DNA of 47,941 nucleotides from Lysobacterales bacterium (lineage in GTDB: Bacteria > Pseudomonadota > Gammaproteobacteria > Xanthomonadales > SZUA-36): assembly GCA_013042915.1 (NCBI GenBank), contig JABDPF010000011.1:1-47941 (forward strand), in the 5' to 3' direction. Below, piece by piece: positions 1 to 47,941 of this stretch; positions within the stretch are counted from its first letter, which is position 1; each line of letters opens with the position of its first letter. The position numbers and the translations under genes are program-made. The notes under the pieces are model-generated. The model was not told the DNA's origin. It worked only from the letters and a program-made list of their open reading frames with translations, and did not search any database.

Positions 1-61
1 AAGAACGACGTATTCGTTCCCTAGCGAAACCACTCGCTAACGGAACAATCCGTCAAGCTAA

Positions 62-94
62 AAAGGCCGGCCCCGATTTTTCGGGGCCGGCTTT
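62..94. terminator. Bidirectional intrinsic terminator at the left edge
   Basis: An 11-bp GC-rich stem (66-76 pairing with 81-91) closes a TTTT loop. It has a short T run to the right (92-94) and five A residues to the left (60-64), so it can end transcription in either direction. It probably closes a gene lying to the left of the window. No gene can be supported in 1-60; one frame reads seven codons to a TAG at 22-24, which is too short to judge. Confidence 0.75.
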
Positions 95-149
95 CTGGGC
101 TCATAAAACTGACACAATCGTCTAACATTGCAACTCAGGGGGATTTGAA

Positions 150-923
150 ATGAAACCATTCCTGGTAATCATCACCGCGGCGCTAATGCTGTCGGTCTTT
201 ACCCAACCCGCTCACGCGAAGAGCACAAAAGAAGAAGTTATCGAATTGAAAGCCCAGGTCGCTGAAATGCAGAAAGACCTGGCGGAAATCAAGCAACTGC
301 TTAAACAAAGGCCTGCGGCGCCATCCCCTTCAGCGCGACAAACGGCATTCCAGCCGCAGACGATCAGCCTTGGAAACTCACCGGTGAAAGGGGACGAGAA
401 TGCGCCGGTGACGCTTATCGAATTCAGCGATTACCAATGTCCGTTCTGTGCCCGCAACTACCGGGATGTGATGCCGATTCTCCAGGAAGAATACATCGAT
501 ACCGGGAAGGTACGATTCGTCATGCGCGAAAACCCACTTGCCAACCTGCACAAGGATGCTACCAACGCCTCTATTGCGGCATTGTGTGCCCACGACCAGG
601 GCGAGTATTGGGCGATGCACGACATCATGTTCGAGAATCCCAAGCAACTCAGTGTGGATGAACTGAAAGGCTACGCGGTCGAGATCGGCCTGAACGCGGC
701 TGAGTTCGATGATTGTCTTGACTCCCAGGAACACGCAAAGACCGTGCGCAGCGACATGGCATCAGGAGCAAAACTAGGGGTCCGCGGAACACCGGCCTTT
801 GTTATTGGCCTCACCCAGCAGGCCGACCCCGACAAGGTCGACGCCAAGATTTTCATCAAGGGTGCGCAGGGAATCGACCGATTCCGGGCTTCCATCGATG
901 ACTTGCTGGAAGCATCTAAGTAG
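150..923 (+). CDS. DsbA-family thiol:disulfide oxidoreductase with N-terminal coiled coil
   Basis: Predicted periplasmic protein-disulfide catalyst of 257 residues. Residues 1-24 form a Sec signal peptide (MKPFLVII...PAHA). Residues about 25-52 are a charged heptad-like helix, followed by a Pro/Ser linker. The thioredoxin/DsbA fold begins near residue 75 with NAPVTLIEFSDYQ, leading into the active site C97-P-F-C100. The cis-proline loop RGTPAFVIG lies near residue 213. The layout resembles coiled-coil DsbA relatives such as ScsC/Com1, which oligomerise through the N-terminal helix and often act as isomerases; that comparison is inference. A strong Shine-Dalgarno (AGGGGG) precedes the ATG. The stop is 33 bp from the start of the giant Cys-paired repeat gene with no terminator between, which suggests co-transcription and a dedicated substrate. 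Confidence 0.9.
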   Translation: MKPFLVIITAALMLSVFTQPAHAKSTKEEVIELKAQVAEMQKDLAEIKQLLKQRPAAPSPSARQTAFQPQTISLGNSPVKGDENAPVTLIEFSDYQCPFCARNYRDVMPILQEEYIDTGKVRFVMRENPLANLHKDATNASIAALCAHDQGEYWAMHDIMFENPKQLSVDELKGYAVEIGLNAAEFDDCLDSQEHAKTVRSDMASGAKLGVRGTPAFVIGLTQQADPDKVDAKIFIKGAQGIDRFRASIDDLLEASK

Positions 924-956
924 GCAAACCCTGATGTCAGACTGTTAGGATCAGCG

Positions 957-3900
957 ATGTTCATCTGGCATACGCGCAAAACAGTCTCTCTTATACTCAG
1001 CGCGATCGCGCTGGTATGCGGCCCAACGGTGCCCGCACACGCGACGGAATTTACCGACCGTTGTGCGGGCTACGGTAGCCTCAATACGTCCTACTTAATG
1101 AACTGGGAGGCCGGTCTCGGCATCTGGACTGTTAGCCGATCCAGCGTGGTGAGCCAGTCGACGTTCGATACGCCCGACTGGACGGTAGTGGGCGGTCTAC
1201 CGGACGGTAGGGCCGGCTTCGCAGCTTTTGTGGCGGACCTGGTTGCCGGCGATTGCGGGACGGATGACGAAACTGGCCTTCTGCATTTGCAGAGCCCTTC
1301 GATCGATATTCCAGCCGGGGTGGGCGTTCCGAGAGTATCGGTGGACCATTGGTTCGAAACAGAATTCGGATGGGACGGGGGACAAATTCTCATAAGCATC
1401 AATGGCGGCCCCTGGTCACTGCTGCCATCTACTGCCTTCGAGCAATTCCCCTACAACACAACACTTGAACCCGCACTAGATGAATTCGGGGTCGAGTCAA
1501 ACACCAATCCCATGGCTGGAATGAGGGCTTTTAGCGGCACTATCGATGGCCGACCCACGGGGCAATGGGTCCAGTCCAGGATAAATCTTCTCGGTCTAGC
1601 GGACGCCGGCGATTCGGTTCGATTCCGCTTCGATTTTGGAATCGATAACTGCACGGTCAGTCCCATTGATGCGGTGGGCTGGTTCATCGGTGACTTCGAG
1701 CTATACCATTGTGAAGCCGAACTCCCTCCATCAAATTGCGGAAACGGTGTGATTGACGGCCCGGAAGAATGCGATGACGGGAACCGGAAGATTGGGGACG
1801 GCTGTTCCAATGTCTGCGTAATCGAACCTGGTTGGTTATGCGAATTGCCGACGCCTTCAACCCCGGTGGATGACTACAGTTTCGAGGCGGGAACGCCCAA
1901 TCCTTTTTGGACCGAGTTTTCAGACACGTTCCTCGGTACGCCCATATGCGATGCGGCAACATGCGGTTCGCCGAACAACACGGGGCCGGCACATGGTTCA
2001 TTCTGGGCCTATTTTGGCGGATTCCTAAGTGGTGCAAAGGGTTCTGTATCACAGACCGTCACAATACCGCCGACCGCACGTACCCTTGCATTCCAGCTCG
2101 GGCTCCCACGCTGCGATACAGCGTCCGACTATCTTGAGGTATTGATTGACGGCAATCAGGAACTGGTTATAAACGGCGAAGACCCAGCCTGCGATATCCC
2201 GGGATACCAGACGCGGACCGTCGACATTTCCCCCTATGCCGACGGCGGCGTCCATACCCTGGAATTCTATTCCGAAACTTTCGGGCTGGGAGACGGAATT
2301 CAGATGTTTTTTGTGGATGCGGTAGAACTACCGGCCAATCCCAGTTACTGCCGCCTGAATGGAACGAGCCTGATTCTGACAAAACGCGTGTTTAACGACG
2401 ACGGCGGCCAGGCCTACCCAACGGACTGGACACTGGAAGCCTCGGGCCCTTCACAACTTGGTGGTTCGGGTCCTGTTGTGCAGAGCGGCGACGGTTTTCT
2501 GCCAGGCACTTATAGCCTATCCGAGTTTGGCCCTACAGGTTATTCAGGCATCGGCTGGAGTTGTGAAGGTGGCACGCAAATCAACGCCAACACCGTTGAC
2601 ATCGCAGAGAATGAGGCCGTCGAATGCACGCTCTTGAACGAAGATGTATCGCCGTCGATCACCGTAATAAAAAGCATCGTCAACGACAGCGGCGGGACCA
2701 TCGACGATCCGAATGTCTTCGGCCTGAAGATCGACTACGAGCCGGTCCAGCATGGCGATCCAGCTTTTGTCACAGCGGGCGATCACGAGCTATCCGAATT
2801 CGGCCACGCCGGCTACCTTCCGGGAGATTGGGGGGGTGACTGCACGCCGGACGGAACAATCACGCTGGGGCTGGGCGAAGCCGCAACCTGCACGCTGAGC
2901 AACGACGACATCCCCGCTTCCCTGACACTTGTCAAAACGATCGTTAATGACGATGACGGCACGGTAGAGGATCCTAACGCGTTCGAACTCCAGGTGGACG
3001 GACTTACCGTTCTGGACGGCGCAGCAAACATCGTGAGTGCGGGCAACCACCAGGCCTCCGAACTCGGTCATCCGGGATACCTGCCCGGAACGTGGAGCGG
3101 CGATTGCGATCCCGACGGGAACATATCATTGTCGCTGGGCCAGGAGGCGATCTGCAGTATCACCAACGACGACGTGGATCGTACACGTCTCGATCTCGCG
3201 ATCCTGGTCACCAACGATGATGGCGGCTCGGAAACCGTTTCCTCGTGGCAATTGGTGGCAAGCGGCCCCGCTGGTTTCAGCGGCCCCGGACCAAGTGTAT
3301 CCAGCGGAAAAGGGCTTCCGCCCGGTACGTATGACTTGTCGATTGACGGTCCGGTCGTATACGGCGCCAGTGACTGGGTTTGTTCCGGCTCCGGCGTGCA
3401 AAACGACGCCGACACCATCACTCTGACCGTCGATGAGGTGGCCACCTGCACGATTTCCGTCGACGACATCGCGCCGACGTTGACAGTCGTCAAAAACGTT
3501 GTGAACGATAACGGCGGTGATGTGAACGACCCCGACGCCTTTGGATTGCGTGTCGACGGCATCGCGGTTCCGCATGATATCGCAGCGACATTTGACGCAG
3601 GCCTTCACACGGTATCCGAGATCGGGTTACCGGGTTACCAGGCGGGCAACTGGACCGGGCATTGCAATCCGGACGGTTCGATCACGCTTCAGCTTGCGCA
3701 AAATTACACCTGTTCCATAACCAACGATGACATTGCCCCCTCCATCACTGTCTTAAAAACCATCATTAACGACAACGGGGGTACCGTCGAGAATCCCGAC
3801 CTTTTCGGCTTGATGCTGGACGGAATTACCGTATCGCATGGCGTCTCGAATAGCGTGACGGCAGGCCTGCATACCGTGTCCGAGACCGGTATTTCGGGAT

Positions 3901-6900
3901 ACCAGCCGGGCGCATGGGGCGGTGATTGCGCGATAGACGGTACGGTAACGGTAACTATCGGGCAAAACGCAGTTTGTACGATCACGAACGATGACATCGC
4001 GCCGACGCTTACAGTCCTCAACACCGTTATCACAGACGATCAGGGTTCTATCAGCGACCCGAACGCCTTTGATCTGAAAATCGACGGGAACCCTGTTCTC
4101 CATGGTGAGGCCAATGTTCTGAATGCGGGTAGCCACGTGGTATCCCAGACGGCAATCCAGGGTTACCAAGCGAGCTCATGGAGCGGCGACTGCGATGCGT
4201 TCGGCACTATTTCTCTCGATCCGGGTGAAAACGCGACGTGCACCATCACCAATGATGATTCGGGTAATACCCAGCTCACCCTGGTCATAGAGGTCAACAA
4301 CGACGCGGGCGGCAGCAACTCGAGCGGAGACTGGACGCTCAGTGCCACCGGACCGTCGAGCTTTGACGGACAGGGGCCGACGGTCATCGGGGGGCCGGGG
4401 CTCACCCCGGGCACCTATCAACTCGCGCAGTCCGGGCCGGAAGGCTACGAATCTGGCGACTGGAATTGCACCGGCGGTACGCAAGTCAACGGCGACAGCA
4501 TAACGCTCGAACTCGGAGAGTCGGCCACGTGTTCCCTGACCAAGGACGACATCGCGCCGACCATCACCCTGGTTAAAACCATCGTCAATGACAACGGCGG
4601 AACAGTCGACGATCCAAACGTATTCGGTCTACTTATCGACGGCTTTGCCGTTTCACACAATGTGCCATTCACGACTTTTGCGGGTTCGCACACCGCATTG
4701 GAAATCGGCGTTCCCGGTTATGCAACCAGTGCCTGGGGCGGCGATTGCTCCACGGACGGCTCGATAACCGTGTCCGTGGGACAGGATGCGGTTTGTACCA
4801 ACGAAAGCGACGATATCTCACCCCGACTCACCATCGACAAGACCGTCATCAACGACAGTGGGGGCTTGGTTACGGATCCCGACGCGTTTGGGCTTTTGAT
4901 CAATGGCTTAGAGGCCCTGGACGAAACGGAATACCTGGTGGACGCGGGCAATCACACGGTCTCGGAGGTCGGGTTGTCCGGCTACGTGCCCGACAACTGG
5001 GGTGGTGATTGCAATCCGGACGGCAGCATCACGCTCCGATTGGCCCAGGTTGCTACCTGCACGATTACCAATGATGACATCAATGATACTTCGTTGACGC
5101 TGGTCAAGCAGGTTATCAACAACAACGGCGGCACTGCATCCGGTTCCGACTGGACGCTTAACGCCTCTGGCCCTGATAGCTTTGGCGGACCAGGTCCTTC
5201 GGTCACCGGCGGACCCGCGCTAACCGCCGGTGATTACGTACTCTCGGAATCAGGCGGTCCGTCCGGCTACATAGCCAGTAACTGGTCCTGCAATGGCGGC
5301 GTTTTACTCGGCGACACCATCACGTTGGCCAGCGGGAACGTGGTGACCTGCACGATTACCAACGACGACACGGACACCACCAGCCTCACGCTGGTTCTCG
5401 AGCTAAGCAACGACAGCGGCGGCACGGCCTTGCTCTCGGAGTGGATCCTGTCAGCAGCGGGCCCCACCGAGTTCAGCGGGTCCGGCCCAACTGTTTTCAA
5501 CGGGCCATCATTTTCCGCCGGAGTCTACGACCTTGCATCCAGCGGCCCCGCCGGTTACGCGATGAGCGATTGGTCCTGCGTCGGCGCGATACAGGATGAT
5601 GCGGACACCGTCACGCTCGCCCTTGGCGATACGGCCACCTGTACCGTCCAGGCCGATGACATGGCCGCGCAATTGACCGTGATCAAGACCATCTTGAACA
5701 ACAACGGCGGTAATGTGACCGACGAAAATGTTTTCGGTTTGCGCGTCGATTCAGTGCCTGTGTTGCACAACGTACCCGGGCCTCTGGACGCTGGCGAACA
5801 TACCGTTTCCGAAGACGGGCTGGCCGGTTATCTGGGTGGCGCCTGGGGCGGTGATTGCGCCCCCGACGGGTCCATTACTCTCGAACTCGGTGAAATTGCG
5901 GAGTGCACGGTCACAAACGACGACATTGCGCCCTCGCTCACGGTCTTGAACACGATCACCAATGACAACGGCGGCACTGTCATCAATCCCGATATGTTCG
6001 CGCTTAAAGTCGACGGAGGTCTCGTATCCAACGGCGTGGCCAACGTATTGGAAGCGGGCCTGCACCTGGTTTCACAGGATAGCCAGGACGGTTATGTCGC
6101 TTCGGTGTGGGGTGGGGACTGCAACGCCGACGGCAGCATCGCCCTGTCGCTGGCCCAAAACGCCGTCTGCACCATCACCAACGACGACTCGCCTCCCAGT
6201 CTGACGCTCGTCAAAGAGGTCACGAACGACAACGGTGGAGAATCCGTTCCCTCGGCGTGGACCCTATCGGCGGCCGGAACGTCGCCACTGAACGGTCCCG
6301 GTCCCATAGTAACCAGCGGATCCACCTTTCAAGCAGGCAGCTACGACCTGTCGGAAAGCGGCGGTGAGCCGGGTTATGAGGCCAGCGACTGGGTCTGCGT
6401 CGGCGGATCCCAGGCCGACGCAGACACCATCAGCCTGACGATCGGCGAGATCGCCACATGCACCATCACCAACGACGATATCGGCCCTAAACTGACGCTC
6501 GTGAACACCGTGCTCAACGACAACGGAGGCTCGGTCGACAACCCGAATGAATTCGGCCTGAAGATCGATGATGAACCGGTACTCAACAACACACCGGTGG
6601 ACGTGGATGCAGGCAACCATGCGGCTGGAATGGACGGCTACGCCGGGTATGAAATCAGCAACTGGGGCGGGGATTGCGCTGCCGACGGCAGCATCACGCT
6701 GGCACTGGCCCAGGAAGCGACCTGCTCGGTGACGAGCGACGACATCGCGCCGCTGCTGACTGTTTCGAAGACCGTGATAAACGACAACGGTGGCACCGTT
6801 ATTGACCCCAACGCGTTTGAGCTGAAAGTCGACGGGTCGCCGGTTACCCACGGTGTTCCGGTTGAGCTCGACGCGGGTAATCACACCGCTTCCGAGGAAG

Positions 6901-8204
6901 GCCAGGACGGGTACGAAGCTTCCACCTGGGGAGGAGATTGTTTCCCGGACGGAAGCATCAGCCTGTCGGTAGGTGACGAGGCGATCTGCACCATTACGAA
7001 CGACGATCGAGAACCGAGCCTCACGCTGGTCAAGCAGATCGTCAACGAGTACGGCGGCGACGCATCTCCCTCGGACTGGACCATCAGCGCGTCCGGCCCC
7101 GGCAACTTGAGCGGCCCGGGTCCGATCATCTCAAGCAACCCCGGGTTCGAGGCAGGCACGTACGCTCTGTCGGAAAGCGAAGGCGCAGCGGGTTACGTAT
7201 CGGGCGATTGGAACTGCGTTGGAGGTACCCAGATCGACTCCGTCACCATTGCCATCGAGCTGGGCGAATCGGTCACCTGCACCATTACAAGCCAGGACAT
7301 CGCGCCAACGCTCACGCTGCTCAAAACCGTGATCAATGACAACGGCGGCACGGTGACCGACCCGGACGCCTTTGGCTTGATGATCGACGGCGAGATCGTC
7401 CTGCACGGTACACCCACTGAGCTGAATGCCGGCACGCACACGGCATCAGAGGTCGGTCTGCCCGGCTACGCGGCCCAGTCCTGGGGCGGTGAATGCTCCG
7501 CGACCGGTGTCATCGAGCTCGAAGTCGGCCAGGACGCCATGTGCACATTGACCAATGACGACAAGTCCCCGTCGCTGACGCTGGTGAACGTCGTTTACAA
7601 TGACAACGGCGGCACGGCTTCCGCGTCTGACTGGATACTTGAGGCTTCAGGGCCCCTGCCCGGCAACAGCAGCGGTTTCAGCGGTCCAGGCCCGGTAGTT
7701 TCTGGCGGTGCAAATTTCGAAGTAGGCACTTATGACCTCACCGTTAGCGGCGGAGAGACGGGCTATACCATTGGCAACTGGAGCTGCATCGGCGGCGCGC
7801 AGGCGGATGCCGACACCGTGATCCTGGAGCCGGGCAGTTTAGCTACATGCCGCATCAGTCAAGATGACGACCCCCCTGTCCTCACGTTGATCAAGACTGT
7901 TGTCAATGACAATGGCGGCAGTGCCCAGCCTTCAGATTGGACCCTGGTCGCCTCCGGCCCCACCAGTTTCAGTGGCCCAGGCCCGCAAGTAGAAAGCGGC
8001 GCGAACTTCGATGCAGGAATCTACGACCTGTCCGAGACGGATGGCCCTGGCGGATACATTGCCGGGGACTGGTCCTGCACCGGCGATTTTCAGCTCGACC
8101 TGGATACGATTCAACTGGGCAACGGCGAGTTCGCAACCTGCACTCTGATCAACACCTTCGATGCTCCACCGATCATCTTCCGCGACGGCTTCGAGAGCCC
8201 CTGA
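957..8204 (+). CDS. Giant secreted protein with 21 two-cysteine prealbumin-like repeats
   Basis: A 2415-residue exported protein of unknown function. It has a signal peptide (residues 1-29, cut after PAHA) and a beta-sandwich domain to about residue 255, shared with the protein at 10197-12542. A Myxococcus-type Cys-rich DUF4215 motif follows (about 260-297: NCGNGVIDG, EECDDGN, GDGCSNVC), then a second MAM-like sandwich to about 465. From about residue 469 come 21 tandem modules of 80-95 residues, each opening with a variant of LTLVKTVxNDNGG and closing with a variant of ATCTITNDD. The tail is APPIIFRDGFESP. Every module has two Cys, so 42 half-cystines could form one bond per module. The modules are rich in Asp, Asn and Gly and may bind calcium (inference). 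The start ATG has AGGA six bases upstream. A surface adhesin or stalk is the simplest reading; no secretion genes lie nearby. Confidence 0.92.
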   Translation: MFIWHTRKTVSLILSAIALVCGPTVPAHATEFTDRCAGYGSLNTSYLMNWEAGLGIWTVSRSSVVSQSTFDTPDWTVVGGLPDGRAGFAAFVADLVAGDCGTDDETGLLHLQSPSIDIPAGVGVPRVSVDHWFETEFGWDGGQILISINGGPWSLLPSTAFEQFPYNTTLEPALDEFGVESNTNPMAGMRAFSGTIDGRPTGQWVQSRINLLGLADAGDSVRFRFDFGIDNCTVSPIDAVGWFIGDFELYHCEAELPPSNCGNGVIDGPEECDDGNRKIGDGCSNVCVIEPGWLCELPTPSTPVDDYSFEAGTPNPFWTEFSDTFLGTPICDAATCGSPNNTGPAHGSFWAYFGGFLSGAKGSVSQTVTIPPTARTLAFQLGLPRCDTASDYLEVLIDGNQELVINGEDPACDIPGYQTRTVDISPYADGGVHTLEFYSETFGLGDGIQMFFVDAVELPANPSYCRLNGTSLILTKRVFNDDGGQAYPTDWTLEASGPSQLGGSGPVVQSGDGFLPGTYSLSEFGPTGYSGIGWSCEGGTQINANTVDIAENEAVECTLLNEDVSPSITVIKSIVNDSGGTIDDPNVFGLKIDYEPVQHGDPAFVTAGDHELSEFGHAGYLPGDWGGDCTPDGTITLGLGEAATCTLSNDDIPASLTLVKTIVNDDDGTVEDPNAFELQVDGLTVLDGAANIVSAGNHQASELGHPGYLPGTWSGDCDPDGNISLSLGQEAICSITNDDVDRTRLDLAILVTNDDGGSETVSSWQLVASGPAGFSGPGPSVSSGKGLPPGTYDLSIDGPVVYGASDWVCSGSGVQNDADTITLTVDEVATCTISVDDIAPTLTVVKNVVNDNGGDVNDPDAFGLRVDGIAVPHDIAATFDAGLHTVSEIGLPGYQAGNWTGHCNPDGSITLQLAQNYTCSITNDDIAPSITVLKTIINDNGGTVENPDLFGLMLDGITVSHGVSNSVTAGLHTVSETGISGYQPGAWGGDCAIDGTVTVTIGQNAVCTITNDDIAPTLTVLNTVITDDQGSISDPNAFDLKIDGNPVLHGEANVLNAGSHVVSQTAIQGYQASSWSGDCDAFGTISLDPGENATCTITNDDSGNTQLTLVIEVNNDAGGSNSSGDWTLSATGPSSFDGQGPTVIGGPGLTPGTYQLAQSGPEGYESGDWNCTGGTQVNGDSITLELGESATCSLTKDDIAPTITLVKTIVNDNGGTVDDPNVFGLLIDGFAVSHNVPFTTFAGSHTALEIGVPGYATSAWGGDCSTDGSITVSVGQDAVCTNESDDISPRLTIDKTVINDSGGLVTDPDAFGLLINGLEALDETEYLVDAGNHTVSEVGLSGYVPDNWGGDCNPDGSITLRLAQVATCTITNDDINDTSLTLVKQVINNNGGTASGSDWTLNASGPDSFGGPGPSVTGGPALTAGDYVLSESGGPSGYIASNWSCNGGVLLGDTITLASGNVVTCTITNDDTDTTSLTLVLELSNDSGGTALLSEWILSAAGPTEFSGSGPTVFNGPSFSAGVYDLASSGPAGYAMSDWSCVGAIQDDADTVTLALGDTATCTVQADDMAAQLTVIKTILNNNGGNVTDENVFGLRVDSVPVLHNVPGPLDAGEHTVSEDGLAGYLGGAWGGDCAPDGSITLELGEIAECTVTNDDIAPSLTVLNTITNDNGGTVINPDMFALKVDGGLVSNGVANVLEAGLHLVSQDSQDGYVASVWGGDCNADGSIALSLAQNAVCTITNDDSPPSLTLVKEVTNDNGGESVPSAWTLSAAGTSPLNGPGPIVTSGSTFQAGSYDLSESGGEPGYEASDWVCVGGSQADADTISLTIGEIATCTITNDDIGPKLTLVNTVLNDNGGSVDNPNEFGLKIDDEPVLNNTPVDVDAGNHAAGMDGYAGYEISNWGGDCAADGSITLALAQEATCSVTSDDIAPLLTVSKTVINDNGGTVIDPNAFELKVDGSPVTHGVPVELDAGNHTASEEGQDGYEASTWGGDCFPDGSISLSVGDEAICTITNDDREPSLTLVKQIVNEYGGDASPSDWTISASGPGNLSGPGPIISSNPGFEAGTYALSESEGAAGYVSGDWNCVGGTQIDSVTIAIELGESVTCTITSQDIAPTLTLLKTVINDNGGTVTDPDAFGLMIDGEIVLHGTPTELNAGTHTASEVGLPGYAAQSWGGECSATGVIELEVGQDAMCTLTNDDKSPSLTLVNVVYNDNGGTASASDWILEASGPLPGNSSGFSGPGPVVSGGANFEVGTYDLTVSGGETGYTIGNWSCIGGAQADADTVILEPGSLATCRISQDDDPPVLTLIKTVVNDNGGSAQPSDWTLVASGPTSFSGPGPQVESGANFDAGIYDLSETDGPGGYIAGDWSCTGDFQLDLDTIQLGNGEFATCTLINTFDAPPIIFRDGFESP
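2365..8160 (+). repeat. Array of 21 coding repeats of two module types (A and B)
   Basis: Two related module types alternate. Type A continues after NDNGG with SDWTLxASGP, then FSGPGP, AGTYDLSESG, WSCxGG and ATCTITNDD. Type B has a DPNAFGLxVDG segment, DAGxHTVSE, GYxAGxWGGDC, PDGSITL and ATCTITNDD. Reading along the protein, the order is A BB A BBB A BB A A BB A BB A B A A: nine A and twelve B. The modules have diverged in sequence, so this is an old duplication series rather than a recent slippage expansion. The family is best described as prealbumin-like/SpaA-like Ig fold. I recognise it by motif only. Confidence 0.9.
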
Positions 8205-8222
8205 GACAAGACGACTCGGTCG

Positions 8223-9806
8223 TTATTCAAAACCGTTGGCAAAAATAATGGCCGGGTTGGAAAGGTCTTCACTGTAGATCAAATAGGCTTCGCCGGCATC
8301 GGCGACATAGGTGGACGCATCCGGAGCACCCGCTATCAGGTCAATCCAGCTATCGTTGTTGAGATCGCCGGCTGCGGATACCGCGGCACCGAACGCATCA
8401 CCGCCGGTTTTGCCCGCGATGATTTGCCCGCTCGCACCGGACAGGCCCGACAAAAAAATCGATGCCGACCATCCGCCCGCCTTGCCGTGAACTACGTATG
8501 CCGCGCCGGAATCGACCTGACTCAGATCGGATTTTGGCGCTCCCACTACTGCATCGTCGATGCCGTCGCGGTTCAAATCGAAACCGCCGGCCACAGCTGC
8601 TCCGGATTGAGCGCCAACTTCATCACCAACCAGCGCGAATCCGTTACTGCCGTCAAGAGTCGCGACATTCAACTCGGCCGCGTAGGGGGTTCCGGAACCA
8701 AAAATGACATAGCTGCTCCCGGCATCCGCCAGACCACCGGGGCTTGCTTGGGGGGCCCCTATTATCAAGTCGTCGAAACCCTCCAGGTCGATATTGCCCG
8801 CCACCGCCACGGACTCGCCGAAATTATCCTGGTCGGCAGCGCCGTTGATCGTGAGCCCGTTGCTGCCATCGAGAGCGTTCAGGTTCAGGGTAGCCCCAAA
8901 TGGTTGATTACTGCCGAATACGATGTAGGCCTTGCCGGTGTAATTATTTTCTTCCCCGGCCAGCGGCGCGCCTATGGCTATATCATCATAGCCATCGCCG
9001 TTGAGGTCGAAGCCGCCTGCAACGGACTGACCCAGTACGTCCCCTAGGCCAACCGATGCCATCGCGAAACCGTTGGCCCCGTTCAGCACGTCGAAGGAAC
9101 CGGGTAATTCGCCAGCGCTTCCGAAAACCACGTAGGCCGCACCAGAAGAACCATTGGCGAACCGTGCACCGATCACCAGGTCATCGGTTCCGTCCCCGTT
9201 GACATCACCGGCGCCCGCCACTGAGCTGCCCGCGTCCGCATTTTCTTCTATCCCTGCAATTACATGGTAATCCCCCGGTAAAGACAGGTCGATCGGGCTT
9301 TCAAACCCCTGATCGGTGCCGAAAATCAAGTAAACCGCACCACCGAATTGCGCACCGAGACTCGAAGCCGGGGCGCCAAGTACCAGGTCATTGAAACCGT
9401 CACTGTTTATATCGCCGGCGTTAGCGACAGAAAAACCAGCGTAATCGAACTGACCGGCGCCCAGGATTCGCACTTTTTCCGTATCGTCAAGAGACGCCAG
9501 GGCGAGCGGGTGTGGCAGAGGATTCGCTTGACCGAAAACAATATCGACAATACCCGAATCTGCGCCGTTTGGATCGGCAGTTGGAGATGCCACAACGAAG
9601 TCATCGAATCCATCGCCGTTAATGTCTCCGGCCGCACTGACGGAACGACCCAAATCGTCCGGCGTGAGCCCGCCCCGTACAGCAACCCCATTCGAGCCAT
9701 CGAGTTGCGATACGGCGAAACTATCGGCCAATAGGCTGACGGGTAACGCAAAAAGGGCCAGGACGAATGCAGCCCCCAGCCTGCGGCCATTTTCATAGTT
9801 GCTCAA
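8223..9806 (-). CDS. Secreted FG-GAP (integrin-alpha-like) seven-bladed beta-propeller protein
   Basis: A 527-residue exported protein. After a hydrophobic leader (about residues 10-28, ending SLLADSFA) there are seven FG-GAP units, each with a DxNxDGxxD-like calcium loop followed by a [VI]xGAP-like strand and a GxAYxxFG-like strand. The loops include GDINGDGFDDF, GDINSDGFNDL, GDVNGDGTDDL, FDLNGDGYDDI, GNIDLEGFDDL, FDLNRDGIDDA and GDLNNDSWIDL. Seven units make one complete propeller. The C-terminus NPAIIFANGFE matches the tail of the convergent giant protein, whose stop lies only 18 bp away. The start codon is TTG with GGGG ten bases upstream; no better in-frame start is seen. Such propellers commonly bind calcium and mediate adhesion. 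The ligand is unknown. Confidence 0.88.
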   Translation of the reverse strand: MSNYENGRRLGAAFVLALFALPVSLLADSFAVSQLDGSNGVAVRGGLTPDDLGRSVSAAGDINGDGFDDFVVASPTADPNGADSGIVDIVFGQANPLPHPLALASLDDTEKVRILGAGQFDYAGFSVANAGDINSDGFNDLVLGAPASSLGAQFGGAVYLIFGTDQGFESPIDLSLPGDYHVIAGIEENADAGSSVAGAGDVNGDGTDDLVIGARFANGSSGAAYVVFGSAGELPGSFDVLNGANGFAMASVGLGDVLGQSVAGGFDLNGDGYDDIAIGAPLAGEENNYTGKAYIVFGSNQPFGATLNLNALDGSNGLTINGAADQDNFGESVAVAGNIDLEGFDDLIIGAPQASPGGLADAGSSYVIFGSGTPYAAELNVATLDGSNGFALVGDEVGAQSGAAVAGGFDLNRDGIDDAVVGAPKSDLSQVDSGAAYVVHGKAGGWSASIFLSGLSGASGQIIAGKTGGDAFGAAVSAAGDLNNDSWIDLIAGAPDASTYVADAGEAYLIYSEDLSNPAIIFANGFE

Positions 9807-10196
9807 CGTGTGTTTACCCCTGCATCTGATAGTTCAAGTTTAGCCGATTGAAATCAAGCCGCAAATCGAGCCGGTCGAAACTGAGATTCAAAGAAGCCGT
9901 AGGCGCAAGCGGAGATGCGAGTTTTATAGTTTCAAAGCGTTGCATGTAACCGCCCTGTTGCCCTGTGGCGGCCCGGTTGCCATCAGGCACAGCACAGGAA
10001 AAGTCCTCAAAGATGACCTACAATGAATTCAGCAAATACAGGGCAAGGGGCTCTAGAAGGGTTTATTAAGCACCACTGCGGCTTTGATTGCAGGCGCCGA
10101 AAGGCGCCCGATACGTCTCCTTAGTCAGCGCTCCTGCCCGAACCGCAAGCGACAGAACCCGGACCAGTCATAGACAAGGGCTCCGGGTATGGAGAA
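9807..10196. other. 390-bp divergent intergenic region with structured leader
   Basis: No gene is supported here. A possible -10 (TACAAT, 10018-10023) has only a poor -35. Downstream on the plus strand is a perfect GGCGCC-GAAA-GGCGCC tetraloop hairpin (10093-10108). Just before the next gene is a 7-bp stem (10157-10163 with 10182-10188). Part of its 3' arm, CTCC at 10181-10184, could instead pair with the GGAG Shine-Dalgarno at 10191-10194. The layout looks like a regulated 5' leader. It matches no riboswitch class I can name. Confidence 0.5.
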
Positions 10197-12542
10197 ATGA
10201 CAATGACGCCACGCAAAATCCGGAATCTAGGTTTCCTGTACACCCTGGCGATCCTCACAGCCACCATCACTGGCCCTGTGTTTGCACAGAACAACCTGGA
10301 CGGTCTGTGCTCTGAACCGGACGATCTGCAAAGCCTTTATCGACAGGACTGGGAGGCCGGTCTCGGTCCCTGGACCGCCGACCGTTACGATATCGGCAAC
10401 CCCAACACTTTCGATACACCCGACTGGTCGACCCCGGATGGTCTTCCGGGTGGGCGTATCGGCCGAGCGGCATTCGTACCCAATCTGAACATCGGGGATT
10501 GCGCGACCGATGACGAGAGTGGCGTGCTTTCGCTCGAAAGCCCGGATATTGCGCTGCCCGTTGGCACCTACGTGCCGCGCGTGGCCCTGGAACATTGGTT
10601 TGACATCGAACCGCAATGGGACGGTGGCAACATTCGGATCAGCGTGAACGGAGGCGCGTTCACGCTGGTGCCCCAAAACGCGTTCGAGGCCAACGGCTAC
10701 AACGATACCCTGTTCGAGCCGACGGACGAATTCGGCGTACTGCTCAATCTCAATCCACTGGCCGGACAGCCGGCGTTCACGGCGATAAGTGGCGGCGACC
10801 CGGCTGCCTGGGTACAGTCCGAAATTAACCTGTCCGGTATCGCGGAGCCCGGCGACACCGTTCGTTTGCGCATCGATTTCGGTATCGACGACTGCAACGG
10901 GAGTGTCGGTTGGTATGTGGACGACGTGGAGGTCTACAGCTGTGCGTCCGAGGCCTCTGTTGTTTGCGGCGACGGCTTGGTGGAAGGCGTGGAGCAGTGC
11001 GATGACGGCGACACGTCCGACGGGGACGGCTGCTCCGCTTCCTGCACGGTCGAAGACGGCTGGACCTGCGACGATGCCAGCCCCAGCCAGTGCACCGAGG
11101 TGGTCTTGGAAACGCGCTTGACGCTGCGCAAAGTCGTCGTGAACACCAACGGGGGTACCGCCGCTGCATCCGACTGGACCCTGACCGCCTCCGGACCGAC
11201 CGGCTTCAGCGGACGCGGCCCGACGGTTCAAAGCCCGGTTGGCTTCGAGCCTGGAAACTACGATTTATCGGAGGCCGGTGACGTAGCGGGTTATGCGGCC
11301 AGCGCGTGGAGCTGCGAAGGCGCCAGCATGATCGAATCCAATAGCGTAGCCATTGCCGTGGGCGGAACGGTGACCTGTACCGTGACGAATTCGGACATCG
11401 CGCCTTCCCTGACCCTGGTCAAAGAGGTCGTCAACGACGACGGGGGCACCGCGGCACCGTCGGACTGGTTATTGACCGCCACCGGCCCCACCGGATTCAG
11501 CGGCCCGGGCCCGTCGGTCCAAAGCGGCACGGAGTTCCGCGCCGGCACCTATAGCCTCAGCGAAAGCGGCGGCCCCGGGGGTTACGTCGAGGGAGCCTGG
11601 GCCTGCAGCGGTGGCAATCAGATTGACGGCCACACCCTGGCCATTGCTATCGGCGAGACGGCCACTTGCGTCGTGACCAACGATGACTTCGACCCTGATG
11701 CGGCTATCAACGTCGGTCACAACGGCGCCTGGTACAACCCGGCCACTGGGGGTCAGGGCCTGCTCCTGGATATCGATCCGGTTACCGAGTACATGTTCGT
11801 CGCCTGGTTTACATTCACGCCCGAAGATTCAGCTCAGCCGTTCGAGCAGCGTTGGCTGACCGCCCAGGGTGAGTACTCGGGCAATCAGGCCGAGTTGGTT
11901 CTGTACGAAACACTGGGCGGTGAATTTAATCAGCCGATAACGGTAGAAACGCTCCCTATCGGCACCCTGACGCTCGTTTTTGGGGGCTGCGAGGACGGCT
12001 ACGCAAGCTACCGGATCGACGACGAAGGAATCGAAGGTGAGTTTCCGCTCATAAGAGCGATTCCGGGCTCTGGCTCGGTTTGCCAGGACCTCGTGTCCGA
12101 GGCGTCGGCCGAAACGGACTTCGCGACGCAATCCATCGGTATCAACAGCGGTTTGGACGGCGCCTGGTACGACCGCGACACGTCGGGTCAGGGTTTCCTG
12201 ATTGACGCCAATCCGGACCCCGTCAACGGCAATTTCCTGTTCATTGCTTGGTTTACGTTCGGCGACACCAACGCCTCGGGACAATGGTGGCTGACCGTAC
12301 AGGGTGCTTACGACGTTACGCCTGCGGAAGTGACGATATACGAAACCACCGGGGGCAGCTTCGACGATCCCCGAACCGTCGAGACGTCGCCCGTCGGTGA
12401 AATGCAGGTTGACTTCATCGACTGCAACAACGCCACGTTGACCTTTGACATTCCCGGGCGAGGTCTGCAGGACCAGGTCACAGTCACACGGGTCCTTCCG
12501 GGAACGGAGGAACTGTGCGAACAAATTGTCGGAGCGGACTGA
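10197..12542 (+). CDS. Secreted short paralogue of the giant repeat protein with duplicated C-terminal domain
   Basis: A 781-residue exported protein of unknown function. It has a signal peptide (to about residue 30, VFAQ) and an N-terminal sandwich clearly homologous to that of the 2415-residue protein (shared DWEAGLG, FDTPDW, DEFGV, RFDFGID-like blocks). A DUF4215 motif follows (VCGDGLVEG, EQCDDGD, GDGCSASC), then only two type-A modules, each with two Cys. The last 275 residues hold two copies of another domain, each beginning near GAWYxxxTxGQG and containing FIAWFTF and WLTxQG. It lacks the IIFxxGFE tail and ends CEQIVGAD. Two ATGs compete: 10197 lies only two bases after GGAG, whereas 10203 has an eight-base spacing and is the more likely start (779 residues). 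Confidence 0.9.
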   Translation: MTMTPRKIRNLGFLYTLAILTATITGPVFAQNNLDGLCSEPDDLQSLYRQDWEAGLGPWTADRYDIGNPNTFDTPDWSTPDGLPGGRIGRAAFVPNLNIGDCATDDESGVLSLESPDIALPVGTYVPRVALEHWFDIEPQWDGGNIRISVNGGAFTLVPQNAFEANGYNDTLFEPTDEFGVLLNLNPLAGQPAFTAISGGDPAAWVQSEINLSGIAEPGDTVRLRIDFGIDDCNGSVGWYVDDVEVYSCASEASVVCGDGLVEGVEQCDDGDTSDGDGCSASCTVEDGWTCDDASPSQCTEVVLETRLTLRKVVVNTNGGTAAASDWTLTASGPTGFSGRGPTVQSPVGFEPGNYDLSEAGDVAGYAASAWSCEGASMIESNSVAIAVGGTVTCTVTNSDIAPSLTLVKEVVNDDGGTAAPSDWLLTATGPTGFSGPGPSVQSGTEFRAGTYSLSESGGPGGYVEGAWACSGGNQIDGHTLAIAIGETATCVVTNDDFDPDAAINVGHNGAWYNPATGGQGLLLDIDPVTEYMFVAWFTFTPEDSAQPFEQRWLTAQGEYSGNQAELVLYETLGGEFNQPITVETLPIGTLTLVFGGCEDGYASYRIDDEGIEGEFPLIRAIPGSGSVCQDLVSEASAETDFATQSIGINSGLDGAWYDRDTSGQGFLIDANPDPVNGNFLFIAWFTFGDTNASGQWWLTVQGAYDVTPAEVTIYETTGGSFDDPRTVETSPVGEMQVDFIDCNNATLTFDIPGRGLQDQVTVTRVLPGTEELCEQIVGAD

Positions 12543-12568
12543 TCAGCATCCGCCGATTGCGAACCCAC

Positions 12569-12593
12569 CGGGGAGGTCTGGGCAGCCTCCCCG
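12569..12593 (+). terminator. GC-rich hairpin after the repeat-protein paralogue
   Basis: An 8-bp stem, CGGGGAGG (12569-12576) with CCTCCCCG (12586-12593), lies 27 bp after the stop. No T run follows, so it is a weak intrinsic terminator at best and may instead protect the 3' end of the mRNA. Confidence 0.4.
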
Positions 12594-12619
12594 TCCCGGC
12601 TCATGTGGGATAAAACTTA

Positions 12620-12648
12620 TTGGTTTACACTTTGGCTCCAGTTATACT
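12620..12648 (+). promoter_or_regulatory. Candidate sigma-70 promoter of the cytochrome c pair
   Basis: TTGGTT (12620-12625), a 17-bp spacer and TATACT (12643-12648). The -10 is good and the -35 poor. Transcription would begin near 12655, supporting the downstream ATG at 12693 and excluding the longer reading frame that begins at 12603. Confidence 0.5.
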
Positions 12649-12692
12649 CTTCGGCAATCGTGTTCAACAAAAACCCCAAGCTACTAAATAAT

Positions 12693-13028
12693 ATGCATAA
12701 ATTTCGCTCATGCTGGCACGTTGTGGCGCTCACCTGCGCGTTCATTTCCGCCGGGCCGGCACTCGCAGCCGGCGACCCCGAAGCCGGCAAGATCAAGGCC
12801 GACACCTGCACCGGCTGCCACGGCATCCCGGGCTACAAAAACGTGTACCCGACGTTCCACGTGCCGAAGATTGGCGGACAAAACGAGGCGTACCTGGTCT
12901 CTGCGCTCACGGCCTACCGTCAAGGCGAAAGGCAGCACGACACTATGCAACTGCAGGGCCAGGCTCTGTCCGATCAAGACATTGCGGACATAGCGGCCTT
13001 CTTTGCATCGCTCGGGGGGGAAGACTGA
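12693..13028 (+). CDS. Periplasmic mono-haem cytochrome c (class I), first of a tandem pair
   Basis: A 111-residue exported electron carrier. The signal peptide is residues 1-25 (MHKFRSCW...GPALA). The mature N-terminus AGDPEAGK leads to the haem attachment motif C39-T-G-C-H43, and a Met in DTMQLQ is the probable sixth ligand. It ends with the usual helix DQDIADIAAFFASLG. The frame is open back to 12603, but the signal peptide and the predicted promoter place the start at 12693. The TGA stop overlaps the ATG of the next cytochrome by one base, so the two are translationally coupled. It resembles small c553/c4-half cytochromes; the redox partner cannot be told from the context. Confidence 0.88.
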   Translation: MHKFRSCWHVVALTCAFISAGPALAAGDPEAGKIKADTCTGCHGIPGYKNVYPTFHVPKIGGQNEAYLVSALTAYRQGERQHDTMQLQGQALSDQDIADIAAFFASLGGED

Positions 13029-13372
13029 TGTTGATGAGAGGAACGGTTCGAATCGCAGCTCTGATGATGCTCGCGGCCGCTCTCTTGCCGCTGACGGCTA
13101 TCGCCAAGGGCGACCCCGAGGCGGGCAAGGCCAAGTCCACCACCTGCCAGGCCTGCCACGGCCTCGACGGCAAGGCCATTTCACCGACCTACCCTAACCT
13201 TGCGGGCCAGTACGCGAGTTACATGGAAAAGGCCCTGAGGGATTACCGCGACGGCCGTCGCACCAACGTGATCATGGCGCCGATGGCGGCGAACCTGACC
13301 GACCAGGACATCAAAGACCTCGCGGCCTGGTATGCCAGCCAGGATGGACTGAAGGATCTTTCCATCCCCTGA
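13028..13372 (+). CDS. Periplasmic mono-haem cytochrome c (class I), second of a tandem pair
   Basis: A 114-residue exported cytochrome. The signal peptide is residues 1-26 (to LTAIA). The mature N-terminus KGDPEAGKAK closely matches its neighbour's. The haem motif is C40-Q-A-C-H44, with PNLAGQYASYM in the middle and VIMAPMAANLTDQDIKDLAAW providing the Met ligand and final helix. The start ATG overlaps the upstream TGA (TGATG); a second Met at codon 3 is an alternative start. The pair looks like a duplication, or a split version of a di-haem c4-type cytochrome (inference). Confidence 0.88.
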   Translation: MLMRGTVRIAALMMLAAALLPLTAIAKGDPEAGKAKSTTCQACHGLDGKAISPTYPNLAGQYASYMEKALRDYRDGRRTNVIMAPMAANLTDQDIKDLAAWYASQDGLKDLSIP

Positions 13373-13393
13373 TTTGAAAACCAGCAGGATTAA

Positions 13394-13487
13394 CCTGTAG
13401 GAGCGACGCTCGTCGCGAAAAAAACGGGCCCTCGAGGCCCGTTTATCAATTCCAGCTTCGATTCGCGACTGGCGTCGCTCCTACAGG
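13394..13487. repeat. REP doublet (REPIN-like) between the cytochromes and nfuA
   Basis: Two inverted REP arms, 13394-13419 and 13459-13487, each read CCTGTAGGAGCGACGC, two variable bases, then GTCGCGA. Each arm contains its own small palindrome (GCGAC...GTCGC) and a GTAG head, the hallmark of REP sequences moved by RAYT transposases (family knowledge). A second copy lies at 46401-46494. The loop between the arms holds a terminator hairpin. No RAYT gene is in the window. Confidence 0.8.
13417..13445. terminator. Bidirectional terminator inside the REP doublet
   Basis: The stem ACGGGCC (13424-13430) with GGCCCGT (13436-13442) closes a CTCGA loop. An A run on the left gives a strong U tract for minus-strand transcripts (nfuA). 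A TTT follows on the right for the cytochrome transcript. It separates two convergent genes. Confidence 0.75.
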
Positions 13488-13494
13488 TTGAATT

Positions 13495-14103
13495 TCAGAC
13501 GGCTGACTGGCCGTCGGAGTCGGATGCGTAGTACGGGTTAGTCCCGCTGTTGTGGTCGGTCACGTCTTTCACGGCGGTGATTTCAGGGATATGCCGTGAA
13601 AGGGTCTGCTCGATACCCTGTTTCATCGTCACGTCCGCCATGCCGCAGCCCTGGCAACCACCGCCAAACTGGAGGATGACCTCCTTGTTCTCGGTGATCT
13701 CCACCAGGGCCACGCGGCCGCCGTGTGAGGCCAGTGCGGGATTGATCTCGGTTTCCAGCAGCCAGGCCACGCGGTCTTCGAGTGCGGCGTCCTGGCCAGG
13801 TTCGTTGCCCTTGATTCCAGGCGCCTTGATGGTCAGCTGCCCACCGGTCGGATCGTCCTCGAAATCGATCTCGGCCTTTTCCAGCCACTTGGCGCTGCCC
13901 TCGGCCACGTACAGATTGAATCCTTTGAATTCCTGCACCCGGTCGTCGGGCATGTTTTGCCCCTTGGGGCAGAATTGCAGGTCGCAGGCCGCGCCGGGCG
14001 TTCCCGGGTGACTGACCGAGATTCGCAGGCCGAGGCCCTCGTCGTCCTGCTGGCCAATCAGCTTGTTAAAGTAGTCCTGGGCGCTCGGGGTAATTTCGAT
14101 CAT
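13495..14103 (-). CDS. nfuA: Fe-S cluster carrier/biogenesis protein NfuA
   Basis: A 202-residue cytoplasmic protein that accepts [4Fe-4S] clusters and delivers them to apoproteins. The N-terminal degenerate A-type (IscA/HesB-like) domain starts MIEITPSAQDYFNKLI and lacks the full Cys set, as in E. coli NfuA. The C-terminal Nfu domain (from about residue 105) carries the cluster-binding motif in GGGCQGCGMADVTMK near residues 148-158. Length and domain order match the family. The last residues (NSGTNPYYASDSDGQSAV) also fit. It is a single gene facing the cytochromes. Confidence 0.95.
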   Translation of the reverse strand: MIEITPSAQDYFNKLIGQQDDEGLGLRISVSHPGTPGAACDLQFCPKGQNMPDDRVQEFKGFNLYVAEGSAKWLEKAEIDFEDDPTGGQLTIKAPGIKGNEPGQDAALEDRVAWLLETEINPALASHGGRVALVEITENKEVILQFGGGCQGCGMADVTMKQGIEQTLSRHIPEITAVKDVTDHNSGTNPYYASDSDGQSAV

Positions 14104-14156
14104 ATTGGGTTCCAGTTGTTGAGTTTGCCGCAGCTGACGTCGCGCCTGCGGAATGG

Positions 14157-15206
14157 TTATAAGTTTGATTTGCTCGAGGCGTTTTTCAAGGTATCGACCA
14201 GGTACGGAAGCGAGGTGTCCAGCCGCCAGTCGATTGACGAGTGGGTGCCTTCGAACTCCTCGTAGCGATGCGGAACCTGTAATTCCGTCAGCCGGTCGAC
14301 GAAGCGCCTCGTTCCGTATTGAATATGGTATTGATCGTATTTTCCGACGTCGATGTACAGGCCGTACAGGCGTTTCAAGGCGTTCGCGCGGGTCTGGACA
14401 AGGGTCAGTGGGTCAAATGCGCTCCAGCGGGCCCAGCGGGCCGCGTCGATCGCGCAGGTTCGCAGATCGAAGGGCAGGCGAATTCGGGCCGGATCATCCG
14501 GGTCCGGATCGTAGCTGGCGGCCATCGCCAGCACCATCATCACCGTGAAATCCCGGCCGCCGGGTCGGTTCTTCTGCCAAAAGGCCCGCACAAAGGCCAG
14601 CGCGTCGCCGCCGAGCGGCCCCAGTGCCTCGCAAACCGACGGGAAAGCGCCGGTAAAAAGCAGTTCGAATCCCATGTCGCCCGCGTGGCTGGCCACCGCG
14701 CCCCATGCCTCGGGGTACACCATGGCGTGGTAGAGAGCACCGTATCCGCCCGAAGATTTTCCGAACAGCGCCCTGCCCATCCTGTCGGAAACGACATTGA
14801 CTTTGGCCTCCACGAAGGGCACGAGTTCGTCGATGAGGTAGTCGGCGTATCGACCCACCGCAGGCGAATTGACGTACTGGTTTCCGCCCATCGAGGTGTA
14901 GCAATCCGGGATGACAACAACGGCGGGCGCCATGTCACCCTGCCCGATCAGGCGGTCCAGGCGATACTGCAGGTTTTCACCGTGGTTGCGCCAGTTCAGA
15001 TGGCCGGGCCCGGCGTTGGTGTAGGCGGCAAGGTCCCACAAGGCGACATAGGGCACCTCGTCTTCTGAATAGCCGTGCGGCAGGTAGACCGACAGCTCAC
15101 GCTCGACGGGATCATTCCAAGGATTGCCCTCGAGCACCCGGGAGCGGTGCGTCAAACGGAGCAGGCGGCCTTCCGGCCAGGTGGGTTTGGGGCGAAGATC
15201 CGGCAC
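14157..15206 (-). CDS. Putative esterase (alpha/beta hydrolase, esterase-D/Fes-like)
   Basis: A 349-residue predicted cytoplasmic serine hydrolase of the PF00756 esterase type; no signal peptide is seen. The nucleophile elbow is GKSSGGYGALYH, near residue 150. The catalytic His is probably that in EGTHSSIDWR near residue 325, with an Asp in the DVGKYDQYH region. The N-terminus (RLTHRSRVLEGNPWNDPVERELSVYLP) resembles the substrate-side beta strands of enterochelin esterase-like proteins. The start is GTG, seven bases after the galU stop, with no clear Shine-Dalgarno, so coupling to galU is likely. Substrate unknown. A glycan or acyl-ester target would suit the neighbourhood, but that is a guess. 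Confidence 0.8.
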   Translation of the reverse strand: MPDLRPKPTWPEGRLLRLTHRSRVLEGNPWNDPVERELSVYLPHGYSEDEVPYVALWDLAAYTNAGPGHLNWRNHGENLQYRLDRLIGQGDMAPAVVVIPDCYTSMGGNQYVNSPAVGRYADYLIDELVPFVEAKVNVVSDRMGRALFGKSSGGYGALYHAMVYPEAWGAVASHAGDMGFELLFTGAFPSVCEALGPLGGDALAFVRAFWQKNRPGGRDFTVMMVLAMAASYDPDPDDPARIRLPFDLRTCAIDAARWARWSAFDPLTLVQTRANALKRLYGLYIDVGKYDQYHIQYGTRRFVDRLTELQVPHRYEEFEGTHSSIDWRLDTSLPYLVDTLKNASSKSNL

Positions 15207-15214
15207 CGCGCCGA

Positions 15215-16111
15215 TCAGATTCGGCCGTAGGACTTGAGCACTGCGAACATGTGGTCCAGCACGTCGTCGCGCATGTCATCGTGTTCCATCGCGTACTTGA
15301 TGGTCGCCTCGATGAAGCCATGGCGGCTGCCGCAATCGTAGCGTTCCCCCTGCAGCGCGAGCGCCAGGACGGGACGGGTTTCCAGCATCGCCGCGATGCC
15401 GTCGGTCAACTGGATTTCTCCTCCCGAACCCTTGCCCACCGAGTGCAGGTGTCTGAAGACAGATGGATCGAGAACGTAACGCCCGATGATGCCGAGATTC
15501 GAGGGCGCATCCTCGGGCAGGGGTTTTTCCACCATCGTGTGGATCGCCTGGTGGCCTGCTTCGGTATCGTCGACACCGACGATGCCGTAGCTTTTCGTGC
15601 GCTCGGGCGGCACCTCCTCGACACCGATCACGCTGGACCCGGTCTCCTCGTACAAACCGACCATCTGGGAAAGCGCACCGGCGCCCTTGTTCTTGACCAT
15701 GTCGTCGGCCAGCAGGATGGCGAACGGCTCGTCCCCGATCACCGACTCGGCGCACAGAATCGCGTGCCCGAGGCCCAGCGCCTCGGTCTGGGTCACGTAC
15801 ACGCGGTCCACCCGATCCGGCACGATGTCGGTGATTCGATCGAGCAGATCGGGCTTGCCCGAGTGCGACAGCCGGGTTTCCAGCTCGAAATCCGAGCTGA
15901 AATGGTCATAGATCGTGTGCTTGCGCGTGCTGGAGATGAAAATCAGGGTTTCGATGCCGGCTTCCAGCGCCTCTTCCACCGCGTACTGGATCAGCGGCTT
16001 GTCCACGATGGGCAGCATTTCTTTCGGTATCGACTTGGTGGCGGGCAGGAACCGCGTACCCAAACCGGCCACCGGAAATACCGCCTTGCGGATTTTTCTT
16101 GGAATGTTCAT
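15215..16111 (-). CDS. galU: UTP-glucose-1-phosphate uridylyltransferase
   Basis: Makes UDP-glucose from UTP and glucose-1-phosphate for LPS and exopolysaccharide synthesis. At 298 residues it has the normal length. The nucleotidyltransferase signature is KAVFPVAGLGTRFLPATKS near residue 10. IPKEMLPIVDKPLIQYAVEEA, the ILLADDM metal-binding region and a VEKP motif follow. It starts five bases after the stop of the upstream dehydratase gene and probably belongs to the same transcript. Confidence 0.95.
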   Translation of the reverse strand: MNIPRKIRKAVFPVAGLGTRFLPATKSIPKEMLPIVDKPLIQYAVEEALEAGIETLIFISSTRKHTIYDHFSSDFELETRLSHSGKPDLLDRITDIVPDRVDRVYVTQTEALGLGHAILCAESVIGDEPFAILLADDMVKNKGAGALSQMVGLYEETGSSVIGVEEVPPERTKSYGIVGVDDTEAGHQAIHTMVEKPLPEDAPSNLGIIGRYVLDPSVFRHLHSVGKGSGGEIQLTDGIAAMLETRPVLALALQGERYDCGSRHGFIEATIKYAMEHDDMRDDVLDHMFAVLKSYGRI

Positions 16112-16116
16112 TCAGT

Positions 16117-18024
16117 TCAAGGATCTGCCGAACGATTGATGGACACGACCTCCGCGGCCGCACCCGGCTTGGTGCTGATGGGGGTCTTGGCCATCTCGGG
16201 AACGAGCCGCAACAGGATGCCCTTGAGTTTGCGCGTGTCGTAACGGCGAACCGCGACCTCTGCGCTGCGCAGTTCCTGGCTCAGGTTCTCCCAGTTACCC
16301 TGGCGCGGATGGGCCAGGAAAATTTTCTCGTGCTGGGTGGTCTCGTAAGGTTCCAACTCGTGAAACAGCTCTTCGAACAGTTTCTCCCCGGGACGAAGGC
16401 CGGTGTAGACGATCTGTATGTCTTTACCGGGTATCTTGCCGGACAGCCGAATCAGCTGTTCGGCCAGGTAGGTGATCTTGACCGGCTCGCCCATGTCGAG
16501 CACGTAGATCTCGCCGCCGCTGCCCAGCACGGCGGCCTGCATGATCAGCTGGCTGGCCTCGGAGATGGTCATGAAATAACGCGATATCTCCGGGTGGGTA
16601 ACGGTAACCGGACCGCCCTTGGCAATCTGCTCTTTGAACAGCGGCACCACGCTGCCGTTCGAATTGAGCACGTTGCCGAAGCGCACGGTGATGTAGCAGG
16701 TGTCCGAGCGCAAATTCATGTTCTGGCAAACCATTTCCGCTACCCGCTTGGTGGCGCCCATGATGTTGGCCGGATTGACCGCCTTGTCGGTGGAGATCAG
16801 CACGAAGGTGCCCACGCCGTGACGGTCAGCCGTCTCGGCCAGCCGCATCGTGCCCAGCACGTTGTTGCGGAATGCCTCGCGGATCTGGGTTTGAAGTATG
16901 GGCAGGTGCTTGTAGGCCGCCGCGTGGAAAATCATGTCGGGACGGTACTCGCCGACGACCTTTTCAACCGTTGCCGAATCGCAGATGTCCCCAAGCACGC
17001 TGTAGAAAATCAGGTCCTGGAACTCGGTTTGCAACTCGTGGTCGATGCGGTACAGCGCGTACTCGCTGTTATCCACGACGATCAACTCGACCGGGTTCAG
17101 ACGCGCAATCTGGCGGCACAGCTCGGAACCGATCGAACCACCGCCACCCGTGATCATCACGCGTTTGCCCGCCAGGCCTTCGCGGATCGAATCCCAAACC
17201 AGCTTCACCGGTTCGCGACCCAGCAGATCGTCGATTGCCACGCGCTTGAGATCGTCAATCCGCGTCGCTTTGTTGCCCAGGTCGTTCAGCGTCGGAAGGG
17301 TGCGGAACTCGATGCCGCTCTGCTCGCAGATGCCGACGATCCGCTGCATCTGTTGATTGTTGGCCGAGGGCATCGCGATGATGGCCTGGTCGGCGCCGAC
17401 CTCGCGCGCCACGCGCGTCAGCTGTTCAATGGTGCCCAGCACCGGCACACCGTGAACCTGCGCGCCCCGCAGGCGTTCGTCGTCATCCAGGAAACCCACC
17501 ACGTCGGAAGCGCCTCGATGGCGCAATTCGCGCTCCAGCAGGGCGCCCGAACGGCCTGCGCCGAGAATCAAGGAGCGTTTCATACCCTGGGTTTGCGAGG
17601 TGTCCGGCAGGCTCGAGTCTTTCCAGAACCGGTAACACATGCGCGGCAGGCCGAGCGCGAGGAACAGAATGCCCGGGTAGACGAGAACGGCGGGCAGCAG
17701 GCCGCGCACGTCGGCTCCGTAAAAAATGGTCAGCGCACTGACGATCAGGATCGCGCCAAAGGTGCACGCGCGAGCAATATTCCACAGATCGGGAAAGCTG
17801 GCGAAACGCCACAGGCCCTTGTACAGACCGGTCGACCACAGCACCAGCCCCTGGACCAGCGTGATCAGAAAGAGTTCGGTAACGATGGGGATGGTCGAGA
17901 TGACCCCCAGGAAATCGCCACGGTGGATGATCCACCCGGCTGCAAGCCAGGAGACGATGACCATCACCAGGTCGTGTGCCACAACAGCCGCACGCGGGTG
18001 ACGCAGGATGCGCATGAAGTCCAT
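16117..18024 (-). CDS. Membrane-bound nucleoside-diphosphate-sugar 4,6-dehydratase (WbpM/CapD/FlaA1 type)
   Basis: Converts a UDP-N-acetylhexosamine to its 4-keto-6-deoxy form, the entry step to many O-antigen and glycan sugars. About 635 residues. Four N-terminal membrane helices (for example AAVVAHDLVMVIVSWL and LFLITLVQGLVLW) are followed by a CoA-binding-like Rossmann segment (RSLILGAGRSGALL). The catalytic SDR domain begins at VMITGGGGSIGSELC near residue 280 and includes HAAAYKHLP and STDKAVNPANIMGATKR. The frame extends to 18054, but the ATG at 18024 (MDFMRILRHP) starts four bases after the upstream stop and is preferred. With the transferase upstream it forms a wbpL-wbpM-like pair. 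Confidence 0.9.
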   Translation of the reverse strand: MDFMRILRHPRAAVVAHDLVMVIVSWLAAGWIIHRGDFLGVISTIPIVTELFLITLVQGLVLWSTGLYKGLWRFASFPDLWNIARACTFGAILIVSALTIFYGADVRGLLPAVLVYPGILFLALGLPRMCYRFWKDSSLPDTSQTQGMKRSLILGAGRSGALLERELRHRGASDVVGFLDDDERLRGAQVHGVPVLGTIEQLTRVAREVGADQAIIAMPSANNQQMQRIVGICEQSGIEFRTLPTLNDLGNKATRIDDLKRVAIDDLLGREPVKLVWDSIREGLAGKRVMITGGGGSIGSELCRQIARLNPVELIVVDNSEYALYRIDHELQTEFQDLIFYSVLGDICDSATVEKVVGEYRPDMIFHAAAYKHLPILQTQIREAFRNNVLGTMRLAETADRHGVGTFVLISTDKAVNPANIMGATKRVAEMVCQNMNLRSDTCYITVRFGNVLNSNGSVVPLFKEQIAKGGPVTVTHPEISRYFMTISEASQLIMQAAVLGSGGEIYVLDMGEPVKITYLAEQLIRLSGKIPGKDIQIVYTGLRPGEKLFEELFHELEPYETTQHEKIFLAHPRQGNWENLSQELRSAEVAVRRYDTRKLKGILLRLVPEMAKTPISTKPGAAAEVVSINRSADP

Positions 18025-18028
18025 TTTT

Positions 18029-19036
18029 TTATCTCGCGTGTGCGAGCACTCCAATCTTTATTATCGACAGGTACCAGCCCAGTCCGAGGACAGAGCCGAC
18101 AGCAAGAACCGTGGGCCAGGCCCATTCCGGGTTTTTGACTCCAATCAAAATTCCCGGAACCACCACGAGCAGGTTGACCGCCTGGTAAACCAGGAGAACA
18201 CGGGCGTGTGTCCATCCCGACGCGATCAACCGCTGATACAGGTGTTGCCGGTGCGCATTATACCACCGCTCCCCCTTCATTACCCTCAGCACGAGGGTCA
18301 GGGTGGCATCGGCAAGAAATACCGCCGGCACCAGCAGGGCCACCGGCACGCTGATCAAGCCGTCGGCAACGCCGTACACCAGTATTCCGCCCTGCATGAA
18401 CCCCAGCGCGAGGCTCCCCACGTCCCCCATGAAAACCCGGGCCTTGCCCAGGTTCCAGGGCAGGAAGCCGGCGCAGGCACCGGCCATCATCAGGCAGACG
18501 ACGGCCGCTGTCTGACTGCCGGGTGCGAACAGCCAGGCGCTCAGCAAGAATCCGAACACGCCCTGGGCGGCCGCCATGCCGTTGCTGCCGTCCATGAAAT
18601 TGTAGAGGTTGATCATCCAGACGAGGAACAGGAGTCCCAGAGTGGCCATCGGCCACGATGGAATCCAGTCCGGGGAGACCAGGGACGCGATGAACAAGCC
18701 GCCAACCAGGAACTGGACCAACAAGCGCAATCTTGCGCTCAGGTCGTGGTGGTCATCCCACCATCCCAGCATGGCCAGAACGACCAACCCGCCGATCATC
18801 GCGGCCGACCCCGCGACGCTGTCCCGCGCCGCATCGACCGTCAGCAGGTAAACGCCGAGCGAGATGAGGAATGCCAGAATCCAGCCGGCGCCGCCCCCCC
18901 GTGGCGTCGGATTCGTGTGGCTGGAACGCTCACCCGGATGGTCCAGCAGGCCGATCCTGCGCGCGTAGTGAGTGACCAGGCCGGTCAGCAACGCGGACAG
19001 TAACGCGGCCAATGCAAGCAGGTACAGGGCGGGCAT
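18029..19036 (-). CDS. MraY/WecA-family undecaprenyl-phosphate sugar-1-phosphate transferase (WbpL-like)
   Basis: Integral membrane enzyme that starts lipid-linked glycan assembly by moving an aminosugar-1-phosphate onto undecaprenyl phosphate. About 335 residues with roughly ten hydrophobic helices. Family motifs are HPGERSSHTNPTPRGGG (loop 1), WMINLYNFMDGSNGMA (conserved Asp loop), ARVFMGDVGSLALGF and a final basic loop with YNAHRQHLYQRL. The frame extends to 19108, but the first 24 residues lack membrane character. The ATG at 19036 (MPALYLLALAALL), five bases after the lapB stop, fits both the fold and the operon. The sugar cannot be told from sequence. Confidence 0.9.
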   Translation of the reverse strand: MPALYLLALAALLSALLTGLVTHYARRIGLLDHPGERSSHTNPTPRGGGAGWILAFLISLGVYLLTVDAARDSVAGSAAMIGGLVVLAMLGWWDDHHDLSARLRLLVQFLVGGLFIASLVSPDWIPSWPMATLGLLFLVWMINLYNFMDGSNGMAAAQGVFGFLLSAWLFAPGSQTAAVVCLMMAGACAGFLPWNLGKARVFMGDVGSLALGFMQGGILVYGVADGLISVPVALLVPAVFLADATLTLVLRVMKGERWYNAHRQHLYQRLIASGWTHARVLLVYQAVNLLVVVPGILIGVKNPEWAWPTVLAVGSVLGLGWYLSIIKIGVLAHAR

Positions 19037-19041
19037 GCGGC

Positions 19042-20208
19042 CTACTCTCCCAGTACGCCCTGGATTTTCTTGGTCGTGCTCCAGTGTCGGCAGCTCGGGC
19101 ACTGCCAATGATGGGACTGCCCGCTGAAGCCGCAGTGCACGCAGCGGTAGGCCGGCTGCCGGGCCAGCAGGCGCGCGGTGACGGCCTTGAGGATATCGTC
19201 GCTGTCGTCTGCCCGCAGATGGCCATCCGCCTTCAGTTCGATCAGGCGGTCGAGGCCTCGCACGGAGGGCTTGGCGGTCAGGGTATCGACCAGGAACCTG
19301 CCGGCGGCGTCGCCGCCCTGCTCTTCACCGAGGTGGTCCGCCAGCTTGAGAATCAACGAGATGCCCCGATAGTCCTCGGACCATTCCTCGAGGCGCGCCC
19401 GGGAGCGATCCTGCTGTCCGGCCTCCTCGGCCGTTTCGATGTATTCCTCCAGCAACTCGGGTATGTACTCCTTGTCCAGCCCCCCGATTTCCTCGAACAG
19501 GTCGAGCGCCTTGTCGACTTCTCCCTCCTGCCGGCACACGCGGGCGAGAATGAAGCGCGCCCGGATGCAGCGCGGATCGTGTCGACGGGCCTGCCTGAGG
19601 TGCCGCCGGGCACGCTCCCGGTCACCCTCGTTCAGCGCCGAATTCGCCATCTCGCAGCAGAACTGGGCCATCGTGTCGCCCATGTGCTCACCACTGGACT
19701 GCTCCAGGCGCTGCGCCACTTCAAGCGCCTGGTCCCAGTCGCGTTCCTGCTGGTAGATCTCCAGCAGGCTGTGCAGCGCCGAGGGCGTCTGTGCATCGTT
19801 CTCGATCAACTCGGTAAACAGGCGTTCGGCGCGATCCAGCAGGCCGGCCTTCATGTAGTCCTCGCCGAGTTCCAGCAGCGCCTGGATGCGTTGCTCGGCG
19901 CCCAAGCCCGGCTTGGCAATAATGTTTTGGTGAAAACGGATCGCGCGGTCGACCTCACCGCGGCGCCTGAACAGGCTGCCCAGCGCCATGTGGGTTTCCA
20001 CGGTGTCCTCGTTGACTTCGGCCAGCTCAAGGAAGACCTGGATGGCCTTGTCGGGCTGTTCGTTGAGCAGGTAGTTGAGACCCTGGAAATACTGATTGCT
20101 GAACAGCTGGCGCTGCTTGCTGGACGTTCGCCGGCCGATCGTGCGGGCCAGCCACCAGCCGAAATAAACCGCGACCGGCAGCGAGAGGAGCAATACGATT
20201 TCAGTCAT
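19042..20208 (-). CDS. lapB: Lipopolysaccharide assembly protein LapB (YciM)
   Basis: Inner-membrane-anchored adaptor that, with FtsH, controls LpxC turnover and so LPS synthesis. 388 residues, the usual length. A single N-terminal membrane helix (VLLLSLPVAVYFGWWLA) is followed by about nine TPR motifs (for example LNYLLNEQPDKAIQVFLELA) and a C-terminal rubredoxin-like zinc knuckle with paired CxxC motifs (YRCVHCGFSG and QCPSCRHW). The start overlaps the end of lapA by eight bases, as is usual for this pair. Confidence 0.95.
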   Translation of the reverse strand: MTEIVLLLSLPVAVYFGWWLARTIGRRTSSKQRQLFSNQYFQGLNYLLNEQPDKAIQVFLELAEVNEDTVETHMALGSLFRRRGEVDRAIRFHQNIIAKPGLGAEQRIQALLELGEDYMKAGLLDRAERLFTELIENDAQTPSALHSLLEIYQQERDWDQALEVAQRLEQSSGEHMGDTMAQFCCEMANSALNEGDRERARRHLRQARRHDPRCIRARFILARVCRQEGEVDKALDLFEEIGGLDKEYIPELLEEYIETAEEAGQQDRSRARLEEWSEDYRGISLILKLADHLGEEQGGDAAGRFLVDTLTAKPSVRGLDRLIELKADGHLRADDSDDILKAVTARLLARQPAYRCVHCGFSGQSHHWQCPSCRHWSTTKKIQGVLGE

Positions 20209-20476
20209 CGACGTTGTTCAGGGTATTGCTATAGCTGGCCTCACGGCTGAGCGCCTTGCGTAAGCGGGCGCGAAGGGGGAGTACGCTGAACAACCAGGCC
20301 AACAACAGGCCGATGAGCAGGCCCAGCGCAGCGGCGCTGAGAATGACCAACCCCAGGGGCCACTCCAATTGAATCCAGAGCAGATCGACGTGAACCAGCT
20401 CCGCGTTGAGGGTGCCCACCACGAGGCCCAGCGCCACCGCCAGGATGATGACGATTATGAACAGCACCCGGTACAT
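20201..20476 (-). CDS. lapA: Lipopolysaccharide assembly protein LapA (YciS)
   Basis: A 91-residue inner-membrane protein with two hydrophobic helices (VLFIIVIILAVALGLVVG and LGLVILSAAALGLLIGLLLAW) and a basic cytoplasmic tail, typical of the DUF1049 family. It works with LapB in LPS biogenesis. The motif NAELVHVDLLWIQ between the helices is family-like. It starts eight bases after ihfB and overlaps lapB. Confidence 0.9.
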   Translation of the reverse strand: MYRVLFIIVIILAVALGLVVGTLNAELVHVDLLWIQLEWPLGLVILSAAALGLLIGLLLAWLFSVLPLRARLRKALSREASYSNTLNNVDD

Positions 20477-20484
20477 GGCCGGAC

Positions 20485-20772
20485 TCAGCTCTTGGAGTAG
20501 TCGACGCGCTCGCGCAGTGCTTTGCCAGGCTTGAAGTGCGGCACGTGCTTGCCGGGCAAGGCGACGGACTCGCCGGTCTTAGGGTTGCGGCCCATGCGTG
20601 GGGCGCGGTAATGCAGGGAAAAACTGCCGAAACCACGAATCTCGATGCGGTCTCCTCCGGCCAGCGAGCCGCTCATCTGCTCGAGGATGGACTTGACGCC
20701 CAGTTCCACGTCCAGGTGGGCCAGGTGCTGTTGCTCGTCGGCGAGCCGGTCGATGAGTTCTGATTTGGTCAT
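20485..20772 (-). CDS. ihfB: Integration host factor subunit beta
   Basis: DNA-bending nucleoid protein, beta half of the IHF heterodimer. 95 residues. It shows the HU/IHF signature ([17 protein letters not shown]), the DNA-intercalating beta arm [17 protein letters not shown] with its Pro, and the ending [12 protein letters not shown]. It follows rpsA, the conserved rpsA-ihfB order of gammaproteobacteria, and heads the LPS-related genes. Confidence 0.95.
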
Positions 20773-20858
20773 GGCTGTTTACTGTCCCTGATCGTTATTC
20801 CTTTGGTTTCAACCGACACACGCGCCTCCACCAAATAGGGTATTGATTTTATTGGCAA

Positions 20859-20882
20859 ACGGGGCTGTAAGTCCAGCCCCGT
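20859..20882 (-). terminator. Hairpin between rpsA and ihfB
   Basis: A perfect 9-bp stem (20859-20867 with 20874-20882) lies 24 bp after the rpsA stop, with only TTT following on the minus strand. It probably ends or attenuates rpsA transcripts and lowers ihfB read-through. Confidence 0.55.
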
Positions 20883-20906
20883 CCACGGTTTCTTACATCG
20901 GCGGTC

Positions 20907-22583
20907 TCAGGAATCCTGATCCAGCTGCTCCTTGAGCAGGTCGCCCAGGGAAGTCGTACCGCCGGAAGCGCCACTCTGCTTGTACTCGCGCAGGGCTTCG
21001 GCAATCTCGGCATCGTCCTTGGCGCGGACCGACAGGGACAGCGTACGGTTCTTGCGGTCCAGGCTGACGAACTTGGCCTCGATCTCGTCACCGACCGACA
21101 GTTCGCGGGTTGCGTCCTCGACACGCTCTTCCTTGATGTCGGAAGCGCGCAGGTAACCCTCGACCCCCTCGGTGAGCTCGATCACAGCGCCGCGTGCGTC
21201 GACTTCCTTGACGGTGCCCTTGACGAGCGAGCCGCGCGGGTGTGCTGCCATGAACGTGGCAAACGGATCCTGGTCGAGTTGCTTGATGCCCAGGGAGATG
21301 CGCTCGCGCTCAGGGTCGACCGCCAACACAACGGCTTCCACCTCTTCGCCCTTACGGAAGTTGCGGACCGCGTCCTCACCGGTGTCCTGCCAGGAGATAT
21401 CCGACAGGTGGACAAGGCCGTCGATACCGCCTTCAAGACCGATGAAGATACCAAAATCGGTGATTGACTTGATGGCGCCGGAAACTTTGTCGCCCTTGTT
21501 GCTGGTGGCGGCGAACGCATCCCACGGATTCTCCTGGCACTGCTTCATACCCAGGGAAATTCGGCGGCGCTCTTCGTCGATATCCAACACCATGACCTCG
21601 ACCTCGTCACCGGTGTGAACGACCTTGGCCGGGTTGACGTTCTTGTTGGTCCAGTCCATTTCGGAGACGTGCACCAGGCCCTCGACGCCGTCTTCGATCT
21701 CGACGAAGCAACCGTAATCGGTGATGTTCGACACTTTGCCGAACAGGCGGGTGCCTACCGGGTAGCGGCGCGCCAGGTCCGTCCACGGATCCTCGCCCAG
21801 CTGCTTGAGACCGAGAGAAACGCGATTGCGCTCGCGGTCGAACCGCAGCACGCGCACGTCCAGTTCGTCACCGACGTTGACCACCTCGCTCGGGTGGTGA
21901 ACGCGCTTCCACGCCATGTCGGTGATGTGCAGCAGGCCGTCGATGCCGCCCAGGTCGAGGAACGCGCCGTAATCGGTCAGGTTCTTGACCACGCCCGGTA
22001 TGATCACACCTTCATCGAGGCGTTCGAGCAGGGCTTCGCGTTCGGCGCTGAATTCAGACTCTACAACGGCGCGGCGCGAGACCACGATGTTATTGCGCTT
22101 GCGGTCCAGCTTGATGATCTTGAACTCGAGATCCTTGCCCTCCAGGTACGTCGGATCGCGGACCGGACGTACGTCCACCAGCGAGCCGGGCAAAAAGGCG
22201 CGGATGTCCTCGATATCGACGGTAAAGCCACCCTTGACTTTGCCGCTGATCTTGCCTTCGACGGTCTCTTCGCCATCGAAAGCGGTTTCCAGTTTGTCCC
22301 AGACAAGCGCGCGCTTGGCCTTGTCGCGGGAGAGCCGGGTTTCGCCGAAGCCGTCTTCGAGCGTATCCAGCGCAACCTGGACCTCATCACCCACTTCGAC
22401 CTCCAGTTCACCCTGGAGATTCTTGAATTGGACGATGGGAACGATTCCTTCAGATTTCAGTCCGGCGTTGACCACGACAGTGTCGTCGCGTATTTCCATA
22501 ATCGTGCCGGTTACGATGGTTCCTGGCTTGAGTTCTTGTTGCGCCAGGCTTTCTTCGAGCAGTGCTTCAAATGATTCAGTCAT
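20907..22583 (-). CDS. rpsA: 30S ribosomal protein S1
   Basis: Binds mRNA on the small subunit and unfolds leaders during initiation. 558 residues with six S1/OB-fold repeats, the full gammaproteobacterial form. The start is [21 protein letters not shown]. Typical repeat blocks are [60 protein letters not shown] and [21 protein letters not shown] leader of up to 174 bp separates it from cmk and carries inverted repeats (see 22677-22707). Confidence 0.97.
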
Positions 22584-22676
22584 GTTGTTTACTCAACGGG
22601 CGAACCACCATTGCGGCGACCGCCCACCCAAGGGTTGTGGGGCAAAATGCCCGTTTAAAAAATTCCTTCGCCGATG

Positions 22677-22707
22677 GATCGGCCGGCCGACGATCGACGA
22701 CGATCGT
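22677..22707 (-). promoter_or_regulatory. Cluster of small palindromes in the rpsA leader
   Basis: Between cmk and rpsA the sequence holds overlapping palindromes: GGCCGGCC (22681-22688) and two CGATCG cores (22691-22696 and 22701-22706), the second inside GACGATCGTC. In RNA they could form short stems about 95 bases ahead of the S1 start. S1 represses its own translation through leader structure in E. coli. Whether this sequence has that role is unknown. Confidence 0.35.
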
Positions 22708-22757
22708 CCCTCCTGGCGTCTCGCAAAGGAGATGGAGCAAAAAAATATAATTCAAGA

Positions 22758-23438
22758 TCAATGAGATATATTCGATTCTTTAATCAATTTATGAATCGTG
22801 TCCATTACCTCGTTGATGCCCATTTCCGTGGAGTCAATCACGTGGGCGTCGGGGGCAGGTTTCAGCGGCGCTATGGCCCTGGTACTGTCTCGCTCGTCCC
22901 GCTTTTTGATGTCCTGGGAAAGGCGCGAGAGATTAACACTTTCCCCTTTTTCTTTCAACTGCTTATAGCGTCTTTCGGCGCGGGCCTCGGGGCTGGCGGT
23001 CAGATACAACTTCAGCGGAGCATCGGGGAAGATGACGGTTCCCATGTCGCGCCCGTCCGCGACCAGCCCCGGGGCCTGGCGAAACTGTCTCTGCCGTTCA
23101 GCCAGGGCTTCGCGAACGGAAGGCAGGGCCGCTACCCGGGAGGCCATTTCGCTGGTCTGGTGGGAACGCAAGCGATCCGTGATGTCCGCGCCCTCCAGGA
23201 TGACGGCCACACCGTCATCGGCGGCCTCGAACCGGACATCCAGTTTGCGGGCCATCCGCGCCAACCCGGTCTCGTCGCTCGCCCGGACGCCCCGGTCAAG
23301 CGCCGCAACCGCGACCAGGCGGTAAAGCGCACCGCTGTCCAGCAGGTGCCAGCCCAGGGCACGAGCCAGGCGCAAGGCGATCGTGCCTTTACCCGAACCG
23401 CCGGGGCCATCGATGGTGATGACGGGTACCCGGGACAT
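22758..23438 (-). CDS. cmk: Cytidylate kinase
   Basis: Phosphorylates CMP and dCMP with ATP. 226 residues. The P-loop ITIDGPGGSGKGTIALRLA is near residue 8. LDSGALYRLVAVAAL forms the NMP-binding part, and VADGRDMGTVIFPDAPLKLY and LTASPEARAERR follow. The order aroA-cmk-rpsA is conserved. The start is one base after the aroA stop, so it is co-translated with aroA. Confidence 0.96.
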   Translation of the reverse strand: MSRVPVITIDGPGGSGKGTIALRLARALGWHLLDSGALYRLVAVAALDRGVRASDETGLARMARKLDVRFEAADDGVAVILEGADITDRLRSHQTSEMASRVAALPSVREALAERQRQFRQAPGLVADGRDMGTVIFPDAPLKLYLTASPEARAERRYKQLKEKGESVNLSRLSQDIKKRDERDSTRAIAPLKPAPDAHVIDSTEMGINEVMDTIHKLIKESNISH

Positions 23439-23439
23439 C

Positions 23440-24750
23440 TCAGCTCGCTTGCTCCCCGGCAGGACGGTGCACCCTGCCCCCCAGGCCTGCCAGGTCGGGC
23501 GCGAATGCCGGGTAGGATGTGTCGATGTTCTGGCAGCCGCTGACCTCGACCGGACCGTCCGCCACCTGGCCCAGCACGCAGAAACTCATCGCGCAGCGAT
23601 GGTCGCCCGCCCCGTCGACCAATCCGTGGCCGATGGCTCCTCCTGTCAAGTCCATCCCGTCCTCGTATTCGGTGAGATCCACGCCCAGTGCTTCCAGCCC
23701 GCGGGCCATCACCGCCAGGCGGTCGCTTTCCTTGACCCGAAGCTCCGCCGCGCCCCGCAGCCGCGTGGTTCCGTCGCTGGCCGCCGCCAGCGCCAGGATC
23801 ACCGGCAGCTCGTCGATCATCGAGGGCACCCGCTCTTTCGGAATATCGATCCCTTGTAAGCGGCCTGCGTATCGAATCCTGATGTTGCCCACGGTTTCCC
23901 CGCCGGATTCGCGCGCATCGAGCACTTCGAGGTCCGCGCCCATGGCCTTCATGACGCGAACGATGCCGTCACGCGTCTCATTGAGGCCAACGTTGTTCAG
24001 CAGGACATCAGAACCCGGGACCAGTGCCGCGGCAACCAGGAAAAACGCCGCGGACGAGATATCCGCCGGTACCCGCAAAGCCGTGCCCTGCAGCCGGGCC
24101 CCGCCTGAAACGGTGCAATCCTCGCCCACCGGAATCCCGAACGCGGGCAACATCTTTTCCGTGTGGTCACGGCTCGTGAGCGGTTCGCGAATGGAGGTCC
24201 GCCCGCTGGCGTAAAGACCCGCCAGCATCAAGCAGGATTTGACCTGCGCACTGGCGACCGGTGAGGCGTAGTCGATGCCGACGAGCCCGTCGACCGCTTG
24301 AATCCGCAGAGGCGGCTTGCCGCCTTCGGCGGTCTCGATACGAGCACCCATTTCCCGAAGGGGACTCACGACCCGCATCATCGGGCGCTGACTGAGGGAC
24401 TCGTCCCCCACCAGGACCGAGTCGAACGGTTGCGCGGCCAGCACACCCGCCAGCAAGCGCATCGCGGTGCCCGAGTTTCCCATGTCCAGTTCGCCGGTCG
24501 GGGCGCGCAGACCCTCGCCGCCCGTGCCCCGGAGCACGACGGCCCTATTCTCCCGGCGCATCTGCATGCCCAGTTGGCGGCAGGCCGCGGCGGTGGCGCG
24601 CACGTCTTCGCTTTCGAGCAATCCCTCGACCCGTGTTTCACCGGCTGCAAGACAGCCGAAAATCAGGGCGCGGTGCGAAATCGACTTGTCGCCGGGCGGC
24701 GTCAAGTTGCCCCGCAACGGCGAAGCGGCCGGCCGGGTGGCCAGGATCAT
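23440..24750 (-). CDS. aroA: 3-phosphoshikimate 1-carboxyvinyltransferase (EPSP synthase), class II
   Basis: Joins shikimate-3-phosphate and PEP to give EPSP in aromatic amino acid synthesis. 436 residues. Shikimate/PEP-site motifs are PPGDKSISHRALI, GNSGTAMRLL and GDESLSQRPM. It carries the four class II signatures: RDHTE (in SRDHTEKMLPAFG), GDKS, SAQVK and NETR. Class II enzymes are generally less inhibited by glyphosate than E. coli-type class I enzymes. The ATG overlaps the pheA stop (ATGA). It is not fused to prephenate dehydrogenase, unlike the Pseudomonas arrangement. Confidence 0.96.
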   Translation of the reverse strand: MILATRPAASPLRGNLTPPGDKSISHRALIFGCLAAGETRVEGLLESEDVRATAAACRQLGMQMRRENRAVVLRGTGGEGLRAPTGELDMGNSGTAMRLLAGVLAAQPFDSVLVGDESLSQRPMMRVVSPLREMGARIETAEGGKPPLRIQAVDGLVGIDYASPVASAQVKSCLMLAGLYASGRTSIREPLTSRDHTEKMLPAFGIPVGEDCTVSGGARLQGTALRVPADISSAAFFLVAAALVPGSDVLLNNVGLNETRDGIVRVMKAMGADLEVLDARESGGETVGNIRIRYAGRLQGIDIPKERVPSMIDELPVILALAAASDGTTRLRGAAELRVKESDRLAVMARGLEALGVDLTEYEDGMDLTGGAIGHGLVDGAGDHRCAMSFCVLGQVADGPVEVSGCQNIDTSYPAFAPDLAGLGGRVHRPAGEQAS

Positions 24751-25898
24751 GACTTGTCAGCCAGGACGGCGCGGGGGTAAGAGCCCAGCACGCGCGACAG
24801 CTTGCTGACCTTGCTCAGGTCTTCGAGCGCGGCAGCCACCTGCGGTTCTTCCGCGTGGCCCTCCACGTCAACGAAAAACACGTAGGCCCATTTGCCGGTC
24901 CGCGCGGGACGCGATTCGATGCGGTTCATGTTCAAACCGTGCACGCGGAACGGTTCGAGCAGGCTGTGCAGAAGCCCGGGCCCCTCGTCGCCGGAAAGCA
25001 ACAGCGTCGTTTTGTCGTGACCGGACGGCGCGAAAATCTCGCGCCCGATCACCAGGAAACGGGTCGTATTGTCGGGGTGGTCCTCGATATCGGCGAACAG
25101 AACCGGCAGACCGTAAACGTCGGCAGCGGACCGACCACCGATGGCCGCGGCTTCCGGCATGTTTCGCACCCGGCGGGCGGCCTCGCCGTTGCTGCTGACC
25201 GCGATCACCTCCACGCCGGGCAGGTGCGTGCGCAGCCAGTTCTTGCATTGCGAGAGCGACTGCTCGTGCGAATAGACCCGCTCCACCTGCTGCAGGCTCT
25301 TGGCCTGGGTGAGCAGGTTCTGGCGCACCCGCAACTCGATCTCGCCGCAAATCTTGAGGTCGGAATAGAGAAACATGTCCAGCGTATGGCTGACAATGCC
25401 CTGGGTGGAGTTCTCGACTGGGACCACACCGAAGTCGGCATCACCGGCCTGGACCTGTTCGAATGCTTCGTCGATGGTGGGCAGGCTGCTGGCATGGACC
25501 GAGTGCCCGAAATGGCGATGGACCGCCTGCTGGGTAAAGGTGCCCTCCGGGCCGAGATACGCGATCTTCAGCGGCTCCTGCTGGGCGAGGCAGGCCGACA
25601 TGATCTCGCGAAACAGGCGCAGCATCTCGTTGTCGCTCAGCGGGCCCCGGTTGCGCTCACGAAGCTTGCGCAACACCTGCGCCTCGCGTTCGGGCCGGTA
25701 GAAATTGACCGCGTCGCGCGAGCCACCCTTGCTCTCCCGGACGCGAAATGCCAGCCTGGCGCGCTCGTTGATCAGGTCCTGAATGCGCTCGTCGAGACGG
25801 TCGATCTCGTCTCGGACGGCGGATAGCGATGCGGTGTCCTCTTTCTTCTTGCTCAAGGGGCCTGTTCCCTTTTCTGCTGCTGCTTGATGCGAGCGCAC
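24747..25898 (-). CDS. pheA: Bifunctional chorismate mutase/prephenate dehydratase (P-protein)
   Basis: Converts chorismate to prephenate and then phenylpyruvate, for phenylalanine. Up to 383 residues. The AroQ chorismate mutase helix is near residues 24-110 (RDEIDRLDERIQDLINERAR). Prephenate dehydratase starts at KIAYLGPEGTFTQQA and includes TTRFLVIG. The ACT regulatory domain carries the Phe-binding ESRP motif (NMNRIESRPARTG). The start is uncertain: GTG at 25898 sits four bases after a good -10-like TATACA, whereas an in-frame TTG at 25856 (LSKKKEDTAS, after AAGGG) gives 369 residues, closer to the family norm. It heads the pheA-aroA-cmk set. Confidence 0.95.
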   Translation of the reverse strand: MRSHQAAAEKGTGPLSKKKEDTASLSAVRDEIDRLDERIQDLINERARLAFRVRESKGGSRDAVNFYRPEREAQVLRKLRERNRGPLSDNEMLRLFREIMSACLAQQEPLKIAYLGPEGTFTQQAVHRHFGHSVHASSLPTIDEAFEQVQAGDADFGVVPVENSTQGIVSHTLDMFLYSDLKICGEIELRVRQNLLTQAKSLQQVERVYSHEQSLSQCKNWLRTHLPGVEVIAVSSNGEAARRVRNMPEAAAIGGRSAADVYGLPVLFADIEDHPDNTTRFLVIGREIFAPSGHDKTTLLLSGDEGPGLLHSLLEPFRVHGLNMNRIESRPARTGKWAYVFFVDVEGHAEEPQVAAALEDLSKVSKLSRVLGSYPRAVLADKS

Positions 25899-25940
25899 AT
25901 TGTATAACCTAAACCTCGGAGCGCATACCGCGGCCCGGCC

Positions 25941-26783
25941 TCAGGGGCAGCGCGGCGGTGCACCCACCTCGATGACGGTCTCTCGGGCCAGCAGCTCGCC
26001 CCGCTGCAGTGTCCTCGCCTCGAGCCTGAGGTTGACCTCGAAAGGCAATCCACCGCTGCTGGCGCCCTGGGCTCCCGGGACGGCGTCGGCGAGGGCCTCG
26101 AGGTCCAGGGAATCGGCCGCGAGAAGCAGGTTGAGTACGGGACCGTCCGGAAGGACGCACCCCTCGCCTGTCAATTCTTGTCCGGCGATGCGTGCAGCGA
26201 GACCGGTCATGTGGAGCGATGGCGCGCCGTAGTGAACGGTTCCGGCCAGGTCGATGTCGTCGCGTTCGGGCGCGGCCCAGCCGAGGTCGAGATCGACGCT
26301 CGACGATTCCGGGCGCCAGGTAAACGTACCGTTCACGTTGCCCAGGAATCCCAGGTCGATGAGCAGGCCCGTGGGGATGCCGGGCTCGAAGCCCGTGACC
26401 TCGATTCCCGGCACAGCGAAACGCGCCCCGCCGGCCGCGCCCAGGGTCAACCACTCCAGGCGAATGCGTTCGGCTCGGATTTGCTGCTTGAGCAGCGCAT
26501 CCAACGCCAACCGGATTTCGAACGCGCGGCTCTTCGCCATCACAAGCCCCGCCTCGGATTCGAGGATTTCGAGGTCGGTCCCGCTGGCGCCGACCGGGGG
26601 CCAGAACTTCACGTCGAATTCGCCGGAAAGACGCACCGGCACGCCGGCCTCCGCCGACAACTGTTTTTCTAGCGCGCGTTTTCCGCCGGCCGACTCGACC
26701 CAGGCATTGAGACCCAGGTACGCCGCACCCAAAAATGCAAACAGCATGAGTACTGCGTAGAACAACCAGCGAATTGCCCTCAC
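25941..26783 (-). CDS. AsmA-like membrane-anchored protein
   Basis: Predicted inner-membrane protein with one N-terminal helix (AIRWLFYAVLMLFAFLGAAYLGL) and a periplasmic part resembling the N-terminus of AsmA (ALEKQLSAEAGVPVRLSGEFDVKFWP, then ARSFEIRLALDALL-like strands). About 280 residues, so much shorter than full AsmA and without the C-terminal half. AsmA relatives affect outer-membrane assembly and phospholipid traffic. The frame runs to an ATG at 26816, but GTG at 26783 has an excellent Shine-Dalgarno (GGAGGGAGTC) and is preferred. It ends 42 bp before pheA. Confidence 0.7.
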   Translation of the reverse strand: MRAIRWLFYAVLMLFAFLGAAYLGLNAWVESAGGKRALEKQLSAEAGVPVRLSGEFDVKFWPPVGASGTDLEILESEAGLVMAKSRAFEIRLALDALLKQQIRAERIRLEWLTLGAAGGARFAVPGIEVTGFEPGIPTGLLIDLGFLGNVNGTFTWRPESSSVDLDLGWAAPERDDIDLAGTVHYGAPSLHMTGLAARIAGQELTGEGCVLPDGPVLNLLLAADSLDLEALADAVPGAQGASSGGLPFEVNLRLEARTLQRGELLARETVIEVGAPPRCP

Positions 26784-26860
26784 GACTCCCTCCGGGAAAA
26801 CTGGAACACCGGGCATCGCTTGTCTACACTTGGGCGCACTGAAATCTGCGGAGCCATCGA

Positions 26861-27154
26861 ATGTCGACGATCGACATGCACGCCGAACACGACATGAACC
26901 GGGACGAAGCGCAGGCCGCGGCCGACCGCCTTGCGGAGGACCTCGCGAACAAGTTCGACATCAATTACGGCTGGCACGGGGATCATATCCACTTCGACAG
27001 GCCCGGCGTGGACGGGACCATCACGGTACGTGAGAGCGAAATCCGGATCAAGGCCCGGCTGGGTTTGGTGCTGATGTTTCTGAAGGGCCGCATCGAGGAC
27101 GAAATCGTCTCCTACCTCGGAGAGCACTTCAACTGTCGTTTTCCAGGAGCCTGA
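26861..27154 (+). CDS. Polyhydroxyalkanoic acid system family protein
   Basis: A 97-residue protein matching the small PHA_gran_rgn family (PF09650 type) found beside PHA genes. Typical blocks are NRDEAQAAADRLAEDLANKF, YGWHGDHIHFDRPGVDGTI and RIKARLGLVLMFLKGRIEDEI. The fold is an SRPBCC-like small alpha/beta domain and the biochemical role is unknown. Its 3' end overlaps the convergent gene at 27129-27848 by 26 bases. With the phasin and reductase nearby it supports a storage-lipid locus. Confidence 0.8.
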   Translation: MSTIDMHAEHDMNRDEAQAAADRLAEDLANKFDINYGWHGDHIHFDRPGVDGTITVRESEIRIKARLGLVLMFLKGRIEDEIVSYLGEHFNCRFPGA

Positions 27155-27848
27155 ACGGATCGGGATCTCCCGCGAACAGCCGCTCCATCGCCGCCCACTC
27201 CCGCTCGAAGATCGTGTCGACGAAGTGATTGGGGTCCGCGAGACCGCGGAATGATGCCAGGCCTTTTTCCAAAAACTCCTGCAAGTTGCCGAACCCCGCG
27301 GCGTGCGCCGGGCCGCGAAGCATGCGCAGCAACGCGTTGATCACCGGTTTGCGGACGATCGGTTTCAGATCGCGCCCCAGCTTGCGAATCAGCAGGATCT
27401 GCCGCTCCCTGCCGGCGCGGTCGCTGGCGGCCAGGTAGACCCGACAGTAGTCCGGCATGCCCAGTTCCTCGATGTTCATCGCCTCCATGACGTGCGCCAT
27501 CGCGATGTCGTATTCGAGACTGAGTGCCTGGAGCTCGAAGGCTTCGGCCAGGGCGACCAGCGCCCTGTTGGGAAGGAAACGGATCATCACCGGCGCAACC
27601 CGATCCATTTCCTTGTCGCGCTGGCGAAAATCCAGCCCGCCATAGAGGTCGGACACGAAGAATTCGACCGCGTGACGGTAGCCCTCTTGTCGATAGAGAT
27701 CGTCGAAGGTCACCGTCAGGCGTTCCAGCTGCCAACGCTGCAGCGTTTCGAACCGGGACAGGGGAAAACCCTCGCCCCCGATATCGGCAGCCAGGCGATG
27801 ATTCCTCGTCAACATGCTCCGGAGCAAGTCTGCGCCCGGTTTGCTCAT
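27129..27848 (-). CDS. Conserved hypothetical protein, possibly FFLEELY-motif family
   Basis: A 239-residue helical cytoplasmic protein with no signal peptide or membrane helix. The segment GYRHAVEFFVSDLYGG (about residues 55-70) resembles the FFLEELY motif that names a family often seen near PHA and fatty-acid genes. Later blocks are RFLPNRALVALAEAFELQAL and RKPVINALLRMLRGPAHAAG. Function unknown. It starts 37 bp after the reductase stop on the same strand and is probably in its operon. Its 3' end overlaps the convergent PHA-system gene by 26 bases. Confidence 0.7.
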   Translation of the reverse strand: MSKPGADLLRSMLTRNHRLAADIGGEGFPLSRFETLQRWQLERLTVTFDDLYRQEGYRHAVEFFVSDLYGGLDFRQRDKEMDRVAPVMIRFLPNRALVALAEAFELQALSLEYDIAMAHVMEAMNIEELGMPDYCRVYLAASDRAGRERQILLIRKLGRDLKPIVRKPVINALLRMLRGPAHAAGFGNLQEFLEKGLASFRGLADPNHFVDTIFEREWAAMERLFAGDPDPFRLLENDS

Positions 27849-27885
27849 GACGCCTTTCTCCGCCGGGCAAGTTGCCCGTCCTGCC

Positions 27886-29868
27886 TTACCAGTGAATCCC
27901 CCGCATCAGGCTGGCAAACGCCAACTGCTCCTGCGAAGCGACGGCCTGGTGGTCCTTCACTCCCTTCGCCGCCGCCGAATCGGGGAACATCTTGAACGCG
28001 CTGTTCATGATGATCTCGGAAACCTTCGGCGCCACGGCGTGCAGCACCTGCGCAAAGGTGCCCAGTCGCGTTGCAATGCGTTGCGGCTTGTAGATGACCG
28101 CCTGCTTCACCATGGCCGCGGCTTCCTCGGGGGAGATCGTGGGGACGTTGTCGTACATCCGGGTCGGCGCAATCATCGGGGTTCGCACGAGGGGCATATT
28201 GATGGTGGTGAAATTCACTCCCGTGTCGCTGAATTCGGCCGAGGCGCAGCGAGAGAAGGCATCCAGCGCAGCTTTGGACGCCACGTAGGCGGAAAACCGG
28301 GGCGCGTTGGAAAGCACGCCGATGGAAGAAATATTGATGACCTGGCCGCTGCGTTTCTTTTCCATTGTGGGAAGTACGTTCATGATCATTCTAAGGCTGC
28401 CGAAATAGTTCAGCTGCATGGTTCTTTCGAAATCATGGAAGCGGTCGTAGGAAGACGAGATACCGCGGCGAATCGAGCGGCCCGCGTTGTTGACCAGCAC
28501 CTCGATGTCGCCCATCTCCTTGAGAATGTCCGCCACGACCTTGTCGCAGGATTCCATGTCGGCCATGTCACCGACGAACGCCGAGGCTTCCCCGCCGTCT
28601 TCCCTGATCATCTCGACCGTATCGGCCAGCTTCTCGGGATCACGCGCAACGACGGCTACGCGGGCGCCGGCCTGCCCCATCATCATTGCCGTGGCCAGCC
28701 CGATACCGGAAGAGCCGCCGGTCACTACGACCACTTTGCCCTCGACGTGACCGCGCAGGCTGCGGTCGATGAACAGGTCCGGGTCTAAATTACGTTCCCA
28801 GTAATCCCATAACCGCCATGCGTAGTCGTCCAGGGCCGGTACGCGAATGCCCGTGCCCTTGAGCAGTCGCTGGGTATCGCGGCTGTCGAATTTCGTCGGG
28901 TAATTGATGAAGTTCAGCACATCGGGCGGCATGCCCAGGTCATTCAACACGTGACGGTAAATGCGACGCACGGGTGGCAGCATCATCAACCCCTGCTTCA
29001 CGCCGCCCGGGATGAAATTGAACATCCGCGCATCGAAACGCATGCTGAGCTGCGGCGCGTGCGCGGCGTCGGCAAATATATTCAGGACCTGGCCGATGCG
29101 TTTGGGCTTCGGGTCGGTCAGGTGGAAGCACTTGCCGTCCTGGCGCGGCGCGTGCGCGATGTGGTCCAGCGCCTTGGCCACGAAGTCGACCGGAACGATG
29201 TTGATTCGACCGCCTTCGAGGCCCACCGCGGGCATCCAGGGCGGTAGCGTTTTGCGCAGTTTCTGAATCAGTTTGAAGAAATAGTAGGGACCGTCGATTT
29301 TGTCGATTTCGCCCGTTTCCGAATTTCCCACCACGATGCCGGGACGATACACGCGCCAGGGCACCTTGCATTCCTTGCGGACCACGCCTTCCGAGTCGTG
29401 CTTGGTTCTGAAGTACGGGTTGTCCAGGCCGACGGCCTCATCGAACATGTCTTCGGTGAAGATCCCCGGGTACAGCCCGGCCGCAGCGATTGAGCTTACG
29501 TGGTGAAACCTGCCCGCCTTGACGGCGCCCGCCAAGCGCACGGCGTTCTTCGTACCATCGACATTGGCGGCCTGCTGCGAAGCGGCATCGGCCTTGAGAT
29601 CGTAAATCGCGGCCAGGTGGAAGAAGTGTCGGACTTTTCCTTCCAGTTCTTTGCGCTTGGCCGGCGTCAATCCCAGGTACGGCTTGGTGAGGTCGCCGGT
29701 CACCGGGACGATTCGCGAGGCGCCGCTGCCGAGGCGCCCTTTCAAGGTTTTCAGCTTGTCTTCGGAGCCTTTGCGAACCAGTACATAGATTTTGCCGCGC
29801 CGTTTCAGCAGTTCCGGAATGAGATTCTGGCCGATGAATCCAGTACCGCCGGTAAGAAAATAACTCAT
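27886..29868 (-). CDS. Alcohol-forming fatty acyl-CoA reductase, two-domain SDR (Maqu_2220 type)
   Basis: Predicted to reduce fatty acyl-CoA (via aldehyde) to fatty alcohol with NADPH, the supply step for wax esters. 660 residues, against 661 as I recall for the Marinobacter enzyme. I recognise near-identical blocks along the whole length: MSYFLTGGTGFIG, HVSSIAAAGLYPGIF, RTKHDSEGVVRKECKVP, YRPGIVVGNSETGEIDK, INYPTKFDSR, WDYWERNLDPDLF, FERTMQLNYFGS and the ending MRGIHW. The N-terminal extended-SDR domain has its YxxxK near residues 153-157. The C-terminal classical SDR domain has GGSSGIG near 383 and YVASK near 526. The frame runs to 30246, but the ATG at 29868 follows GGAGG and matches the family start. 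Confidence 0.92.
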   Translation of the reverse strand: MSYFLTGGTGFIGQNLIPELLKRRGKIYVLVRKGSEDKLKTLKGRLGSGASRIVPVTGDLTKPYLGLTPAKRKELEGKVRHFFHLAAIYDLKADAASQQAANVDGTKNAVRLAGAVKAGRFHHVSSIAAAGLYPGIFTEDMFDEAVGLDNPYFRTKHDSEGVVRKECKVPWRVYRPGIVVGNSETGEIDKIDGPYYFFKLIQKLRKTLPPWMPAVGLEGGRINIVPVDFVAKALDHIAHAPRQDGKCFHLTDPKPKRIGQVLNIFADAAHAPQLSMRFDARMFNFIPGGVKQGLMMLPPVRRIYRHVLNDLGMPPDVLNFINYPTKFDSRDTQRLLKGTGIRVPALDDYAWRLWDYWERNLDPDLFIDRSLRGHVEGKVVVVTGGSSGIGLATAMMMGQAGARVAVVARDPEKLADTVEMIREDGGEASAFVGDMADMESCDKVVADILKEMGDIEVLVNNAGRSIRRGISSSYDRFHDFERTMQLNYFGSLRMIMNVLPTMEKKRSGQVINISSIGVLSNAPRFSAYVASKAALDAFSRCASAEFSDTGVNFTTINMPLVRTPMIAPTRMYDNVPTISPEEAAAMVKQAVIYKPQRIATRLGTFAQVLHAVAPKVSEIIMNSAFKMFPDSAAAKGVKDHQAVASQEQLAFASLMRGIHW

Positions 29869-29953
29869 GTTGTGTGCCTCCAGGAAAGTATCGACCGGTC
29901 CGATGGGAACACAGTCTGTCCTCAGTTCTGATCGTGTTAGGATCATAGCAGAA

Positions 29954-29975
29954 TGGCGGTCGCGCGCTACCGCCA
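29954..29975. promoter_or_regulatory. 22-bp near-perfect palindrome, candidate TetR operator
   Basis: TGGCGGT and ACCGCCA arms flank a GCGCGC core, with 20 of 22 positions symmetric. It lies in the 133-bp region between the divergent acyl-CoA reductase and the acyl-CoA-binding protein/TetR pair, 26 bp before the latter. A weak -10 (TAGGAT, 29938-29943) stands just upstream. Size, symmetry and position fit the operator of the TetR protein encoded at 30269. Confidence 0.65.
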
Positions 29976-30001
29976 GGCTATCTGACAGGAGAGATTCAAC
30001 G

Positions 30002-30265
30002 ATGAGCGACCTCAACGAGCAATTCGAAAAGGCGGCCGTCGCCGTCAAATCCCTGGCCGAACGGCCGGACGACCAGACGATGCTGAAGCTGTACGCCCTG
30101 TACAAGCAGGGCTCTGCAGGAGACGTCAGCGGACCCAAACCGGGTTTTTTCGACTTCGTCGGAACCGCCAAGTACGAGGCCTGGGAAAAGCTGCAGGGCA
30201 CCGATCCAGAGGGGGCAAAACGCGAGTACGTGGAACTCGTTGGCAAACTGGGAGCGCCCGTCTAG
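30002..30265 (+). CDS. Acyl-CoA-binding protein
   Basis: A small cytosolic four-helix carrier for long-chain acyl-CoA. 87 residues, the family's length. It contains MSDLNEQFEKAAVAVKSL, the conserved MLKLYALYKQ, then PGFFDFVGTAKYEAWEKLQG and EGAKREYVELV. These hold the Tyr, Lys and Trp residues that bind the CoA and acyl chain. AGGAG lies ten bases ahead of the ATG. Such proteins are scarce in bacteria. Here it is divergent from the acyl-CoA reductase, so it may present substrate to that enzyme. It is followed three bases later by the TetR gene. Confidence 0.92.
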   Translation: MSDLNEQFEKAAVAVKSLAERPDDQTMLKLYALYKQGSAGDVSGPKPGFFDFVGTAKYEAWEKLQGTDPEGAKREYVELVGKLGAPV

Positions 30266-30268
30266 CCC

Positions 30269-30913
30269 ATGGCGCGCAGGGACACCCGGGAACTGATTCT
30301 GGCCACCAGCCTTGGCCTGTTCAACGAGCACGGCGAGCCCAACGTCACCACGAACCTGATCGCCGACGAGGCCGATATCAGCCCGGGAAATCTGTATTAC
30401 CATTTCCGCAGCAAGGACGACATCGTCATCGAGCTGTTCAAGCGATTCCTGGCGCGTTTTCAACCGTTGATCGACATCGCGGCGGACGAACGCATCAATG
30501 GCGAGGATCTCTGGCTGCAACTTCACCTTGCGTTCGAGGTCAAGGGCGAATTCCGTTTCCTGTATCGAAATCTGGCCGATCTCACCGCACGCATTCCCGA
30601 CCTCGATCGCGCGATGCGGGCCCTGCTGGAGCGGGAACGCCGGAGCATTGAAAACCTGATGACCGGCCTGGGCAAGTCCGGCCTGCTCGATGCATCCGGG
30701 GTGCAAAAAGAGCTGCTCACGCAGAACCTGCTCCTTGCGCTGACTTACTGGATTCCGTTTTCCGATCTGCAGGATCCCGAGGGACTGGAGGACGGATCAG
30801 CGCAGATTTTCGGGATCGCACGCGTACTGCTGATGCTTACGCCGCACCTCCGCGAGCCCGAGAGCAGCCAACTGACCGATATCGCTTATACCTACCTCTC
30901 ACGGGTCGTATGA
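30269..30913 (+). CDS. TetR-family transcriptional regulator
   Basis: A 214-residue repressor-type regulator. The N-terminal helix-turn-helix is RELILATSLGLFNEHGEPNV followed by IADEADISPGNLYYHFRSKD, a classic TetR signature. The C-terminal ligand domain is helical, resembles the TetR_C family in fatty-acid regulators, and has no obvious metal motif. It is co-transcribed with the acyl-CoA-binding protein (three-base gap) and probably controls that operon and the divergent reductase through the palindrome at 29954-29975. An acyl-CoA or fatty acid ligand is plausible by context only. Confidence 0.9.
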   Translation: MARRDTRELILATSLGLFNEHGEPNVTTNLIADEADISPGNLYYHFRSKDDIVIELFKRFLARFQPLIDIAADERINGEDLWLQLHLAFEVKGEFRFLYRNLADLTARIPDLDRAMRALLERERRSIENLMTGLGKSGLLDASGVQKELLTQNLLLALTYWIPFSDLQDPEGLEDGSAQIFGIARVLLMLTPHLREPESSQLTDIAYTYLSRVV

Positions 30914-30921
30914 GGTTTGGA

Positions 30922-30970
30922 AAAAAAGAGGGCCGGCAGACGCCGGCCCAAGAGGGATAGTTTTTTTTCT
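30922..30970. terminator. Bidirectional intrinsic terminator between tetR and phasin
   Basis: The perfect 8-bp stem GGGCCGGC (30930-30937) with GCCGGCCC (30942-30949) is flanked by an A run on the left and by eight T residues from 30961 after an 11-base purine-rich stretch. The left A run directly abuts the stem, so it is strongest for the minus-strand phasin transcript. Confidence 0.7.
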
Positions 30971-31012
30971 GAACGCAATTACAATGGCGGTTCAGTGGTT
31001 CGGTCAAGACGG

Positions 31013-31729
31013 CTAGCTGTCGGCCTTCTTGGTCACGCTCTTCTTCGTCGCGGACTTTTTCACCGTGCTTTTCTTGGCAACCGTCTTGCGAGGCGCCGCT
31101 TTTCTGACGGCCTTTTTCTTGGTCGCTTTCTTGGCAACGGTCTTGGGCTTCGGAGCAGCCGTCTTGGGTGCGTCCTTCTTCAATTCCGTAACCTGGCGGG
31201 ACAGGGACTGCACCCGGCGATTCAGCGTGTCAATGTCGTCGCGGCTCGGGATACCGAGGCGGACCAGAACGCCGGCAACACGCTCTTCGAAAAAGCCTTC
31301 GAGCTTGTCCCAACGCTCTGATGCTTCCTTCTCGACCTTCTTGCTGCGAGAGAGAACGGGCTCCAGGCGGTGTTCGACATCGCCGCGAACGTCGCCCACG
31401 CGGGATGTCACTTCGCCTCGGAGCTCGCTGACCGCGGACTCCACGTCGGAGCGAAAATCACCTACGCGATTTTCGATTTCGTTGCGGATGTCATTGAACG
31501 CGCTCTCGAGATCTTTGCGGCCGCTATTCTCGATTTTCGTTCCTTCCTTGACCAGCTGATCAAACAACTGGTTGCCCTTGCCAACGGCCTTCATGCCTTC
31601 TTCTTGTGCATAGCTCATGGCGCCCAGGCCAGCCAGCCAAAAATCGCGTGCTGCGTCGACGACGGGCTGCGTCGCCTTGCGGGCAGCGGGTTTACGTTGT
31701 ACTTTCTTTTTCAGTTTCTTCGTGGCCAT
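31013..31729 (-). CDS. Phasin family protein with histone-like Lys/Ala tail (PhaF/PhaI type)
   Basis: Granule-associated protein of 238 residues. The phasin domain (about 20-155) includes AARDFWLAGLGAMSYAQEEG and long heptad helices such as SDVESAVSELRGEVTSRVGD. The last 70 residues are KKA/PKT/KKS-type repeats like the H1-like tail of Pseudomonas PhaF, which ties granules to the nucleoid. The frame runs to 31798, but the ATG at 31729 follows AAGGAGGACGAC and gives the expected MATKKLKKK start. It is divergent from the TPR gene, with 75 bp between. No PHA synthase lies in the window, so the granule could be PHA or wax ester. Confidence 0.9.
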   Translation of the reverse strand: MATKKLKKKVQRKPAARKATQPVVDAARDFWLAGLGAMSYAQEEGMKAVGKGNQLFDQLVKEGTKIENSGRKDLESAFNDIRNEIENRVGDFRSDVESAVSELRGEVTSRVGDVRGDVEHRLEPVLSRSKKVEKEASERWDKLEGFFEERVAGVLVRLGIPSRDDIDTLNRRVQSLSRQVTELKKDAPKTAAPKPKTVAKKATKKKAVRKAAPRKTVAKKSTVKKSATKKSVTKKADS

Positions 31730-31804
31730 GTCGTCCTCCTTTTGAGGGTTGATTATTGATGACGGCCACATTCTATGAACCTCAATTAGAGTAATCACAC
31801 TAGA

Positions 31805-32578
31805 ATGAGTAACTGGACACGTTTTCCCTATTCCGACTCCGACTACGACTTCGCCGGAGATGCCCTACAAACGCATTGGGCCGAACTTCATACCGGTGAC
31901 AAAGAGCCTTTTCCGTCCGACGAGACCTTGCAGGAGGCCTGGCGCGCGTTTCACCGCGGCGACTTCGAGGCGGCGGTGGAATTGGGCGACGAGGCAGGAA
32001 TCGCCGGGCACGCTGTCGCTAACAAGGCCACCGGCATCTACGCGACGTACCTGGAAGAGAACGACTCGCGGAAAATCAGCTTATCCAAAGACGCCGTCGC
32101 AAGGGCCGAACGCGCAATCGAAGCCCTGCCCGATGATGCGAACGCCCACTACTTCCACGCGTTCAACCTGGGCCGCTACAGCCAGAGCATCTCGGTGGTC
32201 AAGGCGCTCAAGCAGGGCGTGGGCGGGAAAATCCAGACCAGCCTCAAGCGGACACTCGAATTGCAGCCCGATCATGCCGAGGCGCACACCGCCATGGGCA
32301 TGTACCACGCTGAAATCCTCGACAAGGTCGGGAAGCTGATCGGCTCGATGACCTACGGCGCCAACGCCAACGAAGCGCTCGAGCACTTTGAGCAGTCGCT
32401 GAAGCTGACACCGCGGTCCCCCATCGCCCAGATGGAATTCGCCAACGGCCTGTATATGCTCTTTGGCGACGACCGTTACGAGGAGGTGTCCGAGCTGTAC
32501 GTGAAGGCCGCGGAGTCCACGGCGCTCGACGCGATGGAGCGGCTTGACGTCGAAGCGGCCGCAGCCGAGCTGGAATAG
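31805..32578 (+). CDS. TPR-repeat protein of unknown function
   Basis: A 257-residue soluble helical protein. Recognisable TPR-like helices are EAWRAFHRGDFEAAVELGDE, DDANAHYFHAFNLGRYSQ, KRTLELQPDHAEAHTAMGMY and EALEHFEQSLKLTPRSP. No signal peptide or membrane segment is seen. No Shine-Dalgarno precedes the ATG, so initiation may be weak or leaderless. It is divergent from the phasin gene and may share its promoter region. The partner is unknown. Confidence 0.8.
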   Translation: MSNWTRFPYSDSDYDFAGDALQTHWAELHTGDKEPFPSDETLQEAWRAFHRGDFEAAVELGDEAGIAGHAVANKATGIYATYLEENDSRKISLSKDAVARAERAIEALPDDANAHYFHAFNLGRYSQSISVVKALKQGVGGKIQTSLKRTLELQPDHAEAHTAMGMYHAEILDKVGKLIGSMTYGANANEALEHFEQSLKLTPRSPIAQMEFANGLYMLFGDDRYEEVSELYVKAAESTALDAMERLDVEAAAAELE

Positions 32579-32600
32579 GCGATCAAGCCGTCGAAATTCC

Positions 32601-32634
32601 TTTACAAAACACGTGTTATATCATAGTGTTATTT
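32601..32634 (+). promoter_or_regulatory. AT-rich promoter region of the HerA-like gene with a CACGTG palindrome
   Basis: TTTACA (32601-32606) with a 17-bp spacer leads to TAGTGT (32624-32629). Between them lies the perfect palindrome AACACGTGTT (32608-32617). The stretch is strikingly AT-rich against its surroundings. The palindrome sits where a repressor would block polymerase. Confidence 0.4.
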
Positions 32635-32656
32635 TAAATTATGACAGGGAAGTATC

Positions 32657-34300
32657 ATGATTAGCGAGAAAAACACCCTTATCGGCCACCTGGTCGAGTC
32701 CAGCGGCTCCGAATGCGTCGCCCAATTGATCTCCGAAGATGAAGGCTACGTGCCCAGTCTGACCATTGGCGACGAAGAAATTCGCATCGGTATGGTGGGC
32801 TCCTACTTGATGGTCCGTCAGGCCGGAACCTACGTGCTGGTGATCGTCGAAAGCATGTGGCAGGAGGTTGGCGACGACGGCAAGATGGAGCGCATGCTGC
32901 GCCTGAACCCGTTGGGCGAGATTACGGCCAAGGGTGGTTTCGAGCGTGGCGTGGCCCACTACCCCACGACCGGCGCCGAACTGCATATCGTGACCGCGCC
33001 CACGCTGGAAATCCTGTTCTCCAAGTACGCGGCGGCCAACTTCAATGTCGGCAAGCTCAGCGCCTCCGACAGCGTCAACGTATACATCGATCCGGACTCA
33101 TTCTTCGGACGCCACGCGGCCATCCTCGGTCAGTCGGGCGCCGGTAAGTCCTGGACCGTCACCAGTTTTATCCAGTCCACGCTGAAGTCCATGCCAAACG
33201 CGCACGTGGTGATCCTCGATCTTCATGGCGAGTACGGCACGAAAGACTGGGATCCGACAACCCGGCCACCGTTCCCCGAGGACATGGTCAACTGCATCAA
33301 GGCCAGCGACCTGGAGATCCCCTACTGGTTGTTGACCTACGAAGAGTTGATCGAACTGCTGATCGACATGGACGATCCCAACGCCTCGGTGCAGATCGCT
33401 TTCCTGCGCGGCGTCTTGCTGGAATTGAAGCGCGAAGCCAACCAGCACCTGAACCTGGGGCACATCACGGTCGATTCGCCGATCTACTTTTCGCTCGACG
33501 ACATGATCAAGCGCTTCAAGTACGCGAACGAGACCACCGCCGACTTCGGCAAGTCCAAGACGGCCCTGACCGGCAAGTTCGACCAGTTGCTGGTCAAACT
33601 GCAAAGCCGGCTCAACGACACCCGCTACGATTTCCTGCTCAAGCCGAAAAAACGCACCTCGTCGGAGTCCCTGCCCGGCCTGATGCGCGACTTCATCGGT
33701 CTGGGTGAAAAACGGGCGAAGGTCACGGTGCTGGACATCAGCTCGGTTCCCTTCGACGTGCACCCGACCGTGACCTCGCAAATCGGGCGGCTGGCGTTCG
33801 AATTCAACTACTGGAACCCCAAGTGCCGCGAATTTCCGATCTTCGTCATCGCGGAGGAAGCGCACGCCTACATTCCGCGCGACCACGTCGGCGGACATGA
33901 GGGAACGCGGCGCAGCTTCGAGCGTATCGCGAAAGCCGGCCGTAAATACGCCGTCGGCTTGTGCGTCGTGAGCCAGCGTCCCAACGAGCTTTCCGAAACC
34001 GTGCTGGCCCAGTGCTCGAGCTGGGTATGCCTGCGCATATCGAACCCGGACGATCAGGACTACGTCAGGGCGCTGGTACCCGATTCGGCGCGCGGCATCC
34101 TCGAAGCCCTGACCTCGCTGGCGCAGGGCGAGGCAATCGCGGCCGGTGAAGCCGTGCCGATGCCGGTCAGATTCCGGGTCACGATGCCGAATCCGCCACC
34201 CAATGCGCAGAGCATTGAATACGCGGAGATGTGGAAAAGCGGGCCGGAAGAAACCGATGTCGAACACATCGTCGATTGCTGGAGAAAGCAGAGGCGCTAG
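32657..34300 (+). CDS. HerA/FtsK-like ATPase (DUF87 family)
   Basis: A 547-residue hexameric DNA-translocase-type ATPase. An N-terminal beta-rich HAS-barrel (residues about 5-100, IGHLVESSGSECVAQLI) precedes the ATPase core. The Walker A is LGQSGAGKSWTV near residue 157. The Walker B is FPIFVIAEEAHAYIPRD near residue 395, and an arginine-rich GRKYAVGLCVVSQRP segment follows (sensor/Arg finger). HerA proteins work with NurA nuclease in archaeal end resection; in bacteria they often join Sir2, DUF4297 or nuclease partners in phage defence. No such partner lies beside it, so it looks solitary. AGGGAAG precedes the ATG. Confidence 0.88.
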   Translation: MISEKNTLIGHLVESSGSECVAQLISEDEGYVPSLTIGDEEIRIGMVGSYLMVRQAGTYVLVIVESMWQEVGDDGKMERMLRLNPLGEITAKGGFERGVAHYPTTGAELHIVTAPTLEILFSKYAAANFNVGKLSASDSVNVYIDPDSFFGRHAAILGQSGAGKSWTVTSFIQSTLKSMPNAHVVILDLHGEYGTKDWDPTTRPPFPEDMVNCIKASDLEIPYWLLTYEELIELLIDMDDPNASVQIAFLRGVLLELKREANQHLNLGHITVDSPIYFSLDDMIKRFKYANETTADFGKSKTALTGKFDQLLVKLQSRLNDTRYDFLLKPKKRTSSESLPGLMRDFIGLGEKRAKVTVLDISSVPFDVHPTVTSQIGRLAFEFNYWNPKCREFPIFVIAEEAHAYIPRDHVGGHEGTRRSFERIAKAGRKYAVGLCVVSQRPNELSETVLAQCSSWVCLRISNPDDQDYVRALVPDSARGILEALTSLAQGEAIAAGEAVPMPVRFRVTMPNPPPNAQSIEYAEMWKSGPEETDVEHIVDCWRKQRR

Positions 34301-34320
34301 CGCGTCTCCACACGCGCGGG

Positions 34321-35817
34321 TCAACTCGCGCGCAGGATTCGGTTGCCGTCGCGCCGCTCGCTCTTGGCCTGGTCGGAACGAAGCGATTGCAATTTCTCCA
34401 GGTAGCCCTCGCGCACGCCCGTGACGTACTCCCCTGAAAAACACGAGGTGTCAAAGCGCGGGATTTGCTCGTTGCCTTCGCGGCACGCCTCGATCAGGTC
34501 TTCGAGATCCTGGTAGATCAGCCAATCGGCACCCAGCTCGGCCTCTATTTCCTCGATCGTGCGCTCGTTGGCGACCAGTTCCGAGGGCGCCGGCATGTCG
34601 ATTCCGTAAATATTGGGATAGCGTACAGGCGGCGATGCGGATGCAAAATACACTTTTCGCGCCCCCGCTTCCCGTGCCATCTGGATGATTTTCTTGGACG
34701 TCGTGCCGCGCACGATGGAATCATCGACGATCAGCACGTTTTTCTTGCGAAACTCGAGCGCAATCGCGTTCAATTTTTGCTTGACCGACTTCTTGCGGGC
34801 ATGCTGACCCGGCATGATGAACGTCCGTCCGATGTACCGGTTCTTGATGAAGCCTTCGCGGTACTTCACATCGAGGTCGTAGGCCAATGGCAGCGCCGCC
34901 GTCCTGCTGGTATCGGGTACCGGAATCACGACATCGATGTCGTGATCGGGTCTCTCCCTGAGAATTTTTCGTGCCAGCGCCTGGCCCATGCGCAGCCTGG
35001 CCTTGTACACCGAGATGTCGTCCAGCATCGAGTCGGGACGCGCGAAATAAACGAATTCGAAGATGCACGGCGAGTGGCCGCGGCATTGCTCCGAAACCTG
35101 GCTGTGAAGTTGACCGTCCAGCGTGATGACGATCGCTTCCCCCGGCGCCACGTCGCGCACAAGTTTGAAACCCAGGACGTCCAGGGCGACGTTCTCCGAG
35201 GCCAGGGCCCATTCGTCGCCGCTCGATGTCTTGCGCCGGCCCAGCACCATCGGTCGGATCCCGTGGGGGTCTCGGAACCCGACAATTCCAAACCCGCAGA
35301 TCAGCGCCACCGCGGAATAGGCCCCGGTGCAGCGGCTGTGAACCTTGTCCACGGCCTGGAAAACGTGTTCCGGCAAGAGGGACACGGGTGACTGCTTTTG
35401 CAGTTCGTGCGCCATGACGTTGAGCAGGACCTCCGAATCGGAGTTCGTGTTCAGGTGCCTGCGATCACTGTCAAACAGCTCCTGCGAGAGCTCTTCGGTA
35501 TTGATGAGGTTGCCGTTGTGGCCCAGCGCGATGCCATAAGGCGAGTTGACGTAGAATGGCTGGGCTTCGGACGAATCGTCCATGCCCGCAGTGGGATAGC
35601 GGACGTGCCCAATGCCGGCATGGCCCATCAAACTGACCATGTGCTCGGGCTGGAACACGTCGCGAATCAGGCCACTGTCCTTGTAAAGCCTAATTTTCTG
35701 CCCCTCCAGCGTCGCGATGCCCGCGGCGTCCTGCCCGCGGTGCTGCAGCATGGTCAAGGCGTCATAGATGGCCGGCCCGACCGGGCTCTTGCCGACGATT
35801 CCTACGATTCCACACAT
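34321..35817 (-). CDS. purF: Amidophosphoribosyltransferase
   Basis: First committed step of purine synthesis: PRPP plus glutamine gives phosphoribosylamine. 498 residues. The Ntn glutaminase starts at M-C-G-I-V-G with the nucleophile Cys at position 2 and no propeptide. Further on are QHRGQDAAGIATLEGQ, the domain link PDSMLDDISVYKAR and the PRPP-binding loop VLIVDDSIVRGTTSKKI. It is preceded upstream by cvpA, the conserved cvpA-purF order, with 155 bp between that could hold its own promoter. Confidence 0.97.
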   Translation of the reverse strand: MCGIVGIVGKSPVGPAIYDALTMLQHRGQDAAGIATLEGQKIRLYKDSGLIRDVFQPEHMVSLMGHAGIGHVRYPTAGMDDSSEAQPFYVNSPYGIALGHNGNLINTEELSQELFDSDRRHLNTNSDSEVLLNVMAHELQKQSPVSLLPEHVFQAVDKVHSRCTGAYSAVALICGFGIVGFRDPHGIRPMVLGRRKTSSGDEWALASENVALDVLGFKLVRDVAPGEAIVITLDGQLHSQVSEQCRGHSPCIFEFVYFARPDSMLDDISVYKARLRMGQALARKILRERPDHDIDVVIPVPDTSRTAALPLAYDLDVKYREGFIKNRYIGRTFIMPGQHARKKSVKQKLNAIALEFRKKNVLIVDDSIVRGTTSKKIIQMAREAGARKVYFASASPPVRYPNIYGIDMPAPSELVANERTIEEIEAELGADWLIYQDLEDLIEACREGNEQIPRFDTSCFSGEYVTGVREGYLEKLQSLRSDQAKSERRDGNRILRAS

Positions 35818-35972
35818 TCCACGAGTCCCCTGTGGCTACCAGTGTCCGCGACTACGCGCGCAGTTTACCATCCAAACCGTGACCGGGCGACGCGACGACG
35901 ATTCGGTGCGAGGCGCGAACGGCCTCGATGTACTCTTGCAAGCGACCGCCGGCCGTCTTATCGCGAATCGCA

Positions 35973-36515
35973 TCACGCCTGTACCTCCTCCGCGTCTTCT
36001 TCGGGAGCCGCATCACCAGGCTCTGGAGAAAAATCCAGGTGCTCGGTGACGGACTCGGGAAGCAATTGGGCGGCGCGTTCAACCAGCGGCATCAATCGCT
36101 GGATGGTTGCGGAATCCCGCCACCACGGATCCTGCGGTATCGGTGTGAATCCGCAAACCAGGAGAAGCGCAACGACGAGAGCGAGGCCGCGAACGGCCCC
36201 GAACAATCCACCGAGTAACCGGTCTGTGCCGCTCAGGCCGGTGGTTTCGACCAGCTTTCCAAGCAGGAAGTTGATCAGGCCGCCCACCAGCAGCGTAGCT
36301 ATGAACAAACCCGCGAACCCCATGGCCGTGCGTGCCGAGGGCAGTGTCACGGCATTGGAAAGCAGATCCGCCACCTCGCCTGAAAAATGCCAGGCCACGA
36401 AGAAAGCCACAGCCCAAACCACCAGCGAAAAAACTTCCTTGATGAATCCCCGAAAAACGCCGACCAGCGACGAGAGGATGATGACTCCGAGAATGAAATA
36501 GTCAGGCCAGGCCAA
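35973..36515 (-). CDS. cvpA: Colicin V production/CvpA family membrane protein
   Basis: A 180-residue inner-membrane protein with about four helices (YFILGVIILSSLVGVFRGF, VFSLVVWAVAFFVAWHF, GFAGLFIATLLVGGLINFLL, VRGLALVVALLLVCGF) and an acidic C-terminal tail. CvpA is needed for colicin V export and for envelope-stress tolerance in several gammaproteobacteria; its mechanism is unclear. The start is TTG, preceded by AAGGA. It is followed by purF as usual. Confidence 0.92.
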   Translation of the reverse strand: MAWPDYFILGVIILSSLVGVFRGFIKEVFSLVVWAVAFFVAWHFSGEVADLLSNAVTLPSARTAMGFAGLFIATLLVGGLINFLLGKLVETTGLSGTDRLLGGLFGAVRGLALVVALLLVCGFTPIPQDPWWRDSATIQRLMPLVERAAQLLPESVTEHLDFSPEPGDAAPEEDAEEVQA

Positions 36516-36554
36516 CGGATTTGATCCTTGCCGCCATGCCGGGTTGCATACCGG

Positions 36555-37526
36555 TCAGTCGGCGCTCATTACAACGCCGTCGATGGACAGTCGCTCGTTG
36601 ACCAGGCGATCCACGCGGAGGGCTTCGTCGCGCTCGATAAAGGGGCCCACCCGCACGCGGTGGATGGTGCCGGAACTTCCGCTGACGGATTCCTGGTAGG
36701 CCGTGAGGCCCTCCAGCCGCAGCTTGGCGACCAGGTTTTCCGCGTTTCGCGCGCTTGAAAAACTGCCGACTTGAACGACCCAGCGAACCAGCGGGTCCGA
36801 AGGCTGCGTCGCCGGCGCTCCGCGTTCGGGTTTCAGGTCGACCACCCGCGGCGACACGTCGGCAAGCTGCCTGCCTAATTCCTTGACTACGCGGCCGGCG
36901 TCATCTTCGGTGGCGAAGGGTCCTACCCGAACACGGTGCAGCGTTCCGACATCGGACGTGACCGTGTCGGACTGAACCCCGTAACCCCGTTCCGTGAGCT
37001 GCCCCGACAATCTCCGCGCGTTGTCGGCTGACCGGAAACTCGCTACTTGAACCACGTACCGCCCCCCCGCTTGCGCAACGCTCGGCACGACGGGCTCGGA
37101 CTCGACCACGTTCACCGGCGGCTCCGCTTGTTCGGTCGCGGGCTCGGTTCCGGAAGGAGGCTGTTCCATGGGCTTGGTTTCGTCCGTTTCCGCAGCCGCG
37201 CTTCCAGGTGGTGGTTCGTAAACGACCCCACGGTCTGCCTGCGTCGCGGCTTCAGCGTCTTCAGCCGTCAGGGCATCGGATCGTGACGGGGCGGGCAATT
37301 CGAGGGGATCTTCAGAAACGGGTGGGCGGGCTTGCTGCGGTGAGGCTCCCACCGGAAATCGGCGGGTCTCGAAGTCCAGCTCCCGCGGCTGTTCGGGGAT
37401 CTCGATGCGCTGTGCCGAGGGGTTCCCGTCCTCGGGGCGGCCGCCGAGCAGCATGGGTAAGATGATGATCGCCAGGGCGATCAATACGCTGGCACCTACC
37501 AGCCTTTGCTTGAGCGCGATATCCAC
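36555..37526 (-). CDS. dedD: SPOR-domain cell-division protein (DedD-like) with two SPOR domains
   Basis: Single-pass protein with cytoplasmic N-terminus (MDIALKQRL), a membrane helix (VGASVLIALAIIILPMLLGG) and a Pro/Glu-rich linker. It carries two SPOR domains: GRYVVQVASFRSADNARRL...VRVGPF and VRWVVQVGSFSSARNAENL...VRVGPF. SPOR domains bind denuded septal peptidoglycan. 323 residues, longer than E. coli DedD (one SPOR), so one domain is duplicated. The start is GTG. It lies between folC and cvpA in the conserved order. Confidence 0.9.
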   Translation of the reverse strand: MDIALKQRLVGASVLIALAIIILPMLLGGRPEDGNPSAQRIEIPEQPRELDFETRRFPVGASPQQARPPVSEDPLELPAPSRSDALTAEDAEAATQADRGVVYEPPPGSAAAETDETKPMEQPPSGTEPATEQAEPPVNVVESEPVVPSVAQAGGRYVVQVASFRSADNARRLSGQLTERGYGVQSDTVTSDVGTLHRVRVGPFATEDDAGRVVKELGRQLADVSPRVVDLKPERGAPATQPSDPLVRWVVQVGSFSSARNAENLVAKLRLEGLTAYQESVSGSSGTIHRVRVGPFIERDEALRVDRLVNERLSIDGVVMSAD

Positions 37527-37558
37527 GTTTCCGCCATTTCAGTTAGTGGGGACAGGCA

Positions 37559-38890
37559 CTAGTCACCCGCCCCGTTGCCGCCCGCAGAGTTTATCATCTC
37601 GTGGTCGGCCTCGTCGGCCGTGTGAAACGAACCGAAAACCAGCACGCCGTCGGCGGGATCCGAATCCGCCAGTGCCTGGTGAAGCGCCTCTTGCACCCTG
37701 ACAAATTGTTGGACAGAACCCGGCTGGACTACCGAGCCGACGCGGAGCGCCAGGCGCTCGCCCGTCTGTCCGCGGTCGCCTTCGAGTCCAGCGCAGTACC
37801 ATTCAGAAACGACGTGGTCCAGTTCGGCAACCACCGACTCGGCGTCCTTGTCGGCCAGCATCGCCAGCACGCACCGTATGCGCCGACCGCGGCCGCCACC
37901 GCGGTTCTCCAGCGCGTTCGCGATGACTCGCGCGCCCAGCGGGTTGTGGCCCACGTCGATCCACACCTCGGGGTCCTGTCGAACGCGTTCGAAGCGGCCA
38001 TGAAGATCGACCGATTCAATCCCCGCGGCCAGGTCCGCCTGCCGGCCCATGGCCTCGGGCAGCAGGGCCAGCACAGCCGCCAGGCCCGTTGCGGCGTTGT
38101 CGAACTGGTGCGCGCCACGCAAGGTGGGCAGAGGCAACTCCAGCTGGGTGTCGCCAACCCGAAAGCGGGCATGGCCGTTGCACGGGCCGGCTTCGAAATC
38201 GCGTCCGATCAGGGAAACGGGTGCCTCATTGAGCTCGGCAGTTTCCAGAACGCTTCGGGGCGGGTCACGGTCTCCCAGCACCAATGGCACCTGCCGCCGG
38301 ATAATGCCGGCCTTTTCACGTCCGATTTGCTCGCGATCGCTGCCGAGGTATTCCTGGTGATCCAGGCCGATGGGGGTAATGACCGTGCAATCCGCGTCCA
38401 GTAGGTTGACGGCATCCAGCCGTCCGCCCAGCCCGACCTCCATCACGGCGAATTCCAGCGACTGGCGCGACAGCAGGTCAAAAGCCGCCAGGGTGCCGAA
38501 TTCGAAGTAACTCAGGCTCACATCTCCCAGTGCCGCCTCGACCCGGTGGAACGATTCGATCAGTGCCTCATCCCTCGCGTTGCATCCCATCACCTGGACG
38601 CGTTCGTTGTAGTCGTGGATGTGCGGCGTCGTGTAGCTGCCGAAGCGGTATCCCAGGCCCTTCAGCAATCCACAGATGGTGGCAACGGTAGACCCTTTGC
38701 CGTTGGTGCCGGCCACCACGAAGATACGCTCGGCCGGGCACGGAGATGCCATTCGACGCCAGACCGCCCGGCATCGATCGAGACCGAGATCGATCGCCGT
38801 GTGATGGCGGTACTCCAGCAGGCTAAGCCATTCGCCCAGCGTTGCAGGGGTGCCTCCAGGCGAGGAGGATTCAGGAATCGACGAGTTCAC
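37559..38890 (-). CDS. folC: Bifunctional folylpolyglutamate/dihydrofolate synthase
   Basis: Adds glycine-end glutamates to folates and makes dihydrofolate from dihydropteroate. 443 residues. The Mur-ligase-like ATP loop is [20 protein letters not shown] near residue 55. [41 protein letters not shown] and [11 protein letters not shown] follow, all family signatures. The GTG start overlaps the accD end by 20 bases, so it is translationally coupled. Confidence 0.95.
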
Positions 38891-39761
38891 CGCTAACGGG
38901 TTTCGAGTGCACCCCGGCCGTCAGGATGTCCAGCAAGGAGGAGATTTCATCACGCATTTCGCGCCGGTCGACGATCATGTCGATGGCGCCTTTTTCCAGC
39001 AGGAATTCGCTACGCTGAAAGCCTTCAGGTAGCTTCTCGCGCACCGTCTGCTCGATCACGCGGGGGCCGGCGAACCCTATCAGCGCACCCGGTTCGGCGA
39101 TGTTGACGTCCCCCAGCATGCCGAGGCTGGCGGATACGCCACCGGTGGTCGGGTGGGTCAGCACGGACATGTAGGGAATACCTTCCTCCGCGAGACGGGC
39201 GAGCACGGCACTCGTTTTGGCCATCTGCATCAACGACAGCAGACCTTCCTGCATGCGAGCGCCACCGGTGGCGGAAAAACAGATCAGGGGGGCCCGCAGG
39301 CGCAGGCTTTCCTGGCCTGCGCGGGCGAATTTCTCGCCAACCACCGACCCCATGGAACCGCCCATGAATCGGAATTCGAAGGCGCAAGCCACGACTTTAC
39401 GGCCATTGAGGGCCCCGGTCATGGCCACCAGCGCGTCTTTTTCACCGGTCGCCCGTTGTGCGGTAACCACGCGATCACGGTAGCGCTTGCTGTCACGGAA
39501 TTTCAGCGGGTCCGCAGGCTCCAGGCCGGCGGCGATTTCCTGCTTCCCTTCCGGGTCGAGAAACTGTTCCAGGCGATCGCGGGCGGTCACAGCCATGTGG
39601 GTGCCGCACTTGGGGCAGACGCTGAGGTTGCGTTCCAACTCGGGGCGATACAGCACGGACGTGCAACTGTCGCACTTCGTCCAGAGCCCTTCGGGCACGG
39701 TACGCTTGGAGCCACCTTCGGTTCTGATCCGCGAGGGCATAAGTTTCTGCAGCCAACTCAT
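38871..39761 (-). CDS. accD: Acetyl-CoA carboxylase carboxyltransferase subunit beta
   Basis: Zinc-finger half of the carboxyltransferase that makes malonyl-CoA for fatty acids. 296 residues. The zinc ribbon is [17 protein letters not shown] plus VCPKCGTHM near residues 29-55. The crotonase-like core has [39 protein letters not shown] and [20 protein letters not shown]. Its ATG overlaps the trpA stop (ATGA). Confidence 0.97.
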
Positions 39762-40570
39762 GGAGCGCTATTGTCCATGGCCGCGCGGATCGGCGCAAGG
39801 AACGCTTTTGCGCGTTCGCAGGCGTCCGCGGCGCTCGTCGCACCTGAAAGCGACGTCACCAACGCACTTCCGATCACCACGCCGTCGGCCACTGCGGCTA
39901 CCTCGGCCGCGCTCTGGGCGTCCTTGATACCGAAACCCACCGCCAACGGCACCGAGGCATGGCGCCGAAGGTTTTTCAACGGCTTCGCCAGTGCGGCGGC
40001 GTCGAGCCGGTTGGCGCCGGTAATGCCTTTGAACGACACGTAGTAGAGGTAACCGCCGGCCAGTTGACCGATGCGCTCCATCCGCTCTTCGGTGGTCGTC
40101 GGCGCCACCAGGCAAATCGGATGGATGCCGGCCTGGCCGAGGCCGTCGCCCAGGATCGAGAGTTCCTCGGGGGGGCAGTCGACCAGCAACAGGCCGTCCA
40201 CACCCGCGGCGGACGCGTCTTTCGCGAACGCCTCGTAACCGTACCGTTCGATCGGGTTGAGGTAACCCATCAACACGATGGGCGTGCCGGCATCCGTTTT
40301 GCGGAAACGGTGCACGACGTCCAGCACCAGGCAAAGCGATACGCCCTTGGCGATGGCGCGCTCACTGGCCTGCTGGATGACCGGCCCATCGGCCGTCGGG
40401 TCGGAGAACGGCACGCCCAGTTCGAGCAGGTCGGAACCACCCTCGACCAGTGCGTGCATCACGTCGACCGCCCAATCGGGATGCGGGTCACCCACGGTGA
40501 CGAACGGAATCAGCGCGGTTTTGCCATCTTCGGCAAGGGTCTCAAAACAGCGATCGATGCGATTGGTCAC
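39758..40570 (-). CDS. trpA: Tryptophan synthase alpha chain
   Basis: Cleaves indole-glycerol phosphate to indole, which is passed to TrpB. 270 residues. It begins [20 protein letters not shown] at a GTG codon whose last bases overlap the trpB TGA stop. The catalytic Glu lies in [19 protein letters not shown] and the catalytic Asp in the [13 protein letters not shown] loop. [13 protein letters not shown] and VVIGSALV form the phosphate site. The frame is open to 41224 but the upstream part lies inside trpB. Confidence 0.97.
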
Positions 40571-41802
40571 AGTGAAATCCCCTCCAGTTCGGCAACGGTC
40601 TGCACGTCCTTGTCGCCGCGGCCGGACAAGTTGACCAGGATGGCCTGGTCGGGCCGCATCTCGCCCGCGAGTTTCATGGCATACGCCACCGCGTGACTGC
40701 TTTCCAGGGCCGGGAGGATGCCCTCCAGGCGAGTCAGGGCATGAAACGCCTCCATCGCCTCCTCGTCGGTAACGCCAACGTATTCGGCCCGGCCAGTGTC
40801 CTTGAGCCAGGCGTGTTCCGGGCCGACGCCCGGGTAGTCCAGTCCGGCCGACACCGAATGCGTGTGCTCGATCTGACCGGCGTCGTCGTCCATCACGTAG
40901 GTTCGGCAACCGTGCAGCACACCGGGCCGCCCCGCGCACAGCGATGCGGCGTGCTGGTCCGTGTGCAGCCCGTGTCCGGCCGCCTCGACGCCGATCATCC
41001 GCACATCGGCATCGCCGATAAAGGGATGGAACAGGCCCAGCGCGTTCGACCCGCCACCGACACAGGCAACGAGTGCGTCCGGTAGGGCCTCGAACTGCCC
41101 GACCATCTGGCGGCGCGCCTCGCGGCCCACGATGGCATTGAAGTCGCGCACCATCACCGGGTAGGGATGGGCGCCGGCAACGGTCCCGATGATGTAGAAG
41201 GTATCGTCCACGTTGGTGACCCAATCGCGAATCGCGTCGTTGAGTGCGTCTTTAAGTGTCTTGCTGCCCGAAGTGACCGGGCGGACCTCGGCCCCCAGGA
41301 GCTTCATGCGGAAGACGTTGATGGCCTGGCGATGGATGTCCACCTCGCCCATGTAGACCACGCATTCCTTGCCCAGGCGGGCCGCAACCGTCGCCGACGC
41401 CACGCCATGCTGGCCAGCCCCGGTTTCCGCGATGATGCGTGACTTGCCCATGTACTCTGCAAGCAAGGCCTGGCCGACCGTGTTGTTGATCTTGTGCGCA
41501 CCAGTGTGATTGAGGTCTTCACGTTTAAGCAGGATGCGCGCGCCCCCCGCCACCTCGGTCAGCCGCCGCGCGTGATAAATCGGAGACGGTCGACCCACGT
41601 AGTGCGCCAGGTCGTCGTCGAAGCGGGCGATGAATTCGTCGTCTTCGCGCCAGCGAAAATACGCTTCGGCCAGCTCTTCGTGAGCGTGCATCAGGGTTTC
41701 CGATACGTACATCCCGCCATATGGCCCGAAATGTCCGAGCTTGTCCGGCTCGGATACCGGTCGCCCGGTAAGGTCAGTCTCGATCTTCACGTTTTGCCTC
41801 AT
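40567..41802 (-). CDS. trpB: Tryptophan synthase beta chain
   Basis: PLP enzyme that condenses indole with serine. 411 residues. The PLP lysine is in [33 protein letters not shown] is the usual N-terminus, [10 protein letters not shown] forms the substrate loop and [12 protein letters not shown] binds phosphate. A GTG at 41790 (codon 5) has AGG six bases upstream and is a better start than the ATG at 41802, which has none; both fall near the overlap with the end of trpF. It pairs with trpA. Confidence 0.97.
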
Positions 41803-42394
41803 TGATAAATTCAGTCATCTTGTTCGCGCTCTTGACACCCGCGGCCGTCTCGACTCCGCTGGAAACGTCAACGGCCCAGGGGCGCACGTGCTGTACTGCG
41901 CGTCGCACGTTGTGCGGCCCCAGCCCACCCGCCAGGATCAGGGGGCGGGGCAGTTCCGGGATCGAATCCCAGTCGAACGTGTGCCCGGTTCCTCCGGGCG
42001 CGCCGACCTCATGGCTGTCCAGCAACAACGCCGCAGCATCGGGATAGTCCTCGATGTGCTGCGCGCGACCGGCAGAACCCATCGCCAACGCCTTGATATA
42101 GGGTAAACCGAACTGCCGGCAGAACGACCCTGCCTCGCCGCCGTGAAACTGCAGGAGACTCAGGGGCACCTCTTCCAGAACGCGCCGAACGTCGCCTTCA
42201 TCCTGGTCCATGAACAGACCGACCCGCGCTACAAAAGCTGGCACCGCGTTGACAAGTTCCCGCGCCTGTTCGCAATCGAGGCAACGCGTGCTGCGCGGCG
42301 TAAACACGAACCCCAGCGCATCCGCGCCCGCCCCCACCGCTGCCGCGACGTCATCCCGTCGCGTGAGACCGCAGATCTTGACCCGGACGGGCAT
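41774..42394 (-). CDS. trpF: Phosphoribosylanthranilate isomerase
   Basis: Amadori rearrangement step of tryptophan synthesis. 206 residues, a TIM barrel. The catalytic Cys is in [58 protein letters not shown] and [13 protein letters not shown] follow, with the catalytic Asp in [14 protein letters not shown]. The start overlaps the truA stop by one base. The order truA-trpF is typical of gammaproteobacteria with a scattered trp pathway. Confidence 0.97.
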
Positions 42395-43185
42395 TATGAA
42401 AGGCCCTTCCCGCGAGGGAAAGCGGGCGCCCGGGACGGCAGGTCGAACTCCGCTGGGAACCTCGCCCGGACGAAATACAGCCCGTCCGGCCGGGCAGTGG
42501 GAGCCGCCTTGTTTCGATCCCGCGATTCAAGGAGCTCGGGGAGCCAGGATGGTCGCTGCTCTCCGACCCCGACACGAATCAGGCTTCCGGCGATATTGCG
42601 CACCATGTGATAGAGAAAAGCGTTGGCTGTAACGTCCAGCGTGACGACATCCGCCTCGCGGCGCACTTCGATGGCCTGGATTTCACGCACGGGGTGCGTC
42701 GCCTGGCAGGCCGACGCACGGAACGCACTGAAATCGTGCTCGCCCAGCAGGTGCTGTGCGGCCTGGTTCATTGCCTCTTCGTCGAGCGGCTCACGCACCC
42801 AGCTGGCTTTTCCGTGTTGCAGTGCCGGACGAATCCAGCGGTTCAACATACGATAGCGGTAGGTGCGCGCGAACGCACTGAAGCGCGCATGAAAACCCTC
42901 GTCGACGGGACGAACCCAGAGCACGCTGACACCATCGGGGAGATGGCTGTTGAGCCCCAGTACCCACGACCGCTCAGAACGGTTCGCATCGGAATCAAAA
43001 TGGGCGACCTGGCACACCGCGTGGACACCCGTGTCGGTGCGCCCGCAGGCGGTTATCCGGCTTTCGTGGTCCGCAACCCGGGCCAACGCCTTTTCAAGCT
43101 CACCCTGCACCGTCGGCTCCTGGCGCTGGAGTTGCCAACCGAGAAACGCGCTGCCGTCGTATTCGATCCCGATCGCGTATCTCAA
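42394..43185 (-). CDS. truA: tRNA pseudouridine(38-40) synthase TruA
   Basis: Makes pseudouridine at positions 38-40 of the tRNA anticodon arm. 263 residues. The catalytic Asp is in ITACGRTDTGVHAVCQVAHF near residue 50. The start MRYAIGIEYDGSAFLGWQ and the C-terminal FLYHMVRNIAGSLIRVG fit the family. The initiation codon is TTG, and no other start fits the N-terminus. It begins three bases after fimV. Confidence 0.96.
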   Translation of the reverse strand: MRYAIGIEYDGSAFLGWQLQRQEPTVQGELEKALARVADHESRITACGRTDTGVHAVCQVAHFDSDANRSERSWVLGLNSHLPDGVSVLWVRPVDEGFHARFSAFARTYRYRMLNRWIRPALQHGKASWVREPLDEEAMNQAAQHLLGEHDFSAFRASACQATHPVREIQAIEVRREADVVTLDVTANAFLYHMVRNIAGSLIRVGVGEQRPSWLPELLESRDRNKAAPTARPDGLYFVRARFPAEFDLPSRAPAFPRGKGLS

Positions 43186-43188
43186 GGT

Positions 43189-45162
43189 CTACAGCAGATC
43201 CAGCATTTTCTGGGCTTCGGCTTGCTGGGCTTCCGAGCCGTTGGCCGCCACCTCCTCGAGAATCACGCGCGCCGCTTCCTTGTCGCCCATTGAAATGTAC
43301 GCCCTGGCCAGGTCCAGCTGGATTTCCGGATCCGAACTTTCCGTATCCAGGAAGTTGGCTTCGTCGTCGGCTCCGCTCGGACGGGGCTCGGACGACTCGG
43401 CTTCCGGCTCGTCATCGACCTCATCCGGGTCCTCTTCGCGGTCACCCTCGGCCGATTTCTCGGCTTTGTCTTCTTCCGAAGGCGTATCTTCCTCGTCCGC
43501 GGCCGGGGCATCAGCCGTCTCGTCCTCTTCGAGTACCCGAAGCACCTCCTCCGCCTCGTCCTTAATGCCCTGGAGGGCCTCCTCCTCGGCATCGGCACTC
43601 GAGCGACGGCTCAACAGCCAGCCAGCCGCCGCCGCAGCCAGGATCAGTAATCCGAGCAGCCATACGCCGACACGGGCGTACCAGGGCGCCGTGGCGCCGT
43701 CCGATTGCGACGCCTGACGCTGTTCGCGCAGACGCTGTTCCATGGCGGCCAACTCGGGGTCCGCCACGCTGTTTTCCCCGGCCTCCTCCAGCTGTGCTTC
43801 CAGCTCCCTGATCCGCTCCTGCAAATACTCATTCTGCTGTTGCTGGTTGATCAGGTCTTCTTCGGCCCGCGCCAGGTTTTCCCGCAACGCCTGCGATGCG
43901 ACTGCGGCGTCGCCGTCCGAAGGGTTCTCCTCGAAGCCGTAGGTGCTGTCGAGCTCGCTGGCCTCCGAGGGCGGCACCAGTTCCAGCTGGTCCGCCACTG
44001 CGGGTTCGGCCTCGACTTCGGCGGCCGCTTCGTCGGTCTCCTCGGTAGCCGCCAGCCCTTCGTCGGCAACATCCGCCTGCTGCGCGTCGAGAGATTCCTC
44101 CTCGGTGGCTGCCGGCTCGCTAGCTGCCGGCTCCGATGTATCTTCGTCGGGTGCAAGATCGGGAATCGTATAGTCGTCGAGAGGTTCCGCGCGGTCTTGC
44201 GACAGCAGCGGGGTATCCGTGCTGGCAATGTATGAACGGCCCTGCCGGAACGCCTCTTCCTGGGCGACGACCTCGTCGTAGGCCATCGAAGTGGAAATGC
44301 GTTCGACCTCTTCCACCGCCGGCATTCTGAGGATCGCACCCCGCTTGAGAAGATTGATGTTGTTGTTCAGGAACGCCTGGGGATTCTCGCGCTGGATGGC
44401 GATCATGGCCTGGTTGACGCTGATATCGCGATCTCTCGACCAGTCGGTCGCGATTCTCCACAGCGTTTCGCCACTGGCAACCGGGCCGTACTCACCCGCG
44501 ACGGGCGTGCTTAGAGGCGGTGGCTGTGACGGTTCGTCCACTCTCGGCGCCTCGACAGACTCTTCAGGGCGTACGGGTTCGACGGACGGTTCCTCCGTTG
44601 CACTCTCCAGTGCCTCACCCGGGGCGGGCGCGGGTCGCGGCTCCGCGGCCGGGGTTGAAACCGGGGCCGGCGGCGGGGGCGCCTGCTCGACGCTCGGCTC
44701 GGGTGCAGGGGGTGGCGTGCGTTGTTCAATGCGCGGTAATGGCGCGGCCTGGTCGGCCGCGGTCGGCGGATCCAGGAATAGCGTGTACTCGCGCAGCATC
44801 CGCCCGCTGGCCCAGTTGACCTCGACAATCAGCCGCACTACCGGGTTGTTGACCGGCACCTGGCTGCTGGCGCGGATGTAGGCATTGCCCTCGATATTCT
44901 CGACCGAGAATCGAACCGGAACGGCCAGGTCTTCTAGGCTGGCTCCGATCATTTCGTAGTCCGCGGCCGAGGCAAGCTTTGCGCTGACCGAACTCAGGTC
45001 GTCGGTTTCCTGCGTGATCAGGTCGATACGCGCTTCCAGCGGCTGGTTCAGATAGGAATCGACGGTTGCGTTGCCCAGCCCAAGTGACCAGGCGGCGGGG
45101 CTCGCCGCCAGCGATGCGATGGCCAACAATGCGCGAGCGCTGATTCGGTTTGTGCTGTTCAT
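43189..45162 (-). CDS. fimV: FimV-family polar hub/peptidoglycan-binding protein
   Basis: Bitopic inner-membrane protein that organises polar systems and type IV pili in Pseudomonas. 657 residues, shorter than the Pseudomonas version. It has a signal peptide (to about residue 26), then GLGNATVDSYLNQPLEARID, the usual FimV N-terminus. A Pro-rich linker, a LysM-like domain (YGPVASGETLWRIATDW), acidic linkers, a coiled coil near residue 445, a membrane helix (VGVWLLGLLILAAAAAGWLL), a very acidic stretch and the C-terminal FimV TPR (IQLDLARAYISMGDKEAARV) follow. GGAGGG precedes the ATG. Length variation in the acidic parts is normal. Confidence 0.92.
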   Translation of the reverse strand: MNSTNRISARALLAIASLAASPAAWSLGLGNATVDSYLNQPLEARIDLITQETDDLSSVSAKLASAADYEMIGASLEDLAVPVRFSVENIEGNAYIRASSQVPVNNPVVRLIVEVNWASGRMLREYTLFLDPPTAADQAAPLPRIEQRTPPPAPEPSVEQAPPPPAPVSTPAAEPRPAPAPGEALESATEEPSVEPVRPEESVEAPRVDEPSQPPPLSTPVAGEYGPVASGETLWRIATDWSRDRDISVNQAMIAIQRENPQAFLNNNINLLKRGAILRMPAVEEVERISTSMAYDEVVAQEEAFRQGRSYIASTDTPLLSQDRAEPLDDYTIPDLAPDEDTSEPAASEPAATEEESLDAQQADVADEGLAATEETDEAAAEVEAEPAVADQLELVPPSEASELDSTYGFEENPSDGDAAVASQALRENLARAEEDLINQQQQNEYLQERIRELEAQLEEAGENSVADPELAAMEQRLREQRQASQSDGATAPWYARVGVWLLGLLILAAAAAGWLLSRRSSADAEEEALQGIKDEAEEVLRVLEEDETADAPAADEEDTPSEEDKAEKSAEGDREEDPDEVDDEPEAESSEPRPSGADDEANFLDTESSDPEIQLDLARAYISMGDKEAARVILEEVAANGSEAQQAEAQKMLDLL

Positions 45163-45340
45163 GATGTCCCTCCGTCACTCCTTGACCGGTAGAAAAGCGC
45201 AGGCCGGATGGCGGGCCGAAGCCGCATCCCGACCTTGAATGTATCCACTGTGCAGGATTCTACGTTTGCTGCGCCGGCGATTCTACTTTTTCCTGCCGGT
45301 TCAGCCCGTGAGCAGGGAAGCGAGAGTCGTATGTGACCGC

Positions 45341-46360
45341 TCAGACTTTACTGCGCTCCAACCGCTCCATGATCTGCACCGCATTCAGCGCGGCACCCTT
45401 GCGAATGTTGTCCGCCACCACCCACATGTTGATTCCGCGCGGATGGGAAATATCCCGTCTCAGCCGGCCTACGTATACCGGGTCCTCGCCCGCACCATGA
45501 GTCACGGCCGTCGGGTGCATCATGTCCTCGCCGTCCACGACCACCACGCCCTCGGCATTACCGAGCAGTTCCCTGACGCGTTCCATCGCGATGTCGTCGC
45601 GGGTTTCCAGGTGGACAGCCTCCGAGTGTCCGTAAAAAACCGGCACGCGAACGGCGGTCGCGTTGACCCGAATCGAGGGGTCCTCGAAGATTTTCTGGGT
45701 TTCCCAGACCATTTTCATCTCTTCGCGGGAATAGCCGTTGTCCTGCAAGGTGTCGATCTGCGGCAGGACATTGAACGCGATCGGCTGTGCAAACTTGTTC
45801 AGCACCGGTTCCTTGAAACTGAGGCGCGCGATGGTCTGCTCGGCCAGTTCCCTGAGCGCCTCGGCGCCTGCCCCCGAGACCGACTGGTAGGTCGCCACGT
45901 TGATGCGATCGATGCCGGCTTCACGCTGGATCGGCGCGAGCGCGACCAGCATCTGGATGGTCGAACAATTGGGGTTGGCGACGATCGAACCCGGCCCGAC
46001 GCCATCCAGGTGATGAGGATTGACCTCCGGCACGACCAGGGGGATGTCGTCCACGTAACGAAAAGCGGACGTGTTGTCGATGACCACCGCACCCGAGCCG
46101 GCGGCGATCGGTGCATAGCGTTCACTGACCGAGCCGCCCGCCGAAAACAGCGCGTAGTCGATTCCAGCAAAGTTGAAGTCGGCCAGATCTTTCGTGATCA
46201 AGCGTCGGTCACCAAATTCCACTTCCTTTCCCGCCGAGCGTTCGCTGGCCAGCGCGGAGATGTCAGCGGCCTGGTGTCCCCGCTCCGCCAGGATCGACAG
46301 CATCACTTCGCCCACCGCCCCCGTAGCGCCAACAACAGCTATTTTTCTAACATTATCCAT
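45341..46360 (-). CDS. asd: Aspartate-semialdehyde dehydrogenase
   Basis: Reduces aspartyl phosphate to the semialdehyde, precursor of lysine, diaminopimelate, methionine and threonine. 339 residues. The NADP loop is KIAVVGATGAVGEVMLSIL. The active Cys is in NPNCSTIQMLVAL near residue 133. YQSVSGAGAEALREL and VPVFYGHSEAVHLET include the conserved His. It lies downstream of aroC on the same strand, separated by a REP doublet, and upstream of fimV with a 178-bp gap in which I see no gene. Confidence 0.96.
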   Translation of the reverse strand: MDNVRKIAVVGATGAVGEVMLSILAERGHQAADISALASERSAGKEVEFGDRRLITKDLADFNFAGIDYALFSAGGSVSERYAPIAAGSGAVVIDNTSAFRYVDDIPLVVPEVNPHHLDGVGPGSIVANPNCSTIQMLVALAPIQREAGIDRINVATYQSVSGAGAEALRELAEQTIARLSFKEPVLNKFAQPIAFNVLPQIDTLQDNGYSREEMKMVWETQKIFEDPSIRVNATAVRVPVFYGHSEAVHLETRDDIAMERVRELLGNAEGVVVVDGEDMMHPTAVTHGAGEDPVYVGRLRRDISHPRGINMWVVADNIRKGAALNAVQIMERLERSKV

Positions 46361-46400
46361 AATCTATACCCTATTTCTAAAGTACTTTTACATCTTTTAA

Positions 46401-46494
46401 CCTGTAGCAGCGACGCAAGTCGCGACCGATCTCCCGATCACCTGCCCCAACTTGTATTTTGCTGAACCATCGCGATCGGCGTCGCTCCTACACG
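46401..46494. repeat. REP doublet (REPIN-like) between aroC and asd
   Basis: The second copy of the element at 13394-13487. Inverted arms lie at 46401-46427 (CCTGTAGCAGCGACGC, with one change) and 46469-46494 (CGTGTAGGAGCGACGC read on the minus strand). The loop sequence is unrelated to that of the first copy. The right arm runs into the aroC coding sequence, so its TAG serves as the aroC stop. Confidence 0.75.
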
Positions 46495-47564
46495 AAGGCT
46501 TCACAACCCATCTGTGCGCGGTGGCGCAGCACGTGGTCCATCAGCACCAGGGCCATCATCGCCTCTACGATCGGGGTCGCGCGGATTCCCACGCAGGGAT
46601 CGTGACGACCCTTGGTCACGATTTCGACCTCGTTGCCGTCGACATCCAGGCCGCGGCAAGGCAGCCGCAGGCTGGAGGTGGGTTTGAAGGCGGTGCTGAC
46701 CACGATGTCCTGGCCACTGGAGATTCCGCCCAGCACTCCGCCGGCGTGGTTGCTGAGAAATCCGTCGGATGTCATTTCATCCCGGTGTTCGGTCCCCATC
46801 TGGGCCACGCTGTCAAACCCGGCGCCTACTTCCACCCCCTTGGCGGCATTGATGCTCATCATCGCGGCGGCCAGGTCGGCATCCAACTTTCCGTAAACCG
46901 GTGCCCCCAGGCCCGCGGGTACGTTTCGTGCAACGACGTTTACTCGAGCGCCCACCGAATCACCCGACTTGCGCAGGGCATCCATGTAGTTTTCGAGCAC
47001 CGGAACCATTGAGGGGTCGGGACAGAAGAACGGGTTCTCGTCCACGGTGCTCCATTCCCTGACCGCGTCCACTCGATGCGGGCCCAGTTGCGCCAGCCAG
47101 CCCTGTATCGAGATGCCGAATTCCTGATTCAGCCATTTCCGGGCGATCGCACCGGCCGCCACTCGCATCGTCGTCTCCCGTGCCGACGAGCGCCCTCCCC
47201 CGCGGTAATCGCGAACACCGTATTTTTTAAAATAGGTGTAGTCGGCGTGGCCCGGGCGAAACTGGCTTTTGATCTCGTTGTAATCGCGTGAGCGGGCATC
47301 GGTGTTCTCGATCACCATGGCGATCGCTGTCCCCGTGGTTTGACCTTCGAACATGCCGGAAACGATCTGCACGTCGTCCTTTTCTCGCCGCTGCGAGGTA
47401 TGCCGGCTCTTGCCGGTTGCGCGCCTCTCCAGTTCGGCCTTGATTTCCTCGGCCGTAATCTCGATCCCCGGCGGGCATCCATCGATCACGCAGCCGATGG
47501 CAGGCCCGTGGCTCTCACCAAATGTCGTCACGGTGAACAGGTGTCCGAAACGGTTATGTGACAT
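46488..47564 (-). CDS. aroC: Chorismate synthase
   Basis: Last step of the shikimate pathway; converts EPSP to chorismate with reduced FMN. 358 residues. Signatures are [44 protein letters not shown] and [10 protein letters not shown]. The C-terminus ends GCEAFV and its TAG stop lies inside the REP arm, so the last codons may have been altered by that element. The ATG overlaps the end of prmB by 11 bases. Confidence 0.96.
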
Positions 47565-47941
47565 GGCTTCTCTTTCCTATGGCTTCGCTGACCGCAGGCG
47601 CGGCCTCCCTCAATTGCTCTCGGTCCAGCACAAACACGCCGGAACCTCCGTGTGCGAATTCCAGCCAGGTGAACGGCACTCGGGGCAGCAGATCGACCAG
47701 CCTGGCTTCGCTCTCACCCACCTCGCACACGAGTACGCCATCCTCACAGAGATGACGCGGCGCGTCCAGCAGAATGGCCAGCGGTGCGTCCAGCCCATCC
47801 TCGCCGGACACCAAGCCGATTCGCGGTTCGGCGCGGTACTCCCGGGGCAGGTCCTCGTGCGAGTCGGCCGGCACGTAGGGTGGGTTGCTCACGATGAGGT
47901 CGTATCGGCGCCCGTCAAGCGACTTGAACAGGTCGGATTCG
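47554..47941 (-). CDS. prmB: Ribosomal protein uL3 glutamine methyltransferase PrmB, C-terminal part (cut by window edge)
   Basis: SAM-dependent methyltransferase for a glutamine of ribosomal protein L3. Only the last 128 or so residues are present; the 5' end lies beyond the right edge. Reading inward from 47940 gives [20 protein letters not shown] and then [11 protein letters not shown]. The NPPY catalytic motif binds the glutamine side chain. [21 protein letters not shown] follows, typical of PrmB rather than PrmC, and the neighbouring aroC supports that choice. Confidence 0.9.

Follow-up and report, generated by a model that had tools for sequence, protein, structure and literature searches.

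Why should two exported proteins with different folds, encoded by convergent genes, end in almost the same peptide? The question is raised by a 47,941-nucleotide stretch of DNA of a Lysobacterales bacterium (hereafter the window, i.e., the whole stretch that was analyzed). A giant exported SpaA_2 repeat protein of 2415 aa is encoded on its forward strand (957–8204) and has the C-terminal sequence DAPPIIFRDGFESP, also given as APPIIFRDGFESP; its tag, IFRDGFE (8175–8195, forward strand), is followed by the residues SP and the stop codon (8202–8204). The convergent gene (8223–9806, reverse strand) encodes an exported FG-GAP propeller protein of 527 aa with the C-terminal sequence LSNPAIIFANGFE (NPAIIFANGFE), in which the tag IFANGFE (8226–8246, reverse strand) adjoins the stop codon (8223–8225). 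Both proteins start with a signal-like segment, and Pfam recognizes 21 SpaA_2 stretches in the giant protein versus 7 FG-GAP stretches in the propeller, with no family in common. Reading of the ORF ends therefore confirmed the original prediction that two unrelated exported proteins share a tail, as well as its statement that a third exported protein (SpaA_2, DUF4215-like; 10197–12542, forward strand) lacks it: the C-terminus of the latter is EELCEQIVGAD, without the motif, and this protein is untagged at both ends.

In the AlphaFold model of the FG-GAP protein (mean pLDDT of 85.5; the input comprised five sequences, and all four relatives had been found via their tails), order extends until about residue 515, and residues 516–526, i.e., the last 11 with the tag among them, have pLDDT values below 50. 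As modeled, the tag of this protein is an exposed, flexible, and disordered end.

The DNA pattern for I-F-x-x-G-F-E was matched three times in the window genome (2.69 Mb, 96% complete) and the reversed DNA pattern, which served as the control, was not matched at all. The third match, ELIFNSGFEN, forms the C-terminus of a reprolysin-like zinc protease that is exported. The same genome thus has one further tagged exported protein, and the tail is not absent from the remaining exported proteins, a possibility that the original prediction had considered.

Distribution, sequence, and position of the tag

The common tail is real and lies far above chance. In the following, coded families (f), a coded genus (g), genomes (G), and loci (L) are given by number; the window's own family is f1. 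The unanchored pattern gave 108 matches against 10 controls (summed) in 39 genomes of this family, and in 200 genomes of the order the stop-anchored pattern was matched 779 times, versus 3 controls, with a maximum of 40 matches per genome. Outside the order, 365 genomes of the class gave 13 matches (at most one per genome) and 8 controls (summed), and such background-level counts make the tag a property of one order. Among the matches listed, it is present in Marinicella, Tahibacter, and Pseudofulvimonas, and also in MAGs labelled Rudaea, Chiayiivirga, Lysobacterales, and others. Of the matches read (80 of 118 stretches), those belonging to other phyla lie in short frames of no more than 146 codons. 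The stop pattern (TRR) also admits TGG, and the remaining single matches were only partly checked; G101 and G127 (f9), whose matches end solely in TGG, were recounted as untagged.

The pattern applied in the scan of named genomes fixed A/G-A-C/T at +4 and accepted only the TAA stop, and for this reason the composition of the tag was recomputed without those loci. The consensus of 255 C-terminal tags is D-x-I-F-x-[D/N]-G-F-E. At loci found with a search pattern leaving the neighboring positions free, D occupies −2 in 82 of 164 tags (both tags of the window lack it), and D or N occupies +4 in 124 of the 164, the upstream background being 5.7% for D and 4.6% for N. IFxxGFE forms the core of a short linear tag, D-x-[I/V/L]-F-x-[D/N]-[G, in certain lineages R/S]-F-E, which is a putative address label. 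The DNA 21-mers are distinct in 243 of the 255 tags and every synonymous codon is used; since the codons are freely mixed, selection acts on the peptide and not on the DNA.

The carriers include SpaA_2 repeat proteins, FG-GAP propellers, reprolysin-like proteases, and a Tat-type DUF1501 protein. By a crude rule, a signal peptide is predicted for 79 of 103 tagged ORFs versus 297 of 778 untagged neighbors. On visual inspection, a Sec or Tat signal is recognizable in several of the 24 tagged ORFs that this rule missed.

As regards position, 112 of the 164 tags end exactly at GFE and 52 carry 1–5 extra residues. In f1, 66 of 96 distinct matches are located no more than 5 residues from the stop. 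Five tag-rich genomes have 122 unanchored matches, of which 31 are contained in the 30 loci read: 22 are at most 5 residues from the stop, 4 are placed directly behind a signal peptide (L387, L393, L399, and L410), 2 leave 14–15 residues, and 3 are others. Matches behind a signal peptide were found also in f1 (including L042, L051, L052, L066, and L026), and two further N-terminal tags are those of L418 and L424 (from G041 and from a genome of f8 or a similar one); tags of the N-terminal kind are carried by, among others, Lcl_C, an abhydrolase, a PQQ propeller, and two DUF1800 proteins. Tandem tags with a spacing of 9–13 codons occur at places in G100, G088, and G047 and were read in L358, L421, and L370. 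The motif is therefore concentrated at chain ends and is not equally common internally, and the expectation that it would be confined to the C-terminus turned out to be wrong, as a clear minority of copies stands at the mature N-terminus, right behind signal peptides. The N-terminal copies, the tandem copies, and a replacement of Gly by Arg or Ser as the fifth residue (described below) had all been overlooked previously.

These data bear on two explanations of the tail. According to the first, it has no function and arose by chance, through the spread of a DNA repeat, or as what is left of the start of a jelly-roll type domain (FESGD-like). This is hardly credible: some N-terminal and junction copies do precede further domains, but the match counts relative to the controls, the free synonymous codons, and the concentration at chain ends argue against it. 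Chance and a DNA-repeat origin were rejected on the basis of the controls and the codon diversity. According to the second, the tail is a processing signal, at which a dedicated protease or sortase would cut off the tag or join the carrier to the envelope. One short terminal motif on many unrelated exported carriers is indeed what CTERM systems display, but we regard such processing as very improbable. As originally proposed, the tail has neither a membrane helix nor a basic tail, and six 40-residue tails matched no CTERM model in NCBIfam at E-values up to 10; against Pfam, the same six gave only FG-GAP repeats and two weak chance matches. A Por_Secre_tail-like domain was matched in neither library, and the tails are covered by no model of either. 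Moreover, copies located behind signal peptides misfit a C-terminal sortase, and N-terminal and tandem copies cannot be explained by a strictly C-terminal cutting enzyme, while a bound peptide could account for them. The alternative offered at the outset, a sorting or a processing tag, was thus narrowed: the former is supported by the recurrence and terminal placement of the motif, and no sign of processing or cleavage was seen for the latter.

Co-occurrence of the tag with a second type II secretion system

A GspD search, which covered 75 chosen genomes, indicated that the order has a type II secretion system (T2SS) of two kinds. The 40 loci fetched comprised 21 of type b, 18 of type a, and one intermediate (L323 of G092). 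Type b is a short gspC-gspD-gspE-gspF cluster (the genes of one such cluster score as GspC, D, E, and F), followed by ftsE-ftsX where fully readable (e.g., L292, L294, L301, and L306), and type a is an Xps-like operon; the best tblastn identity is 22–29% between the types and mostly 37–53% within a type. All 13 aligned GspC proteins of type b (GspC-b) contain T2SSC and PDZ domains. Seven type-a proteins at the GspC place gave neither a PDZ nor a T2SSC match, which agrees with the single helix forming the second periplasmic domain of Xanthomonas XpsC, the respective domain of OutC and EpsC having the PDZ fold (excerpts of PMC11981180). PF03934, tried as a second-pseudopilus marker, missed the window genome and cross-matched long unrelated frames.

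With GspC-b scored as present at E < 1e-30 (a cut chosen after the scores had been seen, by which G184, G092, and G168, with E-values from 1e-25 to 1e-16, counted as lacking it), this protein is encoded by 100 of 200 genomes. Stop-anchored tags occur in 82 of the 100 genomes with GspC-b versus 14 of the 100 without it, kinship being uncorrected in this comparison, and GspC-b is encoded in 82 of the 96 tagged genomes but is missing from the window genome. In an unanchored comparison of 84 chosen genomes, from which f1 was excluded (as also from an earlier 80-genome set), 43 genomes with GspC-b gave 811 matches against 12 controls and 41 genomes without it gave 24 against 3, 15 of the 24 being in drafts G081 and G090. 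The pattern is cleanest in f2 and f12. Unanchored counts for 43 of the 68 genomes sampled there revealed 19–41 matches in each of the five genomes with GspC-b, versus a total of 9 matches (3 controls) in the 38 without it; with the stop-anchored pattern in all 68, tagged genomes were 5 of 5 and 0 of 63, respectively. In f8, the sole untagged genome among 33 (stop-anchored pattern), G055, is also the sole genome of the 75 without a GspD match. Furthermore, the nine GspC-b genomes of the 84 that have fewer than three G-type matches, i.e., those with Gly as the fifth residue, belong to two lineages with a variant tag (two to f7 and seven to g22).

In these lineages the fifth residue has been switched. 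The 21 genomes of g22 (a genus of f9) have no stop-anchored G-type match and 35 R-type matches against one control; lone R-type matches can be due to chance, the R pattern having 42 control matches across the 200 genomes. All 12 of the R-type loci read in g22 are ORF ends of the form F-x-x-R-F-E (one ORF is only 38 codons long). One of the 35 matches ends in TGG. In f7, a looser pattern gave 22 matches with one control, and 16 of these are ORF ends of the form [I/V/L]Fx[D/N][S/G]FE. That unrelated proteins encoded in one genome have changed in concert speaks for a reader that acts in trans. In an alignment of the GspC PDZ domains of f9, nine columns separate 10 R-type from 8 G-type genomes, a comparison which is confounded by genus and in which the R-type call of G127 is based on a match ending in TGG. 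Columns 106 and 117 are acidic in R-type f9; column 117 is acidic in G-type f5 too, and both are acidic also in three g22 genomes without R tags.

The second T2SS (gspC-gspD-gspE-gspF with a PDZ-type GspC) is the best genomic correlate of the tag that was found; this is a correlation and not a proof, as the genomes are related and there are only about three clear cases of independent co-loss or gain. A gene family that co-occurs with the tag, as had been sought, was found in this PDZ-type system: it accompanies the tag in most families of the order, the exceptions lying in f1.

Exceptions to the co-occurrence and possible readers of the tag

Among the 14 tagged genomes without GspC-b there are seven of f1 and seven drafts with a completeness of 77–94% (G081, G090, G138, G178, G186, G189, and G194). 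In f1, eleven genomes (that of the window plus G003, G005, G006, G008, G014, G021, G023, G024, G029, and G036) hold 28 C-terminal tags, and none has a GspC-b match better than 2e-8; GspC-b is thus not necessary in this family. The reverse situation was observed as well. GspC-b is present and no tag was found in G001, G013, G028, and G033 of f1, and twelve f9 genomes with GspC-b have no stop-anchored tag of G- or R-type, three of them (G064, G046, and G077) having one variant tag each. The single unanchored matches of G033 and G013 are not tags. Since PDZ-type GspC is known outside the order (accessible part of PMC12369372), where tag matches do not exceed background, possession of the system is not enough either.

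Three interpretations of the f1 tags may be given: they are relics, another reader operates there, or the type-b system (T2SS-b) is a mere companion of the true reader. It was considered that residues after GFE mark decay in f1 genomes without T2SS-b: 20 of 30 tags of two genomes with T2SS-b have no extra residues, versus 8 of 28 in the eleven f1 genomes without it. This was dropped as a main argument, since trailing residues are plentiful in the T2SS-b genomes G117, G043, and G132. Reprolysin-like homologs are tagged in three f1 genera without GspC-b (L001, L012, and L023), and this retention of the tag suggests that another component may read it there. One candidate is the T2SS in general, i.e., type a as well or a shared component, with T2SS-b merely raising the number of substrates. 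G000, G003, G014, and G024 of f1 have one GspD match each above the cut-off of the GspD search, the loci fetched for G000, G014, and G024 are of type a, and on the whole the four tagged f1 genomes checked have type-a and no type-b GspD, as such a reader would require. However, the 38 f2 and f12 genomes without GspC-b mostly have (as sampled) a type-a or other GspD, and their tags are at background, so we consider a general T2SS reader improbable.

The main alternative, though still a rather unlikely one, is that the tag serves docking: whatever the route of export, the peptide would bind a receptor on the surface or outside the cell and thereby keep the enzymes at the cell, and the receptor would be co-inherited with T2SS-b, which possibly exports it. 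Function at either end and in tandem suits a bound peptide, the Gly-to-Arg switch of g22 would also suit a co-evolving receptor, and the tags of f1 genomes lacking T2SS-b are accounted for better than by recruitment to this system. Against docking, no family of receptors emerged, what co-occurs cleanly with the tag in f2, f12, and f8 is a secretion system, and the f2 and f12 pattern would be explained by co-inheritance only. Additionally, the 584 ORFs near tagged genes include no recurrent receptor gene, although an unlinked one would escape such a survey. A reader encoded beside the tagged genes was rejected on the same material, as clustering of the 584 ORFs gave partners only and no recurrent machine.

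The reading that we favor, with a probability of roughly 50%, is that the tag is a linear recruitment signal read by T2SS-b; this estimate was not altered by the recount of G101 and G127. The carriers would be exported into the periplasm via Sec or Tat, with the tag on a flexible end, usually the C-terminus and more rarely the mature N-terminus. T2SS-b (gspC-gspD-gspE-gspF) would bind the exposed peptide within the periplasm, the binding site probably being the PDZ domain of GspC-b and/or the periplasmic domains of its secretin, and the system would thereby recruit folded, structurally unrelated proteins across the outer membrane, to the cell surface or the medium. Precedents for the PDZ domain are given in the available part of PMC12369372, according to which OutC binds a disordered PelI loop through its PDZ domain, and secretion of VesB needs the PDZ domain of EpsC. 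A classic C-terminal PDZ ligand with a free carboxylate was ruled out by the 52 of 164 tags with trailing residues and by the N-terminal tags; binding of the tag to PDZ as an internal peptide is possible. A fuller version of recruitment by T2SS-b, in which one portable linear signal works at either end of many unrelated proteins (with up to about 60 matches per genome), is read by the GspC PDZ domain, and changes together with its reader (Gly to Arg, Gly to Ser), is put forward tentatively, at somewhat less than even odds.

Significance and comparison with known systems

No description of this sorting tag, literal tag strings included, was found in the literature searched, subscription journals being mostly outside this coverage, nor among the models searched. 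Whatever its reader, it marks hundreds of exported proteins of Marinicella, Tahibacter, Pseudofulvimonas, and their relatives, and it may be used by annotators for the recognition of secreted proteins and could be exploited as a handle when proteins are to be exported or displayed. If the tag is read by T2SS-b, its grafting should send folded proteins out of the cell. The choice of T2SS substrates, an old open question, becomes directly testable in a lineage whose unrelated exported proteins share a short end mainly where a PDZ-type T2SS occurs. To our knowledge, no linear signal for a T2SS has been known so far, and the tag would be the first if T2SS-b reads it. In the consulted parts of two papers (PMC7949064 and PMC12369372), no common linear signal is apparent among T2SS substrates, and the information is thought to be structural.

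Several known systems resemble the tag in part. In the PEP-CTERM/exosortase and IPTL-CTERM systems, one C-terminal tag is carried by many unrelated exported proteins and is distributed patchily across genomes. The tag described here shares the unrelated carriers and the patchiness, but it has no helix, no basic tail, and no confinement to the C-terminus. The C-terminal domains of type IX secretion, which comprise about 70–80 residues and occur in another phylum, are an address for an outer-membrane secretion machine; the tag would likewise be an address at the C-terminus, but one of about nine residues and without a model match. The GlyGly-CTERM/rhombosortase system also places a short C-terminal signal on unrelated exported enzymes, with the difference that GlyGly-CTERM has a membrane helix and undergoes C-terminal processing, whereas the tag has no helix and occurs at N-termini too. 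VesB, a carrier of GlyGly-CTERM, is a type II substrate (PMC12369372, in the part available). A parallel in the T2SS itself is offered by the determinants of PelI/Pel3 and VesB, in which, according to excerpts of PMC7949064 and PMC12369372, a flexible exposed region, comparable to the end bearing the tag, meets the GspC PDZ domain and promotes the export of a folded protein. Those determinants are, however, substrate-specific, composite, and situated in folded domains, whereas the tag is one linear sequence at the chain end of many unrelated proteins.

Tag and type II secretion genes across genomes

Within family f8, stop-anchored tags (the tag pattern being required at the stop codon) were present in all 32 other genomes sampled, unlike in G055 (4.7 Mb, 100% complete), where neither a GspD match nor a tag was found. 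In four genomes of the window's own family f1 (G001, G013, G028, and G033), type-b GspC, i.e., that of the second type II secretion system (T2SS), was present, and no tag was detected by the patterns used.

Surroundings of type-b clusters and the window's SpaA_2 proteins

In two f8 genomes, the gspC and gspD genes of the type-b cluster are separated by an ORF resembling an alpha/beta hydrolase (fetched loci L300:8622-9539, + strand, and L302:10779-11690, − strand). In G034, the type-b T2SS cluster and a rho gene adjoin a giant-protein ORF (L306:15903-19901, − strand) resembling the window's SpaA_2 repeat protein. Two neighbouring exported proteins of the window, 957-8204 and 10197-12542, both contain SpaA_2 domains and DUF4215-like cysteine-rich segments; the first carries the tag and the second lacks it.

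Tandem tags and tag carriers

Tandem tags, spaced by 9-13 codons, were found at several places in G100 (contigs C1:225719/225749, C2:363493/363523, C5:141901/141928, and C5:172872/172902), G088 (C17:340953/340983), and G047 (C70:17873/17912), and also in loci L358, L370, and L421.

In tiny exported proteins of about 60-105 aa (L339, L349, L364, L365, L373, L220, and L227), the whole chain is made up of the tag, a signal peptide and one short ...GGFW-like domain. The tag is located at the mature N-terminus of DUF1800 proteins (L387 and L399; two families) and at the C-terminus of DUF1501 proteins (L067, together with L057, L079, and L084, assigned through a shared ORF cluster). In f1, tagged DUF1501 genes adjoin an ORF that, by eye, resembles DUF1800.
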